DNA from: Truepera sp. bin119
Lineage (GTDB): Bacteria; Deinococcota; Deinococci; Deinococcales; Trueperaceae
Reading direction: 5' to 3'
Assembly (NCBI GenBank): GCA_002239005.1
Contig: MPNL01000023.1
Span: forward strand, 1-49,373
DNA: 49,373 nt
Position 1 is the stretch's first letter. Each line of letters starts with the position of its first letter. Of the stretch, positions 1-49,373 are shown piece after piece. The position numbers and the translations under genes are program-made. The notes below the pieces were generated by a model, which was not told the origin of the DNA, ran no database searches, and worked only from the letters and a program-made list of their open reading frames with translations.

Positions 1-98
1 ACCGGATAAGGCGAACTGGTTGTTGTATTAGGCGGAAACCCGACTTACGGGCTTCCAGCTAATGTCTCCTAAAGGATAGTATAGGGCTACGCGTCTAA

Positions 99-442
99 GG
101 GGTCAAGCCCCTAACCGCTCATTCCGTCCGGGAATGGCTCGATGCTGCTGGCATTGAAGACGGCCCCCTCTTCCGATCGATCGCCCAGGGCGACCGGATA
201 AGCACAACTGCGCTCACCCCCCGTAGCGTAAGGCATATCATCAAGGCCAGAGCAGAGGCTGCCGGACTCGAGGGTCGAGTCTCAGGTCACTCACTCCACC
301 CGGTCCTTGGCTGCTCGAGGGGCCACGGTGATCGAGATTCAGCAGGCGAGCAGGTGGTGGTCGTTGGCAATGCCGGGGCATTATGCCCGAGTGGAGTTGG
401 CCGGTTAGGGGTGCGGTGGCGCGGTTGCTCTATCGGAAGTGA
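99..442 (+). pseudogene. Tyrosine recombinase (phage integrase family), C-terminal remnant
   Basis: Reading from about 102, the frame gives a typical catalytic-domain segment of a tyrosine site-specific recombinase: VREWLDAAGIEDGPLFR, then TPRSVRHIIKARAEAAGL and SGHSL, the start of the H-x-x-R box. Just after SGHSL the frame shifts; the next frame gives SLAARGATVIEIQQASRWW and MPGHYARVELA, which carries the expected active-site Tyr. A second shift leads to RGAVARLLYRK and a stop at 440-442. The family normally has about 300-400 residues, so only the C-terminal third remains, with at least two frameshifts and the box Arg lost. A stop at 96-98 closes the frame upstream. The recombinase should be inactive and marks an old integration event. 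The family call rests on motif recognition. Confidence 0.8.
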
Positions 443-664
443 TGGGCCGGGACCTCGGCTGGCTCTTCTGAGCGCGGTGTGATGCCACAGCCATGATTAT
501 GAACTGGGCCGACCGCTGGGGGACAGTCCGACAAGTTTGTGTGGTGGAGGAACACAGTGTTGACTGTGACCACCCATAAGGAGGCGCGGATCTTGCTTTG
601 GTCGATCGGTATGACTATACAAGTGTTAGGAGTTGCGCGCGAGGGTGGGCATCGTGCGACCCTG

Positions 665-691
665 AGTGTACGCTGCTACTAGCAGTACACT
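665..691. promoter_or_regulatory. Inverted repeat just upstream of bioY (possible operator)
   Basis: AGTGTAC at 665-671 and GTACACT at 685-691 form 7-bp inverted arms. Between them TGCTACTAGCA is palindromic apart from its centre. The repeat ends 7 bp before the bioY Shine-Dalgarno sequence (AGGGAGG, 698-704), where a repressor would block initiation. Biotin transporter genes are often controlled by BirA, BioR or BioQ, but this site does not look like a consensus I know for any of them. An operator role is inferred from position only. Confidence 0.4.
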
Positions 692-709
692 TGCCTTAGG
701 GAGGTCTTC

Positions 710-1291
710 ATGATTAGTCGAGTTCCGTCTGGACCGCTGGTAAACCGCCTCGTCTCTATCCAGAACGTGCCCGCCCGCACTCTGATCCAGGTAGGTTCGG
801 GTGTCCTCTTCCTGGCCCTGCTGGCCCAGGTCCGCATTGAGATCGGGCCGGTTCCGATCACTGGCCAGACTCTTGGGGTGCTACTTATCGGTGCCGGATA
901 CGGCCTCTCCCTCGGCACCCTCACGATCGCCAGCTACCTGATCGTCGGCGGCCTGGGACTCGGAGTGTTCGCTGGTGGGGAGTCGGGGTGGTCCTACATG
1001 GCCGGGCCGACCGGGGGGTATCTGGTCGGCTTCCTGATCGCAGCTGCTGTCATCGGCTACTTGGCCCAGCGGGGTTGGGATCGCCGGGTCTTCGCCACAG
1101 CGCTGATCATGCTCGTTGGTAATGTGCTGATCTACGTACCGGGCCTGCTCTGGCTCTCCCGGGTCGCGCCCGATTGGCCCACCACCCTCCAGTGGGGGCT
1201 CACCCCGTTCATCCCGGGAGACATCCTCAAGCTTCTCATCGCGGCTGGGCTGCTGCCGACCGTCTGGCGGCTGCTGGAGAGGCGCCACTAG
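710..1291 (+). CDS. bioY: BioY, biotin-binding S component of an ECF transporter
   Basis: This 193-residue integral membrane protein is the substrate-capture subunit for biotin in an energy-coupling-factor transporter; some BioY proteins also work alone. Family signatures are VPITGQTLGVLL near residue 50, GPTGGYLVGF near 105 and PFIPGDILKLLIAA near 170, with about six hydrophobic segments between them. Length is normal for the family. The ATG at 710 follows AGGGAGG with good spacing. No EcfA or EcfT gene lies next to it, so it either acts alone or shares a module encoded elsewhere. An inverted repeat at 665-691 lies directly upstream and may be the biotin-responsive operator. The next gene, a methyltransferase, starts about 97 bp downstream and could be co-transcribed. 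Confidence 0.93.
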   Translation: MISRVPSGPLVNRLVSIQNVPARTLIQVGSGVLFLALLAQVRIEIGPVPITGQTLGVLLIGAGYGLSLGTLTIASYLIVGGLGLGVFAGGESGWSYMAGPTGGYLVGFLIAAAVIGYLAQRGWDRRVFATALIMLVGNVLIYVPGLLWLSRVAPDWPTTLQWGLTPFIPGDILKLLIAAGLLPTVWRLLERRH

Positions 1292-1387
1292 CCCAAGCCG
1301 GAGTTGGCAGCCGGACCCTGGGGGTCTAGCCTGATCTCGTTTGAACTCCCTACTCACCCCTCGAGTCGCGCTGCCAGAGGACTTAAG

Positions 1388-2185
1388 ATGAGCGCCGCCG
1401 ATTGCATTCACCGCAAGGTCCAGGACCAGTTCGGCAAGACTGCATCCGGGTACCTGAGTAGTCTGGACCACGCCAAGGGAGAGGATCTAAAGGCCATGGT
1501 CCACCTTGCTGGCGACCTCCAGGGGCGAACTGTCCTCGACATCGCCACCGGTGGGGGTCACACCGCGCTCGCGTTCGCCAGGGCCGGCGCCATGGTTACC
1601 GCCACCGATCTCACCCCCGAGATGATCGAGGCCGCACGCGCCTTCGCGAAGGAGGAGGGCGTTAGAGGGGTGACCTTCCTGCCGGCAGCCGCTGAGGAAC
1701 TTCCCTTCGAAGATAACAGCTTCGATATCGTCAGTTGCTGGATCGCCCCTCATCACTTTGCCGATCCCAGGGCGTTCGTCTGGGAGGCTGCCCGGGTGCT
1801 CGTCCCCGGTGGCCTGATTCTGATCGTGGACAATGTTGCCCCCGAGGACCCCGGGTTGAACAGGGCCATGAACCAGATCGAGCGAGAGCGCGATCCGAGT
1901 CACGTCGAGGCCTACACCGTCCGCCGCTGGGTTAACTGGCTTGCCGATGCCGGCTTCGACCTCGACCACGTCGAACGCTTCAGGCGCGATAAGGACTTTC
2001 GCAGTTGGATCGAGCGTGCCCACACCCCAACTGAGATCGGCGAGATGATCGAGCGCTGCGTGCTGGGCCTCCCGCCACGGGTCCGCCACTACCTGAACGT
2101 GGTTGAAGAGGGAGGGAAACTCGTGTCGCTGGCGCACGAGGCAGCGTTGATTATGGCCGTGCTGGTGATTGCCCGGAACGACTAG
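1388..2185 (+). CDS. Class I SAM-dependent methyltransferase (UbiE/YcgJ-like)
   Basis: A 265-residue class I methyltransferase. Motif I (VLDIATGGGHTALAFA) lies near residue 43 and binds S-adenosylmethionine; an acidic residue follows at the end of the next strand (ATDLTPEMI); motif IV-like FDIVSCWIAPHHF and post-motif VLVPGGLILIVDN follow in normal order. Substrate is not predictable; relatives act on quinones, small molecules or proteins. The ATG at 1388 was chosen because AGAGG sits 7 bp upstream and homology begins at residue 8 or so; an in-frame ATG at 1304 would add 28 residues of unlike composition. It follows bioY on the same strand. The C-terminal half is less typical and probably carries substrate specificity. 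Confidence 0.85.
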   Translation: MSAADCIHRKVQDQFGKTASGYLSSLDHAKGEDLKAMVHLAGDLQGRTVLDIATGGGHTALAFARAGAMVTATDLTPEMIEAARAFAKEEGVRGVTFLPAAAEELPFEDNSFDIVSCWIAPHHFADPRAFVWEAARVLVPGGLILIVDNVAPEDPGLNRAMNQIERERDPSHVEAYTVRRWVNWLADAGFDLDHVERFRRDKDFRSWIERAHTPTEIGEMIERCVLGLPPRVRHYLNVVEEGGKLVSLAHEAALIMAVLVIARND

Positions 2186-2226
2186 TCCGGTCGGCTCGGG
2201 CGTGGCGAGTGGAGGAGATTAAGAAA

Positions 2227-2253
2227 GCGCCCCCCGACCTGTTCGGGGGGCGC
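2227..2253 (-). terminator. Rho-independent terminator, read on the minus strand
   Basis: GCGCCCCCCGA (2227-2237) and TCGGGGGGCGC (2243-2253) form an 11-bp perfect stem with a 5-nt loop. On the minus strand the stem is followed by TTTCTTAATC, a U-rich tail; on the plus strand it is followed by CGGTTAC, with no U run. The terminator therefore fits a transcript coming from the right, such as the element at 2259-2588, though it may also slow transcription leaving the methyltransferase gene. Confidence 0.6.
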
Positions 2254-2258
2254 CGGTT

Positions 2259-2588
2259 ACCCGCCTCTTCTTGAGGGAAGCGGAAATCCCCGCATTAATG
2301 AGGAGGCGTACTCCGGTTACCCTCGACGGGCACCTCCACTGGTCATTTCACATCTATTAATATGGACCACCTCCTTTCCGTGGTAGCGACAGTGTAAGGT
2401 ATCTAGCGCCGGAAATCTAGAGGTCTTCTTAAGTGGACCTCCTACAAAAGCAGAAGTTCAACGCCTAGGCCATGTCCTATCAGAAGGCTCAAAGACCTGT
2501 CGCCAGAGGCGTTGGCATTAAAGAGGTTTGTGCGAATGCAGGCTGGTATAACCGACTCTCGCCACTCCGATTACAAGAAGAGGCGGGT
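2259..2588 (-). ncRNA. Candidate structured non-coding RNA or short inverted-repeat element
   Basis: No convincing ORF fills this 330-bp stretch, yet it is highly structured. Its two ends are perfect 15-bp inverted repeats: ACCCGCCTCTTCTTG at 2259-2273 and its complement at 2574-2588. Inside lie further helices: 2280-2293 (GCGG/CCGC), 2302-2306 with 2333-2337 (GGAGG/CCTCC), 2366-2370 with 2380-2384 (ACCAC/GTGGT), 2420-2425 with 2436-2441 (GAGGTC/GACCTC), and a longer-range pair 2459-2465 with 2508-2514 (CAACGCC/GGCGTTG). On the minus strand, end pairing followed at once by a strong terminator is the usual layout of a free small RNA. I could not match it to RNase P RNA, tmRNA, SRP RNA or 6S RNA. 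A non-autonomous transposon is the alternative, but I see no target duplication. Confidence 0.45.
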
Positions 2589-2694
2589 GGAGAGAGGGGG
2601 GTCAAAGTAGCAGCCCCGGCCCCAGAGAGTCCGACCTTAGCTCGGGTATAGCTCTGCTTGCTTTTGGATCGGTCCTGCCCAGGTATTTATGGGA

Positions 2695-2700
2695 TATACT
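2695..2700 (+). promoter_or_regulatory. Possible -10 box (TATACT) for the Fe-S oxidoreductase gene
   Basis: TATACT matches a bacterial -10 hexamer and lies 112 bp before the GTG start at 2813. No clear -35 box stands 16-18 bp upstream, so the call is weak. If real, the transcript would have a leader of about 105 nt. Confidence 0.25.
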
Positions 2701-2812
2701 CTAGCTTCTCCAGCGAGAACCCGTTGCTCCCTCGGTGGGGGCTGACATAGACTCGGGGCACACCTTGGTTCCAGCCCGGGGAGGGCTGGCGTGACCCTGG
2801 AGGGTTGACCGT

Positions 2813-4900
2813 GTGCTGACCGTTGTCGAAAAGGTTCTGTTCTTCATCCTCACCCTGATCTCTGTCCACTTCGCGACCCTCGGATTCTCCCGCATCGTCC
2901 AGATCGTCGCGCGCGGCGGGAATGGGTACTACCCCCGCCTCGATCACCTGCCCGCCCGAGTGGGTGAGGCCGTCTGGCGGACGCTGACGCAACGCACCGT
3001 ATTCAGGGATCGGTCCTGGGTAAGCTTCTTCCACGCCTTCATCTTTTACGGCTTCAGCTTCTACCTGCTGGTCAATCTCTTTGATGGCCTCCAGGGCTAC
3101 CTGTCAGCCGATTGGCAGGGGCATCTCGACTTCGGTCTGTTGGGCAACCTCTATCGTCTTGGAGCCGACCTGTTCACGGTGCTGATCCTGGTCGGTGTGG
3201 CCTATATGCTGATTCGTCGCTTCATAGTGGGTGACCGGCGCTTGGAGCACAACGAGTTGACGCTTCTGCACGAGGCTGTTGCGGCAGGGGGCGTCCGCCG
3301 CGACAGCCTCGTCGTTGGTGCGTTCATCCTGCTCCATGTCGGCTTCCGGTTGGTGGGGGAGGGTTTCTTGCTGGCTGCGGGGGGTCACACCGACGCTTGG
3401 CAGCCGTTCGCCAGCGCCCTGGCTCGGATGGTAGGCTTCGGCGAGGGCAGGATCATAGGTTGGCACGTCGGCTGGTGGGGGGCGCTGGGTTTGATTCTCG
3501 CCTTCCTGCCGTACTTCCCGCGCTCGAAGCATATCCACCTGCTGGTGGCGCCCATGAACTTCGTACTCGAACCGCGCCTGGAAGGGAAGCGGGTATCGAC
3601 CGGTGCGCTCGAGCCACTCGATTTCGAAGACGACTCCGCAGAGCAGTTCGGTGTCTCCAGGCTTGAGCACCTGCGCTGGCCTCAACTCCTCGACCCCTAC
3701 GCCTGCATTCAGTGCAACCGCTGCAGCGATGTCTGCCCTGCCAACCAGACCGGCAAGGCGCTTAGCCCAGCAGCGATCGAGATTAACAAGCGCTACGAGC
3801 TTACCTTGGTCGGCGACCTGCTTGCCTCCGAGGTGAAGACTCCCCGCGAAGTCGGCGAGTTCGTCCTCTCACCGGAGGCGTTGTGGGCCTGCACCACCTG
3901 TGGCGCCTGCATGGAGGTCTGTCCGGTCGGTTGCGAGCAGATGATCGACATTGTTGACATCCGCCGCGACCGGGTGATGATGCAGGGCGAGTTCCCGGCC
4001 GGACTACAGAGCGCGTTTCGGGGCCTGGAGCGCACCGGTAACCCTTGGGGACTGGGTCAGGATAGGCGGATGGACTGGGCTGACGGCCTGGATGTCCCCA
4101 CCGTCGAGGAGAAGCCTGATTTCGAGGTGCTGTTCTGGGTCGGCTGTGCCGGCAGCTACAGCCCGGCTGGGCAGGCGACGACGCGCGCTATGGTGCGCAT
4201 CCTTGAGCAGGCCGGGGTCGACTACGCGGTGCTCGGTAGGGGTGAGAGGTGCACCGGCGATCCCGCCCGCCGGGCCGGCAACGAATACCTCTACCACCAA
4301 CTCGCTAGCGAGAACGTGGGGGTGCTCGACGAGGCCCTGATCGGTGACCCCGCCAAGAGGAGACGGGTGGTGACCACCTGCCCCCACTGTTTCAACGCCC
4401 TACTCAACGACTACCCTCAGCTCGGTGGCAACTACGAGGTGGTTCACCACAGTACGTTTATCGACCAGCTAATGCGCGAGGGGAGGCTGCCGACCTCAAG
4501 CTCGTCTCGGTCCCTGACCTACCACGATCCCTGCTACCTGGGCCGACATAACGGCGTGTACGACGCCCCCCGGCGACTGCTTCGGGGGGCCTCGGGGGGC
4601 CTCACCGAGATGCCACGAAACCGAGCTGGCAGCTTCTGTTGTGGCGCCGGCGGCGCGCAGTTTTGGAAAGAGGAGGAGCCGGGCGAGATGCGGGTCTCAG
4701 AGAACCGCTACCAGGAGGCACGTGAGACCGGTGCCGAGGTGGTCGCCGCCGGCTGCCCCTTCTGCAAGATGATGCTCTCCTCGTCTGGGGGCGCTGAGGA
4801 GGGAGGGGGCCCCGAGGTGCTCGACATAGCTCAGATCGTCGCTGCCGAGCTTGATGCCGTGCCGGTGAAGCCCTCGGAGACCGACCGGCCTCCTAGCTGA
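2813..4900 (+). CDS. Membrane-bound Fe-S oxidoreductase, heterodisulfide-reductase-like (fused NarI/HdrE-like and HdrD-like parts)
   Basis: This 695-residue protein joins a membrane part to an electron-transfer part. Residues 1-250 contain about five or six hydrophobic segments like the b-type cytochrome subunit of nitrate reductase or HdrE. Two 4Fe-4S motifs follow: CIQCNRCSDVCP near residue 298 and CTTCGACMEVCP near 360. The C-terminal half has two CCG-type cysteine domains, beginning WVGCAGSYSP near 442 and with FCCGAGG near 608, as in HdrD and GlpC. Family knowledge suggests electron flow between menaquinone and a cytoplasmic partner, in bacteria often an acyl-CoA dehydrogenase/ETF chain. 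The GTG start has GGAGGG about 10 bp upstream. It stands alone, so the partner is not evident here. The fused layout is common in Deinococcota, Actinobacteria and Chloroflexi. Confidence 0.87.
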   Translation: MLTVVEKVLFFILTLISVHFATLGFSRIVQIVARGGNGYYPRLDHLPARVGEAVWRTLTQRTVFRDRSWVSFFHAFIFYGFSFYLLVNLFDGLQGYLSADWQGHLDFGLLGNLYRLGADLFTVLILVGVAYMLIRRFIVGDRRLEHNELTLLHEAVAAGGVRRDSLVVGAFILLHVGFRLVGEGFLLAAGGHTDAWQPFASALARMVGFGEGRIIGWHVGWWGALGLILAFLPYFPRSKHIHLLVAPMNFVLEPRLEGKRVSTGALEPLDFEDDSAEQFGVSRLEHLRWPQLLDPYACIQCNRCSDVCPANQTGKALSPAAIEINKRYELTLVGDLLASEVKTPREVGEFVLSPEALWACTTCGACMEVCPVGCEQMIDIVDIRRDRVMMQGEFPAGLQSAFRGLERTGNPWGLGQDRRMDWADGLDVPTVEEKPDFEVLFWVGCAGSYSPAGQATTRAMVRILEQAGVDYAVLGRGERCTGDPARRAGNEYLYHQLASENVGVLDEALIGDPAKRRRVVTTCPHCFNALLNDYPQLGGNYEVVHHSTFIDQLMREGRLPTSSSSRSLTYHDPCYLGRHNGVYDAPRRLLRGASGGLTEMPRNRAGSFCCGAGGAQFWKEEEPGEMRVSENRYQEARETGAEVVAAGCPFCKMMLSSSGGAEEGGGPEVLDIAQIVAAELDAVPVKPSETDRPPS

Positions 4901-5256
4901 ACTCAACCTCGCAGGATGGAAGTGCGGGGACGCCGCTGGGCGGCTCCCATGAATTTTTGTAGGTTGCAAGAGACCCTCCGGAGTGTGTTTGCAGATCGCC
5001 TCTGCCCTCTTAAGACCCTTGAGATCGGATGGATTGTTGCGGAACGAAGGCTTGGCTCCCGATCTTCGCTCGAACGGCATGAGCGCCTTTAGATGGCTGT
5101 TGGTACCAATTACGGTCTTGAACTCCTCTCGTCCATCATGTTTCCCGGCCGTGGTCGAGGGAGCTGCGAGAAGTTATCCCCATCACTCAGCGCCCCGGGG
5201 GACAAAAGGACGGTCGTGTTACTTCAGGTGTCCGGGGGGGATCCTATACTGGCAGC
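4901..5256. other. Intergenic stretch without a recognisable gene
   Basis: Open frames here are short and composition-driven, with no domain I recognise. The only supported element is the -10 box at 5245-5250 serving the following gene. No terminator with a clear U-tract is seen after the oxidoreductase. Confidence 0.5.
5245..5250 (+). promoter_or_regulatory. -10 box of a leaderless promoter for the Sco gene
   Basis: TATACT ends 6 nt before the GTG start codon at 5257 (spacer GGCAGC). Transcription would start at or beside the first base of the codon, leaving no room for a ribosome-binding site, and none is present. This is the leaderless arrangement known to be frequent in Deinococcus. A -35 box is not evident. 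Confidence 0.65.
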
Positions 5257-5853
5257 GTGAAGCGAACCTGGCTCTACGCACTTACCGCCGCCGGGTTGAT
5301 CGCCGCTGGAACCGCCGCTTTCAGTCTGGGGCGGATCCTGTCACCTAGGCCCGAGTTCTACGGCACCGAGTTGCAGAATCCTCCCGAACTCGGCGCCATC
5401 ATCCTCCAAAACGTCAACCGGGGTCAGGTCACGCTAGCTGACTTCGAAGCCCCTATGCTCCTCGTCTTCTTCGGCTACACCCGCTGCCCAGATGTTTGCC
5501 CCCTCACCCTGGCCAGGGTGGCGAAAGTCTACCGCGATCTGGGCGAACCTGAAGAGGTCCAGTTGGTCATGGTGACTGTCGATCCGGCTCGCGACACGCC
5601 TGCGGTAGTTCAGGACTACGCCAGCTCCTTTCACCCCGACTTCCTGGGGCTGAGCGGCGACCAAAGCGAGATCGCCGCCGCCGCCCGGACATTCTTCGTC
5701 GGCTACCAGCAGGCTGCAGACAATCTGTTCAGACACACCGACATGATCGCCGTCCTCGACGCTCGGCGACTCATGCGCTACGTCTACGGCCAGGACAGGA
5801 TCGTAAGGCTCGCTCAAGATATCCCCGCACTGCTGGCGCAGCGCGGTTTCTAG
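5257..5853 (+). CDS. SCO1/SenC family copper chaperone for cytochrome c oxidase
   Basis: A 198-residue exported thioredoxin-fold protein. Residues 5-25 form a signal anchor (LYALTAAGLIAAGTAAFSLG). The copper-binding motif CPDVC places Cys77 and Cys81 in the usual position, and the conserved His160 lies in FRHTDMIAVLD, completing the three Cu ligands. Family knowledge says Sco proteins deliver copper to the CuA site of cytochrome oxidase or keep its cysteines reduced at the outer face of the membrane. The GTG start is fixed by the TATACT box 6 nt upstream. It is a single-gene unit; the next gene is convergent and ends only 10 bp away. No oxidase subunit genes are nearby. Confidence 0.92.
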   Translation: MKRTWLYALTAAGLIAAGTAAFSLGRILSPRPEFYGTELQNPPELGAIILQNVNRGQVTLADFEAPMLLVFFGYTRCPDVCPLTLARVAKVYRDLGEPEEVQLVMVTVDPARDTPAVVQDYASSFHPDFLGLSGDQSEIAAAARTFFVGYQQAADNLFRHTDMIAVLDARRLMRYVYGQDRIVRLAQDIPALLAQRGF

Positions 5854-5863
5854 ACCTTACATC

Positions 5864-6631
5864 CTAGCTGTAGCCCAGCGACGCCAGGTAGGCGTAGCTC
5901 CGGGCTGCAGTGCGGGCCGGGTCGGTTGGGGTGTCGTGTTCCACTATGAACCATTCAGCCCCAGCCTTGATCGCGGCCGGGAGCAGGGTGTCCCAATCGA
6001 GCGTCCCGTACCCGACATCGGCCCAGCCATCTTCCTCGAGATTCTCCCCCGCGGGCGCGAGATCCTTAACGTGGACGCGGGGGCAGCGGCCCTGATGACG
6101 AGCCAGCAGTTCAAGCGGGTCGCGGCCGCCCCGCACCACCCAGGCGAGGTCGAGTTCCAATTCCAGCAGGCCGGGCGGGGCCGCCTCTAGGAGCAGATCG
6201 AGCGCCGTCACCTCCCCAAACAGGTCCATCTCGGAGTCGTGGTTGTGGTAGGCGAGCCTCAGGCCTCTGGCGCGGCAGACCTGGCCTAGGGCGGCTAGGC
6301 GCCGCCCTAGGGCCTGCCAGCTCTCGGGGCTGTCGCCGTGGAACTCCTCGGGCAGACTGGGGACGATCAGCACCGGCGAGCCCACCGTCCCGTAGAAGGA
6401 GGTTATGCCGTCGGGGTCGGCCTCGAGGCTGGCTAGCGCGACATGGCTCGACACAGCTCTCAGGCCGTGCTCTGCTAGCCGGTCGCGCAGCGCCTCGGCT
6501 TCGAGGCCGAGGCCATGAAGGAGTTCGACGCCGTCGAAGCCGGCCTCAGCGGCGCAGGCAAGATGCGCCTCGGGACCTCCCGGAAGGTGGCGTAGGGTGT
6601 AGAGTTGCAATGCAGTACGGGGGGGCGTCAT
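5864..6631 (-). CDS. Sugar phosphate isomerase/epimerase, xylose-isomerase-like TIM barrel
   Basis: A 255-residue AP-endonuclease-2/xylose-isomerase-like TIM barrel. It begins with LQLYTLR, typical of the IolE/YcjR group, followed by AAEAGFDGVELL, then LAYHNHDSEM, LELDLAWVVRGG and VHVKDLAP, which supply the usual His, Glu and Asp metal ligands, and ends near WFIVEHDTP. Length is normal. Such enzymes isomerise or epimerise sugars, inositols or keto-sugars, or split sugar derivatives; the substrate cannot be read from sequence. Its ATG overlaps the stop of the Gfo/Idh gene by 4 bp, so the two are translationally coupled and probably act in the same sugar pathway. Confidence 0.85.
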   Translation of the reverse strand: MTPPRTALQLYTLRHLPGGPEAHLACAAEAGFDGVELLHGLGLEAEALRDRLAEHGLRAVSSHVALASLEADPDGITSFYGTVGSPVLIVPSLPEEFHGDSPESWQALGRRLAALGQVCRARGLRLAYHNHDSEMDLFGEVTALDLLLEAAPPGLLELELDLAWVVRGGRDPLELLARHQGRCPRVHVKDLAPAGENLEEDGWADVGYGTLDWDTLLPAAIKAGAEWFIVEHDTPTDPARTAARSYAYLASLGYS

Positions 6632-7731
6632 CCGAATGATTCCTCCAGGGGACCGGCTGCCAGCGGGCGAGGTCTTTCAGGGCGAGTCGAAGGGACTAGG
6701 GCGGTTGCCGACTCGGCCGACGCGAGGGCTAACTCCATCAGCTCGAGGACGTGGAGGGCGAGGTCGCTACTGGCTCGTGGTGGTGCGCCGACCGACTGTG
6801 CCCGGATCAGTTCGGCCAGCCCTAGGCCGCGAGACTGCTCGGTGTAGGGGTTGATCAGTTCGAGGTCCTCCCATTCGTCGTCCCGCCCCCGGCGGATCCG
6901 GGCCGGGCCTCCGAACCCGTTCGGGTCCGGCACGTCCAGGGTGCCCTCCGTTCCGTAGATCTCGATCCTGGGCAGGTCGCTCGTCTGCACATCGAAGCTG
7001 GTGACCAGGGTGCTGATCGCCCCACCCTCGTGCTCGAGGCTCGTTGTGATGTGGGTTGGGGTATTCACCGGGATGACCTCGCCGCTAGCAGCGACCCGCT
7101 CGACCCGGCCAGCGCCGGCGAAGGCACCGACTCGGCGTACTCCACCGACTAGGTGGACTAAGGCTGTGAGGTAGTAGGGTCCCATGTCGAATAGCGGCCC
7201 CGCTCCGGGCTGAAAGAAGAAATAGGGGTTCGGATGCCAGCTCTCTGGACCTGAACTCATGAAGAAGGCGGTCGCAGCCAGGGGACGGCCGATCAGCCCT
7301 TTATCGATGGCGGATCGGCAGGTCTGCAGCCCGGCGCCGAGGAAGGTATCGGGCGCGCAGCCTAGGGGAAGCCCGAGCGATCGAGCTCGTTCGAGTAGGC
7401 ACTTCCCGTCCCTCATGCTGATCGCCAGGGGCTTCTCGCTGTAGACGCCCTTGCCAGCTTCGAGGGCCGCCAGGCTCACCTCGAAGTGGGCGGCAGGGGT
7501 CGTCAGGTTCAGGATCAGGTCGATGTCGGGATTCGCGAGCAGCAACTCGACCGAGACAGATTCGATACCGAACTCCCGGGCACGGGCATCGGCCCGGTCC
7601 CTCTCCAGATCTGCCACCGCCTGAAAGGCCAGTTCGGGGAAGAGCTTCCCAGCCCTCAGGTAGGTAGAACTGATGTCACCCGCTCCGATCACGCCGATCC
7701 GGCTGCTCGGTCCTCCGCTTAGCCCGGTCAT
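6628..7731 (-). CDS. Gfo/Idh/MocA family NAD(P)-dependent oxidoreductase
   Basis: From the ATG at 7731 this is a 367-residue member of the family that oxidises or reduces sugar and polyol hydroxyls. The Rossmann motif GVIGAGDIS lies near residue 12; the signature EKPLA (SEKPLAISMRDG) near 100 carries the conserved Lys; the C-terminal domain holds FFQPGAGPLFDMGPYYL with the catalytic-region Asp. Length from this start is typical. The same frame runs open upstream to an ATG at 8256 that has a much stronger Shine-Dalgarno (AAGGAGG), so the true start is uncertain; I prefer 7731 because family homology starts there. It shares a 4-bp overlap with the downstream isomerase gene, indicating a two-gene sugar operon. 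Confidence 0.85.
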   Translation of the reverse strand: MTGLSGGPSSRIGVIGAGDISSTYLRAGKLFPELAFQAVADLERDRADARAREFGIESVSVELLLANPDIDLILNLTTPAAHFEVSLAALEAGKGVYSEKPLAISMRDGKCLLERARSLGLPLGCAPDTFLGAGLQTCRSAIDKGLIGRPLAATAFFMSSGPESWHPNPYFFFQPGAGPLFDMGPYYLTALVHLVGGVRRVGAFAGAGRVERVAASGEVIPVNTPTHITTSLEHEGGAISTLVTSFDVQTSDLPRIEIYGTEGTLDVPDPNGFGGPARIRRGRDDEWEDLELINPYTEQSRGLGLAELIRAQSVGAPPRASSDLALHVLELMELALASAESATALVPSTRPERPRPLAAGPLEESFG

Positions 7732-8256
7732 GTGGCGAGCACCTGCTCGGTCGTGGTCACGAGCCTCGCTGTCGCCCACCCCCGGTGTGAGGGCTGGTCG
7801 GGGTTCCAGGTCAGGGGGGGTTCGATAGATCTCCCTGTCCCCAGATCTCCCTGTCCCCATCGCGGTCCCGGGTTGGCGTGCCACGCCGATCCCGTCCCGC
7901 CCCCTCCGTCCGACTATCCTTATAGAGGGACCGACCGCGGCTCTGGTTCGCTCGAGCGCCCCCTGGAACACTTGGGGTAGGTGGTAATTGAGTTGCCGGG
8001 CGACAGCGGGCATAGGCGACTTGGTCAGGGTGGTGGTGGCGTCGGTCATATACCTGCCCGACTTGGAGATTTTGTCCAGCTTCACGGTCCCATCGTCGAC
8101 GCTGAGGGGAGTGGCCGCTGGGGAGTCGGACGTCTCCGACTCGGTGGAGACCACCTCGAGTTCGGCTGTGCCCAGGTCTGACCGAAGCGTCTCCAGGGTC
8201 TCGTGGACGACGCGGTCCCCGGGGATCTCCCGATCTTTCGCTCTACCTGTCGACAT
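7732..8256 (-). other. In-frame 175-codon extension upstream of the Gfo/Idh gene, probably decayed coding DNA
   Basis: The frame opens at ATG 8256, directly behind the strong ribosome-binding site AAGGAGGGTGC, and runs without a stop into the Gfo/Idh gene. The predicted 175 residues resemble no domain I know and turn into low-complexity, Arg/Pro/Gly-rich sequence near the junction. A 16-bp tandem duplication (AGATCTCCCTGTCCCC, 7827-7842 and 7843-7858) lies inside; 16 is not a multiple of 3, so it would have shifted any ancestral frame. The simplest reading is a once separate small gene that kept its start signals, decayed, and now reads through into its neighbour. Confidence 0.45.
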
Positions 8257-8299
8257 GCACCCTCCTTAACGCGAGCTAACATAAGTCGGACCGGGTGGT

Positions 8300-10513
8300 T
8301 TAGCGTCGCTGACTGATCAGTATCATGGTGCAGTTCGGGTCTGTTTCCGACGCGATCCCCTTGACAAACGTTCCGATCATCTTACGTTGGCGCCTGTAGC
8401 GTCGCAGCCCGAGGATCATCAGATCGTGCTCTGCAGCCCGTGTGGTGATCTCGCCCAGCGGGTCGTCACTGGGGACCACTTCGGCGTGAGCCATACCTAG
8501 ATTGCGGTCCTCCGTAAGTTGGGCTAGACTCCTGCGGGCGCGGGCCAGAGAGGCTCCGGTGGTGCTGGTGGGGACCACCCTCAAGTAGGTTACCTCCGGG
8601 GTGGCGGTGCGAGTGAGATTGCCGAGTAGCCGAGTTCGCAGGACCTCTTGGTCGCTGCGTCCGCGGATGGGGATGAGCACCCGGCCGACATCGCTGAGCT
8701 GCCACCCAGGGGTGACCCTCAGGACCACCACGTCGCTTCTCACTCTGCTGATCAACCCGTTGATCTGCTCGCGGATCTCGTCGTCCTCGAGGTCGCTCAG
8801 TCCCAGTAGAAGACTCTCACAGTCGTGTTCGCGAGCCACCCGGCCGATCTCGCGCCAGGGGGTTTCAGATACCGTTGTCAGGGCCTCTGGGTAGAGACCT
8901 AGGTCGAACGAGGCCGCTAGCGAACTCCTTAGTACCGCTTGACTGTTCTCTAGCGCTCCCTTCTCCTCCCCCTTGAGGTCGGTCACAATGTTCAACAGGA
9001 GCACCCTCCCGGGTCCCGGCGGAGTCAGCGCGTTCGCCACCGTGGCCATCGCCTTAGCGTTCGCCGGATTGTTGATGGGGGCCAGCACCAGCGGCCGCCG
9101 CCCCCGGAGTTGTACCAGGAAGGGGTCTTGGGCCTCGGCGAGGGCGTCGGCGGCCCGGGCGTCGTGGGCGAACAGCCATAGGTAGATGCCGGTCCCCAAG
9201 GCGATCCACAAGAGTATGATGATTCCTGCGATGGGGACCACTATCCCCTGGAAGATCGCCAGCGCTGCGCAGGCCACGCCTCCTAGGAGTGGCACCGCAG
9301 GGAAGAGCGGGGTCCGGAACGGGAGCGGTCGGTCTCCTGTCCGCAGGCGCGCCAGTGCCCCGGTAGCGTGCGCCAATGTGAAGGTGATCAGGAAGATGAG
9401 GCTCGCCGTAGCTCCGGCGGTCGCCACGTCGGCCAGCACCAGCAGGATTAGGGCTAGTACTCCGGCGCTCACCAGCACCGCAGTCGCAGGGAGGCCGCGC
9501 GCGTTCCGGCGTCCGAGGGAGCGCGGCAGCGTGCGGTCTCGGGCCATTGCCATAGCGATCCGCGAGGCAGCGAAGAGGTTCGCCTGGAGTGCAGACAGCA
9601 TCGACAGGATAGCGGCTGTCACGACCAACCAGAAACCTGCCCGACCCATGAAGGTCTCGCTCGCGACCGCCACCACTGTTTCGGGGAAGGTGCGGCCCAG
9701 CTCTGCTACGCTCCGGCCCTCCGGCGTGCCGACGGTGGCGATCACGAGCAGGAGGGGCAGGTAGACAGCGAGGGCTATCGCCAGCGAGAGCAGCATGGCG
9801 CGGGGGATGGTCTTCGCAGGCGCCTTGATCTCGCCCGCCGCCGCCGCAATCAGGTCGAAGCCCTGGAATGCGATGAAGGTGAAGCCCATGGCCGCTACCA
9901 GGCCGCCCGCGCCCCCGGTGAAGAAGGGCGTGAGCTTGCGTCCGACCGCTGCGGGTGGGATCCCTAGGAGGGTGATCAGACCTGCCACGATGATGACTGC
10001 GAAGACGGCGATCTTACCGATCGTGGCCCAGCTGCCACCGCCGCCGCTGCTGCGCGACAGCCCGAAGGCGTACAGGGCGATGGCCGCTAGCGCTAAGGCC
10101 ACCGTGAAGGTTCGCTCCTCGAGGAAGGTCGGCAGGGAGCCGAAGACCACCAGCACCAGTTCCCGGAGAGGAATTGCAGCAAACTCGGCGAAGCCGACGG
10201 CGTAGAGCACCCCCGCCGCAATCGAGGCGAAGTAGACGGTCCAGCCCACCGTGAACGCTGTTCGGACCGAGAGCACCCGCTTGGCGAAGGCGTAGGTACC
10301 TCCCGAATGGGGGAACAGTGCCGAGAGCTCCGCAAAGCTTAAGGCGGTGAGGAGTGCCACCGCACCGTTGAGTGAGAAGGCGATCAGGGCGGAGGGGCCG
10401 GTCTTGGAGAACGCGACCCCGGCCAGCGCCAGGATTCCGCCCCCGACAATGGCGCCGACGCCGATGGCGAGGGCCCCGAATAGTCCGACGGTACGGTCGC
10501 TGGGTCTGCTCAA
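8300..10513 (-). CDS. APC-family amino acid permease with C-terminal universal-stress-protein domains
   Basis: A 737-residue transporter. Residues 1-460 hold about 12 membrane segments of the amino acid-polyamine-organocation family, starting with the conserved GAIVGGGILALAG of segment 1 and including AMGFTFIAFQGFDLIAAAAGEI. Two cytoplasmic UspA-like halves follow (about 465-600 and 605-737), with starts RPLVLAPINNP and RVLIPIRGRS and end PNCTMILISQ; the second contains DLMILGLRRYRR. Such fusions are known in bacteria and archaea and are thought to let nucleotide or stress signals control uptake; the substrate is unknown. The start appears to be TTG at 10513 with no obvious ribosome-binding site. 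The Crp-family regulator lies 94 bp upstream on the same strand. Confidence 0.87.
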   Translation of the reverse strand: MSRPSDRTVGLFGALAIGVGAIVGGGILALAGVAFSKTGPSALIAFSLNGAVALLTALSFAELSALFPHSGGTYAFAKRVLSVRTAFTVGWTVYFASIAAGVLYAVGFAEFAAIPLRELVLVVFGSLPTFLEERTFTVALALAAIALYAFGLSRSSGGGGSWATIGKIAVFAVIIVAGLITLLGIPPAAVGRKLTPFFTGGAGGLVAAMGFTFIAFQGFDLIAAAAGEIKAPAKTIPRAMLLSLAIALAVYLPLLLVIATVGTPEGRSVAELGRTFPETVVAVASETFMGRAGFWLVVTAAILSMLSALQANLFAASRIAMAMARDRTLPRSLGRRNARGLPATAVLVSAGVLALILLVLADVATAGATASLIFLITFTLAHATGALARLRTGDRPLPFRTPLFPAVPLLGGVACAALAIFQGIVVPIAGIIILLWIALGTGIYLWLFAHDARAADALAEAQDPFLVQLRGRRPLVLAPINNPANAKAMATVANALTPPGPGRVLLLNIVTDLKGEEKGALENSQAVLRSSLAASFDLGLYPEALTTVSETPWREIGRVAREHDCESLLLGLSDLEDDEIREQINGLISRVRSDVVVLRVTPGWQLSDVGRVLIPIRGRSDQEVLRTRLLGNLTRTATPEVTYLRVVPTSTTGASLARARRSLAQLTEDRNLGMAHAEVVPSDDPLGEITTRAAEHDLMILGLRRYRRQRKMIGTFVKGIASETDPNCTMILISQRR

Positions 10514-10607
10514 GAACGGTTCGACCGTGATCGGAGTTCAGAAGCTTGAAGAGGAGTCACAGGCATGCGGCCCCAGTCTACCGAAGCGGACAGAAGGGGG
10601 ATTCAGT

Positions 10608-11276
10608 TCAGGAGTTGAGGGAAGATTCGGTGGCGAAGTTGTGCAATTGCTCCCGTTGGAAGCGGTAGTTGCCGCGTGTTCCCTGGATCAGCCCCTGGGC
10701 ACGCATCTCACCAAGGGTGGCGGTGGTGGTCTCGCGGGCGGCGCCGATCATAGTGGCGAGGTCCTCGTGGGTCAGCGGCAACGTCAGGCGGACGCCCTGG
10801 TCGGACAGATGCCCGAACCGATCTCCGAGTCGCAGCAGAGTGCGGGCCAGCCGGGCGCCAACCTGCAGACCGCTGTCCTCAAGGGCGCTCTGCAACCGGA
10901 CTAGGTGCTCGCCTGCGGCGGCGTAGACCTGCTCGAGGAGCTGGTTGCTTAGGTCCTGCCTGGGCACGATCCGGACCGTTACCCGGTGGCTGAGCGCCTC
11001 GGCACTCTCCTGAAACAGGGCACGCGACGGCACCAGTGCGCCGACGTAGTCGCCTGGTCCGGCCAAGCTCACGATTCGCTCCTTGCCCGTAGGCACGTCG
11101 ATGCTCAACTTCAGCAGCCCCTCCTCGAGCCTGAACACCGCCTCAGCGGGGTCTCCGGAGAGATACAGGGGCTCACCCTTGCTGAGCTCACGCAGGGGGT
11201 AATCCTGGGATGGCCCTGTCGGCGGGGGTAAGGACTCTTGGGTAGCAAGGGTGCGTGTGTCCAAGGAGGCCGACAT
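10608..11276 (-). CDS. Crp/Fnr family transcriptional regulator
   Basis: A 222-residue regulator. The N-terminal cyclic-nucleotide-binding fold is recognisable from GEPLYLSGDPAEAVFRLEEG through GKERIVSLAGPGDYVG, a long dimer helix follows, and a winged helix-turn-helix of the Crp type closes the protein (LTHEDLATMIGAARETTTA, then LIQGTRGNYRF). The Arg that binds cAMP phosphate is not evident in the expected loop, and there is no Fnr cysteine cluster, so it may work without cAMP, as some Thermus and Deinococcus homologues do. I place the start at ATG 11276 rather than 11285 because TAGAAT ends 7 nt before it, the leaderless pattern. It precedes the permease gene on the same strand and may control it. 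Confidence 0.87.
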   Translation of the reverse strand: MSASLDTRTLATQESLPPPTGPSQDYPLRELSKGEPLYLSGDPAEAVFRLEEGLLKLSIDVPTGKERIVSLAGPGDYVGALVPSRALFQESAEALSHRVTVRIVPRQDLSNQLLEQVYAAAGEHLVRLQSALEDSGLQVGARLARTLLRLGDRFGHLSDQGVRLTLPLTHEDLATMIGAARETTTATLGEMRAQGLIQGTRGNYRFQREQLHNFATESSLNS

Positions 11277-11283
11277 GGGTATC

Positions 11284-11289
11284 ATTCTA
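11284..11289 (-). promoter_or_regulatory. -10 box of a probable leaderless promoter for the Crp-family gene
   Basis: On the minus strand TAGAAT is followed by 7 nt (GATACCC) and then ATG at 11276. No ribosome-binding site precedes this ATG. The geometry matches the Sco promoter at 5245-5250. Confidence 0.55.
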
Positions 11290-11514
11290 TCCAGGTCCCA
11301 TCGGGGATCATAGTTAGGTATCTTGCAGGTTCATATCTGGGTGAAGAGATCCCCTGCGGATTGTGATTCTTTTGGATGTTCACGGTAACCTGCTGGCCCG
11401 CTGAGATCTTTCGCTATGGGAATCCTGATTCTGGCTTTACAAGTGCAGAAAACCACACCGCACTGGACGCGCCACCGTCCTGCCTGGAAGAGACCCGCTC
11501 GATCTTATTCGATC

Positions 11515-11925
11515 TCACTCTTCGATCTCTATCCTCACCATCTCTATCCCTGTCTCTTCTCGAAATTCGTCGATAAGGCGCTTCACAAACTCGTTCTTTT
11601 CTAGCTCCACTTCTCCAGACACTATCTTTCCGAACCCATCTCTGAGTTCGTCGCGAAGGGGCTTCGTCAACTCGCCGAGTCTCGCCGTGGCTCTATCAGG
11701 CGACGGCCCATCCACCCCTACAACATGCCAAACTACCGTGGGCTCTAGGGGCTCTTGGATGGTCCCCCAAACATCACCGCTAGACGGCGATTCCAGCCCT
11801 TCCATTGGGCAGACAACCATCTCACCCGGCTCTGGTTCGGTCGGGTAGCAGTCGTACAGGGAACCCGCGAGCACGATGGGGCACAGCAGCACCACCGCGG
11901 CTACCGATGTAGTAAGTCTCTTCAT
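11515..11925 (-). CDS. Small secreted protein of unknown function
   Basis: A 136-residue protein with a clear signal peptide: basic KR at residues 2-3, a hydrophobic stretch TTSVAAVVLLCPIVLAGS, then the mature part. The mature region has two cysteines (YDCYP, VVCPM), a middle segment of moderate complexity and a strongly charged, probably helical C-terminus (residues 85-136) rich in Glu, Arg and Lys. I do not recognise the family. The ATG at 11925 is preferred over GTG 11931 because AGGGGG lies 5 nt upstream of it. Base composition is lower in GC than in the neighbouring enzyme genes, which may mean recent acquisition. Confidence 0.6.
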   Translation of the reverse strand: MKRLTTSVAAVVLLCPIVLAGSLYDCYPTEPEPGEMVVCPMEGLESPSSGDVWGTIQEPLEPTVVWHVVGVDGPSPDRATARLGELTKPLRDELRDGFGKIVSGEVELEKNEFVKRLIDEFREETGIEMVRIEIEE

Positions 11926-11973
11926 CTCCACCCCCTGTTTACCCTGTGTGCCTTACCTGGAAACCAACATATT

Positions 11974-12021
11974 GGGCAGGACAGCCTTAGACCACGCTTA
12001 TGATCTGTGGCTATCCTGCCC
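11974..12021. repeat. Long hairpin immediately upstream of the tRNA gene
   Basis: GGGCAGGACAGCC (11974-11986) and GGCTATCCTGCCC (12009-12021) pair over 12 of 13 positions with a 22-nt loop that itself has CCAC/GTGG ends. No U-tract follows on either strand, so a simple terminator is unlikely. It lies between the divergent secreted-protein gene and the tRNA, ending 6 bp before the tRNA 5' end, and could be a processing signal or operator. Confidence 0.45.
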
Positions 12022-12027
12022 TTGAGT

Positions 12028-12102
12028 GTTCGTGTAGCTCAGATGGATCAGAGCAACTCTTTGACTGAGGGCCGGTCGCGGGTTCGAGTCCCGCCACGCA
12101 CA
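12028..12102 (+). tRNA. tRNA-like gene, best read as tRNA-Val(GAC); possibly degenerate
   Basis: A cloverleaf can be drawn: acceptor GTTCGTG with CACGCAC (one T-C mismatch), D arm with TAGCTCAG and GAGC, T arm GCGGG-TTCGAGT-CCCGC, variable loop CGGTC. The anticodon stem ACTCT/AGGGC has one mismatch and one G-T pair, with loop TTGACTG giving anticodon GAC. Two features are odd: position 37 would be T, whereas tRNAs almost always have a purine there, and the encoded 3' end is ACCT rather than ACCA. It may be a decaying tRNA or a functional minor isoacceptor. Confidence 0.6.
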
Positions 12103-12344
12103 CCTCAAAATAGACTCAATCATTCATGAGGGCTCTGAGAGACAGACCTATGGATCGAAGGCTTGCTCACACGCTATAATTCCCTTCGCTATAGGTCCGT
12201 TCTCTGCGACTACCAGGTTCGCTGACGAGGATCTTGGCATCGCCGGTAGGGCTCTGTCTGTTCCGCACTGCCTGGGACGAGAGTAGGTTGGGGACGCCGT
12301 GGTCGCCGCCACGAAGTTCTGTGGAAGTTCTGTGACGGTGCGGC

Positions 12345-13583
12345 CTATGGATCCAGGGCACACTCCTCCGGGAGGTGATCCCCCAGAGCGTCTCGTAGCG
12401 TCTGGGCGACGTAATCGATCTGCCCAGCTGTTAACTCGGGGTAGATCGGGAGCACGATCAGTTCCTTTGCAACCCTCTCTGTGATCGGGAAGTCCCCCTC
12501 GCGGTAGCCGAACCTCGCCATGGCCGGTTGGAGATGGACCGGCGGGAGATACATGGTGGCTGCCTCCACCCCGTTTGTCCGAAGGTGCGCGAGGACCCGG
12601 TCCCTCTCTCTCACGCGGACGATATATCCGCGGTAGGCGCTGGTGACGCCGCTGGTGAGGACGGGCGTGACCAGATCGAGCTCCATGAGTTGGGTGTGGT
12701 AGCGCTGGGCCCGCTCGGCACGCTCCTCCACCCACCGGTCCAGGTGACGCAGCTTCACTCGAAGGATCGCAGCCTGGATCGCATCGAGGAAGCTATTCAA
12801 CCCCGGCTCCATCCAGACCCTTCTGCCGGGAGGGAGATAGGCCGCTCGAGGATGCTCGGGATCGGGGTTGCTCCCCCCGCCGTAGTTGGCGATCGACCGC
12901 GCCCTATCGGCGACTGTCTCCGAGTTTGTGAGGATGATGCCCCCGCCATTTCCCACCGCGTTGAGGATCTTGCCCTGGCCGAAGCTGGCGATCGCGTGTT
13001 CCCCGAAGGCCCCGACGCGCCGTCCCTCGATCCTCGCCCCCGGCGCAAGGGCGATATCCTCGAGGACCGGTAGCCCGTGCTCTGCGGCGACGCGGTTGAT
13101 CGACACCATATCGCAGGGCTGACCGTACGCGTGAACTGCGTGAATCAGCCTCGTCTTCGGACCGATCCTCGCCTCGACCTGCTCGGGGTCGAGGTTGTAG
13201 CTGCGTTCCATGATGTCGGCCGGCACCGGCGTGGCGCCGCCCAGCATGACGGCATTGGGCTCGCTCGAGCAGGAGTTCGCTGGCAGGACGACCTCGGAGC
13301 CCTCTCCGAGGTCGAGCGCCCTTAAGAGGACCGCGATGGCGTCGGTTCCGGAGTGTACGGCTACCCCGTAACGAACCCCACAGTAGGCGGCGAACTCCTC
13401 TTCGAAGGCGAAGACATCCTCGCTTAATGCATACTTCCCACTCGAGAGAACCCTCTCGATCTCTGGATCCAGCTCCTCCTTCAGCCGCCGATACTGGAGG
13501 GCGTTGTTGCTCCAGGGCACGATGGCTGAAGGCTTGGAGTCGGCAGGGATCCGAAGGTCGCCAAGCTGCTCTCTAGTGTCCAT
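12345..13583 (-). CDS. DegT/DnrJ/EryC1/StrS family PLP-dependent aminotransferase
   Basis: A 412-residue sugar aminotransferase-type enzyme. Seen in order: the substrate loop ending LSSGKYALSEDVFAFEEEFA, the cofactor-binding GVAVHSGTDAIAVLLRAL, VLEDIALAPGARIEG with the cofactor-ring Asp, and SFGQGKILNAVGNGG, where the Lys should form the PLP Schiff base; NSFLDAIQAAIL and GVEAATMYLPPVHLQP follow. Family members transaminate nucleotide-linked keto-sugars or make aminosugar precursors. The ATG at 13583 was chosen because homology begins soon after it and an AAGGGTG sequence lies upstream; a longer frame from 13805 has unlike composition. No nucleotide-sugar genes are adjacent, so the substrate is open. 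Confidence 0.87.
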   Translation of the reverse strand: MDTREQLGDLRIPADSKPSAIVPWSNNALQYRRLKEELDPEIERVLSSGKYALSEDVFAFEEEFAAYCGVRYGVAVHSGTDAIAVLLRALDLGEGSEVVLPANSCSSEPNAVMLGGATPVPADIMERSYNLDPEQVEARIGPKTRLIHAVHAYGQPCDMVSINRVAAEHGLPVLEDIALAPGARIEGRRVGAFGEHAIASFGQGKILNAVGNGGGIILTNSETVADRARSIANYGGGSNPDPEHPRAAYLPPGRRVWMEPGLNSFLDAIQAAILRVKLRHLDRWVEERAERAQRYHTQLMELDLVTPVLTSGVTSAYRGYIVRVRERDRVLAHLRTNGVEAATMYLPPVHLQPAMARFGYREGDFPITERVAKELIVLPIYPELTAGQIDYVAQTLRDALGDHLPEECALDP

Positions 13584-13735
13584 GGCTAGCACCCTTGCAC
13601 ACGGTGGGGGGAGTACACAAGGGATAGGAAGGGGTGGGTTAGAGGTCGGTCGAGACCTCTCCACTGAGGCTATTGGGGGCGTTCGGCTCCGCGACAGGAA
13701 TCTCCTCATTGCGGCCGGGTTGGTACCGAGCGGGG

Positions 13736-13956
13736 TCAGTTGGCTTCCAGCACCAGCCCCCAGTCCTGGATGGTGGGGGGCTAGCCGGTGGCTGCCACTC
13801 CCCACCCTGAGCTGCGCTGACCTCGCCTAGGTTCTGTTCATCCCCCGATCTCGGATCGAAATAGAAGGCGCGGTAGTCGGTCCCCCCTTCTAACCCTTTG
13901 ACCTTTAGCAAGGGCCCCGTTACCAACTCCGGGTTGGAAGGTGCCGAAATTCCCAT
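13736..13956 (-). pseudogene. C-terminal fragment of a glycosidase-associated (DUF4038/collagen-binding-like) protein, frameshifted
   Basis: On the minus strand one frame reads DYRAFYFDPRSGDEQNLGEV and then EWQPP; after a 1-nt shift the next frame continues PPTIQDWGLVLEAN and stops at 13736-13738. The pattern of Tyr-Arg, FDPR-x-G, LGEV, PP and DW-LVLE is that of the small beta-sandwich at the C-terminus of DUF4038-type glycoside hydrolases (called a putative collagen-binding domain). The catalytic part is absent. It is a remnant of a plant-polysaccharide type gene and fits the other decayed genes in the window. Confidence 0.6.
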
Positions 13957-14051
13957 GGGGGAGGTAGGGGACGCGCACCTCTCCGGGCACGCCCGCCACG
14001 GTTGATACTTCGGGTCGACCCGGCGACCCCTAACCGGTAAGGTGGGAGACT

Positions 14052-17000
14052 ATGTCTACAGCCGCTGCTGACCGCCCCTGGCAGTTCTGGATCGATCGGG
14101 GTGGTACCTTCACCGACTGTCTCGCCCTTTCACCCGAGGGTGAGTTGCGCGCTGCCAAGGTGCTCTCCTCGGACTGGGCCCCCCTTGAGGGCATCCGCAG
14201 GCTGCTCGGACTCACAGCCGACGGGCCTATCCCCGCCAGCGAGGTCAAGATGGGCACCACCCTCGCCACCAACGCACTGCTTGAGCGGACCGGTCACGAC
14301 CATGGGCTCGTGATCACTCGCGGCTTTCGTGACCTGCTTGAGATCGGCAACCAGCAGCGCCAAGAGCTTTTCGATGTCCGGGTGGTCAAGCCCTCCGTTC
14401 TCTACCGGGCCGTCGAAGAGATCGGTGGCCGCCTCGCATCTGATGGCGAGGTGGTTGAACCGCTCGACCTCGACGAGGTGGATGCCGCCCTGCAGAGGCT
14501 GCGGGCACAAGGCCTCGAGAGCGTAGCCGTGGTGCTGCTCCACGGCTACGCCTTCCCTGAGTTTGAGCTCGAGATCGCCGAGCACGCTCGCTCGCTCGGC
14601 TTCCGCCACGTCGCCTGCTCGCACGAGGTCTCCCCGGAGATCGGCTTCTCCGCACGGGGTGACACTACCAGTGCGGACGCCTACCTCACCCCGCTGCTGC
14701 TCTCCTACCTGCGGCTCCTCCGTCGGGAACTGCCCGATGCCGACATCCGTATGATGCAGTCGAGCGGTGGCTTGGTCGAGGCTGAGCGCTTCCGGGGTCA
14801 TAACGCCGTCCTCTCCGGGCCCGCCGCCGGAGTGGTGGCTTGCGCCCGGGTGGGCCGCTGGTTCGGCTACCCTCAGGTCATCAGCTTCGACATGGGTGGC
14901 ACCTCCACCGATGTCTCACGCGTCGGCGGTGAGATCGAGCAGGTCTACGAGACTATCTTGGCGGGGGTGCGGCTCAAGGCCCCGATGATCGATATTCATA
15001 CTGTGGCGGCGGGCGGCGGCTCGCTGTGCCGCTATCGCTCGGGCCGGCTCACAGTCGGTCCAGAGAGTGCCGGCTCCGATCCGGGCCCGCTCTGCTACGG
15101 CCTCGGGACCGGCAGCGAACTGACCGTGACCGACCTCAACCTCTTTCTCGGTCGGCTCCAGCCCGAGAATTTCCCCTTCCCACTCCACCGGTCCCCGGTC
15201 GAGCGCCGCCTCCAGGAGATCCGGTCCGCCCTCGCCGCCGACGGCCGCGAATTGAGCCTTGAGAGGATCGCCTTGGGGTTCGTGGAGATCCTCGACCTCA
15301 AGATGGCTGAGGCGGTCAAACGTATCTCCGTGGCCCGTGGTCACGATGTCCGCGAACACCTCCTCTGCTGCTTCGGCGGCGCGGGCGGCCAACACGCCTG
15401 CGCGGTGGCCCGCCACCTCGGCATCGACACCGTCCTGATCCACCCGCTTGCCGGAGTGCTCTCCGCCTACGGTATCGGCTGTGCCGACTCACTCTGGCAG
15501 GGCTCGAGGCCGGTCCCTAGGCTGCCGCTCGACGATGAACTCTTGGCTACCCTCGAGTCCGAGTTCAAAGCCCTCGACCTCGAGGGCCGGACCGCGCTCG
15601 CTGGGCAGGGCTTCGACCCCGCCGCAGTGCACATCACCCGTAAGCTCGACCTCCGCTACCGCGGCACCGAGACCGCCCTGACCCTAGATGAGCCTAGCGA
15701 CGGGAGCTACCTCGAGGCCTTCAAGACCCAGCACCGCCGCCTCTACGGCTACGTTCGCACAGGCCGGCCCGTCGAGGTATTGCAGGTCCGCGTCGAGGCG
15801 GCGAGCCTTTCCGAAGTCGGTCCGCCCCCTGCAGCGCAGGAACGGTCTGAGAGACCCCCTGAGCCCCGACGCTACGCTCCTGTCACGTTCGCTCACGGCC
15901 GATTCGACACCCCGGTTTACGCCCGCGAGGATCTCCGGCCGGGCCAGACGATAGAGGGTCCGGCGTTGATCCTCGAGTCGATCGGCACGGTGGTGGTCGA
16001 TCCGGACTTCCGCGCCCGCGTCGACCGGTACGATAACCTGCTGCTCAGGTGGCATCCCGAGGAGCGCTCCACCCACAGTTTTGCCACCGTCGGTGCCAAG
16101 GTCGACCCGGTAGCGCTCGAGGCCTTCCACCACCTGTTCATGTCGATCGCCGAGCAGATGGGTACCGTCCTCCGGCAGACGTCGGTGTCGACCAACATCA
16201 AGGAGCGGCTCGACTTCTCCTGCGCCCTGTTCGACGCTGAGGGCAACCTGGTCGCCAATGCTCCCCACCTGCCGGTGCATCTGGGCGCTATGGGGGAGAG
16301 CCTGCGCGCTATCCTCGACCGCTGGCCTGAGATGCGCCCGGGCGACGTGTTCGTCACCAACGACCCCTACGGTGGCGGCTCGCACCTGCCCGACCTCACC
16401 GTCGCCACCCCGGTGTTCGCGGCCGACGAGCTCAGCTTCTTCGTGGCCAGTCGTGCCCATCACGCCGATGTGGGCGGGGTCACCCCCGGCTCGATGCCTG
16501 CCTTCTCGACCACCCTTGAGGAGGAGGGTATCCTCCTTAAGGGCGTCCGCCTGGTGGCTGCTGGCCGTTTCGATGAGGAGCGCTTCGAGACCCTCTTTAG
16601 CGACGCCCGTTATCCGGTTCGCAATCTCCTCGACAACCGCGCTGACCTCGAGGCTCAGATCGCTGCCAACAACTCCGGGACGCGACTCTTGGGCGAACTG
16701 GTTGCCCACTACGGCTTGGGAACCGTGCTGGCGTATATGGATTTTATTCGCGACAACGCCGCCCGCTGCGTCCGCGACGCCCTCGCTCGCCTCCCCGACG
16801 GTCGCTTCGAGTTCGCTGACTGCATGGACGACGGCACCGCTGTCGTGGTCTCCCTGACCGTGAGGGGGGATCGCGCCGTGCTCGACTTCGGCGGCACCGG
16901 TCCCGAGAGCGCTGGAAATCTTAACGCACCACCTGCTGTGGTGCGCGCCGCCGCCCTCTACGCCCTCCGCTGCCTCGTCGCTGAGGCCATCCCCCTCAAC

Positions 17001-17636
17001 GACGGCTGCCTTGAGCCGGTCGAGTTGATCATCCCCAGCCCTAGCCTCGTCAGCCCCCGCCCCGGTCGCGCCGTCGCGGGTGGCAATGTCGAGACCTCAC
17101 AGCGTCTCGTCGATGTCCTTCTCGCCGCCTTCGATCTGGCCGCTGCCAGCCAGGGAACCATGAACAACGTCACCTTCGGTGACGACGGCTTCGGTCACTA
17201 CGAGACCATCTGCGGCGGTGTCGGTGCGGCTCTCGGCTATGCTGGCGCCTCAGGCGTTCACACCCACATGACCAATACCCGCATCACCGACCCTGAGATC
17301 CTCGAGACCCGCCACCCGGTCCGCCTCCTCGAATTCGGCCTCCGCAGAGGTTCTGGAGGGAAGGGTCGGTGGCCCGGCGGCGACGGGGCGCTGAGGCGCT
17401 TCCAGTTCCTGAAACCTCTCGAGGTCTCCCTGTTAACCCAACGTCGCTCCACCCGACCGTTTGGACTCAGGGGCGGCGGACCCGGCCAGGCGGGGAGGAA
17501 TATCCGAGTGAAGCTCGGTGGGAGCAGGGAGGAGCTAAAGGGTGCGGATTCTTATCATGCTGAGGCCTTCGAGGAGCTGATCGTGATGACGCCGGGAGGA
17601 GGAGGATATGGACGGGAAGATGACCACCCTTCTTGA
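14052..17636 (+). CDS. 5-oxoprolinase / hydantoinase, fused HyuA-HyuB type
   Basis: At 1194 residues this single chain carries both halves of the ATP-dependent oxoprolinase/hydantoinase family. The HyuA part (about 1-680) starts with [17 protein letters not shown], the phosphate-binding loop of the ASKHA fold, and contains [12 protein letters not shown] and [16 protein letters not shown]. The HyuB part (about 685-1194) contains [17 protein letters not shown] and [18 protein letters not shown]. The family opens the ring of 5-oxo-L-proline or of hydantoins at the cost of ATP. Many prokaryotes use separate subunits; the fusion resembles eukaryotic OPLAH. The ATG follows GGTGGGAG closely. The gene is monocistronic. 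In a peptide- and amino-acid-degrading organism a role in recycling pyroglutamate is plausible, but hydantoin or acetone-carboxylase-like chemistry is not excluded. Confidence 0.9.
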
Positions 17637-17649
17637 TGGTAAATCGTGG

Positions 17650-18083
17650 CGAGACGGCTTCCTACCAGGGCTGCGCCGGTCCCCGAAGCGCCTACGGGGG
17701 GTACCAGATCTTCCGGGCTGAACAGCCTCACTACCCCATCGGGCTCGGCAACATTGGTGGCGGCGAGAGCTATCGAACTCGGAGAGGGTGTAACCGGCCT
17801 GAACCTGGAACACTTCACACTTGCGGACACTTCGGTTGAGGAGCAGGTGCAGCCAGCGGACGGGGTGCGGACCCTCCCCGAAGGGCTGTCGTGGAAGGCT
17901 GCTGCCTGCCTCGACCCGGCCGACTTCGCACTCAGCGCGGTCCGAGACGGCCATGTCCGCATCGCTGTGGCGGTGTTCGGCATGGGCGCTAGCGGGCTGG
18001 TGAAACTTACCGCTACGCTGCCAGCGAGTGCGGCACCGAGCTGGTCCACTCGGGCGTTCTACCATCGGGTGGCGAGCGACTGA
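17650..18083 (+). pseudogene. Zinc-type medium-chain dehydrogenase, decayed
   Basis: Pieces of a medium-chain dehydrogenase/reductase appear in order: YPIGLGNIG in one frame near 17730, ELGEGVTGL in the next frame, then ADGVRTLPEGLSWKAAACLD and PADFALSAVRDGHVRI, followed by VAVFGMGASGL, the start of the nucleotide-binding fold. The usual Gly-Asp before the Rossmann strand is deleted, and the catalytic N-terminus and the rest of the cofactor domain are missing. With frameshifts and deletions it cannot be active. It begins right after the hydantoinase gene and ends before the rRNA promoter. Confidence 0.65.
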
Positions 18084-18150
18084 ACGATCGCAGTGGATGC
18101 ACCCCACTTCCGAACCCTTCATTCTTCGACGTTTCCCCTCCCTCCCTCCC

Positions 18151-18180
18151 TTGACAGGTCCCTTCGGGCGGGTGTACACT
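18151..18180 (+). promoter_or_regulatory. Sigma-70-type promoter of the 23S-5S-tRNA-Gly operon
   Basis: TTGACA (18151-18156) and TACACT (18175-18180) are separated by 18 bp, a near-consensus housekeeping promoter about 185 bp before the 23S gene. It is the clearest two-box promoter in the window, fitting strong rRNA expression. A GC-rich GGGCGGG lies in the spacer. Confidence 0.7.
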
Positions 18181-18364
18181 CGCCTTTGCTGCTCAGTAGG
18201 AGTGGCGGGTACATTGACAGGCGAATAGGAGAGCAAGAGCATCCTGTTATTGATGGCGCAATCTGTCTTCTCAGATGGTGGAGAGCGCCTGAATAATGTG
18301 AAATTGGGTCATTGGACCCGAGATGCGTGTCTGAAGATCACTCTTACCAAGAAGCAATTCAGGA

Positions 18365-21318
<2,954 letters not shown>

Positions 21319-21382
21319 TTTAGGACTTATTCCTCAAGACGCGCGTTAGCTCAAGATCTCCTATTCCCTGTCGCTATTTTTT

Positions 21383-21501
<119 letters not shown>

Positions 21502-21578
21502 TATCTTTTACGAGTTGCGTTGGGGGTGCCATCGCCGGTAGCGGCACCTTACAAGCGCCTATGAACCGAGGACGGTGT

Positions 21579-21654
<76 letters not shown>

Positions 21655-21790
21655 CTTCATCCTCTTCTTGAGTGGCTTGGTTCCGGGGCATGGCATCCTT
21701 CATCGGTTGTCGAGAATCTCGATGGATATACCACTCGTTCAAGCTCTAAGGAGAAGACCAGGCTAACGGCAACAGTCTTATCGTGCCGGT

Positions 21791-22040
21791 TGCCCCGCTG
21801 ATGAAAGCAGCTAGGGGAGCACCACGCTTAGCGACCAGCAGCTGAAGCTTGCTGGCCCGCTTACCCCTGTCGGTGTACGACCAGTGCTCTCTCCGCCAAG
21901 GGGGGCAGGACAGCTGTTGCTGTCGATCGCTTGCCATTTCCATTTGACCTTGCCTCTCCTGGCGTAGCACCGGCCGTCGCCTGATCCTTTGGAACAGGTC
22001 GAGTTGTTGCCAGGTTTGGAATCTTTCGTGCCGGACGCTT
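21791..22040 (-). pseudogene. IS5-family transposase, degraded
   Basis: Three frames on the minus strand together give a familiar IS5-type order: RHERFQTWQQLDLFQRI, then KWQAIDSNSCPAPLGGESTG, then DRGKRASKLQLLVAKRGAPL and AAFISGA. Relatives have QSIDGTTVKAPLGGE..TGPNPTDRGKRGTK..LL.DGRGIPL. Each piece lies in a different frame, so at least two frameshifts have occurred, and the catalytic DDE set is incomplete. No matching terminal repeats were found at its edges. It lies just after the rRNA operon. Confidence 0.72.
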
Positions 22041-22085
22041 GGGGAGAGACCGAACCAACTGCGGTGCACACTGGCAGCCGGTCCA

Positions 22086-22140
22086 GACCCGAAGCGGAAA
22101 ACGGACGCTACGGGTCTACGGGCCCAACGAAGCCGTCCTT
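22086..22140. repeat. ~55-bp repeat, copy 1 (second copy at 22963-23021)
   Basis: GACCCGAAGCGGAAAACGG, CTACGGGTCTACGGG and CCAACGAAGCCGTCCTT occur here in order. The second copy, 22963-23021, has the same blocks with small insertions. The unit ends in the variant CCAACGAAGCCGTCCTT of the shorter dispersed module described at 22497-22567. One copy lies beside the IS5 remnant and the other inside the IS1-like remnant, so it has moved or recombined between different mobile elements. Confidence 0.65.
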
Positions 22141-22199
22141 GGATGTACCAACTGCCATTGATAACAGCCAGGGATCCTGGGGCGGCCACCACGCTTGTT

Positions 22200-22340
22200 C
22201 TACTTGGGTTTGGGAAGGATGTTCTTGATCTTGCGCCAGCCAGGTCGGGGGGGTTGGAAGTAGTCGATCCTTGAGCCTGGGTATGCTTGGTTCAAGACGC
22301 ATCCTCCAGGAGTGAGTTTCGGCAAACCTATTCTGGATAG
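22200..22340 (-). pseudogene. C-terminal tail of an unidentified protein
   Basis: Too short for most ORF finders, but the frame ending at TAG 22200-22202 reads convincingly as protein: LTPGGCVLNQAYPG, then RIDYFQPPRPGWRKIKN and ILPKPK before the stop. No start codon with a ribosome-binding site precedes it, and a stop closes the frame near 22345. I do not recognise the family. It is probably the surviving end of a gene broken by the surrounding IS activity. Confidence 0.35.
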
Positions 22341-22496
22341 GAAGGGTCTAGCTATTCAACCTTTTGGGGGGTTCGGATAGGCTCTTGTGGAATAGACTCT
22401 TAGAGCGTTCGGGAGTCACTTTGCTTACCGTACGCATCCGAGTGGGGGTAGTGATGTGAGATTATCTCACCCCCCTACCAGGATAAGTAGGTGAGC

Positions 22497-22567
22497 GAAT
22501 CCAGCGAATCCGTCCTTGCAACTCCTGAACACTCCAAATATGATCAGAAGGACGGATTCGCTGGATC
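22497..22567. repeat. Inverted pair of a dispersed 20-bp module (hairpin)
   Basis: The module AAGGACGGATTCGCTGGATC at 22548-22567 faces its complement at 22497-22517, giving a 19-bp perfect stem around a 30-nt loop. Further copies: 22706-22725 and 47368-47387 (plus orientation); 23121-23141, 23178-23198, 47480-47500 and 47536-47556 (minus orientation); variants with CTTCGTTGG at 23033-23050 and, reversed, 22123-22140. All lie inside or beside IS remnants. One pair probably derives from the transposase zinc-ribbon coding sequence (GRIRWIRC), but others sit where transposase sequence is interrupted. Confidence 0.8.
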
Positions 22568-22726
22568 AGCCCCGCAGCCATCGCCGGAGAGCGTCTCTCA
22601 TATAGCTGCCGGCCTCTCGGTTGGGGTAGTGGCCGCTTGAGTGACCTACACTCCCGGGCCCAGTTGTAGATCAGTACTCCCCATGCTCCCAGGACCTGCT
22701 TGGTCAAGGACGGATTCGCTGGATCC

Positions 22727-22966
22727 TATCAGTTGTTCGTTCCTTACCCCAGTGGCAAAGGCCACCACCAGCCTGGTTGCCGGATCGACCACCTCGGCTT
22801 GCCACAACTGCTCACGCTTACTCCCAGCGAAGCCCCAGCGCTCATCGGCTTGCAGGCTGGTGCTGGCCAGCTGCTGGACCCGCTGGTCGTGGAAGCAGTT
22901 GGCCTGCTGCCCGAGGCGGATTGCCAACCGCCGGATCGCTTCTGGGGTGATGCCTGTGAGCCGACC
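22727..22966 (-). pseudogene. IS1-like transposase, central fragment
   Basis: The frame reads RLTGITPEAIRRLAIRLGQQA (a helix-turn-helix like segment), FHDQRVQQLASTSLQADERW and SKREQLWQAEVVDPATRLVV, ending at VRNEQLI. The order and the Q-A-D-E-R-W motif are those of IS1-like transposases with an N-terminal zinc ribbon. The frame is cut at NEQLI by a copy of the 20-bp module (22706-22725). The N-terminal zinc ribbon is separated from it by about 110 bp of unrelated repeat DNA. Confidence 0.65.
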
Positions 22967-23555
22967 CGAAGCGAAAACGGCCAAAAACGGACTCTACGGG
23001 TCTACGGGTCCAACGAAGCCGCAAAGGCGGACAAGGACGGCTTCGTTGGAGCTACGGGTCTTGTCCGCCTTTAGGGAGTGTTCTTGCGTTCGCTGAACTC
23101 GCTCTGGCAGTTCAGGCAGCGAATCCAGCGAATCCGTCCTTCGTATAACGGATCCGGTCTGGTCCGTAGCTCTTGCGGGTCCAGCGAACCCGTCCTTCCC
23201 TGAGGTTTCCTTGGCCTGCTTGGCCGTAACTGGGGCACTCATGATTGACGCAGGCTAGACTTGCTATTGGAGGTCTGTCTCTATTCCTCACATGGTGCAG
23301 GATGCACCAGGACTGGCCTCCTTCCTTCGGGGGGCAGAGATAATCTCACACTACGACCCGAGTGGGGGGATAAGATGATTTCACACCTCAGGACGCAGGC
23401 GTTTGTGAGATACATCATGTTGTTCATCGTTGGTGGTGAACGAAGGAGGTGAGGAAGCAGAGTAAGCGGATTTCACCGTCGGACTTGCACCCTTATCCGA
23501 TGTCGCCTTCCGATAGGCAATGAGCAGCTCACGATTCCTCAGCAAGGAGGCTAAG

Positions 23556-25100
23556 ATGCAGACCCTGAACCGATCTCGATTCGTCAGGCGGCTCCTCCAG
23601 ATCTCACTCTTCTTTTTCGTATCCGTGGGAGCGGCTTTCGCGCAATCCGGCGACACCCTGATCGTGGCGATCAAGGCCCAGCCGCCCACGCTCGATATGC
23701 ACGCCACCACCAACAACTTGGTTCGTAACGTGGCCATGCATGTCAACGAGGGTCTTTTCACCTTCGATGCCGACTTCAATCCCACCCCGATGCTCGCTAC
23801 CGGCTTCGAACGGAGCGACGATGGCCTCATCTACACGATCGGCCTTCGCGAGGGCGTCACCTTCCACAATGGCAAGGGGATGACCTCTGAAGACGTGGTC
23901 GCCTCACTGAATCGGTGGATGGTGCGAAGCTCGTTCGGCCGGACGCTCGCCCGCTTCGTCGAGTCACTCGAGGCTGATGGTCCCTACGAAATCGTCGTTA
24001 CGCTCAACGAACCGGTGAATTTCGTGATCACCGCCTTCGCAACCTTCCGGGCCGGCCCCGCCATCTACCCGTCCGAGGTCATCGAACGGACCGGCGACGA
24101 GCGCATCACCGAAATCATCGGCACCGGCCCCTACCGCTTCGTGGAGTGGGCGGAGGGTCAAGAGATTGTGCTCGAACGCTACGAGGACTACCAGCCCGTA
24201 GACATGGCCGCGAGCGGCTACGCGGGACGGCGCGAGGCGCTGGCGCAGACGCTCAAGTTCATCTTCGTTCCCGAGCTGTCGGTCCGGCGTGTGGGGGTCG
24301 AGGCTGGCGATTTCCATATGGCACTCGACATCGATCCAGAGAGCTTCGACAGCTACATTGACAATCCTGATGTCCAGTCATTCCTGGGTGCCCCGCGGAT
24401 GACCACCTTCATTCCCAACAAGTCCCAGGGAATTATGACCGATATCACCATGCGGCGAGCCGTCCAGGCGGCCGTCTGTGTCGAAGACATCCTACCCGTG
24501 TACGGAGGGGAGGACTTCTGGCGGGTCGACCCGAGCGTCACTTGGCAAGAGACCGCTTGGTGGAGCGACGCCGGGTCCGAACTGTACAACGTCTGTGACG
24601 CAGCCCGGGCGCAGGAACTGGCTCAGGAGTCCGGCTACGATGGGGAGGCCATCCGCCTGGCGGTGTCGACCGGCGACGACTCCAAGTTCAACGTGGCGCT
24701 GATTCTCGAGCAGCAGCTCGAGGCGACCGGCTTCAACGTTGAGGTTGAGGTTCGTGACGACGCAGCCCACGGGGCGATCATTGATGATCCTTCCATGTGG
24801 GATTTCGCCATCAGCGAGCACACCTACCGCACCCACCCCATCCTGCACTCGCACCTCCAAGCCACTTGGACCGGCTGGTGGGAGAGCGCGGAACGGGATC
24901 GACTACTGAGTGAGTTCCTGGTCGCTGGCAGTGAAGAGGAGACCCACGCCATCTGGGATCAGATCCAGGGCCTCTACTACGACGACGTGGTGGTCATCAA
25001 GATCGGCGACTACTTCGAGCATCACATCGCCAGTTCCGGTCTCCAGGGCTACGCCAACATGCCCGAACCCTTCTTCTGGAACGTGTCGGTCGGGGAATAG
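23556..25100 (+). CDS. Peptide/opine-type ABC transporter substrate-binding protein (SBP family 5)
   Basis: A 514-residue periplasmic binding protein of the DppA/OppA family. It has a signal peptide (RRLLQISLFFFVSVGAAFAQ) cleaved after AFA, then the family opening SGDTLIVAIKAQPPTLDMHA, the signature YTIGLREGVTFHNGKGMTSEDVV near residue 90, and IIGTGPYRFVEWAEGQEIVL. Length is normal. ATG 23556 was chosen because AGGAGG (23545-23550) stands 5 nt upstream; the longer frame from 23520 would spoil the signal peptide. It heads the 23.5-34.6 kb cluster and is followed by two permease genes. Ligands of the family include di- and oligopeptides, opines, glutathione and sugars; the downstream enzymes favour a peptide- or opine-like compound. 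Confidence 0.92.
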   Translation: MQTLNRSRFVRRLLQISLFFFVSVGAAFAQSGDTLIVAIKAQPPTLDMHATTNNLVRNVAMHVNEGLFTFDADFNPTPMLATGFERSDDGLIYTIGLREGVTFHNGKGMTSEDVVASLNRWMVRSSFGRTLARFVESLEADGPYEIVVTLNEPVNFVITAFATFRAGPAIYPSEVIERTGDERITEIIGTGPYRFVEWAEGQEIVLERYEDYQPVDMAASGYAGRREALAQTLKFIFVPELSVRRVGVEAGDFHMALDIDPESFDSYIDNPDVQSFLGAPRMTTFIPNKSQGIMTDITMRRAVQAAVCVEDILPVYGGEDFWRVDPSVTWQETAWWSDAGSELYNVCDAARAQELAQESGYDGEAIRLAVSTGDDSKFNVALILEQQLEATGFNVEVEVRDDAAHGAIIDDPSMWDFAISEHTYRTHPILHSHLQATWTGWWESAERDRLLSEFLVAGSEEETHAIWDQIQGLYYDDVVVIKIGDYFEHHIASSGLQGYANMPEPFFWNVSVGE

Positions 25101-25136
25101 AGGGCACGAGCGCGGATAGGGACGCGGCGGTCGGCG

Positions 25137-26081
25137 GTGGGAGAATACCTGGTCCGGAGGCTCCTTGGCATGGTGGCGACCATGCTGGTGGTGGCGACGC
25201 TGGTCTTCATTGTCACCAACCTCATACCCGGATCTCCCGCCGCCCTCATCCTTGGTGAGGACCGGACGCCCGAGCAGGTGGTCGAGCTCAATCGTGAACT
25301 TGGGCTCGACCGCCCCGCCGCCGTTCGCTTCTTGCTCTGGGCTGGCCAGCTGATCCGCGGTGACTTCGGCCGCTCGCTCTTCAACGACCGATCGGTGGCC
25401 CAGGTGATCTACAGTCGGCTTGAGCCGACCATCCTGCTTACCTTGTCATCGGCGGTGATCGCAGTCCTGATCGGCATCCCGCTCGGCATCCTGGCAGCGG
25501 TGTACCAGCGCACCGTACTCGACCTCGGTGCCATGGCGGTGGCGCTGGTGGGGGCGGCCATACCGAATTTCTGGCTCGGCCTCCTCCTCATCCTAGCGTT
25601 CGCCCTGAGGTTCAAAATGTTCCCCTCGGCGGGCTACACTAGCCTGTCCGACGACCCCGGCGCCACTTGGCGTTACCTGGTGCTTCCCGCTATCACCCTG
25701 GGGGTCAGCCACGCCGGGGTCATCGCGCGCATGTCGCGTGCGAACCTGCTTGAGGTGCTGCAGACCGATTATGTGCGCACCGCCCGCAGCAAGGGATTGA
25801 GAGAGCGGGTGGTCGTCAACAAGCACGCTTTCCGCAACGCCCTGGTCCCTACCCTGAGTGTTGTCGGCATCGCCTTGGCCCTGATGATTGGCGGCTCGGT
25901 AATCACTGAGTCCGTGTTCGCGGTGCCGGGCGTGGGGCGGTTGCTCATTGAGTCGGTGCTCCGCCGGGATTTCCCCATGATTCAGGGTGTCATCCTGCTC
26001 ATTGCGATGCTCGTTGCCCTCGTCAACTTGCTGGTAGACCTCACCTACGCGCTTCTGGATCCACGCATTCGTTATGGCTAG
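25137..26081 (+). CDS. ABC transporter permease, DppB/OppB type
   Basis: A 314-residue inner-membrane permease. It opens with YLVRRLLGMVATMLVVATLV and has the family features GLDRPAAVRFLLWAGQLIRGDFGRS and the cytoplasmic EAA loop (YVRTARSKGLRERVVVNKHAFRN split across residues 205-230) that contacts the ATPase. About six membrane segments. The start is GTG at 25137, 36 bp after the binding-protein gene, without a strong ribosome-binding site. The end overlaps the next permease by 8 bp. No ATP-binding subunit is encoded in the window, so a shared DppD/DppF-type ATPase encoded elsewhere is needed. Confidence 0.92.
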   Translation: MGEYLVRRLLGMVATMLVVATLVFIVTNLIPGSPAALILGEDRTPEQVVELNRELGLDRPAAVRFLLWAGQLIRGDFGRSLFNDRSVAQVIYSRLEPTILLTLSSAVIAVLIGIPLGILAAVYQRTVLDLGAMAVALVGAAIPNFWLGLLLILAFALRFKMFPSAGYTSLSDDPGATWRYLVLPAITLGVSHAGVIARMSRANLLEVLQTDYVRTARSKGLRERVVVNKHAFRNALVPTLSVVGIALALMIGGSVITESVFAVPGVGRLLIESVLRRDFPMIQGVILLIAMLVALVNLLVDLTYALLDPRIRYG

Positions 26082-26973
26082 GCCCAAGGACATTCCCGTC
26101 CAAGGACGGGCTGCCGGACCCAAGGTTTCCACGAAGGTGCGGTCGGTCCGCCTCAGGGCGTTTCGCCGCTGGCTGGATACCCCCGCCACCGTCGTCGGTC
26201 TGACCGTGTTGCTGCTGCTTCTGCTTGCGGGCCTGCTGGCCCCGTTCCTCACGCCCTACGGACCGGCTACCATCGCTATCCGCGAGCGGCTGCTGCCGCC
26301 CGGCTCCGAGCATCTGCTCGGCACCGACCATCTCGGCCGGGACATCGCCACCCGTATGCTCTTTGGGGCGCGTCTCTCGGTCGCGGTGGGGACCTTGGTG
26401 GTGATCTTCTCGTCAGCGGTCGGCATCGCCATGGGATTGCTCGGGGGGTATAATCGCCGCTTCGGTGACCTGATGATGCGCATGATTGACGGCATCATGG
26501 CCTTTCCCGGCTTGGTGTTCGCGCTTGCACTCATCGCCGCCCTCGGATCGAGTTTCTTCAATGTTGTCCTCGCTCTCTCGTTTGTGTACGTGCCCCGCAT
26601 CGCGAGGGTTGTCCACGCCTCCGTTCTCAGCCTTCGTAACGAGGAGTACGTGGTTGCCGCGGAGGCTCTGGGAGGTCGCGAGGCGCGGGTGCTGCTGCGT
26701 CACATCCTGCCCAACACCCTCGGCCCGGTCGTGGTGCAGAGCACCTTCATCTTCGCCTATGCGGTGATCGCCGAGGCGAGCCTGAGCTTCCTCGGCGTCG
26801 GCCTCCCTCCGGGCACGGCCAGTTGGGGGGTCATCCTCAGCGAAGGTCGGAACTACATGCTCGGTGCCCCCTGGATCACCCTATTTCCCGGCATCGCCAT
26901 CTTCGTGCTGGTCCTCGGCCTCAACCTCCTCGGCGACACACTCCGCGACATCCTCGATCCGAAAGTGAGCTGA
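26074..26973 (+). CDS. ABC transporter permease, DppC/OppC type
   Basis: A 299-residue permease, the partner of the preceding gene. After a basic N-terminus it shows the N-terminal OppC-like membrane segment (VVGLTVLLLLLLAGLLAPFL), then HLLGTDHLGRDIATRMLFGA, the family signature, MMRMIDGIMAFPGLVFALAL, and the EAA loop NEEYVVAAEALGGREARVLL. The start overlaps the dppB-like stop by 8 bp, so translation is coupled. It transports the ligand captured by the 23556-25100 protein. No ATPase gene follows; instead a doubtful ORF and catabolic enzymes come next. Confidence 0.92.
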   Translation: MARPKDIPVQGRAAGPKVSTKVRSVRLRAFRRWLDTPATVVGLTVLLLLLLAGLLAPFLTPYGPATIAIRERLLPPGSEHLLGTDHLGRDIATRMLFGARLSVAVGTLVVIFSSAVGIAMGLLGGYNRRFGDLMMRMIDGIMAFPGLVFALALIAALGSSFFNVVLALSFVYVPRIARVVHASVLSLRNEEYVVAAEALGGREARVLLRHILPNTLGPVVVQSTFIFAYAVIAEASLSFLGVGLPPGTASWGVILSEGRNYMLGAPWITLFPGIAIFVLVLGLNLLGDTLRDILDPKVS

Positions 26974-26980
26974 GGGTAAG

Positions 26981-27328
26981 GTGAGCGAGGTATTCGAGTT
27001 GAACCACCGCTGCTTCCGCTCTGCCCACGCCATCGAGTCGAGCGTCCCAGTGGGTCTAGGACACCCGCCACTCTCTCTCGCTCTCGATGAGGAGGGGATC
27101 GTCCTGGGCGAGGCCAGGCTGGGGCTGCCCCGTCGCTTTGGCCGCGGGGACTTAACCCGCAAGCACGGTAAGCAGGGGCGCACGATCACCCGCAACGGCG
27201 AACCCCGTCTGGCGGAACTTCCACTGCAACTAGGCACGGTGCCTGGGAAGCGAAGAGTTGGCCTAGGCCATCGACTCCTCGACACCCGGACTCCTCGTCG
27301 AGCTACTGACCGGCGGCTGGGTCTTTGA
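26981..27328 (+). CDS. Doubtful ORF between permease and peptidase genes
   Basis: A 115-codon frame opens at GTG 26981 behind a GAGGG-like ribosome-binding site 7 bp after the permease stop, which is where the next operon gene would be expected. The product is rich in Arg and Gly, has no domain I know, and the stretch after residue 55 looks like random translation of GC-rich DNA. A minus-strand frame over the same DNA is equally long. It may be what is left of the start of a lost operon gene, for example one for an ABC ATPase (MSEVFEL resembles such starts), but the sequence does not prove this. Confidence 0.3.
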   Translation: MSEVFELNHRCFRSAHAIESSVPVGLGHPPLSLALDEEGIVLGEARLGLPRRFGRGDLTRKHGKQGRTITRNGEPRLAELPLQLGTVPGKRRVGLGHRLLDTRTPRRATDRRLGL

Positions 27329-27373
27329 GTGAGAGACCGCACGCCTAGACGCACTAAGAGATAAGGAGTGATT

Positions 27374-28573
27374 ATGGGTCTCGTACCTGCCCCAGAAGAT
27401 GCTGCGCTCATTCAGCAGAAACAACAGCAAGCATTAGGCTACCTTCGGGACAACGACATCGACGCTTGGCTGGTGTTTGTACGCGAGGGCTCGGAGCCGA
27501 TCCTCACCTCGCTCATCGCGGGACCCAGCTATATCGTTCAGAACGCTGCCTTCATCTTCACCCGCGACGGCCGCAGGATCGCTCTCCTCGAACCGATCGA
27601 CATCCAGAACGGGGCCGGCACCTATTTCGACGAGGTGATCGAATTTCGCTTCGATGTCGGCCAGCCGCTACGCCAGGTGTGGGCCCGTCTCGACCCGCGT
27701 CGGGTGGCGCTCAACTATTCCGCTACCGAGTTCGCCGCCGACGGCCTCACTCTGGGGATGTACCGCAGGCTGCTCGACGCCCTTGGTGAGTTGGGTCTCG
27801 AGCAACGCATGGTGTCCGCCGAGAACCTGATCGTCGCCATCCGTGCGGTCAAGACTGAGGAGGAGCGCGACCGCCTCAAGACCGCAGCGGAAATCACCAT
27901 CGAACTGGCCCGCGAAATGTCCGCGGCCCTGAAGCCGGGGATAACGGACAGCGACCTAGCTGACTTGGTGAGGGAACGAGCGACCGCCCACGGCGCCAGC
28001 GGCGCCTCGGCTTCATTGGCCGTCAATGGTGTTGGCAAGAATGTCAAGGGACCCCTTGGCAAGGTTATCGAACCTGGGCAGACCATCGTCAGTGACATGG
28101 GGGCCGTCTACAAGGGCTACAAGGCAGATATCAAGAGGCTCTGGTACGTTGCCGCCGGCGACGAGCCCATCCCGGAGGTGTTGCGTCGCCAGTGGGATGC
28201 ATGTCAGGCGTCTCTGGCCGGCGCCCTGAAGGCGCTGCGACCCGGCCGGCCCGGCTACGAGGTCCACGAAGAGGCGTGGGCGTACGTGGAGGAACGTGGC
28301 TTCCCCAGAGACAATCACTCCTACGGCCACCAGATCGGTCGCGAGGCCCACGATGCAGGCCCCTGGCTGGGCGAGCGGGCGAACCCCTATCGCCCAGCCG
28401 AGGGGAGGCTGGAGGCCGGCATGGTGGTGACCCTCGATCCGACCATCAACCGGGTGGGCATCTCGAGACCAGACGCCTTCTGCATGGGTTGCGAGGAGAT
28501 GGCCGAGGTCACCGAGGGTGGTGGCCGGCTTTTGCACGAACCCCAGGACGAACTCTGGGTCGCTCGCTTCTGA
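27374..28573 (+). CDS. M24 family peptidase-like protein (Xaa-Pro aminopeptidase/creatinase fold)
   Basis: A 399-residue pita-bread enzyme with a creatinase-type N-terminal domain (1-160) and an M24 catalytic domain. The metal ligands of the family are present at Asp241 (VSDMG), Asp252 (KADIK), His319 (GHQIG) and Glu378 (MAEVTE); the fourth carboxylate, usually Glu in a T-x-E-P motif, is Asp355 (TLDPTI). With four of five ligands exact and one conservative change, metallopeptidase or prolidase activity is likely but creatinase-like hydrolysis is possible. ATG 27374 has AAGGAG 6 nt upstream. The next gene starts 7 bp after its stop. In the cluster it would cut the imported peptide or amide. 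Confidence 0.85.
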   Translation: MGLVPAPEDAALIQQKQQQALGYLRDNDIDAWLVFVREGSEPILTSLIAGPSYIVQNAAFIFTRDGRRIALLEPIDIQNGAGTYFDEVIEFRFDVGQPLRQVWARLDPRRVALNYSATEFAADGLTLGMYRRLLDALGELGLEQRMVSAENLIVAIRAVKTEEERDRLKTAAEITIELAREMSAALKPGITDSDLADLVRERATAHGASGASASLAVNGVGKNVKGPLGKVIEPGQTIVSDMGAVYKGYKADIKRLWYVAAGDEPIPEVLRRQWDACQASLAGALKALRPGRPGYEVHEEAWAYVEERGFPRDNHSYGHQIGREAHDAGPWLGERANPYRPAEGRLEAGMVVTLDPTINRVGISRPDAFCMGCEEMAEVTEGGGRLLHEPQDELWVARF

Positions 28574-28580
28574 GGGTCCT

Positions 28581-29726
28581 GTGAAGATTACCGACATCCG
28601 CTGCACTATGCTGCGCTTGCCGGAGGTTCTGCCGATCGGGGATGGCACCCAGGACAGTCTCATCGTCGAGGTCGACACGGACGAGGGGGTTACAGGGGTC
28701 GGTGAGGCCCACACCTCCCCCTGGGTGCTGCGTGCCATCATCGAGGCGCCCCTGTCGCACGTCATGGCCCGGGGCCTGCGGGTCTCCCTCCTCGGCGAAG
28801 ACCCTACCGACATCGCCCGGTTGTGGGACCGGATGTACTCGCTCACCAGCGTCTTTGGCCGCCGCGGTGCCGTGATCCACGCCATCAGCGCTGTCGACAT
28901 GGCCCTATGGGACATCCTCGGAAAGCTTGCTGGGAAACCGGTTCACAAGCTGCTGGGTGGAGGGTATCGTGACGAGATCCCCGCTTATGCAAGCATCCTG
29001 GCCCTGGATTCGGCCGAGGCGTCGGTCGCCCGCGCCCGCGAGCTCACTGAGCAGGGCTTCACCGCTATCAAGTTCGGCTGGAACGGCCTCGGCGAGGATG
29101 TAGGACGCGACGCCGAGGTAATGGCCGAGGTGCGCCGCGCCGTCGGTGACGAGATCGATCTCATGCTTGACGTGGGTGCGCCGATCTCCCGACGCTCGGC
29201 TCTGCAGCTGGCTAGGCTGCTCGAGCCGCACCACCTCTTCTTCCTCGAAGAGCCGCTCGCACCCGACGATCTCGAGGGCTACGCCGCGCTCGCCGCGGCC
29301 TCGCCCGTACCGATCGCCGCCGGAGAGAAAGAGACGACCCGGTACGGCTTCCGCGATCTGATGGTCCGGGGCGCGGTCGATGTAATCCAGCCCGACGTTG
29401 CCCGGGCCGGGGGCTTGTGGGAGTGTCGCAAGATCGCCGACGACGCCGCAGCATGTGGCGTCACGGTCATCCCTCACTGTTGGTCGACAGATATTCTGGT
29501 GGCCGCCACCCTGCACTTCATCGCCACCCTTCCCGACTGCCCCTACCTCGAGTTCTGTCTGGTCGATAACCCGATCCGGACCTCGGTCACTCATAGCCAC
29601 TTCGAACCGGAAGGGGGGCGGGTGCGGATCCCCGACAGCCCGGGGCTCGGGGTGGAGCTGAACCGCGATACCCTCGAGGCCTACCACTACAGCGGCGACG
29701 CCCTGTCCCTGGGCGAGCCGCGCTGA
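28581..29726 (+). CDS. Mandelate racemase/muconate lactonizing enzyme family (enolase superfamily)
   Basis: A 381-residue enolase-superfamily protein. The N-terminal capping domain starts KITDIRCTMLRLPEV; the barrel has AISAVDMALWDILGKLAGKP, the three metal ligands in MLDVG, FLEEPL and IAAGEKE, and the Asp-His dyad in IQPDVARAGG and VIPHCWS typical of the mandelate racemase branch. The second strand has AIKFGW with a single Lys. These enzymes abstract a proton next to a carboxylate and epimerise or dehydrate sugar acids or N-acyl/dipeptide substrates. The start is GTG 28581 with GAGG upstream. It overlaps functionally with the DapA-type gene 11 bp downstream; dehydratase followed by aldolase is a common pair for sugar acids. 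Confidence 0.9.
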   Translation: MKITDIRCTMLRLPEVLPIGDGTQDSLIVEVDTDEGVTGVGEAHTSPWVLRAIIEAPLSHVMARGLRVSLLGEDPTDIARLWDRMYSLTSVFGRRGAVIHAISAVDMALWDILGKLAGKPVHKLLGGGYRDEIPAYASILALDSAEASVARARELTEQGFTAIKFGWNGLGEDVGRDAEVMAEVRRAVGDEIDLMLDVGAPISRRSALQLARLLEPHHLFFLEEPLAPDDLEGYAALAAASPVPIAAGEKETTRYGFRDLMVRGAVDVIQPDVARAGGLWECRKIADDAAACGVTVIPHCWSTDILVAATLHFIATLPDCPYLEFCLVDNPIRTSVTHSHFEPEGGRVRIPDSPGLGVELNRDTLEAYHYSGDALSLGEPR

Positions 29727-29737
29727 AGGAGGAGAAT

Positions 29738-30655
29738 ATGGATCGCAATAGCGTTGACTGGTATGGCAACTTCTGCGCTGTGGTGACGCCCTTCAACCGG
29801 GACGGCAACATCGATGAGGCTGCCTTTCAGGAGAACATCAGGCTGCTCGTCTCGGAGGGGATCCGAGGGATCGTCGTGGCAGGGTGTACTGGCGAGTTCT
29901 GGGCCCTGAGTGACGAGGAGCGACTTCGACTGTTCGAACTTGCCCGCGAGGCCACCGATGTCTTCGTCATCGGCAACGCCTCGGCCATCGTGACCGGCCA
30001 CTCCGTCGCCTACGCCCAGGGAGCCAAGGACCGCGCCCTCGACGGAATCATGCTCACCCCGCCGTTCTATGCCAAGCCCAACGACCGCGAGATCGTACAC
30101 CACTACCGTCGCGTCTCGGACGCCGTTGAACTGCCGATCCTGATGTACAACATTCCCTCGCGACAGGCGGTGGCGCCCTCGATCGGGGTGATCGAACAGC
30201 TCGTTCAGGTCGACAACGTCGTCGCCTTCAAACAGAGCGCCTCCGAGTTCGGCGCAGTGCTCGACACCCTGCGCGCCGTGGGTGACGCCATCCGAGTGAT
30301 GCCTGGGCACTCGGTGGATCGCGGGGTGCCCTGCCTGGTGATGGGAGCAGACGGCTACGTCAGCAGCGTCGAGTCTCAGGTGATGGGTCGCGACGCGGTC
30401 CGCATGTATGAGTTGGTTATGGAGGGGAACCTTGAGGAGGCCCGCGACATCCAGATGCGCTGTGTGGCGCTCGACAAGGCTGTCCACGGCGACGCCGGAA
30501 CCTTCCCGGCTTCGCTCAAAGCTGCCATGAACTTCTGCGGTCGGCCCGGAGGCTACCCGCGCGAGCCGCTGCTGCCGCTGACCGAAAAGGAATCGTCTAA
30601 CCTGAGAGCCACCCTGCAGGGCATCGGGATCGCCATGGCCGCCGTCGTCGCGTGA
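29738..30655 (+). CDS. DapA/DHDPS family aldolase or lyase
   Basis: A 305-residue class I aldolase-type TIM barrel. GCTGEFWALSDEER near residue 50 replaces the usual GTTGE loop; the catalytic Tyr lies in LMYNIPSR near 138 and the Schiff-base Lys in VAFKQSAS near 166. Relatives include dihydrodipicolinate synthase, N-acetylneuraminate lyase, 2-keto-3-deoxy sugar acid aldolases and the hydroxyproline-pathway deaminase LhpC. Beside an enolase-superfamily gene a 2-keto-3-deoxy acid aldolase is plausible; beside the dehydrogenase subunits downstream an LhpC-like role is equally so. AAGGAGG precedes the ATG. Its stop overlaps the next start (GTGA). It is not likely to be the lysine-pathway DapA. 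Confidence 0.9.
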   Translation: MDRNSVDWYGNFCAVVTPFNRDGNIDEAAFQENIRLLVSEGIRGIVVAGCTGEFWALSDEERLRLFELAREATDVFVIGNASAIVTGHSVAYAQGAKDRALDGIMLTPPFYAKPNDREIVHHYRRVSDAVELPILMYNIPSRQAVAPSIGVIEQLVQVDNVVAFKQSASEFGAVLDTLRAVGDAIRVMPGHSVDRGVPCLVMGADGYVSSVESQVMGRDAVRMYELVMEGNLEEARDIQMRCVALDKAVHGDAGTFPASLKAAMNFCGRPGGYPREPLLPLTEKESSNLRATLQGIGIAMAAVVA

Positions 30656-31599
30656 ACGAATCGGTCCTCGTGTTCCACCCGAGTGACCCCGAGGCCTATC
30701 TCGAGGCGCTGGGAGAGAGTGCCCGGACCGAAGGCCTGACACTTCGTGCCGCCCGCTCCGAAACCGAGGTCGAGCGCGCTATCGGAGATGCTGAGGTGCT
30801 CTTCTCGGCCAACGACTTTCCCGTGGGGCAGCTGCGGGCTGCAGCTAGGCTTCGCTGGATCCATGTGCAGGGTGCCGGGGTGAACCGCTGGATCGATGCC
30901 GGGCTGCCTCCGGGGGTCCGCCTCAGTCGTACCACCGGCAGCTTCGGGCCCCGAATGGCCGAGTACGCCCTGGCCTACATGCTGGCGGTCGCGCTCCGCA
31001 TCCCTGAAGCGCTCGCTAACCAAGCGGATCGCCACTGGCAGGAACTGCCCTTCACCCACTTGCGCGGCAGCACCGTGGCCGTGGCCGGGGTCGGGGACAT
31101 CGGACTGCAGATCGCCCGCGCCTGCGCTGGCCTCGGAGCAAGAGTGGTGGGCCTGGCCCGCACACCCAGGCGAGACCCCGCACTAACGGCCTGTTACGGC
31201 CCCGACGAACTTATCCCCTTCGTAGGGGAGGCCGACTTCGTCGTGGTCACGCTCCCCCTCACCAGGGCGACGAGGGGTCTGTTTGGCCGCCCCGTTTTCG
31301 AGGCGATGAAGTCCACGGCGTGGATCATCAACATGGCTCGGGGACCGATCCTCCACGAGACCGACCTCATCGCCGCGCTGTCCCAAGGCGTTATTGGAGG
31401 GGCTGTACTCGATGTCTTTGAGGAAGAACCACTCCCCCCAGATCACCCCTTATGGGCCATGCCGAACGTGATCGTCACCCCCCACCATTCGGGAATTACC
31501 TGGGTGTCAGAGGCGGTCGCAGCGTTCCGCGAGAACCTCCCCCGCTACCGTGAGGGTGCTCCGCTGGTTCATGAGGTCGACCTCGGCCGAGGGTATTGA
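30652..31599 (+). CDS. D-isomer-specific 2-hydroxyacid dehydrogenase
   Basis: A 315-residue NAD(P)-dependent dehydrogenase. The cofactor motif VAVAGVGDIGLQIARA starts near residue 140, and the catalytic triad is complete: Arg in NMARGPIL, Glu in DVFEEEPLP and His in TPHHSGIT. It resembles the glyoxylate/hydroxypyruvate reductase-like GhrA group (PLTRATRGLFG, STAWIINMARG). It would reduce or oxidise a 2-keto/2-hydroxy acid, such as a product of the DapA-type aldolase. GTG 30652 overlaps the preceding stop in GTGA, and its own stop overlaps the next start (TGATG), so the genes are translationally linked. Confidence 0.92.
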   Translation: MNESVLVFHPSDPEAYLEALGESARTEGLTLRAARSETEVERAIGDAEVLFSANDFPVGQLRAAARLRWIHVQGAGVNRWIDAGLPPGVRLSRTTGSFGPRMAEYALAYMLAVALRIPEALANQADRHWQELPFTHLRGSTVAVAGVGDIGLQIARACAGLGARVVGLARTPRRDPALTACYGPDELIPFVGEADFVVVTLPLTRATRGLFGRPVFEAMKSTAWIINMARGPILHETDLIAALSQGVIGGAVLDVFEEEPLPPDHPLWAMPNVIVTPHHSGITWVSEAVAAFRENLPRYREGAPLVHEVDLGRGY

Positions 31600-32726
31600 T
31601 GCCGGCCCAGCGGGCCAGCGCACGGACGGTCGTCGTCGGCGCTGGCACCGTCGGCGCGTTCGTCGCCTACGGTCTTGCCCGTCGGGGGGAAGAGGTGCTA
31701 CTGCTCGAGAGAAAAGAACCGGGTCTCGAAGCCGCCGGCCTCAACGCTGGCACCCTGGCGGTCCAGAACAAGCTCCTGTCCCTGATCCCACTGGCGATGC
31801 GCGGCGTCGAGTTGTGGCAGGATTTCGAGCGGCAAACCCGCCGCGACCTCCACACCGTTCGCTGCGGCGGCTTCCGCGTAGCACACACCACCGTCGGAGG
31901 GGAGCGCCTCGAGCGGGAGGCCGAGCAGCAGCGCCGCCTCGGCCTAGAGGTCGAGCACCTCTCGGGAGAAGAGGCCAGGGCGAGAGCGCCCTACCTGGCT
32001 GGTACGGTTCGGGCAGCGAACTGGTGCCCGCTCGACGGACACAACAATGCCCTCACCGCCGTTAAGCAGGTGGTGCAGGAGGCTGAAGCGCTCGGTGCCA
32101 GAGTGCAGAGTCGCAGCGAAGTCCTGAGTATCGAGCGGGAGGCGGGCCGCTGGCGCCTCGTCACACCGGGCGGGAGCGTCGGCGCGGACCGGATGGTACT
32201 GGCGGCCGGACTGTGGAGCCGAACCCTGGCCGAGAGGATCGGTCTACGGCTTCAGCTTGAAGTCCACAACAACCAGATGATCGTGACCGAACGCCTCCCC
32301 AGACTGATCGATCACGTCATCACCCATGTCACGGGACGCCTCACCCTCAAACAGAAGGGGGAGGGGACGGTGCTGATCGGCGGCGGCTGGCCGGGACATC
32401 ACGATCTCGAGCACAACCTCAAGTGGCCGGCTCTCCCTAGCCTGATCGGGAACGCCCGACTGGCGACTGCGACGGTCCCGAGTCTGGAGGACGTGCACGT
32501 GCTTCGCACTTGGGCCGGACTCGACGGTCGTACCCGCAGCCAACATCCGCTGATCGGACCGGTAGCTGGGCGCCGGGGGCTCTACTTAGCGACCTCGTTC
32601 CGGGCCGCCTACACGCTAGGTCCTGCCGTCGGAGAGGGGATCGCAGAGTGGATCGTTACCGGGGAACCTCCCGAGCTGCTTGCACCTTTCGCAGAGGAAA
32701 CGAGGAGGCTGGTGGCGTCCGCATGA
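31599..32726 (+). CDS. FAD-dependent amine/D-amino acid dehydrogenase, catalytic (beta-like) subunit
   Basis: A 375-residue DAO-family flavoprotein. VVVGAGTVGAFVAYGLARRG near residue 10 is the dinucleotide-binding motif with Glu at the end of the second strand (LLLERKEPG). Later segments CPLDGHNNALTAVKQ and LRTWAGLDGRTRSQHPLIGPV match the glycine oxidase/opine oxidase subunit B group. It would oxidise the C-N bond of an opine, imino acid, D-amino acid or N-methyl amino acid. The next three genes encode a small 2Fe-2S protein, a second flavoprotein and a BFD-type protein, the composition of opine oxidase and D-hydroxyproline dehydrogenase complexes. ATG 31599 overlaps the preceding TGA by one base. 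Confidence 0.9.
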   Translation: MPAQRASARTVVVGAGTVGAFVAYGLARRGEEVLLLERKEPGLEAAGLNAGTLAVQNKLLSLIPLAMRGVELWQDFERQTRRDLHTVRCGGFRVAHTTVGGERLEREAEQQRRLGLEVEHLSGEEARARAPYLAGTVRAANWCPLDGHNNALTAVKQVVQEAEALGARVQSRSEVLSIEREAGRWRLVTPGGSVGADRMVLAAGLWSRTLAERIGLRLQLEVHNNQMIVTERLPRLIDHVITHVTGRLTLKQKGEGTVLIGGGWPGHHDLEHNLKWPALPSLIGNARLATATVPSLEDVHVLRTWAGLDGRTRSQHPLIGPVAGRRGLYLATSFRAAYTLGPAVGEGIAEWIVTGEPPELLAPFAEETRRLVASA

Positions 32727-33049
32727 GTGACGACCGGCGCGTGAATCGGCACCCGGTTCTGGGTCCCCTGCCCGAGGTCGAAACGGTCACCTTTCGGTTC
32801 GAGGGCGAGGTCCTCGCCGGACGGGTGGCTGAACCCGTTGCCGCCGCACTCCTCGCTCATGGCATACGCACCCTCCGCTACAGCGAACCCAGCGGGCGGC
32901 CTCGAGGGCTGTACTGTGCCATCGGGCACTGCATGGAGTGCCGGATGATCATCGATGGACTTGCAAACGTCCGTGCCTGCCTGACGCCACTGCGGCAGGG
33001 GATGCAGGTTCGCAGGCAGAGCCTCGATGCTCTGGCGTCTGATCGGTGA
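32723..33049 (+). CDS. Small 2Fe-2S protein, gamma-like subunit of an opine oxidase/D-hydroxyproline dehydrogenase type complex
   Basis: A 108-residue ferredoxin-like protein. CAIGHCMEC followed by RACLTPLRQGMQV gives the four cysteines of a plant-type 2Fe-2S cluster as in sarcosine oxidase alpha N-termini, HcnA and OoxC. The opening VTFRFEGEVLAGRVAEPVAAALLAHGIRTLRYS is the beta-grasp part. It carries electrons between the two flavoproteins of the complex. ATG 32723 overlaps the preceding stop (ATGA), and its own stop overlaps the next start (GTGA). A longer upstream frame was rejected because it runs inside the preceding gene. Confidence 0.92.
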   Translation: MSDDRRVNRHPVLGPLPEVETVTFRFEGEVLAGRVAEPVAAALLAHGIRTLRYSEPSGRPRGLYCAIGHCMECRMIIDGLANVRACLTPLRQGMQVRRQSLDALASDR

Positions 33050-34284
33050 CTAGGCCATTATGGGATCTGGTGGTGGTCGGTGCCGGTCCGGCGGGCCTTT
33101 CGGCCGCCACCGTCGCCGCCGACCGCGGCCTCTCGGTCCTGGTGTTGGATGAGAGCGATCGTCCCGGTGGCCGCCTCTGTGGCCAGCTTCACGAGCGCCC
33201 CGGGGCCAATCGTGGGGGATGTTGGTGGAACGGGCTGGACGTCGCTGAGCAACTTGCCCGCTCCGCCTACGATGCGAAGGTCAAGATCGAACTCCGCCAG
33301 GCCGTGTGGGGGCTATTCAGGGAACGAGGTGACTGGATCGTCGCCACCCGCTCGCCCGACTCGAGTTCGTCGCACCACTCCAAGCGGGTGCTACTGGCCA
33401 CCGGTGCTGGTGAGGACCCCCTCCCCCTTCCTGGGTGGGAGCTACCCGGGGTCATGTCCGTGGGGGCCGCACAGGTTCTCGCCAATGTCCACCGGGTCAA
33501 GCCTGGCCGGCGGGCCGTGGTGGTGGGCATCGACATCCTCTCGTTGACGATTGCCAGGGAACTTACCCTGGCCGGGGTCGACGTGCTTGCAGTGGTCCTT
33601 CCCCCGGACCTTTCAGGGCAGGATTCGAGAGCCGATCCGGCCGACGTGGTGCGCAGACTCGTTGGCTTGGCTCGCTTCCATCCCTCGCCAGTCCTCCGGC
33701 TGCTGGGGCGCGCTGCCCAAGGCTTGGGGGCTGGACGCTGGGCCCACCGATTCTATCCCCAGCAGGGCCTGCCGGCGTGGGGCATGCGGGTGCGCGCTCG
33801 TACGGCCTGCCTCCAGGTGGTCGGTCGGGATGAGGCTGAGGGGGTGGTTCTGGCGCCCCTGGACCGCTACGGGAGACCGGTTTCGCACCAGGCCTATACC
33901 CTCCCGGTCGACTTGGTCTGCCTGGCGGGCGGCCTGACCCCACTCGCTGAACTCGCGGCTGTCGCGGGTTGCCGCTTCGCCCACATCCCCGAACTTGGCG
34001 GCCAGGTGCCGCTCCATGGGTCTCACTATGAGACTACTGCCGAGAGGATCTACGTGGCGGGCAACATCACCGGTGTAGAGAGCGCCGAGGTCGCCCTCGC
34101 CCAGGGGACCGCCGCCGGGCTGGCCATCGCGCTCGACGCCGAGGCTAAAGCCTCTCCCGAAGAGCTCGTTACGGCCCTGAAAAGGCTCAAGCGGATCAGG
34201 GTAGAGGCAGACATCCACTTCCTCGAGACCGTCGATGCCGGTCGCCAAGAGTTGGCGCGGCGCTGGGAGGTTCAGGATGCGTGA
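33046..34284 (+). CDS. NAD/FAD pyridine nucleotide-disulfide oxidoreductase-like subunit (alpha-like)
   Basis: A 412-residue flavoprotein of the opine oxidase subunit A / HcnB type. The first nucleotide-binding motif is VVGAGPAGLSAATVAADRG near residue 9; ATGAGEDPLPLPGWELPGVMS is the typical second segment, and IYVAGNITGVESAEVALAQG near 330 closes the FAD site. The position of the second Rossmann (NADH) motif holds VVVGIDILSLTIA, which lacks the usual GxGxxG glycines, so NADH binding may be lost, as expected for a subunit that passes electrons inside a complex. Start GTG overlaps the preceding stop; the end overlaps the next ATG by 8 bp. Confidence 0.9.
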   Translation: MTRPLWDLVVVGAGPAGLSAATVAADRGLSVLVLDESDRPGGRLCGQLHERPGANRGGCWWNGLDVAEQLARSAYDAKVKIELRQAVWGLFRERGDWIVATRSPDSSSSHHSKRVLLATGAGEDPLPLPGWELPGVMSVGAAQVLANVHRVKPGRRAVVVGIDILSLTIARELTLAGVDVLAVVLPPDLSGQDSRADPADVVRRLVGLARFHPSPVLRLLGRAAQGLGAGRWAHRFYPQQGLPAWGMRVRARTACLQVVGRDEAEGVVLAPLDRYGRPVSHQAYTLPVDLVCLAGGLTPLAELAAVAGCRFAHIPELGGQVPLHGSHYETTAERIYVAGNITGVESAEVALAQGTAAGLAIALDAEAKASPEELVTALKRLKRIRVEADIHFLETVDAGRQELARRWEVQDA

Positions 34285-34633
34285 GTTGGACACGACCCTT
34301 ATCTGCCGTTGCGAAGAGGTCTGTCTAGCAGATCTCAAAGCGGCCTTTGAGCAGGGATTCTCCACTCCAGAGTTGGCGAAGCGCCGCACTCGGATGATGA
34401 TGGGCCCTTGCCAGGGGCGTCTGTGCCAGACCAGCTTCCAGCGCGTCGTTGAGGCCCTCTTGGGTGCGGTCGACACGGCTGAGAGTGGCGGTGCCGACAG
34501 CGCCGCATCGCTCCCATCCCGGGTCGGCCATGACATTCCGGGTTCCCGTCCTCCCGTGCGCCCGCTGACCGTCGGCCAGATCGCACAGCTCGAGGAGTTT
34601 GCCCCGCCAGCCCCGCCGGAGGTAAAGCCATGA
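34277..34633 (+). CDS. BFD-like 2Fe-2S protein, delta-like subunit
   Basis: A 118-residue protein with a bacterioferritin-associated-ferredoxin-like domain in residues 1-60: ICRCEEV gives the first two cysteines and MMGPCQGRLCQ the second two. In many opine oxidase-like enzymes this domain is fused to the C-terminus of the A subunit; here it is a separate gene overlapping it by 8 bp. The rest is Pro/Ala-rich, with the short RPLTVGQIAQLE segment near residue 95 often seen after such domains. It ends the plus-strand cluster. ATG 34277 lies close behind a GGAGG sequence. Confidence 0.85.
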   Translation: MRELDTTLICRCEEVCLADLKAAFEQGFSTPELAKRRTRMMMGPCQGRLCQTSFQRVVEALLGAVDTAESGGADSAASLPSRVGHDIPGSRPPVRPLTVGQIAQLEEFAPPAPPEVKP

Positions 34634-35247
34634 GTCAATCCTGGACTGCGGCTTCGTCTAAGCGCGTCGGATAACGATGGCACAGCTCGTGCCAAGGGGC
34701 ACCCCATAGCTAAGGTGTTCTCATGAGGCGGACCGGGGCGGGAGTGGAAATCTGGGTCCCACCGGGCCGCTGTTCAGGTCCGCTAGACGCCCTGCAGGAG
34801 CCGTTCTCTAGCATGCTAAGGTGAGAACCGTTCAAGATACTTGTGGGGTTCTGGTTGGTTGCGGGGGTATTCCATCGGGCCAGACTTGCGAGTTCCCCCA
34901 CGGGCGATCGGTTCCCCCCCTCGTTGCCGGTATGGCAGGAGCTTCCTAGCCCCTGACAGGTCGGACATCGCTTCCGTTGGAGGGGAGCGCCGACCCCCCG
35001 GCGCGGATCCGAAAGCCGTCGGTCACGACCGTTACTACTCCTGTGTCGACCTCGCCGCCGCTGCAGTAGCCGCTGGGCTGTGGGCCGTTCTCACCTGGGC
35101 GCTCCCTGAGGCGTTTACCATGCCGACCTGCCCGCGCTGATGAGACTTGCCCGGGCGTGGATGAGGGCCTGATCGTCGGATATGGGCAGGGACGCGACGG
35201 TCGCCGCACCACTCCCAGTCAAGAGTGCGGCCCCGGCAGCCACGGTA
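34634..35247. other. Intergenic stretch with possible decayed coding DNA
   Basis: No intact gene is seen. ATG 34631 opens a 15-codon frame behind the last cluster gene. A plus-strand frame at about 34980-35140 reads YYSCVDLAAAAVAAGLWAVL and ends in TMPTCPR, which looks like the end of a real protein but matches nothing I know. GCGCCG/CGGCGC at 34985-35002 forms a short hairpin without a U-tract. The stretch probably holds the remains of one further gene. Confidence 0.4.
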
Positions 35248-36540
35248 TCAGTCCTGCTTGAGCGGGAACAGGTCGTCGATTCGTACCGGCATTCCGGTGG
35301 TGATCGAGCGATTGGCGGCGATCCCTAAGAGCGCGGAGGCGGCACCGTCGAGGTGGGTGGCCGCCGTCGACAGGGGGTCGGCTGGGGGGTTGTCCGAGAA
35401 GAGTTGCTTGAGCAGGCTAGGGTCAGCCCCACCGTGCCCCCCCTCCCTCAAGGGGACCTCGAGGTCGTGAGGGTCCTCGAATATGGGATGAAGTCGGAGC
35501 CGGACCCCCTTGTGGGGTCCCTGGCTCGCGGCAACGCCGGCCTTTGCGGTCCGGTTGCCGCTCTCGGCGACCTCGAGTTCGACGCGCCCCCCGGTTCCGG
35601 TGATGGCGGCCCGCATACCCTCCCAGGGGCTGTAGGCGACCAGAGAGTAGGAGAGCAGAGCGCCGCCACGGTAGCGGGCTGTCACCGCCATGGTGTCCTC
35701 GATGGTGATCGGCTCGCCGAAGACGTTGCGGTCGCGAAGGTAACCATCGTCGCCCTCGGCAGCTAGGTAGAGGCCCTGTAAGTCCGGGTCCTGATCGAGG
35801 TGGAGTGCGAAGGGGTCCTCTCGAGCCTCCGGCTCACCGGTGTAGCGGGTGTAGCTATAGTGCTCGCCCCGGGCCTCAGCGTTCTCCCGTCCGTAGAACA
35901 GCAGATCGCCCATGGCGAAGGCCTCTTCGGGATAGGCGTCCAGCCACCAGTTCACCAGGTCGAAGTGGTGGCTGGCCTTGTGGACCAGCAGGCCGCCCGA
36001 ATATCGCTTCTCTCGGTGCCAGCGCCGGAAGTAGTCGGCGCCGTGGCTGGTGTCGAGCAGCCAGGAGAAGTCGACGCTCAAGGGTCGACCGATCGCACCC
36101 CCCTGAATCAGCTCGCGGACCTTGGCGAAGGCGGGGGCGTGGCGGTAGTTGAAGGTCACGCGGAGGCTCTTCCCGGTCTCCTCGATAGCGTCGAAGATGA
36201 ACTTGATCCGCTCCTCGTCGGTCGTTAGCGGCTTCTCGGTGATGACGTCGCAGCCGAGGCGCATCGCCTCGGCGATGTAGCGGTGGTGGCGGGCGTCGAC
36301 GGTGGTGACGACGACAGCGTCGGCCTGAGTCTCACAGATCATCTCGCTGAACCGCTCGGCGGAGTAGGTCGGGACGGGCTCGAGCCCCGCCTCTTGCAGG
36401 TGCCGATTGTGCCACGCCATCCGGGTCGGGTTCGGGTCGCAGAGGCCGACCAGGCAGTTGGTCTCCGCGTAGGTAGTGGTGAGCGCGGTGACATACATCT
36501 CGGCTCTGCTGCCGGTTCCCACGAGTGCGTAGCGTCGCAT
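35248..36540 (-). CDS. Gfo/Idh/MocA family oxidoreductase
   Basis: A 430-residue NAD(P)-dependent oxidoreductase. The N-terminal motif [17 protein letters not shown] binds the cofactor, [12 protein letters not shown] near residue 100 carries the conserved Lys, and [19 protein letters not shown] near 185 holds the HxxH-like region of the family. It is longer than the 6628-7731 homologue because of insertions around 205-270 ([19 protein letters not shown]). Similar long forms act on oligosaccharides or inositol-type compounds; the substrate is unknown. ATG 36540 faces the divergent thiolase-like gene across about 350 bp that contains a 13-bp palindrome. It converges with the 23.5-34.6 kb cluster. 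Confidence 0.88.
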
Positions 36541-36868
36541 TCACTACCCCCTAGCCCACGTCGGTGAAGCCCCCGGCCGCTCTGCGGGGGGCGCGACGAA
36601 GTGACTCTCGATCTCACGATAGCGACTAGGATTACGGTTCACGGGCGCAGTGCCCTGCTTTTCTCCCAGTCGCACGACGCCTTAGTCGATCTCCGCCAGT
36701 CTCTCCCGGAGCCCGTCGCCGGTGATGACATCCACCCGCTCCCGCCACAGACTCTCAGGCTACAGCTCCGTTGCCAGCAGGGTTTAGGTTCGAGACGGCC
36801 GGCCCCGAGCCGAAGCTGAACCGGGTTGCCGCGACGTTGCCGCTGGGCACCCCGCTACCGATCTCCCC
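36541..36868. other. Divergent intergenic region
   Basis: Between the minus-strand Gfo/Idh gene and the plus-strand thiolase-like gene. CCCCCG (36570-36575) and CGGGGG (36585-36590) can form a hairpin in the leader of the Gfo/Idh mRNA. On the minus strand TATGAT (36882-36877) lies 6 nt before an ATG at 36870 that opens a 28-codon frame; this repeats the leaderless geometry seen at 43937, but the short frame has no other support. Nothing else is recognised. Confidence 0.4.
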
Positions 36869-36881
36869 ATGATGTCATCAT
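36869..36881. promoter_or_regulatory. Perfect palindrome ATGATGTCATCAT in a divergent promoter region
   Basis: Six-base arms flank one central base. It ends 10 bp before the thiolase-like ATG. The half-site ATGATGTC recurs on the minus strand at 43947-43940, in the promoter of the kinase/PLP-enzyme operon. GntR-type regulators bind short palindromes of similar size, but the sequence is not a consensus I can name. Part of the symmetry could come from a TATGAT -10 box. Confidence 0.4.
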
Positions 36882-36891
36882 AAGGGTGCGG

Positions 36892-38124
36892 ATGGCGGAG
36901 CGAGCACGGACGAGAGGGGATCGGGGCTTGACAGATGTCGTTGTCCTTGGCGTCGGCCTGTCACGCTTCTCTCACGATCGACTCGACGGCTCGATCCGGG
37001 ACTGGGTGGTTGAGGCTGTCACCGCTGCCCTCGAGGATGGCGGCCTTGAGCGAGACCGGCTCGACTTAAGCGTCATGGCCTACGAGAGCGACCATCTCGC
37101 CGGCCAGCTCGGTCAGGGGATCATCTGGCACGACAGCGTCGGCCTTGCCCCCAGACCTACCGTCAGGGTGGAGGGGGGTGGCGCGACCGGAGGTCTCGCC
37201 ATCCGCAGCGCCCTGGCCCAGCTGCGGGCCGGCTTCGGCGGGTGCGCCCTGGTGGTTGGGGCCGAGCGGGTGGGCAAGAGCGTGAGTTCGGCTACCGCCA
37301 CCGAGCTGTTTGCCATGTCGTCCGACACCGACTGGGAGCTGCCGGTAGGGGGGCACTTCACGGCCTACTACGCGATGATCATGCGTGAGCATATGCGGCG
37401 CTACGGCACCACCGAGGAGCAGATGGCGCAGGTGTCGGTCAAGAACCATGGCAACGCTCGCTTCCACCCCCTGGCCCAGAAGCCGATGGCGTTGACCGTG
37501 GAGGAGGTGATGGCCTCGCCGGTGATCGCCTCGCCCTACAAGCTTCTCGACTGCAGCCTCCTGTCAGACGGAGCTGCGGCCCTGGTTCTGGCGACCCGCG
37601 AATGGGCTCGCCGCAACGCCCATAGCTTCGCTGATCGGCCCGTGATCCGGCTGGTGGGTAGTGGCGTCGCCACCGACCGACCCCGGCCCGGAGACCGCCC
37701 CTGGGGGGCCTTCGCCGGGTTCGCAGCCAAGCGTCGGGCGGCAGAGATGGCCTACGCCATGGCCGGGGTGGAGGAGCCCCGTAAGGAGCTCGATGTCGCC
37801 GAGATCTACGACTCCTACACCGGTGCGGAGTTGATGGCCTACGAGGCGCTCGGCCTGTGTGAGCCTGGGGAGTCGGGGGAGATGAGCGACCTAGGGGTGT
37901 TCGAGCTCGGCGGTGAGTTGCCGATCAATCCCTCGGGGGGTCTGCTCGGCTTCGGGGCCGCTGCCGGCGCTACGGGGATCGCCCAGGCGGCTGAGATCGT
38001 GACCCAGTTGCGTGGCGAGGCCGATCCGCGTCGGCAGGTCGAGGGGGCCCAGCTCGGTCTCACCGACAGCCACGCTGGGACCGCCACGATCTGCGCCGTG
38101 CATATATTCGAGAGGGAGGGGTGA
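36892..38124 (+). CDS. Thiolase-fold protein lacking the catalytic Cys and His (SCP2/Ltp2-like, possible retro-aldolase)
   Basis: A 410-residue thiolase-superfamily protein. The frame VEGGGATGGLAI aligns with the nucleophile loop VEAACASGG, but the Cys is Gly97. The second signature reads NPSGGLLGFGAAAGATG where thiolases have GHPxGATG, so the catalytic His is Ala356. The C-terminal loop is SHAGTATI. It therefore cannot do Claisen chemistry by the usual mechanism. Actinobacterial Ltp2-type aldolases have this property and work with a DUF35 partner to cleave a steroid side-chain CoA thioester; a DUF35 gene lies two genes downstream. Conserved-looking DVAEIYDSYTGAEL may carry alternative catalytic Tyr residues. 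ATG 36892 is preferred to 36826 because AAGGGTG precedes it. Confidence 0.85.
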   Translation: MAERARTRGDRGLTDVVVLGVGLSRFSHDRLDGSIRDWVVEAVTAALEDGGLERDRLDLSVMAYESDHLAGQLGQGIIWHDSVGLAPRPTVRVEGGGATGGLAIRSALAQLRAGFGGCALVVGAERVGKSVSSATATELFAMSSDTDWELPVGGHFTAYYAMIMREHMRRYGTTEEQMAQVSVKNHGNARFHPLAQKPMALTVEEVMASPVIASPYKLLDCSLLSDGAAALVLATREWARRNAHSFADRPVIRLVGSGVATDRPRPGDRPWGAFAGFAAKRRAAEMAYAMAGVEEPRKELDVAEIYDSYTGAELMAYEALGLCEPGESGEMSDLGVFELGGELPINPSGGLLGFGAAAGATGIAQAAEIVTQLRGEADPRRQVEGAQLGLTDSHAGTATICAVHIFEREG

Positions 38125-38131
38125 GCTGCAT

Positions 38132-39763
38132 ATGAACCTGACGCGCTTCAGGGACTACGACGACATCAGGGCCCGCTTCCGCTGGGAGATTCCCGAGATC
38201 TATAATATCGCCGATCGGGCGCTCGGCCGCTGGGCCGGCGATCGGGGCCGGGTGGCACTCTTCTTTGAGAATGGTGCCGGTGACAGAGAGACCGTGACCT
38301 TCTGGCAGCTGGGGCGGGCCACCGACCGGTTCGCCAACCTGCTTGCGAGCCTCGGCGTGGGGCGTGGGGACCGGGTGGGAATCGTGTTGCCGCAGTGCCC
38401 GGAGGCGGCGGCGGCCCACCTGGCGATCTACCGGCTCGGCGCAATCGCCGTGCCGATGTCGATGCTCTACGGCCCCGACAGCTACCGCTATATCCTCGGC
38501 AACAGCGGTGCCCGTGCTGCGATCGTCGATGAGGCCTTCGCCGGCAAGATCCGCGCGGTGCGCGCCGACCTGCCCGGGCTCGAGCAACTGCTGATCCGGG
38601 GGGAGGCCGGGGAGGATGAGGTCTCTCTCCAAGCGGCCCTCCCGGCGATGCCTGAGACCTTCGAGCCTGCCGAGACCCGAGCGTCGGACCCGGCTCTGCT
38701 GCTCTACACCTCGGGTACGACGGGCCCACCCAAGGGCGCGCTCCACGCCCACCGAATCCTCGAGGGCTACCTGCTCACCTTCCAGCTCTTCTTCGACCTC
38801 GAGTTCGACGAGACTACTCTCTTCTGGACGCCGTCGGACTGGGCCTGGGTGGGGGGGCTGCTCGACATCCTGCTCCCGGCACTGGCGCTTGGCCGCCCGG
38901 TCCTCGCCTACGACGGCCGCTTCGCTGTGGAGTCTGGCTACCGCCTGATGGCTCGCTACGGTGTCACCCATATATTCCTGGCCCCGACGGCGCTTAAGAT
39001 GCTGGCCCAGGTCCCCAACCCCAGGGAGAGCTACGGTCTCGACCTAAGGGTGGTCGCCAGCGGCGGAGAGTCGGTGGCCGACGAGGTGCTGAAGTGGTCT
39101 CAGGAGGGGCTCGGCGCGGTGTGCAACGAGTTCTACGGCCTCACCGAGGTCAATCACCTGGCCGGTAGTTGTGCCCGGCTGTGGCCGGTCCGCCCCGGCT
39201 CGATGGGCAGACCCTATCCCGGTCGCGAGGTCGAGATTCTCGACGCTGCCGGCCGGCCGACGGGCGCCGGCGAGATCGGCCAGATCGCGGTCCGCCCCGG
39301 CGACCCCACTATGATGCTCGGCTACTGGAACGACCCTGAGGCCAGCGCCGCAAAGCGGCGCTGGGGCTGGATCCTGACCGGCGACCTGGCCTACCGCGAC
39401 GCCGACGGCTACATCTTCTTCCAGGGCCGCAACGACGATATGATCGGCAGCGCTGGCTACCGGATCGGCCCCGCTGAGGTCGAGGAGGTGCTGCTGCGCC
39501 ACCCGGCCGTCTCCGAGGCTGCGGTGGTCGGCAGCCCCGACCCGGTGCGCGGCGAGATCGTCAAGGCCTTCGTCGAGTTGGCCGCCGGCTACCGGGGAGG
39601 CGAGCGGCTGGTCGCCGAGCTGCAGCAGCTGGTCAAGGAGGATCTCGCCGCCTACAAGTACCCTCGGGAGGTGGAGTTCGTCGCCAGCCTGCCCAAGACC
39701 ACGACCGGCAAGTTGAACCGCCGCCAGCTGAAGCTCCGGGAGCGGGAGCGCAAGGGTGGCTAG
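38132..39763 (+). CDS. AMP-forming acyl-CoA synthetase
   Basis: A 543-residue member of the ANL superfamily. The P-loop-like motif LLLYTSGTTGPPKGALHAHR lies near residue 190, the adenylate-binding NEFYGLTEVNHLAGS near 330, the hinge region GWILTGDLAYRDADGYIFFQGR near 425 and the catalytic Lys in KTTTGKLNRRQL near 530. Overall layout matches acetyl/medium-chain acyl-CoA synthetases. It would make the acyl-CoA thioester used by the thiolase-like/DUF35 pair. ATG 38132 is 8 bp after the thiolase-like stop, with GGGAGGGG upstream; the 40-codon extension from 38012 lies inside the previous gene. It overlaps the DUF35 gene by 8 bp. Confidence 0.92.
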   Translation: MNLTRFRDYDDIRARFRWEIPEIYNIADRALGRWAGDRGRVALFFENGAGDRETVTFWQLGRATDRFANLLASLGVGRGDRVGIVLPQCPEAAAAHLAIYRLGAIAVPMSMLYGPDSYRYILGNSGARAAIVDEAFAGKIRAVRADLPGLEQLLIRGEAGEDEVSLQAALPAMPETFEPAETRASDPALLLYTSGTTGPPKGALHAHRILEGYLLTFQLFFDLEFDETTLFWTPSDWAWVGGLLDILLPALALGRPVLAYDGRFAVESGYRLMARYGVTHIFLAPTALKMLAQVPNPRESYGLDLRVVASGGESVADEVLKWSQEGLGAVCNEFYGLTEVNHLAGSCARLWPVRPGSMGRPYPGREVEILDAAGRPTGAGEIGQIAVRPGDPTMMLGYWNDPEASAAKRRWGWILTGDLAYRDADGYIFFQGRNDDMIGSAGYRIGPAEVEEVLLRHPAVSEAAVVGSPDPVRGEIVKAFVELAAGYRGGERLVAELQQLVKEDLAAYKYPREVEFVASLPKTTTGKLNRRQLKLRERERKGG

Positions 39764-40277
39764 CTGGGAGCGGGGCCTGAGCGAGCCCGCACGGCGCACG
39801 GTCACCGACCCGCTCGGCCGGGATCAGGACCCCTTCGCCGACTTCCGCCGGGTGATGCTGCTCGAGCTAGAGCAGCGGTTCCGCTACCGGCACAGCCTGG
39901 GCAAGACCTCCCGCTTCTTCCTGGCCCTCGAGGAGGGCGTCCTGCTCGGCTCCCGCTGCCTCGCCTGCGGCGGGGTCTGGCTCCCGCCCCGGGCGCTGTG
40001 CCCCGACGACCTCACCATCACCAGCTGGCAGGAGCTTCCGGGTACCGGGAGGCTGATGAGTTGGACGGGGTGCTCCCGGGCCCCGAGCTACGCCGATACC
40101 GGGGGGGCGCCCTACCTGCTGGCCTACGTGGCGCTTGAGGGGGCCTCGACGCTGTTCCTGCACCGACTCCGCGGCGTCGACGAGGGCGAACTCGAGCCCG
40201 GCATGCCGGTTCGGGTCGCCTTCTCGCGAGGTCCGGTGGGGCACCCGCTCGAGCGCTTCTGGTTCGAGCCCGCCTGA
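39756..40277 (+). CDS. DUF35 (OB-fold/zinc-ribbon) acyl-CoA-associated protein
   Basis: A 173-residue protein with the rubredoxin-like zinc ribbon and OB fold of the DUF35 family. SRCLACGGVWLPPRALCPDD near residue 65 has the first three Cys, but the fourth position is Asp, so zinc may be weakly bound or absent. The OB fold follows: GRLMSWTGCSRAPSYADTGG, PYLLAYVALEG and LEPGMPVRVAF. DUF35 proteins bind next to a thiolase-fold subunit and hold the acyl-CoA in archaeal thiolase/HMG-CoA synthase complexes and in bacterial steroid-side-chain aldolases. Residues 1-60 form an unusual N-terminal extension. GTG 39756 overlaps the synthetase gene by 8 bp, so translation is coupled. Confidence 0.82.
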   Translation: MASWERGLSEPARRTVTDPLGRDQDPFADFRRVMLLELEQRFRYRHSLGKTSRFFLALEEGVLLGSRCLACGGVWLPPRALCPDDLTITSWQELPGTGRLMSWTGCSRAPSYADTGGAPYLLAYVALEGASTLFLHRLRGVDEGELEPGMPVRVAFSRGPVGHPLERFWFEPA

Positions 40278-40288
40278 GCCGGGAGACC

Positions 40289-41551
40289 TTGGACCCCGCC
40301 GGACCCCAGGCAGCCCGCCTCCGCAGCTGGCAGCTGCGGATCGTCGCGCTGGGATGGGTAACCTACGCCGCCTACTACCTGGGTCGGGTGAATATCTCCA
40401 CGGCGATCCCGGAGTTGCGCGACTCCCTGGGGCTATCGGCGGAGTCCATCGGCCTGCTCACCAGCGGCTTCTTCTTCGCTTACGCGGTAGGGCAGCTGGT
40501 GAGCGGCTACCTGGGGGACCGCCTCAGCCCACGGCGCCTGGTAGCCGTAGGCATGCTGATATCCGCAGTCCTGAACCTGCTGTTCGGGGTGCTCGCTGGG
40601 ACGTTGCCGCTACTCATCGTCTGGACCCTTAACGGCTTCGCGCAAGCGACCGGTTGGGCCCCGATCATGAGGGTCCTGACCAACTGGCACCCCCCCGATC
40701 AGCGCCGCAGGGTGGCGGGGGTCTACGCTACCAGCTTCGTCGCCGGCAACGCCCTCACCTGGCTGTTCGCCGGCTGGCTGGTCACCTCGTTCGGCTGGCG
40801 CTTCGCCTTCCTCATCCCCGGGCTGCTCCTGGCCCTGTTCGCCCTGATCTGGGCCGCTGCCGCCCGCGACCGGCCCGAGGGGGCAGGCCTGGCGCTCCCC
40901 GAGGCTGCCGGGGGGAGTGCCGGGGGCCACGGCTCGGCCCCGGAGCTGACCCGGGTCCTGCTGCGCTTCTGGCCGCTGGCCCTCACCGGTGTCTGCGGTG
41001 GCTCGCTGCTGATCCCCCTGGTGGTGTGGTTGCCCACCTACTTCGTGGACGAGCTAGGCCTGAGCGTCGCTGCCTCCGCGAACCTCTCGGCCCTCCTCCC
41101 CGTCGCCGGGGTCGCTGGCACGCTGTCTTTTAGCTGGCTGGTAGCGAGTCGCTTCCGGGGTCGGGAGATCGGCTTCGCCCTGGTCTGGTTTCTCATCTTG
41201 GCCGGAATCGCCCTGCTGTTCCCCCTGGCCTCCGGGTCGTTTGCAGCCAGCGTGGCCCTGCTGATCGTCCTGGGTGCCACCGTCTATGGGGTCAGCACCC
41301 TGATTCTCATTACCACGCCGATGCTCTTCAGCGACCGTGAGGAGACGGCCAGCGTCGCCGGGGTCATCGACTTCTCCCACTACATCGGGGCCAGTATCGC
41401 CAGCGCTCTCATCGGCATCATCGTCGCTCGCTGGTCCTGGTTCGCAGCCTTCGGCATGCTCTCCACCTCGGCGGTTCTCGCGAGCCTCGCACTCGCTGTC
41501 TTTGCCTGGTGGCGGGGCGGCGGGGGAGGGGGCCGACACCGGGGGGGGTAG
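40289..41551 (+). CDS. MFS transporter, OPA (organophosphate:phosphate antiporter)-like
   Basis: A 420-residue, 12-segment major facilitator. The first segment reads LGWVTYAAYYLGRVNISTAI, close to the GlpT/UhpT signature, and GYLGDRLSPRRL is the loop 2-3 MFS motif. A Gly/Ala/Pro-rich central loop around 205-220 separates the halves. GlpT-type relatives exchange phosphate esters for phosphate, but bacterial OPA-like members also carry other anions. It starts at TTG 40289, with GGGAG close upstream, 11 bp after the DUF35 stop, so it belongs to that operon and may import the acid handled there. The C-terminus ends in a Gly/Arg-rich tail. Confidence 0.87.
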   Translation: MDPAGPQAARLRSWQLRIVALGWVTYAAYYLGRVNISTAIPELRDSLGLSAESIGLLTSGFFFAYAVGQLVSGYLGDRLSPRRLVAVGMLISAVLNLLFGVLAGTLPLLIVWTLNGFAQATGWAPIMRVLTNWHPPDQRRRVAGVYATSFVAGNALTWLFAGWLVTSFGWRFAFLIPGLLLALFALIWAAAARDRPEGAGLALPEAAGGSAGGHGSAPELTRVLLRFWPLALTGVCGGSLLIPLVVWLPTYFVDELGLSVAASANLSALLPVAGVAGTLSFSWLVASRFRGREIGFALVWFLILAGIALLFPLASGSFAASVALLIVLGATVYGVSTLILITTPMLFSDREETASVAGVIDFSHYIGASIASALIGIIVARWSWFAAFGMLSTSAVLASLALAVFAWWRGGGGGGRHRGG

Positions 41552-41588
41552 CAGGGACGCTCCCTGCCACAGCGCCACGCTGCGGCGG

Positions 41589-42581
41589 TCAGTCCGGCCA
41601 GGAGTCCAGGAACGCTCCGGCGTGGGCGCAGGCCTCCTCGATCAGCTGCGGGAGGTGTTCGTCATAGCCGAGTTCGGGGCGCTGATGGATCCAACCTAGG
41701 CCCACCAGCGTCCTGATCAGCAGGAATACCGGCAGGAGCGCCAGGTCCGAAGCTGCCAGCGGTCGCTCGGCGCGGTAGCCGCCGATGAGGGCCTCCTCGA
41801 TCAGCTGATAGTGTGGCTGCTCGAGACTCTGGTGCAACGCGACTGCCAGTTCGTACTGATGCCAGCCGAAGCCGGAGTCGTCGAAGTCGATGACGTGCAG
41901 TCCCCGCTCGCCGACGACCAGGTTGTTAGGGTGCAGGTCGGCGTGGATTAGGCTGTAGGTGTCCGCTGCCTTGCCGTAACGGGTCAGGATCTGGTGGATG
42001 ACGCACCTCGCCTCCGAGATCAGCTCGCGTTGGCGCGGCTTGAGCTGGGGCAGGTCCCAGAACGGTCCCCAGAATGGCTTGGCTCCCACTAGCCCGTCGA
42101 CATCGAAGCTGTGGCGCTGAAATCCGGGCGGAATCTTCCAGTTCGACGACTGGTTGTGGATGCGGGCTGCGATCCGCCCGAGCTGTTCGAAGTGCCGGCT
42201 TAGCGCCGCTGGGTCGGACTCCCGGGCGATCAGCTCGCTGAGGAGTTCGCCCTCCACCCAGCGGAGCACGCCCACATTGCGCCGCCCCGCCGAGCCCGGG
42301 AGTGGCAGGGTGACGTAGGCCCGGCCGTCGGCAGTGAGCAGGGCCTCGGGCACGTCGAGCCCCGCCTCCCGCAACGCTGCGGTCCAGACCAACTCCGAGT
42401 GCAGCTCGTCGAGCGTATGGTACCAGGACCTGTGGATACGCAGTACGTAGGCCTGTCCAGCCTTGTCGACCCGAAAGCTGGCGTTCTCGCTGAGGCTGAC
42501 AGGTTCGATCCGGGCACCGTCCAGACCCCATTCGGCGAGGGCCTGCTCCGCGAGTTTGCCCAGTTCGCCGACCCTAGCCAT
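41589..42581 (-). CDS. Aminoglycoside phosphotransferase-fold kinase, hydroxylysine/homoserine kinase-like
   Basis: A 330-residue APH-family small-molecule kinase. YVLRIHRSWYHT near residue 45 holds the ATP-anchoring Lys-equivalent region (here Arg), LIHADLHPNNLVV near 205 is the Brenner-type catalytic loop, and VIDFDDSGFGWHQYEL near 225 the Mg-binding DFD. SenC-like and CotH kinases are more distant; vertebrate hydroxylysine kinase and bacterial homoserine kinase type II share this layout. Its ATG overlaps the stop of the upstream PLP-enzyme gene by 8 bp. The pair suggests that an amino alcohol is phosphorylated and the phosphate then eliminated. It converges with the MFS gene, whose stop is 37 bp away. 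Confidence 0.85.
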   Translation of the reverse strand: MARVGELGKLAEQALAEWGLDGARIEPVSLSENASFRVDKAGQAYVLRIHRSWYHTLDELHSELVWTAALREAGLDVPEALLTADGRAYVTLPLPGSAGRRNVGVLRWVEGELLSELIARESDPAALSRHFEQLGRIAARIHNQSSNWKIPPGFQRHSFDVDGLVGAKPFWGPFWDLPQLKPRQRELISEARCVIHQILTRYGKAADTYSLIHADLHPNNLVVGERGLHVIDFDDSGFGWHQYELAVALHQSLEQPHYQLIEEALIGGYRAERPLAASDLALLPVFLLIRTLVGLGWIHQRPELGYDEHLPQLIEEACAHAGAFLDSWPD

Positions 42582-43857
42582 GCCCGTAGAGTTCGCGCAG
42601 CGTCTCCTCGAAGGCTGTCAGGAACAGGTCTGCGTGCCCCTTCTCGAATACCAGCGGCGGTCGGATCTTCAGCACGTTGTCCAGCGCCCCGGCGGTGCCG
42701 ATGAGGAAACCCTTAGCCTTCAGGCGGTTGGTGACGGCCAGCGCCCCGCTCTGATCGGGGGTCTTCGCCGCGCGGTCGCTCACCCATTCGATCCCGATGA
42801 ACAGTCCCTGTCCTCGAAGGTCGCCCAGCGGCTCCCAGGTCGGCTGGAGCTTCGCCAAGCCGTCGCGCAGGTAAGCTCCCACCTCGCCTACACTCGCACA
42901 GAGATCCTCATTCTCGATGACATCGAGCACGGCCATCCCGACCGCCGCCTGCAGGGGGCTCGAGGCGAAGGTGTTGAAGTAGCGCACCTCTTTACGGAAG
43001 GCGTTGACCAGGTCGCTGCGAGCAGCGACCGCCGCCAGAGGCAGCCCATTGCCCATCGGTTTCCCCATCGTCACCAGGTCGGGGACGAAGCCGGTGACCT
43101 GATAGCCCCACCAGCGCCCCGTCCGGCAGAATCCGGCCTGCACCTCGTCGGCGATGAACAGGCCGCCCGCCGCCCGCACCAACTCGGCAGCGCGCGGCAT
43201 GAACCCGGGCGGGATGTCCGGCAGCCCCTCGTTGGCGAGGATCGAGCAGACGATCATCCCCGCGAATGGGATGGCGTCGCTCTCGAACCCCTCGATCGCT
43301 CTGCGGACCTCGGCGAGGTAGAGCTCGGTCAATTCGGCGCCCGTGACCCCCTCCTTGAGGGTCCGGTACTGCTGCGGGAACGGGATGGCCCGGATCTCCG
43401 CCGCTGGAGCCCGCCGGGCCGCCGACAGTTTGCGCACCTCGGAGCTGTTGCCATGGTAGCCAGCGTCGGTGCAGATGATCCCGCGACCGCCGGTCGCGGC
43501 GCGCGCCATGAGCAGGGCCACCTCGCTGGCTTCGGTTCCCGAGCAGGTGAATACCACACTGGAGAGCGGAGCGGTGTGGAGCCGGGTCAGCCGCTCCGCG
43601 TACTCCAGGATGCCCTCGTGCAGATAGCGACTGTGCAGGTTGAGGGTCGCGGCCTGGCGACAGATGGCTGCGACGACATGGGGATGCCCGTGGCCGACGC
43701 ACGGCACATTGTTGTACATGTCGAGGTAGCGTCTGCCGTCGGCGTCGTAGAGCCAGACCTTGTCGCCTCGGACCAGGTGCAGCGGACGGTCGTAGAAGAG
43801 CGGTGTGCCGGCTCCCAGCAGGCGTTCGCGGCGTTCGAGAAGCGTCTCGCTCGTCAT
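42574..43857 (-). CDS. Class III PLP enzyme, phospho-lyase-like (AGXT2L-type)
   Basis: A 427-residue fold-type I, class III PLP enzyme. YLDMYNNVPCVGHGHPHVVAA near residue 45 and LNLHSRYLHEGILEYAERL near 75 are closest to the AGXT2L group, which contains ethanolamine-phosphate and 5-phosphohydroxylysine phospho-lyases, not to ordinary omega-aminotransferases. GTEASEVALLMARAATGG, LFIADEVQAGFCRTG and the PLP Lys in VTMGKPMGNGLP near 280 complete the fold. With the adjoining kinase it would turn a phosphorylated amino alcohol into an aldehyde plus ammonia and phosphate. A normal transaminase function is the alternative. ATG 43857 overlaps the stop of a 27-codon upstream ORF and has no good ribosome-binding site, so coupling is likely. 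Confidence 0.88.
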   Translation of the reverse strand: MTSETLLERRERLLGAGTPLFYDRPLHLVRGDKVWLYDADGRRYLDMYNNVPCVGHGHPHVVAAICRQAATLNLHSRYLHEGILEYAERLTRLHTAPLSSVVFTCSGTEASEVALLMARAATGGRGIICTDAGYHGNSSEVRKLSAARRAPAAEIRAIPFPQQYRTLKEGVTGAELTELYLAEVRRAIEGFESDAIPFAGMIVCSILANEGLPDIPPGFMPRAAELVRAAGGLFIADEVQAGFCRTGRWWGYQVTGFVPDLVTMGKPMGNGLPLAAVAARSDLVNAFRKEVRYFNTFASSPLQAAVGMAVLDVIENEDLCASVGEVGAYLRDGLAKLQPTWEPLGDLRGQGLFIGIEWVSDRAAKTPDQSGALAVTNRLKAKGFLIGTAGALDNVLKIRPPLVFEKGHADLFLTAFEETLRELYGHG

Positions 43858-43937
43858 GGCGCCGCTGCCCCTTTGCTCTGGCTGCGACGGTGGACGGAGG
43901 CGTGGCCGCCGCTAGGGGGGTAGCTGGGGTCGTTCAT
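43854..43937 (-). CDS. Leaderless 27-codon ORF coupled to the PLP-enzyme gene
   Basis: ATG 43937 follows a TATGAT box by exactly 6 nt, so the mRNA should begin at the start codon. The frame runs 27 codons and ends at TGA 43854-43856, which overlaps the ATG of the class III enzyme (ATGA). The peptide starts MNDPSYPPSGG and continues with His, Arg and Ser. It has no amino-acid run that would suggest an attenuator. It may act only to bring ribosomes to the next start codon, or it may be the N-terminal remnant of a longer gene. Too short for standard gene callers. Confidence 0.5.
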   Translation of the reverse strand: MNDPSYPPSGGHASVHRRSQSKGAAAP

Positions 43938-43943
43938 GCCGAC

Positions 43944-43949
43944 ATCATA
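43944..43949 (-). promoter_or_regulatory. -10 box of the PLP-enzyme/kinase operon
   Basis: TATGAT on the minus strand, 6 nt (GTCGGC) before ATG 43937. The same spacing is seen at the Sco gene. No TTGACA-like -35 box lies 17 bp upstream. The box overlaps the half-site ATGATGTC shared with the palindrome at 36869-36881. Confidence 0.55.
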
Positions 43950-44022
43950 ATGGCGCCGGCCGGGGGGTGGCGCTGACTCGCTCGGGTTGGGGTGGTGGCC
44001 ATGAGGTAGGATGGGGACGGAG

Positions 44023-44346
44023 ATGGCTAGACCGGGCCGCAGGACTATCGGTGAGTTGCTGGGCGGTTGGTGGCGGCCGCTAGTCGACCCTCGCGGTACC
44101 AGTAGGGCTTACGCGGTGGGGGGCTTAAGCTATATCGTCCTGATAACCTCCGCATTCATGCTCCCGCTCTCGTGGGGCCTGTGGCCCCTCGCAGGGGTAT
44201 TCGTCGTGGTCTCGTACTTCGTCTGGAGACTGGCACCACCGGGCTGGGGGATCAAGGTTGCCCACGAGATCTCGGCGTTGGTCATAGGCGTCCTGGTCTC
44301 CCCCCTGGTGATGATATTGATCCTATTGATCCAACCTCTATTGTGA
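44023..44346 (+). CDS. Small integral membrane protein of unknown function
   Basis: A 107-residue protein with three likely membrane segments: AYAVGGLSYIVLITSAFMLP, LWPLAGVFVVVSYFVWRLA and a C-terminal ALVIGVLVSPLVMILILLIQ. The first 25 residues are basic. No family is recognised. ATG 44023 is preferred over ATG 44011, because a TAGGAT box at 44007-44012 overlaps the earlier codon and would give a 5' leader of only a few bases. It stands alone, divergent from the PLP-enzyme operon. Confidence 0.55.
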   Translation: MARPGRRTIGELLGGWWRPLVDPRGTSRAYAVGGLSYIVLITSAFMLPLSWGLWPLAGVFVVVSYFVWRLAPPGWGIKVAHEISALVIGVLVSPLVMILILLIQPLL

Positions 44347-44670
44347 AGGCCCGGGCTGGGAGCTGCTACGCGTGCAGGCGCAGGCTGCAAGCCCCCCGTG
44401 GGTCGGCCCCGTGCTGCCGACCCGCCACAGTTCAGCTGTCCTTGGGGATAGGTTGGCCGGCTGTGGTCTACCGGCTTGAGGATCCGAGGCCGATTCCTCG
44501 GTAGCGCTTGATGAGAAGGTAGGGTGCACGGGCGCAGGGGATCCGGCGACCGGACCGACCTTCCTGGGATGGGGCGCTCCCGGTCGACCTTGGTTCCTGG
44601 CCTTCTGATCCTCATCTCGGTGCTGATGCTCGGCCTGCTCTTAACGGCGGAGACCCCGGTCGGGGCGACC
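44347..44670. other. Intergenic stretch before the IS1595 remnant
   Basis: The only clear structure is the hairpin at 44398-44423. The frame open from 44524 encodes a signal-peptide-like stretch (LLILISVLMLGLLLTAETPV) that joins the transposase fragment downstream; there is no independent sign that it is a gene. Confidence 0.4.
44398..44423 (+). terminator. Hairpin after the small membrane protein gene, possible terminator
   Basis: GTGGGTCGGC (44398-44407) and GCCGACCC (44416-44423) give an 8-bp GC-rich stem with an 8-nt loop, 52 bp after the membrane-protein stop. No U-tract follows, so intrinsic termination would be weak. Confidence 0.3.
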
Positions 44671-44916
44671 GAGCCGGTCAATCACTCAGCCGGTGAGTAT
44701 GTGAACCTGATGGCTCACACCAACGGGGTAGAATCGTCCTGGTCGATGCTCAAGCGGGGATACCACGGTACCCACCACCACATGAGCAAAAAGCACCTAG
44801 GGCGCTACGTCGGGGAGTTTGAAGACCGCCACAACCTCCGGGAGTCTGACACTATCGACCGAGCGCTATGGCTCGGGGTATGGATGGTGCGCTACCAAGA
44901 CCTGATAGCCGATTAG
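44671..44916 (+). pseudogene. IS1595-family (ISXO2-like) transposase, C-terminal fragment
   Basis: PVNHSAGEYVNLMAHTNGVE, SSWSMLKRGYHGTHHHMSKK and HLGRYVGEFEDRHNLRESDT form the end of the DDE-type domain of ISXO2-like transposases (which read HTNGIESFW..LKRGYYGTYHHMS.KHL.RYV.EF..RHN). The end RYQDLIAD matches the family end. The catalytic N-terminal two thirds are gone. The frame continues upstream without a stop to GTG 44524, adding a hydrophobic segment, so an ORF finder reports one 130-residue protein; I regard it as a chance fusion. Confidence 0.75.
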
Positions 44917-44960
44917 GAACCCACACCCTCGGCACCGCCGTACCCTAGGAGGAGCCCCCA

Positions 44961-45805
44961 TGCCCAAATCCCCCAACAGGCCTCAGTGAGCACCTAAGCA
45001 TAGTCGAGGTTGGGCCTTACAGCTACCGGCCGCGCAAGGCGGATGCTGCGGGGGCTGTTACAGCAGGAAGGGTATCAGGTCGGTCGCCTTCAGGTCGCCA
45101 CGCTGCTGAAACGGCTGGGAATCAAGGCCCGCTATCGTCGCCCGAACAGGTCGAAGCCAGCGCCTGGTCTCTCCCTAGCTGCTGCGGAGACTGGCCATAA
45201 CCCGTCCCAATCAGGTCTGGGCAATGGACATTACCTAGCTGCCGCTGGCGCCTGGCTTTGGCTAGCTGGTCGCAGTCGTCGACCGGTTCAGCCGGAAGGT
45301 CCTAGCCTGGCGGCTGTCGATCAGGTTGGAGACCGAGCCATCTCTGGAGGCGCTGCCCGAAGCCATGGCCCGCTTCGGCAGGCCGGAGATCATCAACACC
45401 GATCAGGGTTCGCAGGTTACAGTCGACTTCATCAAGGCTCTGACCGCTGCCGATCCGAAGAATCCGTTCTTGGTCGCGATCAGCAGGGACGGCAAGGGTG
45501 CTTGGCGGGACAATGTTTTCGTCGAGCGGCTCTGGCATCAAGTATGAGGAAGTCTAGCTGCGAGCCTATGACAGCGTTTCAGACCCGAAGGTCCGTCCTT
45601 GGCCCGTGCCGGAATCGAACGTGAAGTTCTACCATCAGAGAAGACCGCATTCAGCGCTTGCTGGGCAGACGCCCGATCAGGCATAGCTAAACCAGCCAAA
45701 GCCTTTCTCGGTGGCGGCCTGACCAGGGCAGGATTCCACTTATCAATGACCCGGAAACTGTTCAGACAAACCGAGCCACCTCATGCATTCCAACTGGCTG
45801 CTTAG
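44961..45805 (+). mobile_element. IS3-family insertion sequence, degraded
   Basis: AGGAGG just upstream of ATG 44961 and the opening MPKSPNRPQ look like the start of an IS3 orfA, which stops after nine codons. The rest of orfA is deleted. The orfB-derived transposase (next entry) follows from about 45010. The 3' part reads FHLSMTRKLFRQTEPP, probably distal IS sequence. I could not find clear terminal inverted repeats, so the limits are approximate. Confidence 0.6.
45010..45740 (+). pseudogene. IS3-family transposase OrfB, frameshifted and interrupted by TAG codons
   Basis: GLLQQEGYQVGRLQVATLLK and RYRRPNRSKPAPG come from the N-terminal region; after a frameshift LLRRLAITRPNQVWAMDIT follows with the first catalytic Asp; then PEIINTDQGSQ with the second Asp, and GKGAWRDNVFVERLW with the region of the catalytic Glu; after another shift KYEEV, LRAYDSVS and FYHQRRPHSALAGQTPDQA. 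Four in-frame TAG codons interrupt the reading, all at places where relatives have Tyr: DIT-TAG, GFG-TAG, EEV-TAG and DQA-TAG. With at least two frameshifts it is inactive. Confidence 0.85.
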
Positions 45806-46105
45806 CAACCGTCACATTTACATTAGTACAAGTACCCTCACACAACATTCTCTCGGGCAACGTCCACTTGGGTCAGGATGTGTTGGAGGGTGAATATGGG
45901 CTAGATAACGAGATAAGCGATAAACAGGATGATCACAACGATATAGAGCGACCCTTGCGAGGCCCGCCACGATCTTAAAGGGCATCTGATTAGCCACCAG
46001 GCGACTCTAAAGGGTAGTGTGATTAGCCACCACAATATCTCCACCTAATCCCCTTGGTTCCGGTCACAACCTAGTAAGACTGGTGGCCCGAACCAACCAG
46101 GAGAA
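45806..46105. other. AT-richer intergenic stretch with a 33-bp tandem repeat
   Basis: No gene is seen. TAAAGGG followed by TGATTAGCCACCA occurs twice with a period of 33 bp (TGATTAGCCACCA at 45987-45999 and 46020-46032). Composition is clearly lower in GC than in the enzyme clusters. The repeats could be binding sites or residual IS ends. Confidence 0.5.
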
Positions 46106-47266
46106 CTACTCTCCGGTGCCGACACCGAACTTCACAATCTTGTCCCATCCCTGATCATTGTCGGCAGGAACAACATACTCGAAGAATCCGATGGTGCGGT
46201 CGGAGGGAGTTCCATCCGTCCCTGCATAGGTGATCTCACCGGAGACGCCGGGGAACCCCACTAGCGCAGCGAGTTGATCGCGAATGTCAGCAGCCGAAGC
46301 CATATCGCCAGCCCGGTCTATCACCTCAACGATTACATTGAGACTGTCAGCGCCCGCCAGGGTGAAACCGTTGAAATCCGCTGCATCTGGGAAGATGGTC
46401 TCGAAGAACGCCCTGAAATCCCGGGCACGCTTGGCTGTCTCGCCACTGAGGATTTCGGGTCCGGCGTAGCCTGTGAACAGGTAGCCGTTGAACGCCTCTC
46501 CGCCTGCAACTGGGCATTGAGAGTCATCACTGGCGGCGGAGCCAAATATCTGCCCCTCGATGCCCGCATCTTTGAGTTGAGGGACGAGTATGGCACCCTC
46601 GGCACAGAAGCCGGAGAAGTAAATGATATCTGCTTGAGTCCCAAAGATGTCATTGATCTGCGCGTTAAAGTCCATAGTGTTGGCCACGTAGTCGACCACC
46701 ACAGACTCACCGCCAAGGGCTGCGAATGCCTCAACGAAGAAACCCGCAAGACCGAAACTATAGTCGTCGTCTTGCTGTCGGAAAACGATAGCGCTACCGG
46801 CACCGAGATCATTCACGACGTGGCGCGCTGTGACCTTGGCCTGGAAGTCATCGGTGTAGGCCACACGGAAGATGTAATCTCCGATCTGGGTCGTCGCCGG
46901 GTTGGTCGAGCTGGTCGAGATCATGACGATCCCGGCATCTTGCAACACCCCGGCGGCAGGGATCGACATACTGGTACTGATAGCCCCGAGAACAGCGACT
47001 ACCCCCTCATCCACGAATCGGTGAGCGCAACCGATCGAACCTTCCACAGTGGTAGCGTTGTCACAGATCGAGAGCGTGATAGAAGTACGGATTCTCGCTC
47101 CGCTCGGATCGGCTTCGAGTTGCGCCAGGGCTGCTTCGATTCCCTGCAATGTTGGAATCCCGATCCCGGCAAAGCGTCCAGAAAGCTCCAGGTTGACCCC
47201 TACTGTTACCTGCGCCATTGCAGCGCTGAAGAGAGCGAGCACGAGGGTGGCAAGAAGCCTTTTCAT
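46106..47266 (-). CDS. LivJ-type branched-chain amino acid/amide ABC transporter substrate-binding protein
   Basis: A 386-residue periplasmic binding protein of type I fold. Signal peptide RLLATLVLALFSAAMAQ is cleaved after AMA; the mature protein opens VTVGVNLELSGRFAGIGIPT and contains VAVLGAISTSMSIPAAGVLQ, IFRVAYTDDFQAKVTARHVV and ADIIYFSGFCAEGAILVPQL, all family landmarks. Ligands include leucine, urea and short amides. ATG 47266 has AGGAGG 5 nt upstream on the minus strand. No permease or ATPase genes adjoin it, so it is an orphan that must share membrane components encoded elsewhere. An IS remnant begins about 20-40 bp upstream, where its promoter would be expected. Confidence 0.9.
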   Translation of the reverse strand: MKRLLATLVLALFSAAMAQVTVGVNLELSGRFAGIGIPTLQGIEAALAQLEADPSGARIRTSITLSICDNATTVEGSIGCAHRFVDEGVVAVLGAISTSMSIPAAGVLQDAGIVMISTSSTNPATTQIGDYIFRVAYTDDFQAKVTARHVVNDLGAGSAIVFRQQDDDYSFGLAGFFVEAFAALGGESVVVDYVANTMDFNAQINDIFGTQADIIYFSGFCAEGAILVPQLKDAGIEGQIFGSAASDDSQCPVAGGEAFNGYLFTGYAGPEILSGETAKRARDFRAFFETIFPDAADFNGFTLAGADSLNVIVEVIDRAGDMASAADIRDQLAALVGFPGVSGEITYAGTDGTPSDRTIGFFEYVVPADNDQGWDKIVKFGVGTGE

Positions 47267-47304
47267 CTGAACCTCCTCAAGCAACAAGTCTAACCTCCTT
47301 GCTC

Positions 47305-47668
47305 TGTTCACTGTCGGCCTGCAAGCTGGTGCTGGTCAACTGTTGGACCCGCTGGTCGTGGAAGCCCAAGGACGGATTCGCTGGATCGGCAATAGTGATG
47401 GCCTTGCCCTCACCGATCTTGCTGTTCCACAAAGGGGTGTTCTTACGTTCGCTGAACTCGCTCTGGCAACTCCGGCAGCGTATCCAGCGAATCCGTCCTT
47501 CGTATAACGGATCTGGTCCGGTCCGTAGGTCTTGCGGGTCCAGCGAACCCGTCCTTCTAGACTTGCTAGGGGAGGTCGGTCTGTATTTTCCATCCGGTGC
47601 AGGATGCACCAGGACTGGCCTCCCCCCTTTGGGGGGCAGAGATAATCTCACACTACGACCCAAAACCC
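47305..47668 (-). mobile_element. IS1-like element fragment (copy B)
   Basis: The right end, GATAATCTCACACTACGACC (47641-47660), matches that of copy A at 23337-23357, and about 230 bp of the interior agree closely. On the minus strand it encodes RIRWIRCRSCQSEFSERKNT, then PLWNSKIGEGKAITI, and, after a 20-bp module copy (47368-47387), FHDQRVQQLTSTSLQAD. The segment between KAITI and FHDQR, which in copy A contains RLTGITPEA, is missing and replaced by the module. The left end and the transposase C-terminus are absent. It lies directly upstream of the LivJ-type gene. Confidence 0.68.
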
Positions 47669-47884
47669 TGCAGCCTAGCTGAACTGCGAAAACGTGACGA
47701 GGCCAAGGCCCCCAAGCGCCAGTGGGGGTGAGTGGTAGGATAGGGGGGTACGTTACGATGTCCTGGCCACCGTCTCTCGGCCTATAGGCGGTGGCAATTT
47801 TCTTGCCCTATTCCCCACCCAACTGACTGAGCTGGCACTTACATCCAAATAGGGCTTGCAATCTGCGGAAAAAGGTTCACAATA
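47669..47884. other. Intergenic stretch with a possible gene tail and a hairpin
   Basis: The plus-strand frame ending at TGA 47729-47731 reads LAELRKRDEAKAPKRQWG, which looks like a natural protein C-terminus, but its upstream part is cut by the IS fragment. A hairpin with a T-rich tail follows at 47766-47804. The rest has no recognised feature. Confidence 0.4.
47766..47804 (+). terminator. Terminator-like hairpin
   Basis: GCCACCG (47766-47772) pairs with CGGTGGC (47789-47795), followed by AATTTTCTT. The loop contains the palindrome GCCTATAGGC, so an alternative smaller stem is possible. It would end a plus-strand transcript whose gene now survives only as the tail at 47675-47731. Confidence 0.45.
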
Positions 47885-49225
47885 ATGAGCGTGAAGGCAG
47901 CGCGGCCGCGGCTGTGGGCCCGCAATCTGTTCGCGGGATGGTGGGTTCTAGGTGCCGCAGTTGCGGTGCAGGTCCTCCCCGCCAGCTTCCTGATGCACTC
48001 CTACAGCGCCTACGCGGTGGTGATGCAGCTCGAGTTCGGCTGGAGCATCACCGTCTTCGCCACCGCCTTCGCTGCACAACAGGTGATCTTCGGCCTCCTC
48101 GGACCCTTCCAGGGATGGCTGCTGCTGCGTGTCGGCTCGCAGCAGCTGATCCGCGTCGGACTCGTCATCTTCGCCCTCGGACTAGCGCTACTCAGCCAGG
48201 TCCGTGACCTCCCACTCTTCTATCTCGCCCTCCTTATCACCTCCTGCGGTGGCAGCCTGGCCGGCTTCCTGACACTCAACGCCGCGGTGGTGAACTGGTT
48301 TATCCGCCACCGCTCCCTGGCCCTAGCCATGATCCAGATCGGTGTAAGTGTGGGCGGATTGATTGCGCCAGCGATCGCCTGGTCGCTGACGACCCAGGGC
48401 TGGCGATTCACAGCGCTTGCCAGCGCCGTGCTAGCACTGCTGGTCGGCCTCCCCCTGACCATACTGATCCGCGACCGCCCAGAGGACCTGGGCTTGGTAC
48501 CAGACGGCACCCCCATCGCTGCGAAGCGACCGAGTACTCGCCGCCGACACCTTCGGGCACCGGTAGAGGTGGAGTTCGATGCCCGCGAGGCACTTCGCAC
48601 CCGCGCCTTCTGGTTCCTCTCTCTGGGGCAGATGCTGTCGCTCACCGTAGTATCGGCAGTCTTAGCCCATCTGGTACTGTACCTAAGCGAGGAAGCGAAC
48701 TTCACACTTGCCCTGGCAGCTACCATGGTGATGGTAATTACGGCTTCAACCATAGCCGGACAGCTAGCAAGTGGCTTCCTGGGCGACAGCTTGAGCCTCA
48801 GCAAGCGCACCATCGCCGCCCTGGCGATGTTTGGCCACGCAGGCGCGCTGCTCATGCTCGCCACAGCTGCGGCCCTGCCCTGGGTGGTCGCCTTCGCGGT
48901 GGTACACGGCCTCTCTTCGGGCTTGCGGGGACCCGCCCTAGAGGCCTTGCGAGCCGACTACTTCGGTCGCCGCTCGTTTGCACAGATCCTCGGGTTCGCC
49001 AGTCCACTAATTACTATCGGTGCGATCGCCGGGCCGCTCATCGTGGGCTTCTTCGCAGATAGCCTGGGGAGCTTCAAGCCGGGGTTCGCAGCGGTGGCGG
49101 GACTGGCGCTACTAGGTTCGGTGTTCTTTATGTTGGCCCAGCCCCCGGTCAAGCGTTCACGGCCCAGTGGCCTTAGGTCTAGACGCGCTGCTGGATGCCG
49201 GGGCAAACGTGACCACTCGAAGTAG
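47885..49225 (+). CDS. MFS transporter, monocarboxylate/oxalate-formate antiporter-like
   Basis: A 446-residue, 12-segment major facilitator. After a basic N-terminus the first segment reads WWVLGAAVAVQVLPASFLMH, followed by YSAYAVVMQLEFGWSITVFA, the layout of the oxalate/formate antiporter and MCT-like group; GWRFTALASAVLALLVGLPLT and RDRPEDLGLVPDG mark the end of the N-terminal half and the central loop, and GFLGDSLSLSKRTIAALAMF is the second-half copy of the MFS loop motif. Substrates are probably organic anions. ATG 47885 has a weak AAAAAGG upstream. The gene stands alone and the C-terminus is a basic tail. Confidence 0.87.
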   Translation: MSVKAARPRLWARNLFAGWWVLGAAVAVQVLPASFLMHSYSAYAVVMQLEFGWSITVFATAFAAQQVIFGLLGPFQGWLLLRVGSQQLIRVGLVIFALGLALLSQVRDLPLFYLALLITSCGGSLAGFLTLNAAVVNWFIRHRSLALAMIQIGVSVGGLIAPAIAWSLTTQGWRFTALASAVLALLVGLPLTILIRDRPEDLGLVPDGTPIAAKRPSTRRRHLRAPVEVEFDAREALRTRAFWFLSLGQMLSLTVVSAVLAHLVLYLSEEANFTLALAATMVMVITASTIAGQLASGFLGDSLSLSKRTIAALAMFGHAGALLMLATAAALPWVVAFAVVHGLSSGLRGPALEALRADYFGRRSFAQILGFASPLITIGAIAGPLIVGFFADSLGSFKPGFAAVAGLALLGSVFFMLAQPPVKRSRPSGLRSRRAAGCRGKRDHSK

Positions 49226-49373
49226 CGAGATTGAGTCGTTCTTTTTGGGGATTATATATTAGGGTTGACGGTCCAAACGCAGCATCTAGCGGCTCAGCTA
49301 GGTAGCCGATTCGTCAGCGCTTTGGGGTCGGCTTGGCTTTGGCTCCCTTGTCGGGCCGGTACCTCAAGATGGC
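49226..49373. other. Right edge of the window, nothing recognised
   Basis: TTGACG near 49264 could be a -35 box but no matching -10 box follows. No ORF or repeat is recognised in these 148 bases. Confidence 0.4.

What the first reader, a model, noticed from the sequence alone, without database searches (positions are those of the whole stretch)
2221..2588. Unassigned ~330-nt structured RNA candidate with paired ends and its own terminator
Perfect 15-bp complementary ends (2259-2273 and 2574-2588), at least five internal helices and, on the minus strand, an 11-bp GC-rich stem followed by TTTCTT directly after the 3' end. No ORF fills it and I could not match it to RNase P RNA, tmRNA, SRP RNA or 6S RNA. 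The layout is that of an independent small RNA; a short non-autonomous transposon is the main rival.
Basis: partly seen in the sequence, partly recalled or inferred. Interest (0 to 1): 0.72.

Follow-up and report, generated by a model that had tools for sequence, protein, structure and literature searches.

The report
Ribosome-binding small RNA with tiny gene
This is a real, independently transcribed ~165-nucleotide RNA, found once per genome in several distant groups of bacteria, that carries a near-perfect complement of the ribosome's own RNA tail followed by a 10-15-codon gene whose start, open frame and stop are kept while its peptide is not, so it probably works by being engaged or translated by ribosomes rather than by making a protein.

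Summary
The conserved RNA is window 2386-2221(-), ~165 nt. The upstream half is not part of it: it holds a decayed IS5-like transposase relic (2435-2513) and an arm (2574-2588) whose 15-bp match is real but absent from 29 relatives. The core is single-copy in 32 Trueperaceae genomes, syntenic where inspected (bioY / Fe-S reductase), and present in other Deinococcota, Latescibacterota/Gemmatimonadota and Actinomycetota, where it merges with the Rfam sRNA Ms_IGR-5; it resembles alphaproteobacterial CC2171. Its 5' end pairs 15-16 nt with the 16S rRNA tail. Directly behind lies a micro-ORF, found in every copy examined. In 30/30 Trueperaceae the start is AUU/AUC/AUA, never AUG, the codon class IF3 represses and infC uses in these genomes. 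A long-range helix formed by the ORF's last codons covaries across phyla. The peptide is not conserved; start, frame and stop are. Best reading: a stand-alone micro-mRNA that acts through ribosome capture/translation, in Deinococcota gated by IF3. No expression or translation was measured here. Rfam lists two relatives as sRNAs of unknown function.

The parts
2221..2386 (-). conserved RNA core, about 165 nt, 5' end near 2386, 3' end at the terminator
   Evidence: R1 covariance match 146.5 bits, E 2.2e-38, exactly one per genome; alignment A1 of 26
2391..2396 (-). -10-like element TACACT; a TANNNT lies at this place in the relatives inspected
   Evidence: sequence; relatives. No full sigma-70 consensus match in the focal genome
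2364..2379 (-). extended Shine-Dalgarno GGAAAGGAGGUGGUCC, complementary to the 16S 3' tail GGAUCACCUCCUUUCU
   Evidence: 16 pairs, -29.8 kcal/mol; tail read in Trueperaceae G016 and G005
2317..2361 (-). micro-ORF AUU..UAA, 14 codons, (I)NRCEMTSGGARRG*, start 8 nt after GGAGG
   Evidence: all 30 Trueperaceae have an in-frame AUH start and a stop; in-frame stops 4 against 17.5 in shuffled loops
2380..2383 (-). P1 5' arm CCAC
   Evidence: pairs with 2336-2339 in 26/26 sequences, invariant so no covariation test; in core MFE
2336..2339 (-). P1 3' arm GUGG
2365..2369 (-). P1b 5' arm UGGUC
   Evidence: 97.7% of cells paired, G-U changes only
2340..2344 (-). P1b 3' arm GACCA
2325..2334 (-). P2 5' arm GGUGCCCGUC = late codons of the micro-ORF, up to 8 nt before the end of the stop codon
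   Evidence: covariation score 0.420 against 0.186 +/- 0.023 shuffled and at most 0.118 slid, across phyla
2255..2265 (-). P2 3' arm GGCGGGUAACC, abutting the terminator
2280..2293 (-). P3 internal hairpin, variable and covarying in relatives
   Evidence: helices 4 and 5, 74% of cells paired
2221..2253 (-). intrinsic terminator GCGCCCCCCGA-acagg-UCGGGGGGCGC UUUCUU
2435..2513 (+). decayed insertion-sequence fragment (IS5-like left end and transposase N-terminus MSYQK..), upstream of the RNA promoter; not part of the RNA
   Evidence: dispersed copies G000:C68 and C88 at 81-88% identity; PF13613 HTH_Tnp_4 E 1.2e-4 in the C68 copy
2574..2588 (.). outer arm of the 15-bp inverted repeat; real but private to this genome

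Best explanation
A stand-alone, ~165-nt structured micro-mRNA (regulatory RNA). Supported by sequence comparison: its 5' end can pair 15-16 nt with the 16S rRNA tail; a 10-15-codon ORF starts 7-11 nt behind; the ORF's late codons form the 5' strand of a long-range helix (P2) whose 3' strand abuts the terminator. Inferred: a 30S subunit docks on the exposed extended SD and initiates; translating to the stop codon melts P1 and P2, and without translation they close. The RNA therefore exists in a ribosome-bound/open and a free/closed state and reports or buffers translation-initiation capacity, the peptide being a by-product. In Deinococcota the start is kept in the class that IF3 rejects (AUU/AUC/AUA in Trueperaceae, mostly CUG in two other families), as in infC itself, so translation should rise when IF3 is scarce relative to 30S. 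Which output follows (sequestering 30S, exposing a 3' segment for another target, or changed RNA stability) is not known; sequestration through the over-long SD is the simplest.
For: Single-copy core in 32 Trueperaceae and seven further Deinococcota genomes, 15/41 genomes drawn from the Latescibacterota, 29/198 drawn from the Actinomycetota. 16S-tail duplexes of -26 to -30 kcal/mol in all six groups. Micro-ORF in every copy examined: 30/30 Trueperaceae AUC16/AUU11/AUA3, never AUG, length 39, 45 or 48 nt always in frame, stops UAA/UAG/UGA, pN/pS 1.19 in the variable part; CUG in 6 of 7 f2/f5, AUG in 14/14 Latesci-/Gemmatimonadota, mostly UUG in other Actinomycetota, AUG/GUG/UUG in Ms_IGR-5, GUG in CC2171-like. 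Stops avoided in frame 0 only: 4 against 23 and 34 in the other frames and 17.5 in shuffles, 0/2000. P2 covariation across phyla. infC in the focal genome and relatives starts AUA/AUU/AUC at the same SD spacing. IF3 represses such starts and autoregulates infC, and represses a GUC start on Streptomyces sigR (PMC5472188). Ms_IGR-5 homologues give ribosome-protected reads in M. abscessus and M. smegmatis (PMC4974804).
Against: No expression, toeprint or Ribo-seq data for Trueperaceae. Starts are canonical in nearly all copies outside Deinococcota, so IF3 sensing is unlikely to be the ancestral role. P1 is invariant and P1b varies only by G-U, so their support is conservation, not covariation. 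RNA constraint explains part of the ORF's conserved 3' half. Sequences are related, so counts are not independent events. In the focal genome a relic has replaced the upstream region that carries a CRP-type dyad in relatives, so its expression there is uncertain.
Confidence: 0.55

Rival explanations
1. It is an mRNA for a functional micropeptide; the peptide (TSGGARRG-end in Trueperaceae) does the work.
For: ORF conserved in all copies, C-terminal residues similar within Deinococcota and Latescibacterota.
Against: pN/pS 1.19 in the part free of RNA pairing; Ms_IGR-5 members have an alignable nucleotide sequence but read it in another register (TREVAAS rather than TSGGDCR), so peptides are unrelated; the conserved C-terminus coincides with P1/P2 strands.
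Confidence: 0.12
2. A pure decoy: the RNA blocks the anti-Shine-Dalgarno sequence of 30S subunits (hibernation-like brake) and the ORF is incidental.
For: 15-16-nt complementarity to the 16S tail in all groups; SD largely in an internal loop.
Against: A decoy needs no start codon, frame or stop, yet these are kept.
Confidence: 0.18
3. A leader-peptide attenuator controlling a downstream gene.
For: Micro-ORF, competing helix and terminator in the classical order; in most Latescibacterota/Gemmatimonadota loci inspected the rplM-rpsI-rpsB genes follow.
Against: In the window the next gene downstream is convergent; neighbours differ among lineages; Latescibacterota loci have a second terminator and a promoter-like sequence before rplM.
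Confidence: 0.1
4. Short non-autonomous transposon.
For: A real 15-bp inverted repeat and an IS relic in the upstream half.
Against: One copy per genome, neighbours conserved, inverted repeat absent in 29 relatives.
Confidence: 0.02

Closest known systems
Ms_IGR-5 (Rfam RF02471), actinobacterial sRNA
   Same: CAC/GUG and GGUCC/GGAC stems around a GGAAGGAGGU loop, micro-ORF ending in UAG/UGA, long-range P2 helix, terminator directly after; intermediates in other Actinomycetota and Latescibacterota score with both models
   Different: Focal copy 26 bits against a cut-off of 45; other reading register and peptide, canonical start codons; Rfam describes it as an sRNA, no micro-ORF or 16S pairing in the passages read
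CC2171 (Rfam RF01867), alphaproteobacterial sRNA
   Same: GAAAGGAGGUGAUCC matching the 16S tail, GUG start 7 nt later, stop in frame, terminator
   Different: 23 bits against a cut-off of 75; ORF 14-24 codons and a different 3' part; homology not established
infC (IF3 gene, AUU/AUC/AUA start) and Streptomyces sigR (GUC start)
   Same: IF3-discriminated start behind a strong SD (PMC5472188)
   Different: Those encode functional proteins; here the ORF is 14 codons in a free-standing RNA
Minigenes and leader peptides (general knowledge)
   Same: Very short translated ORF with strong SD
   Different: No co-directional gene behind it in the window, highly structured, conserved across phyla

Membership tests
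Ms_IGR-5 (RF02471) | score above Rfam gathering threshold (45 bits) | tested here: not met
   26.0 bits
Ms_IGR-5 (RF02471) | shared architecture: SD loop in P1, micro-ORF, P2 next to terminator | tested here: met
CC2171 (RF01867) | score above gathering threshold (75 bits) | tested here: not met
   23.2 bits
RNase P, tmRNA, SRP RNA, 6S RNA | match to the family covariance model | tested here: not met
   no such match at gathering score in the window, nor at E up to 10 in 2150-2830
MITE / non-autonomous transposon | multiple dispersed copies with terminal repeats | tested here: not met
   one copy per genome, repeat not conserved
leader-peptide attenuator | co-directional regulated gene downstream of the terminator | tested here: not met
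   convergent gene downstream in the window; Latescibacterota differ
IF3-regulated ORF | start codon other than AUG/GUG/UUG behind an SD | tested here: met
   30/30 AUH in Trueperaceae, 6/7 CUG in f2/f5
IF3-regulated ORF | expression responds to IF3 level | not testable with these tools
   needs reporter assays

The most novel reading that the evidence does not exclude
A pan-bacterial class of regulatory RNA that works by being translated: it senses free 30S / initiation-factor balance through an extended 16S-tail complement and a sacrificial micro-ORF whose translation flips a long-range helix; in Deinococcota it is wired to IF3 by an obligatory non-AUG start.
Probability: 0.35. Interest if true: 0.9.

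Novelty: new variant of a known kind. Interest (0 to 1): 0.74.

Why it matters
It ties an Rfam sRNA of unknown function (Ms_IGR-5), and possibly a second (CC2171), to RNAs in Deinococcota, Latescibacterota/Gemmatimonadota and further Actinomycetota, and gives all of them a testable role: ribosome engagement through the 16S tail and a micro-ORF selected for being translated rather than for its product. If the IF3 link holds, it would be a regulatory RNA controlled by start-codon fidelity, a mode I know only for protein genes such as infC and sigR.

Tried and rejected
Rfam at permissive threshold: PinT, Chloroflexi-1, CPEB3 and AS-pc02 hits judged chance. Whole 382-nt fold with paired ends: lowest energy, but the outer arm is not conserved. 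RNAalifold default structure (local CCC/GGG hairpin): its strands are nearly invariant; the long-range P2 has covariation. Variovorax, Rhodocyclales and similar pattern hits: no R1 match, judged coincidences within coding sequence. f4 hit G092/L191: no SD, false. 16S not held in the focal genome, so the tail was read in relatives. 'Anti-SD mimic' ACGCCUCC (2302-2309) as an internal lid on the SD: possible pairing but missing in several relatives. Literature searches for a described 16S-tail-complementary sRNA found none; the library is open-access only. R-scape and structure prediction of the micropeptide were not run.

Full report
Extent. The minus strand folds far below shuffles (z -5.5), the plus strand does not (z -0.8). 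A nucleotide search of 61 relatives found conservation only from query base ~205, i.e. window ~2396 downwards to the terminator. Aligned relatives (Trueperaceae by their record titles) share a TANNNT -10, then about 6 nt later UACCACGG..., and a ~150-170-nt RNA ending in an intrinsic terminator whose stem changes by compensation. A covariance model of 26 cores finds exactly one copy in 40 of 111 genomes searched in the phylum; one of the 40 (f4) is false. Neighbours are kept in the relatives inspected: bioY on one side, an Fe-S reductase gene on the other (sequence; Pfam of the window genes).

What is not part of it. Bases 2428-2513 recur at two other places in the genome; the C68 copy carries a DDE-transposase N-terminus (PF13613, E 1.2e-4) and the window copy has an IS-like end at 2435. 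It is a decayed insertion-sequence fragment, reading on the plus strand. The 15-bp inverted repeat is beyond chance in 60 block-shuffles, but no relative has it. I cannot explain its origin.

Structure. P1 (CCAC/GUGG) and P1b (UGGUC/GACCA) frame GGAAAGGAGG in an internal loop. P2 (GGUnCCCGYC with GRCGGGnAACC) joins the late codons of the micro-ORF to the segment before the terminator; alignment column 64/139 is CG10/UA8/UG8 and never broken. The core alone folds into P1, P1b, P2 and the terminator as its lowest-energy structure. Across 24 sequences from Deinococcota, Latescibacterota/Gemmatimonadota, Actinomycetota and Ms_IGR-5 members, P2 has a covariation score of 0.420 against 0.186 +/- 0.023 in shuffles and at most 0.118 when slid. 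P1 is invariant and P1b varies only by G-U, so those rest on conservation alone.

Ribosome complementarity. The 16S tail of Trueperaceae reads GGATCACCTCCTTTCT. The RNA pairs 16 nt with it (-29.8 kcal/mol); five other groups give -26 to -30.

Micro-ORF. Behind the SD lies an ORF in every copy examined. In Trueperaceae 30/30 begin AUC, AUU or AUA, never AUG, 7-9 nt after GGAGG; lengths are 39, 45 or 48 nt, so loop-length changes keep the frame; stops are UAA23, UAG6, UGA1. Stops in the variable loop are rare in this frame only (4 against 23 and 34; shuffles 17.5, 0/2000). pN/pS is 1.19 in the variable part. Ms_IGR-5 members read an alignable nucleotide sequence in another register (MYDNRTREVAAG-end). 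I infer that translation is selected, not the peptide.

Spread. A pattern scan of genome contigs, followed by R1, and group searches place the RNA in Latescibacterota, Gemmatimonadota (by record title) and Actinomycetota. RF02471 finds several of the same loci below its cut-off. CC2171-like RNAs of alphaproteobacteria share SD, start and stop, but homology is not shown.

Regulation. Many relatives (roughly 20 of 30) carry a GTGA-N6-TCAC-like dyad centred 42-44 nt upstream of the CAC, near the class-II activator position (summed score 181 against 150.8 +/- 3.6 in mononucleotide shuffles). The focal genome lacks it, the relic having replaced that region. infC in the focal genome starts with AUA at the same SD spacing, and relatives use AUA, AUU or AUC; this is the start class repressed by IF3 (PMC5472188).

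External support. Ms_IGR-5 homologues give significant ribosome reads in M. abscessus and M. smegmatis (PMC4974804), and Ms_IGR-5 is transcribed in Streptomyces and M. smegmatis.

Judgement. Shown by sequence comparison: an independent conserved RNA, its architecture, its 16S complementarity, a micro-ORF under frame but not peptide constraint, and a start-codon class shared with infC in Trueperaceae. Inferred: promoter use, 30S capture, translation-dependent opening of P2, IF3 gating, and any downstream output.

Noticed in passing
window 18365-21500: 23S-5S rRNA genes (and a tRNA at 21579) without a 16S gene anywhere in the 49-kb window; unlinked or unassembled 16S.
   Followed up: no
upstream of the RNA in relatives, e.g. 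L022, L028, L029, L017: CRP/FNR-type dyad GTGA-N6-TCAC about 42-44 nt before the CAC in many of 30 Trueperaceae, lost in the focal genome.
   Followed up: partly
L252 and relatives L245-L255: infC of Trueperaceae starts with AUA/AUU/AUC behind GGAGG-N8; in L249 (family f2) an in-frame UAG directly precedes the AUA start.
   Followed up: partly
L077, L113, L145: In Latescibacterota/Gemmatimonadota the RNA lies upstream of rplM-rpsI-rpsB genes, with a second terminator (GCGCCGCACGG..CGTGTGGCGCTTTTTT) in between.
   Followed up: partly
window 2574-2588 and 2259-2273: 15-bp perfect inverted repeat private to this genome, one arm in the RNA's 3' part, the other beyond the IS relic; origin unexplained.
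   Followed up: partly
L187, L188, L194-L197, L110: A (G)GCNAAUCC/AAUUCC-like motif precedes the P2 3' strand in most lineages but not Trueperaceae; role unknown.
   Followed up: no
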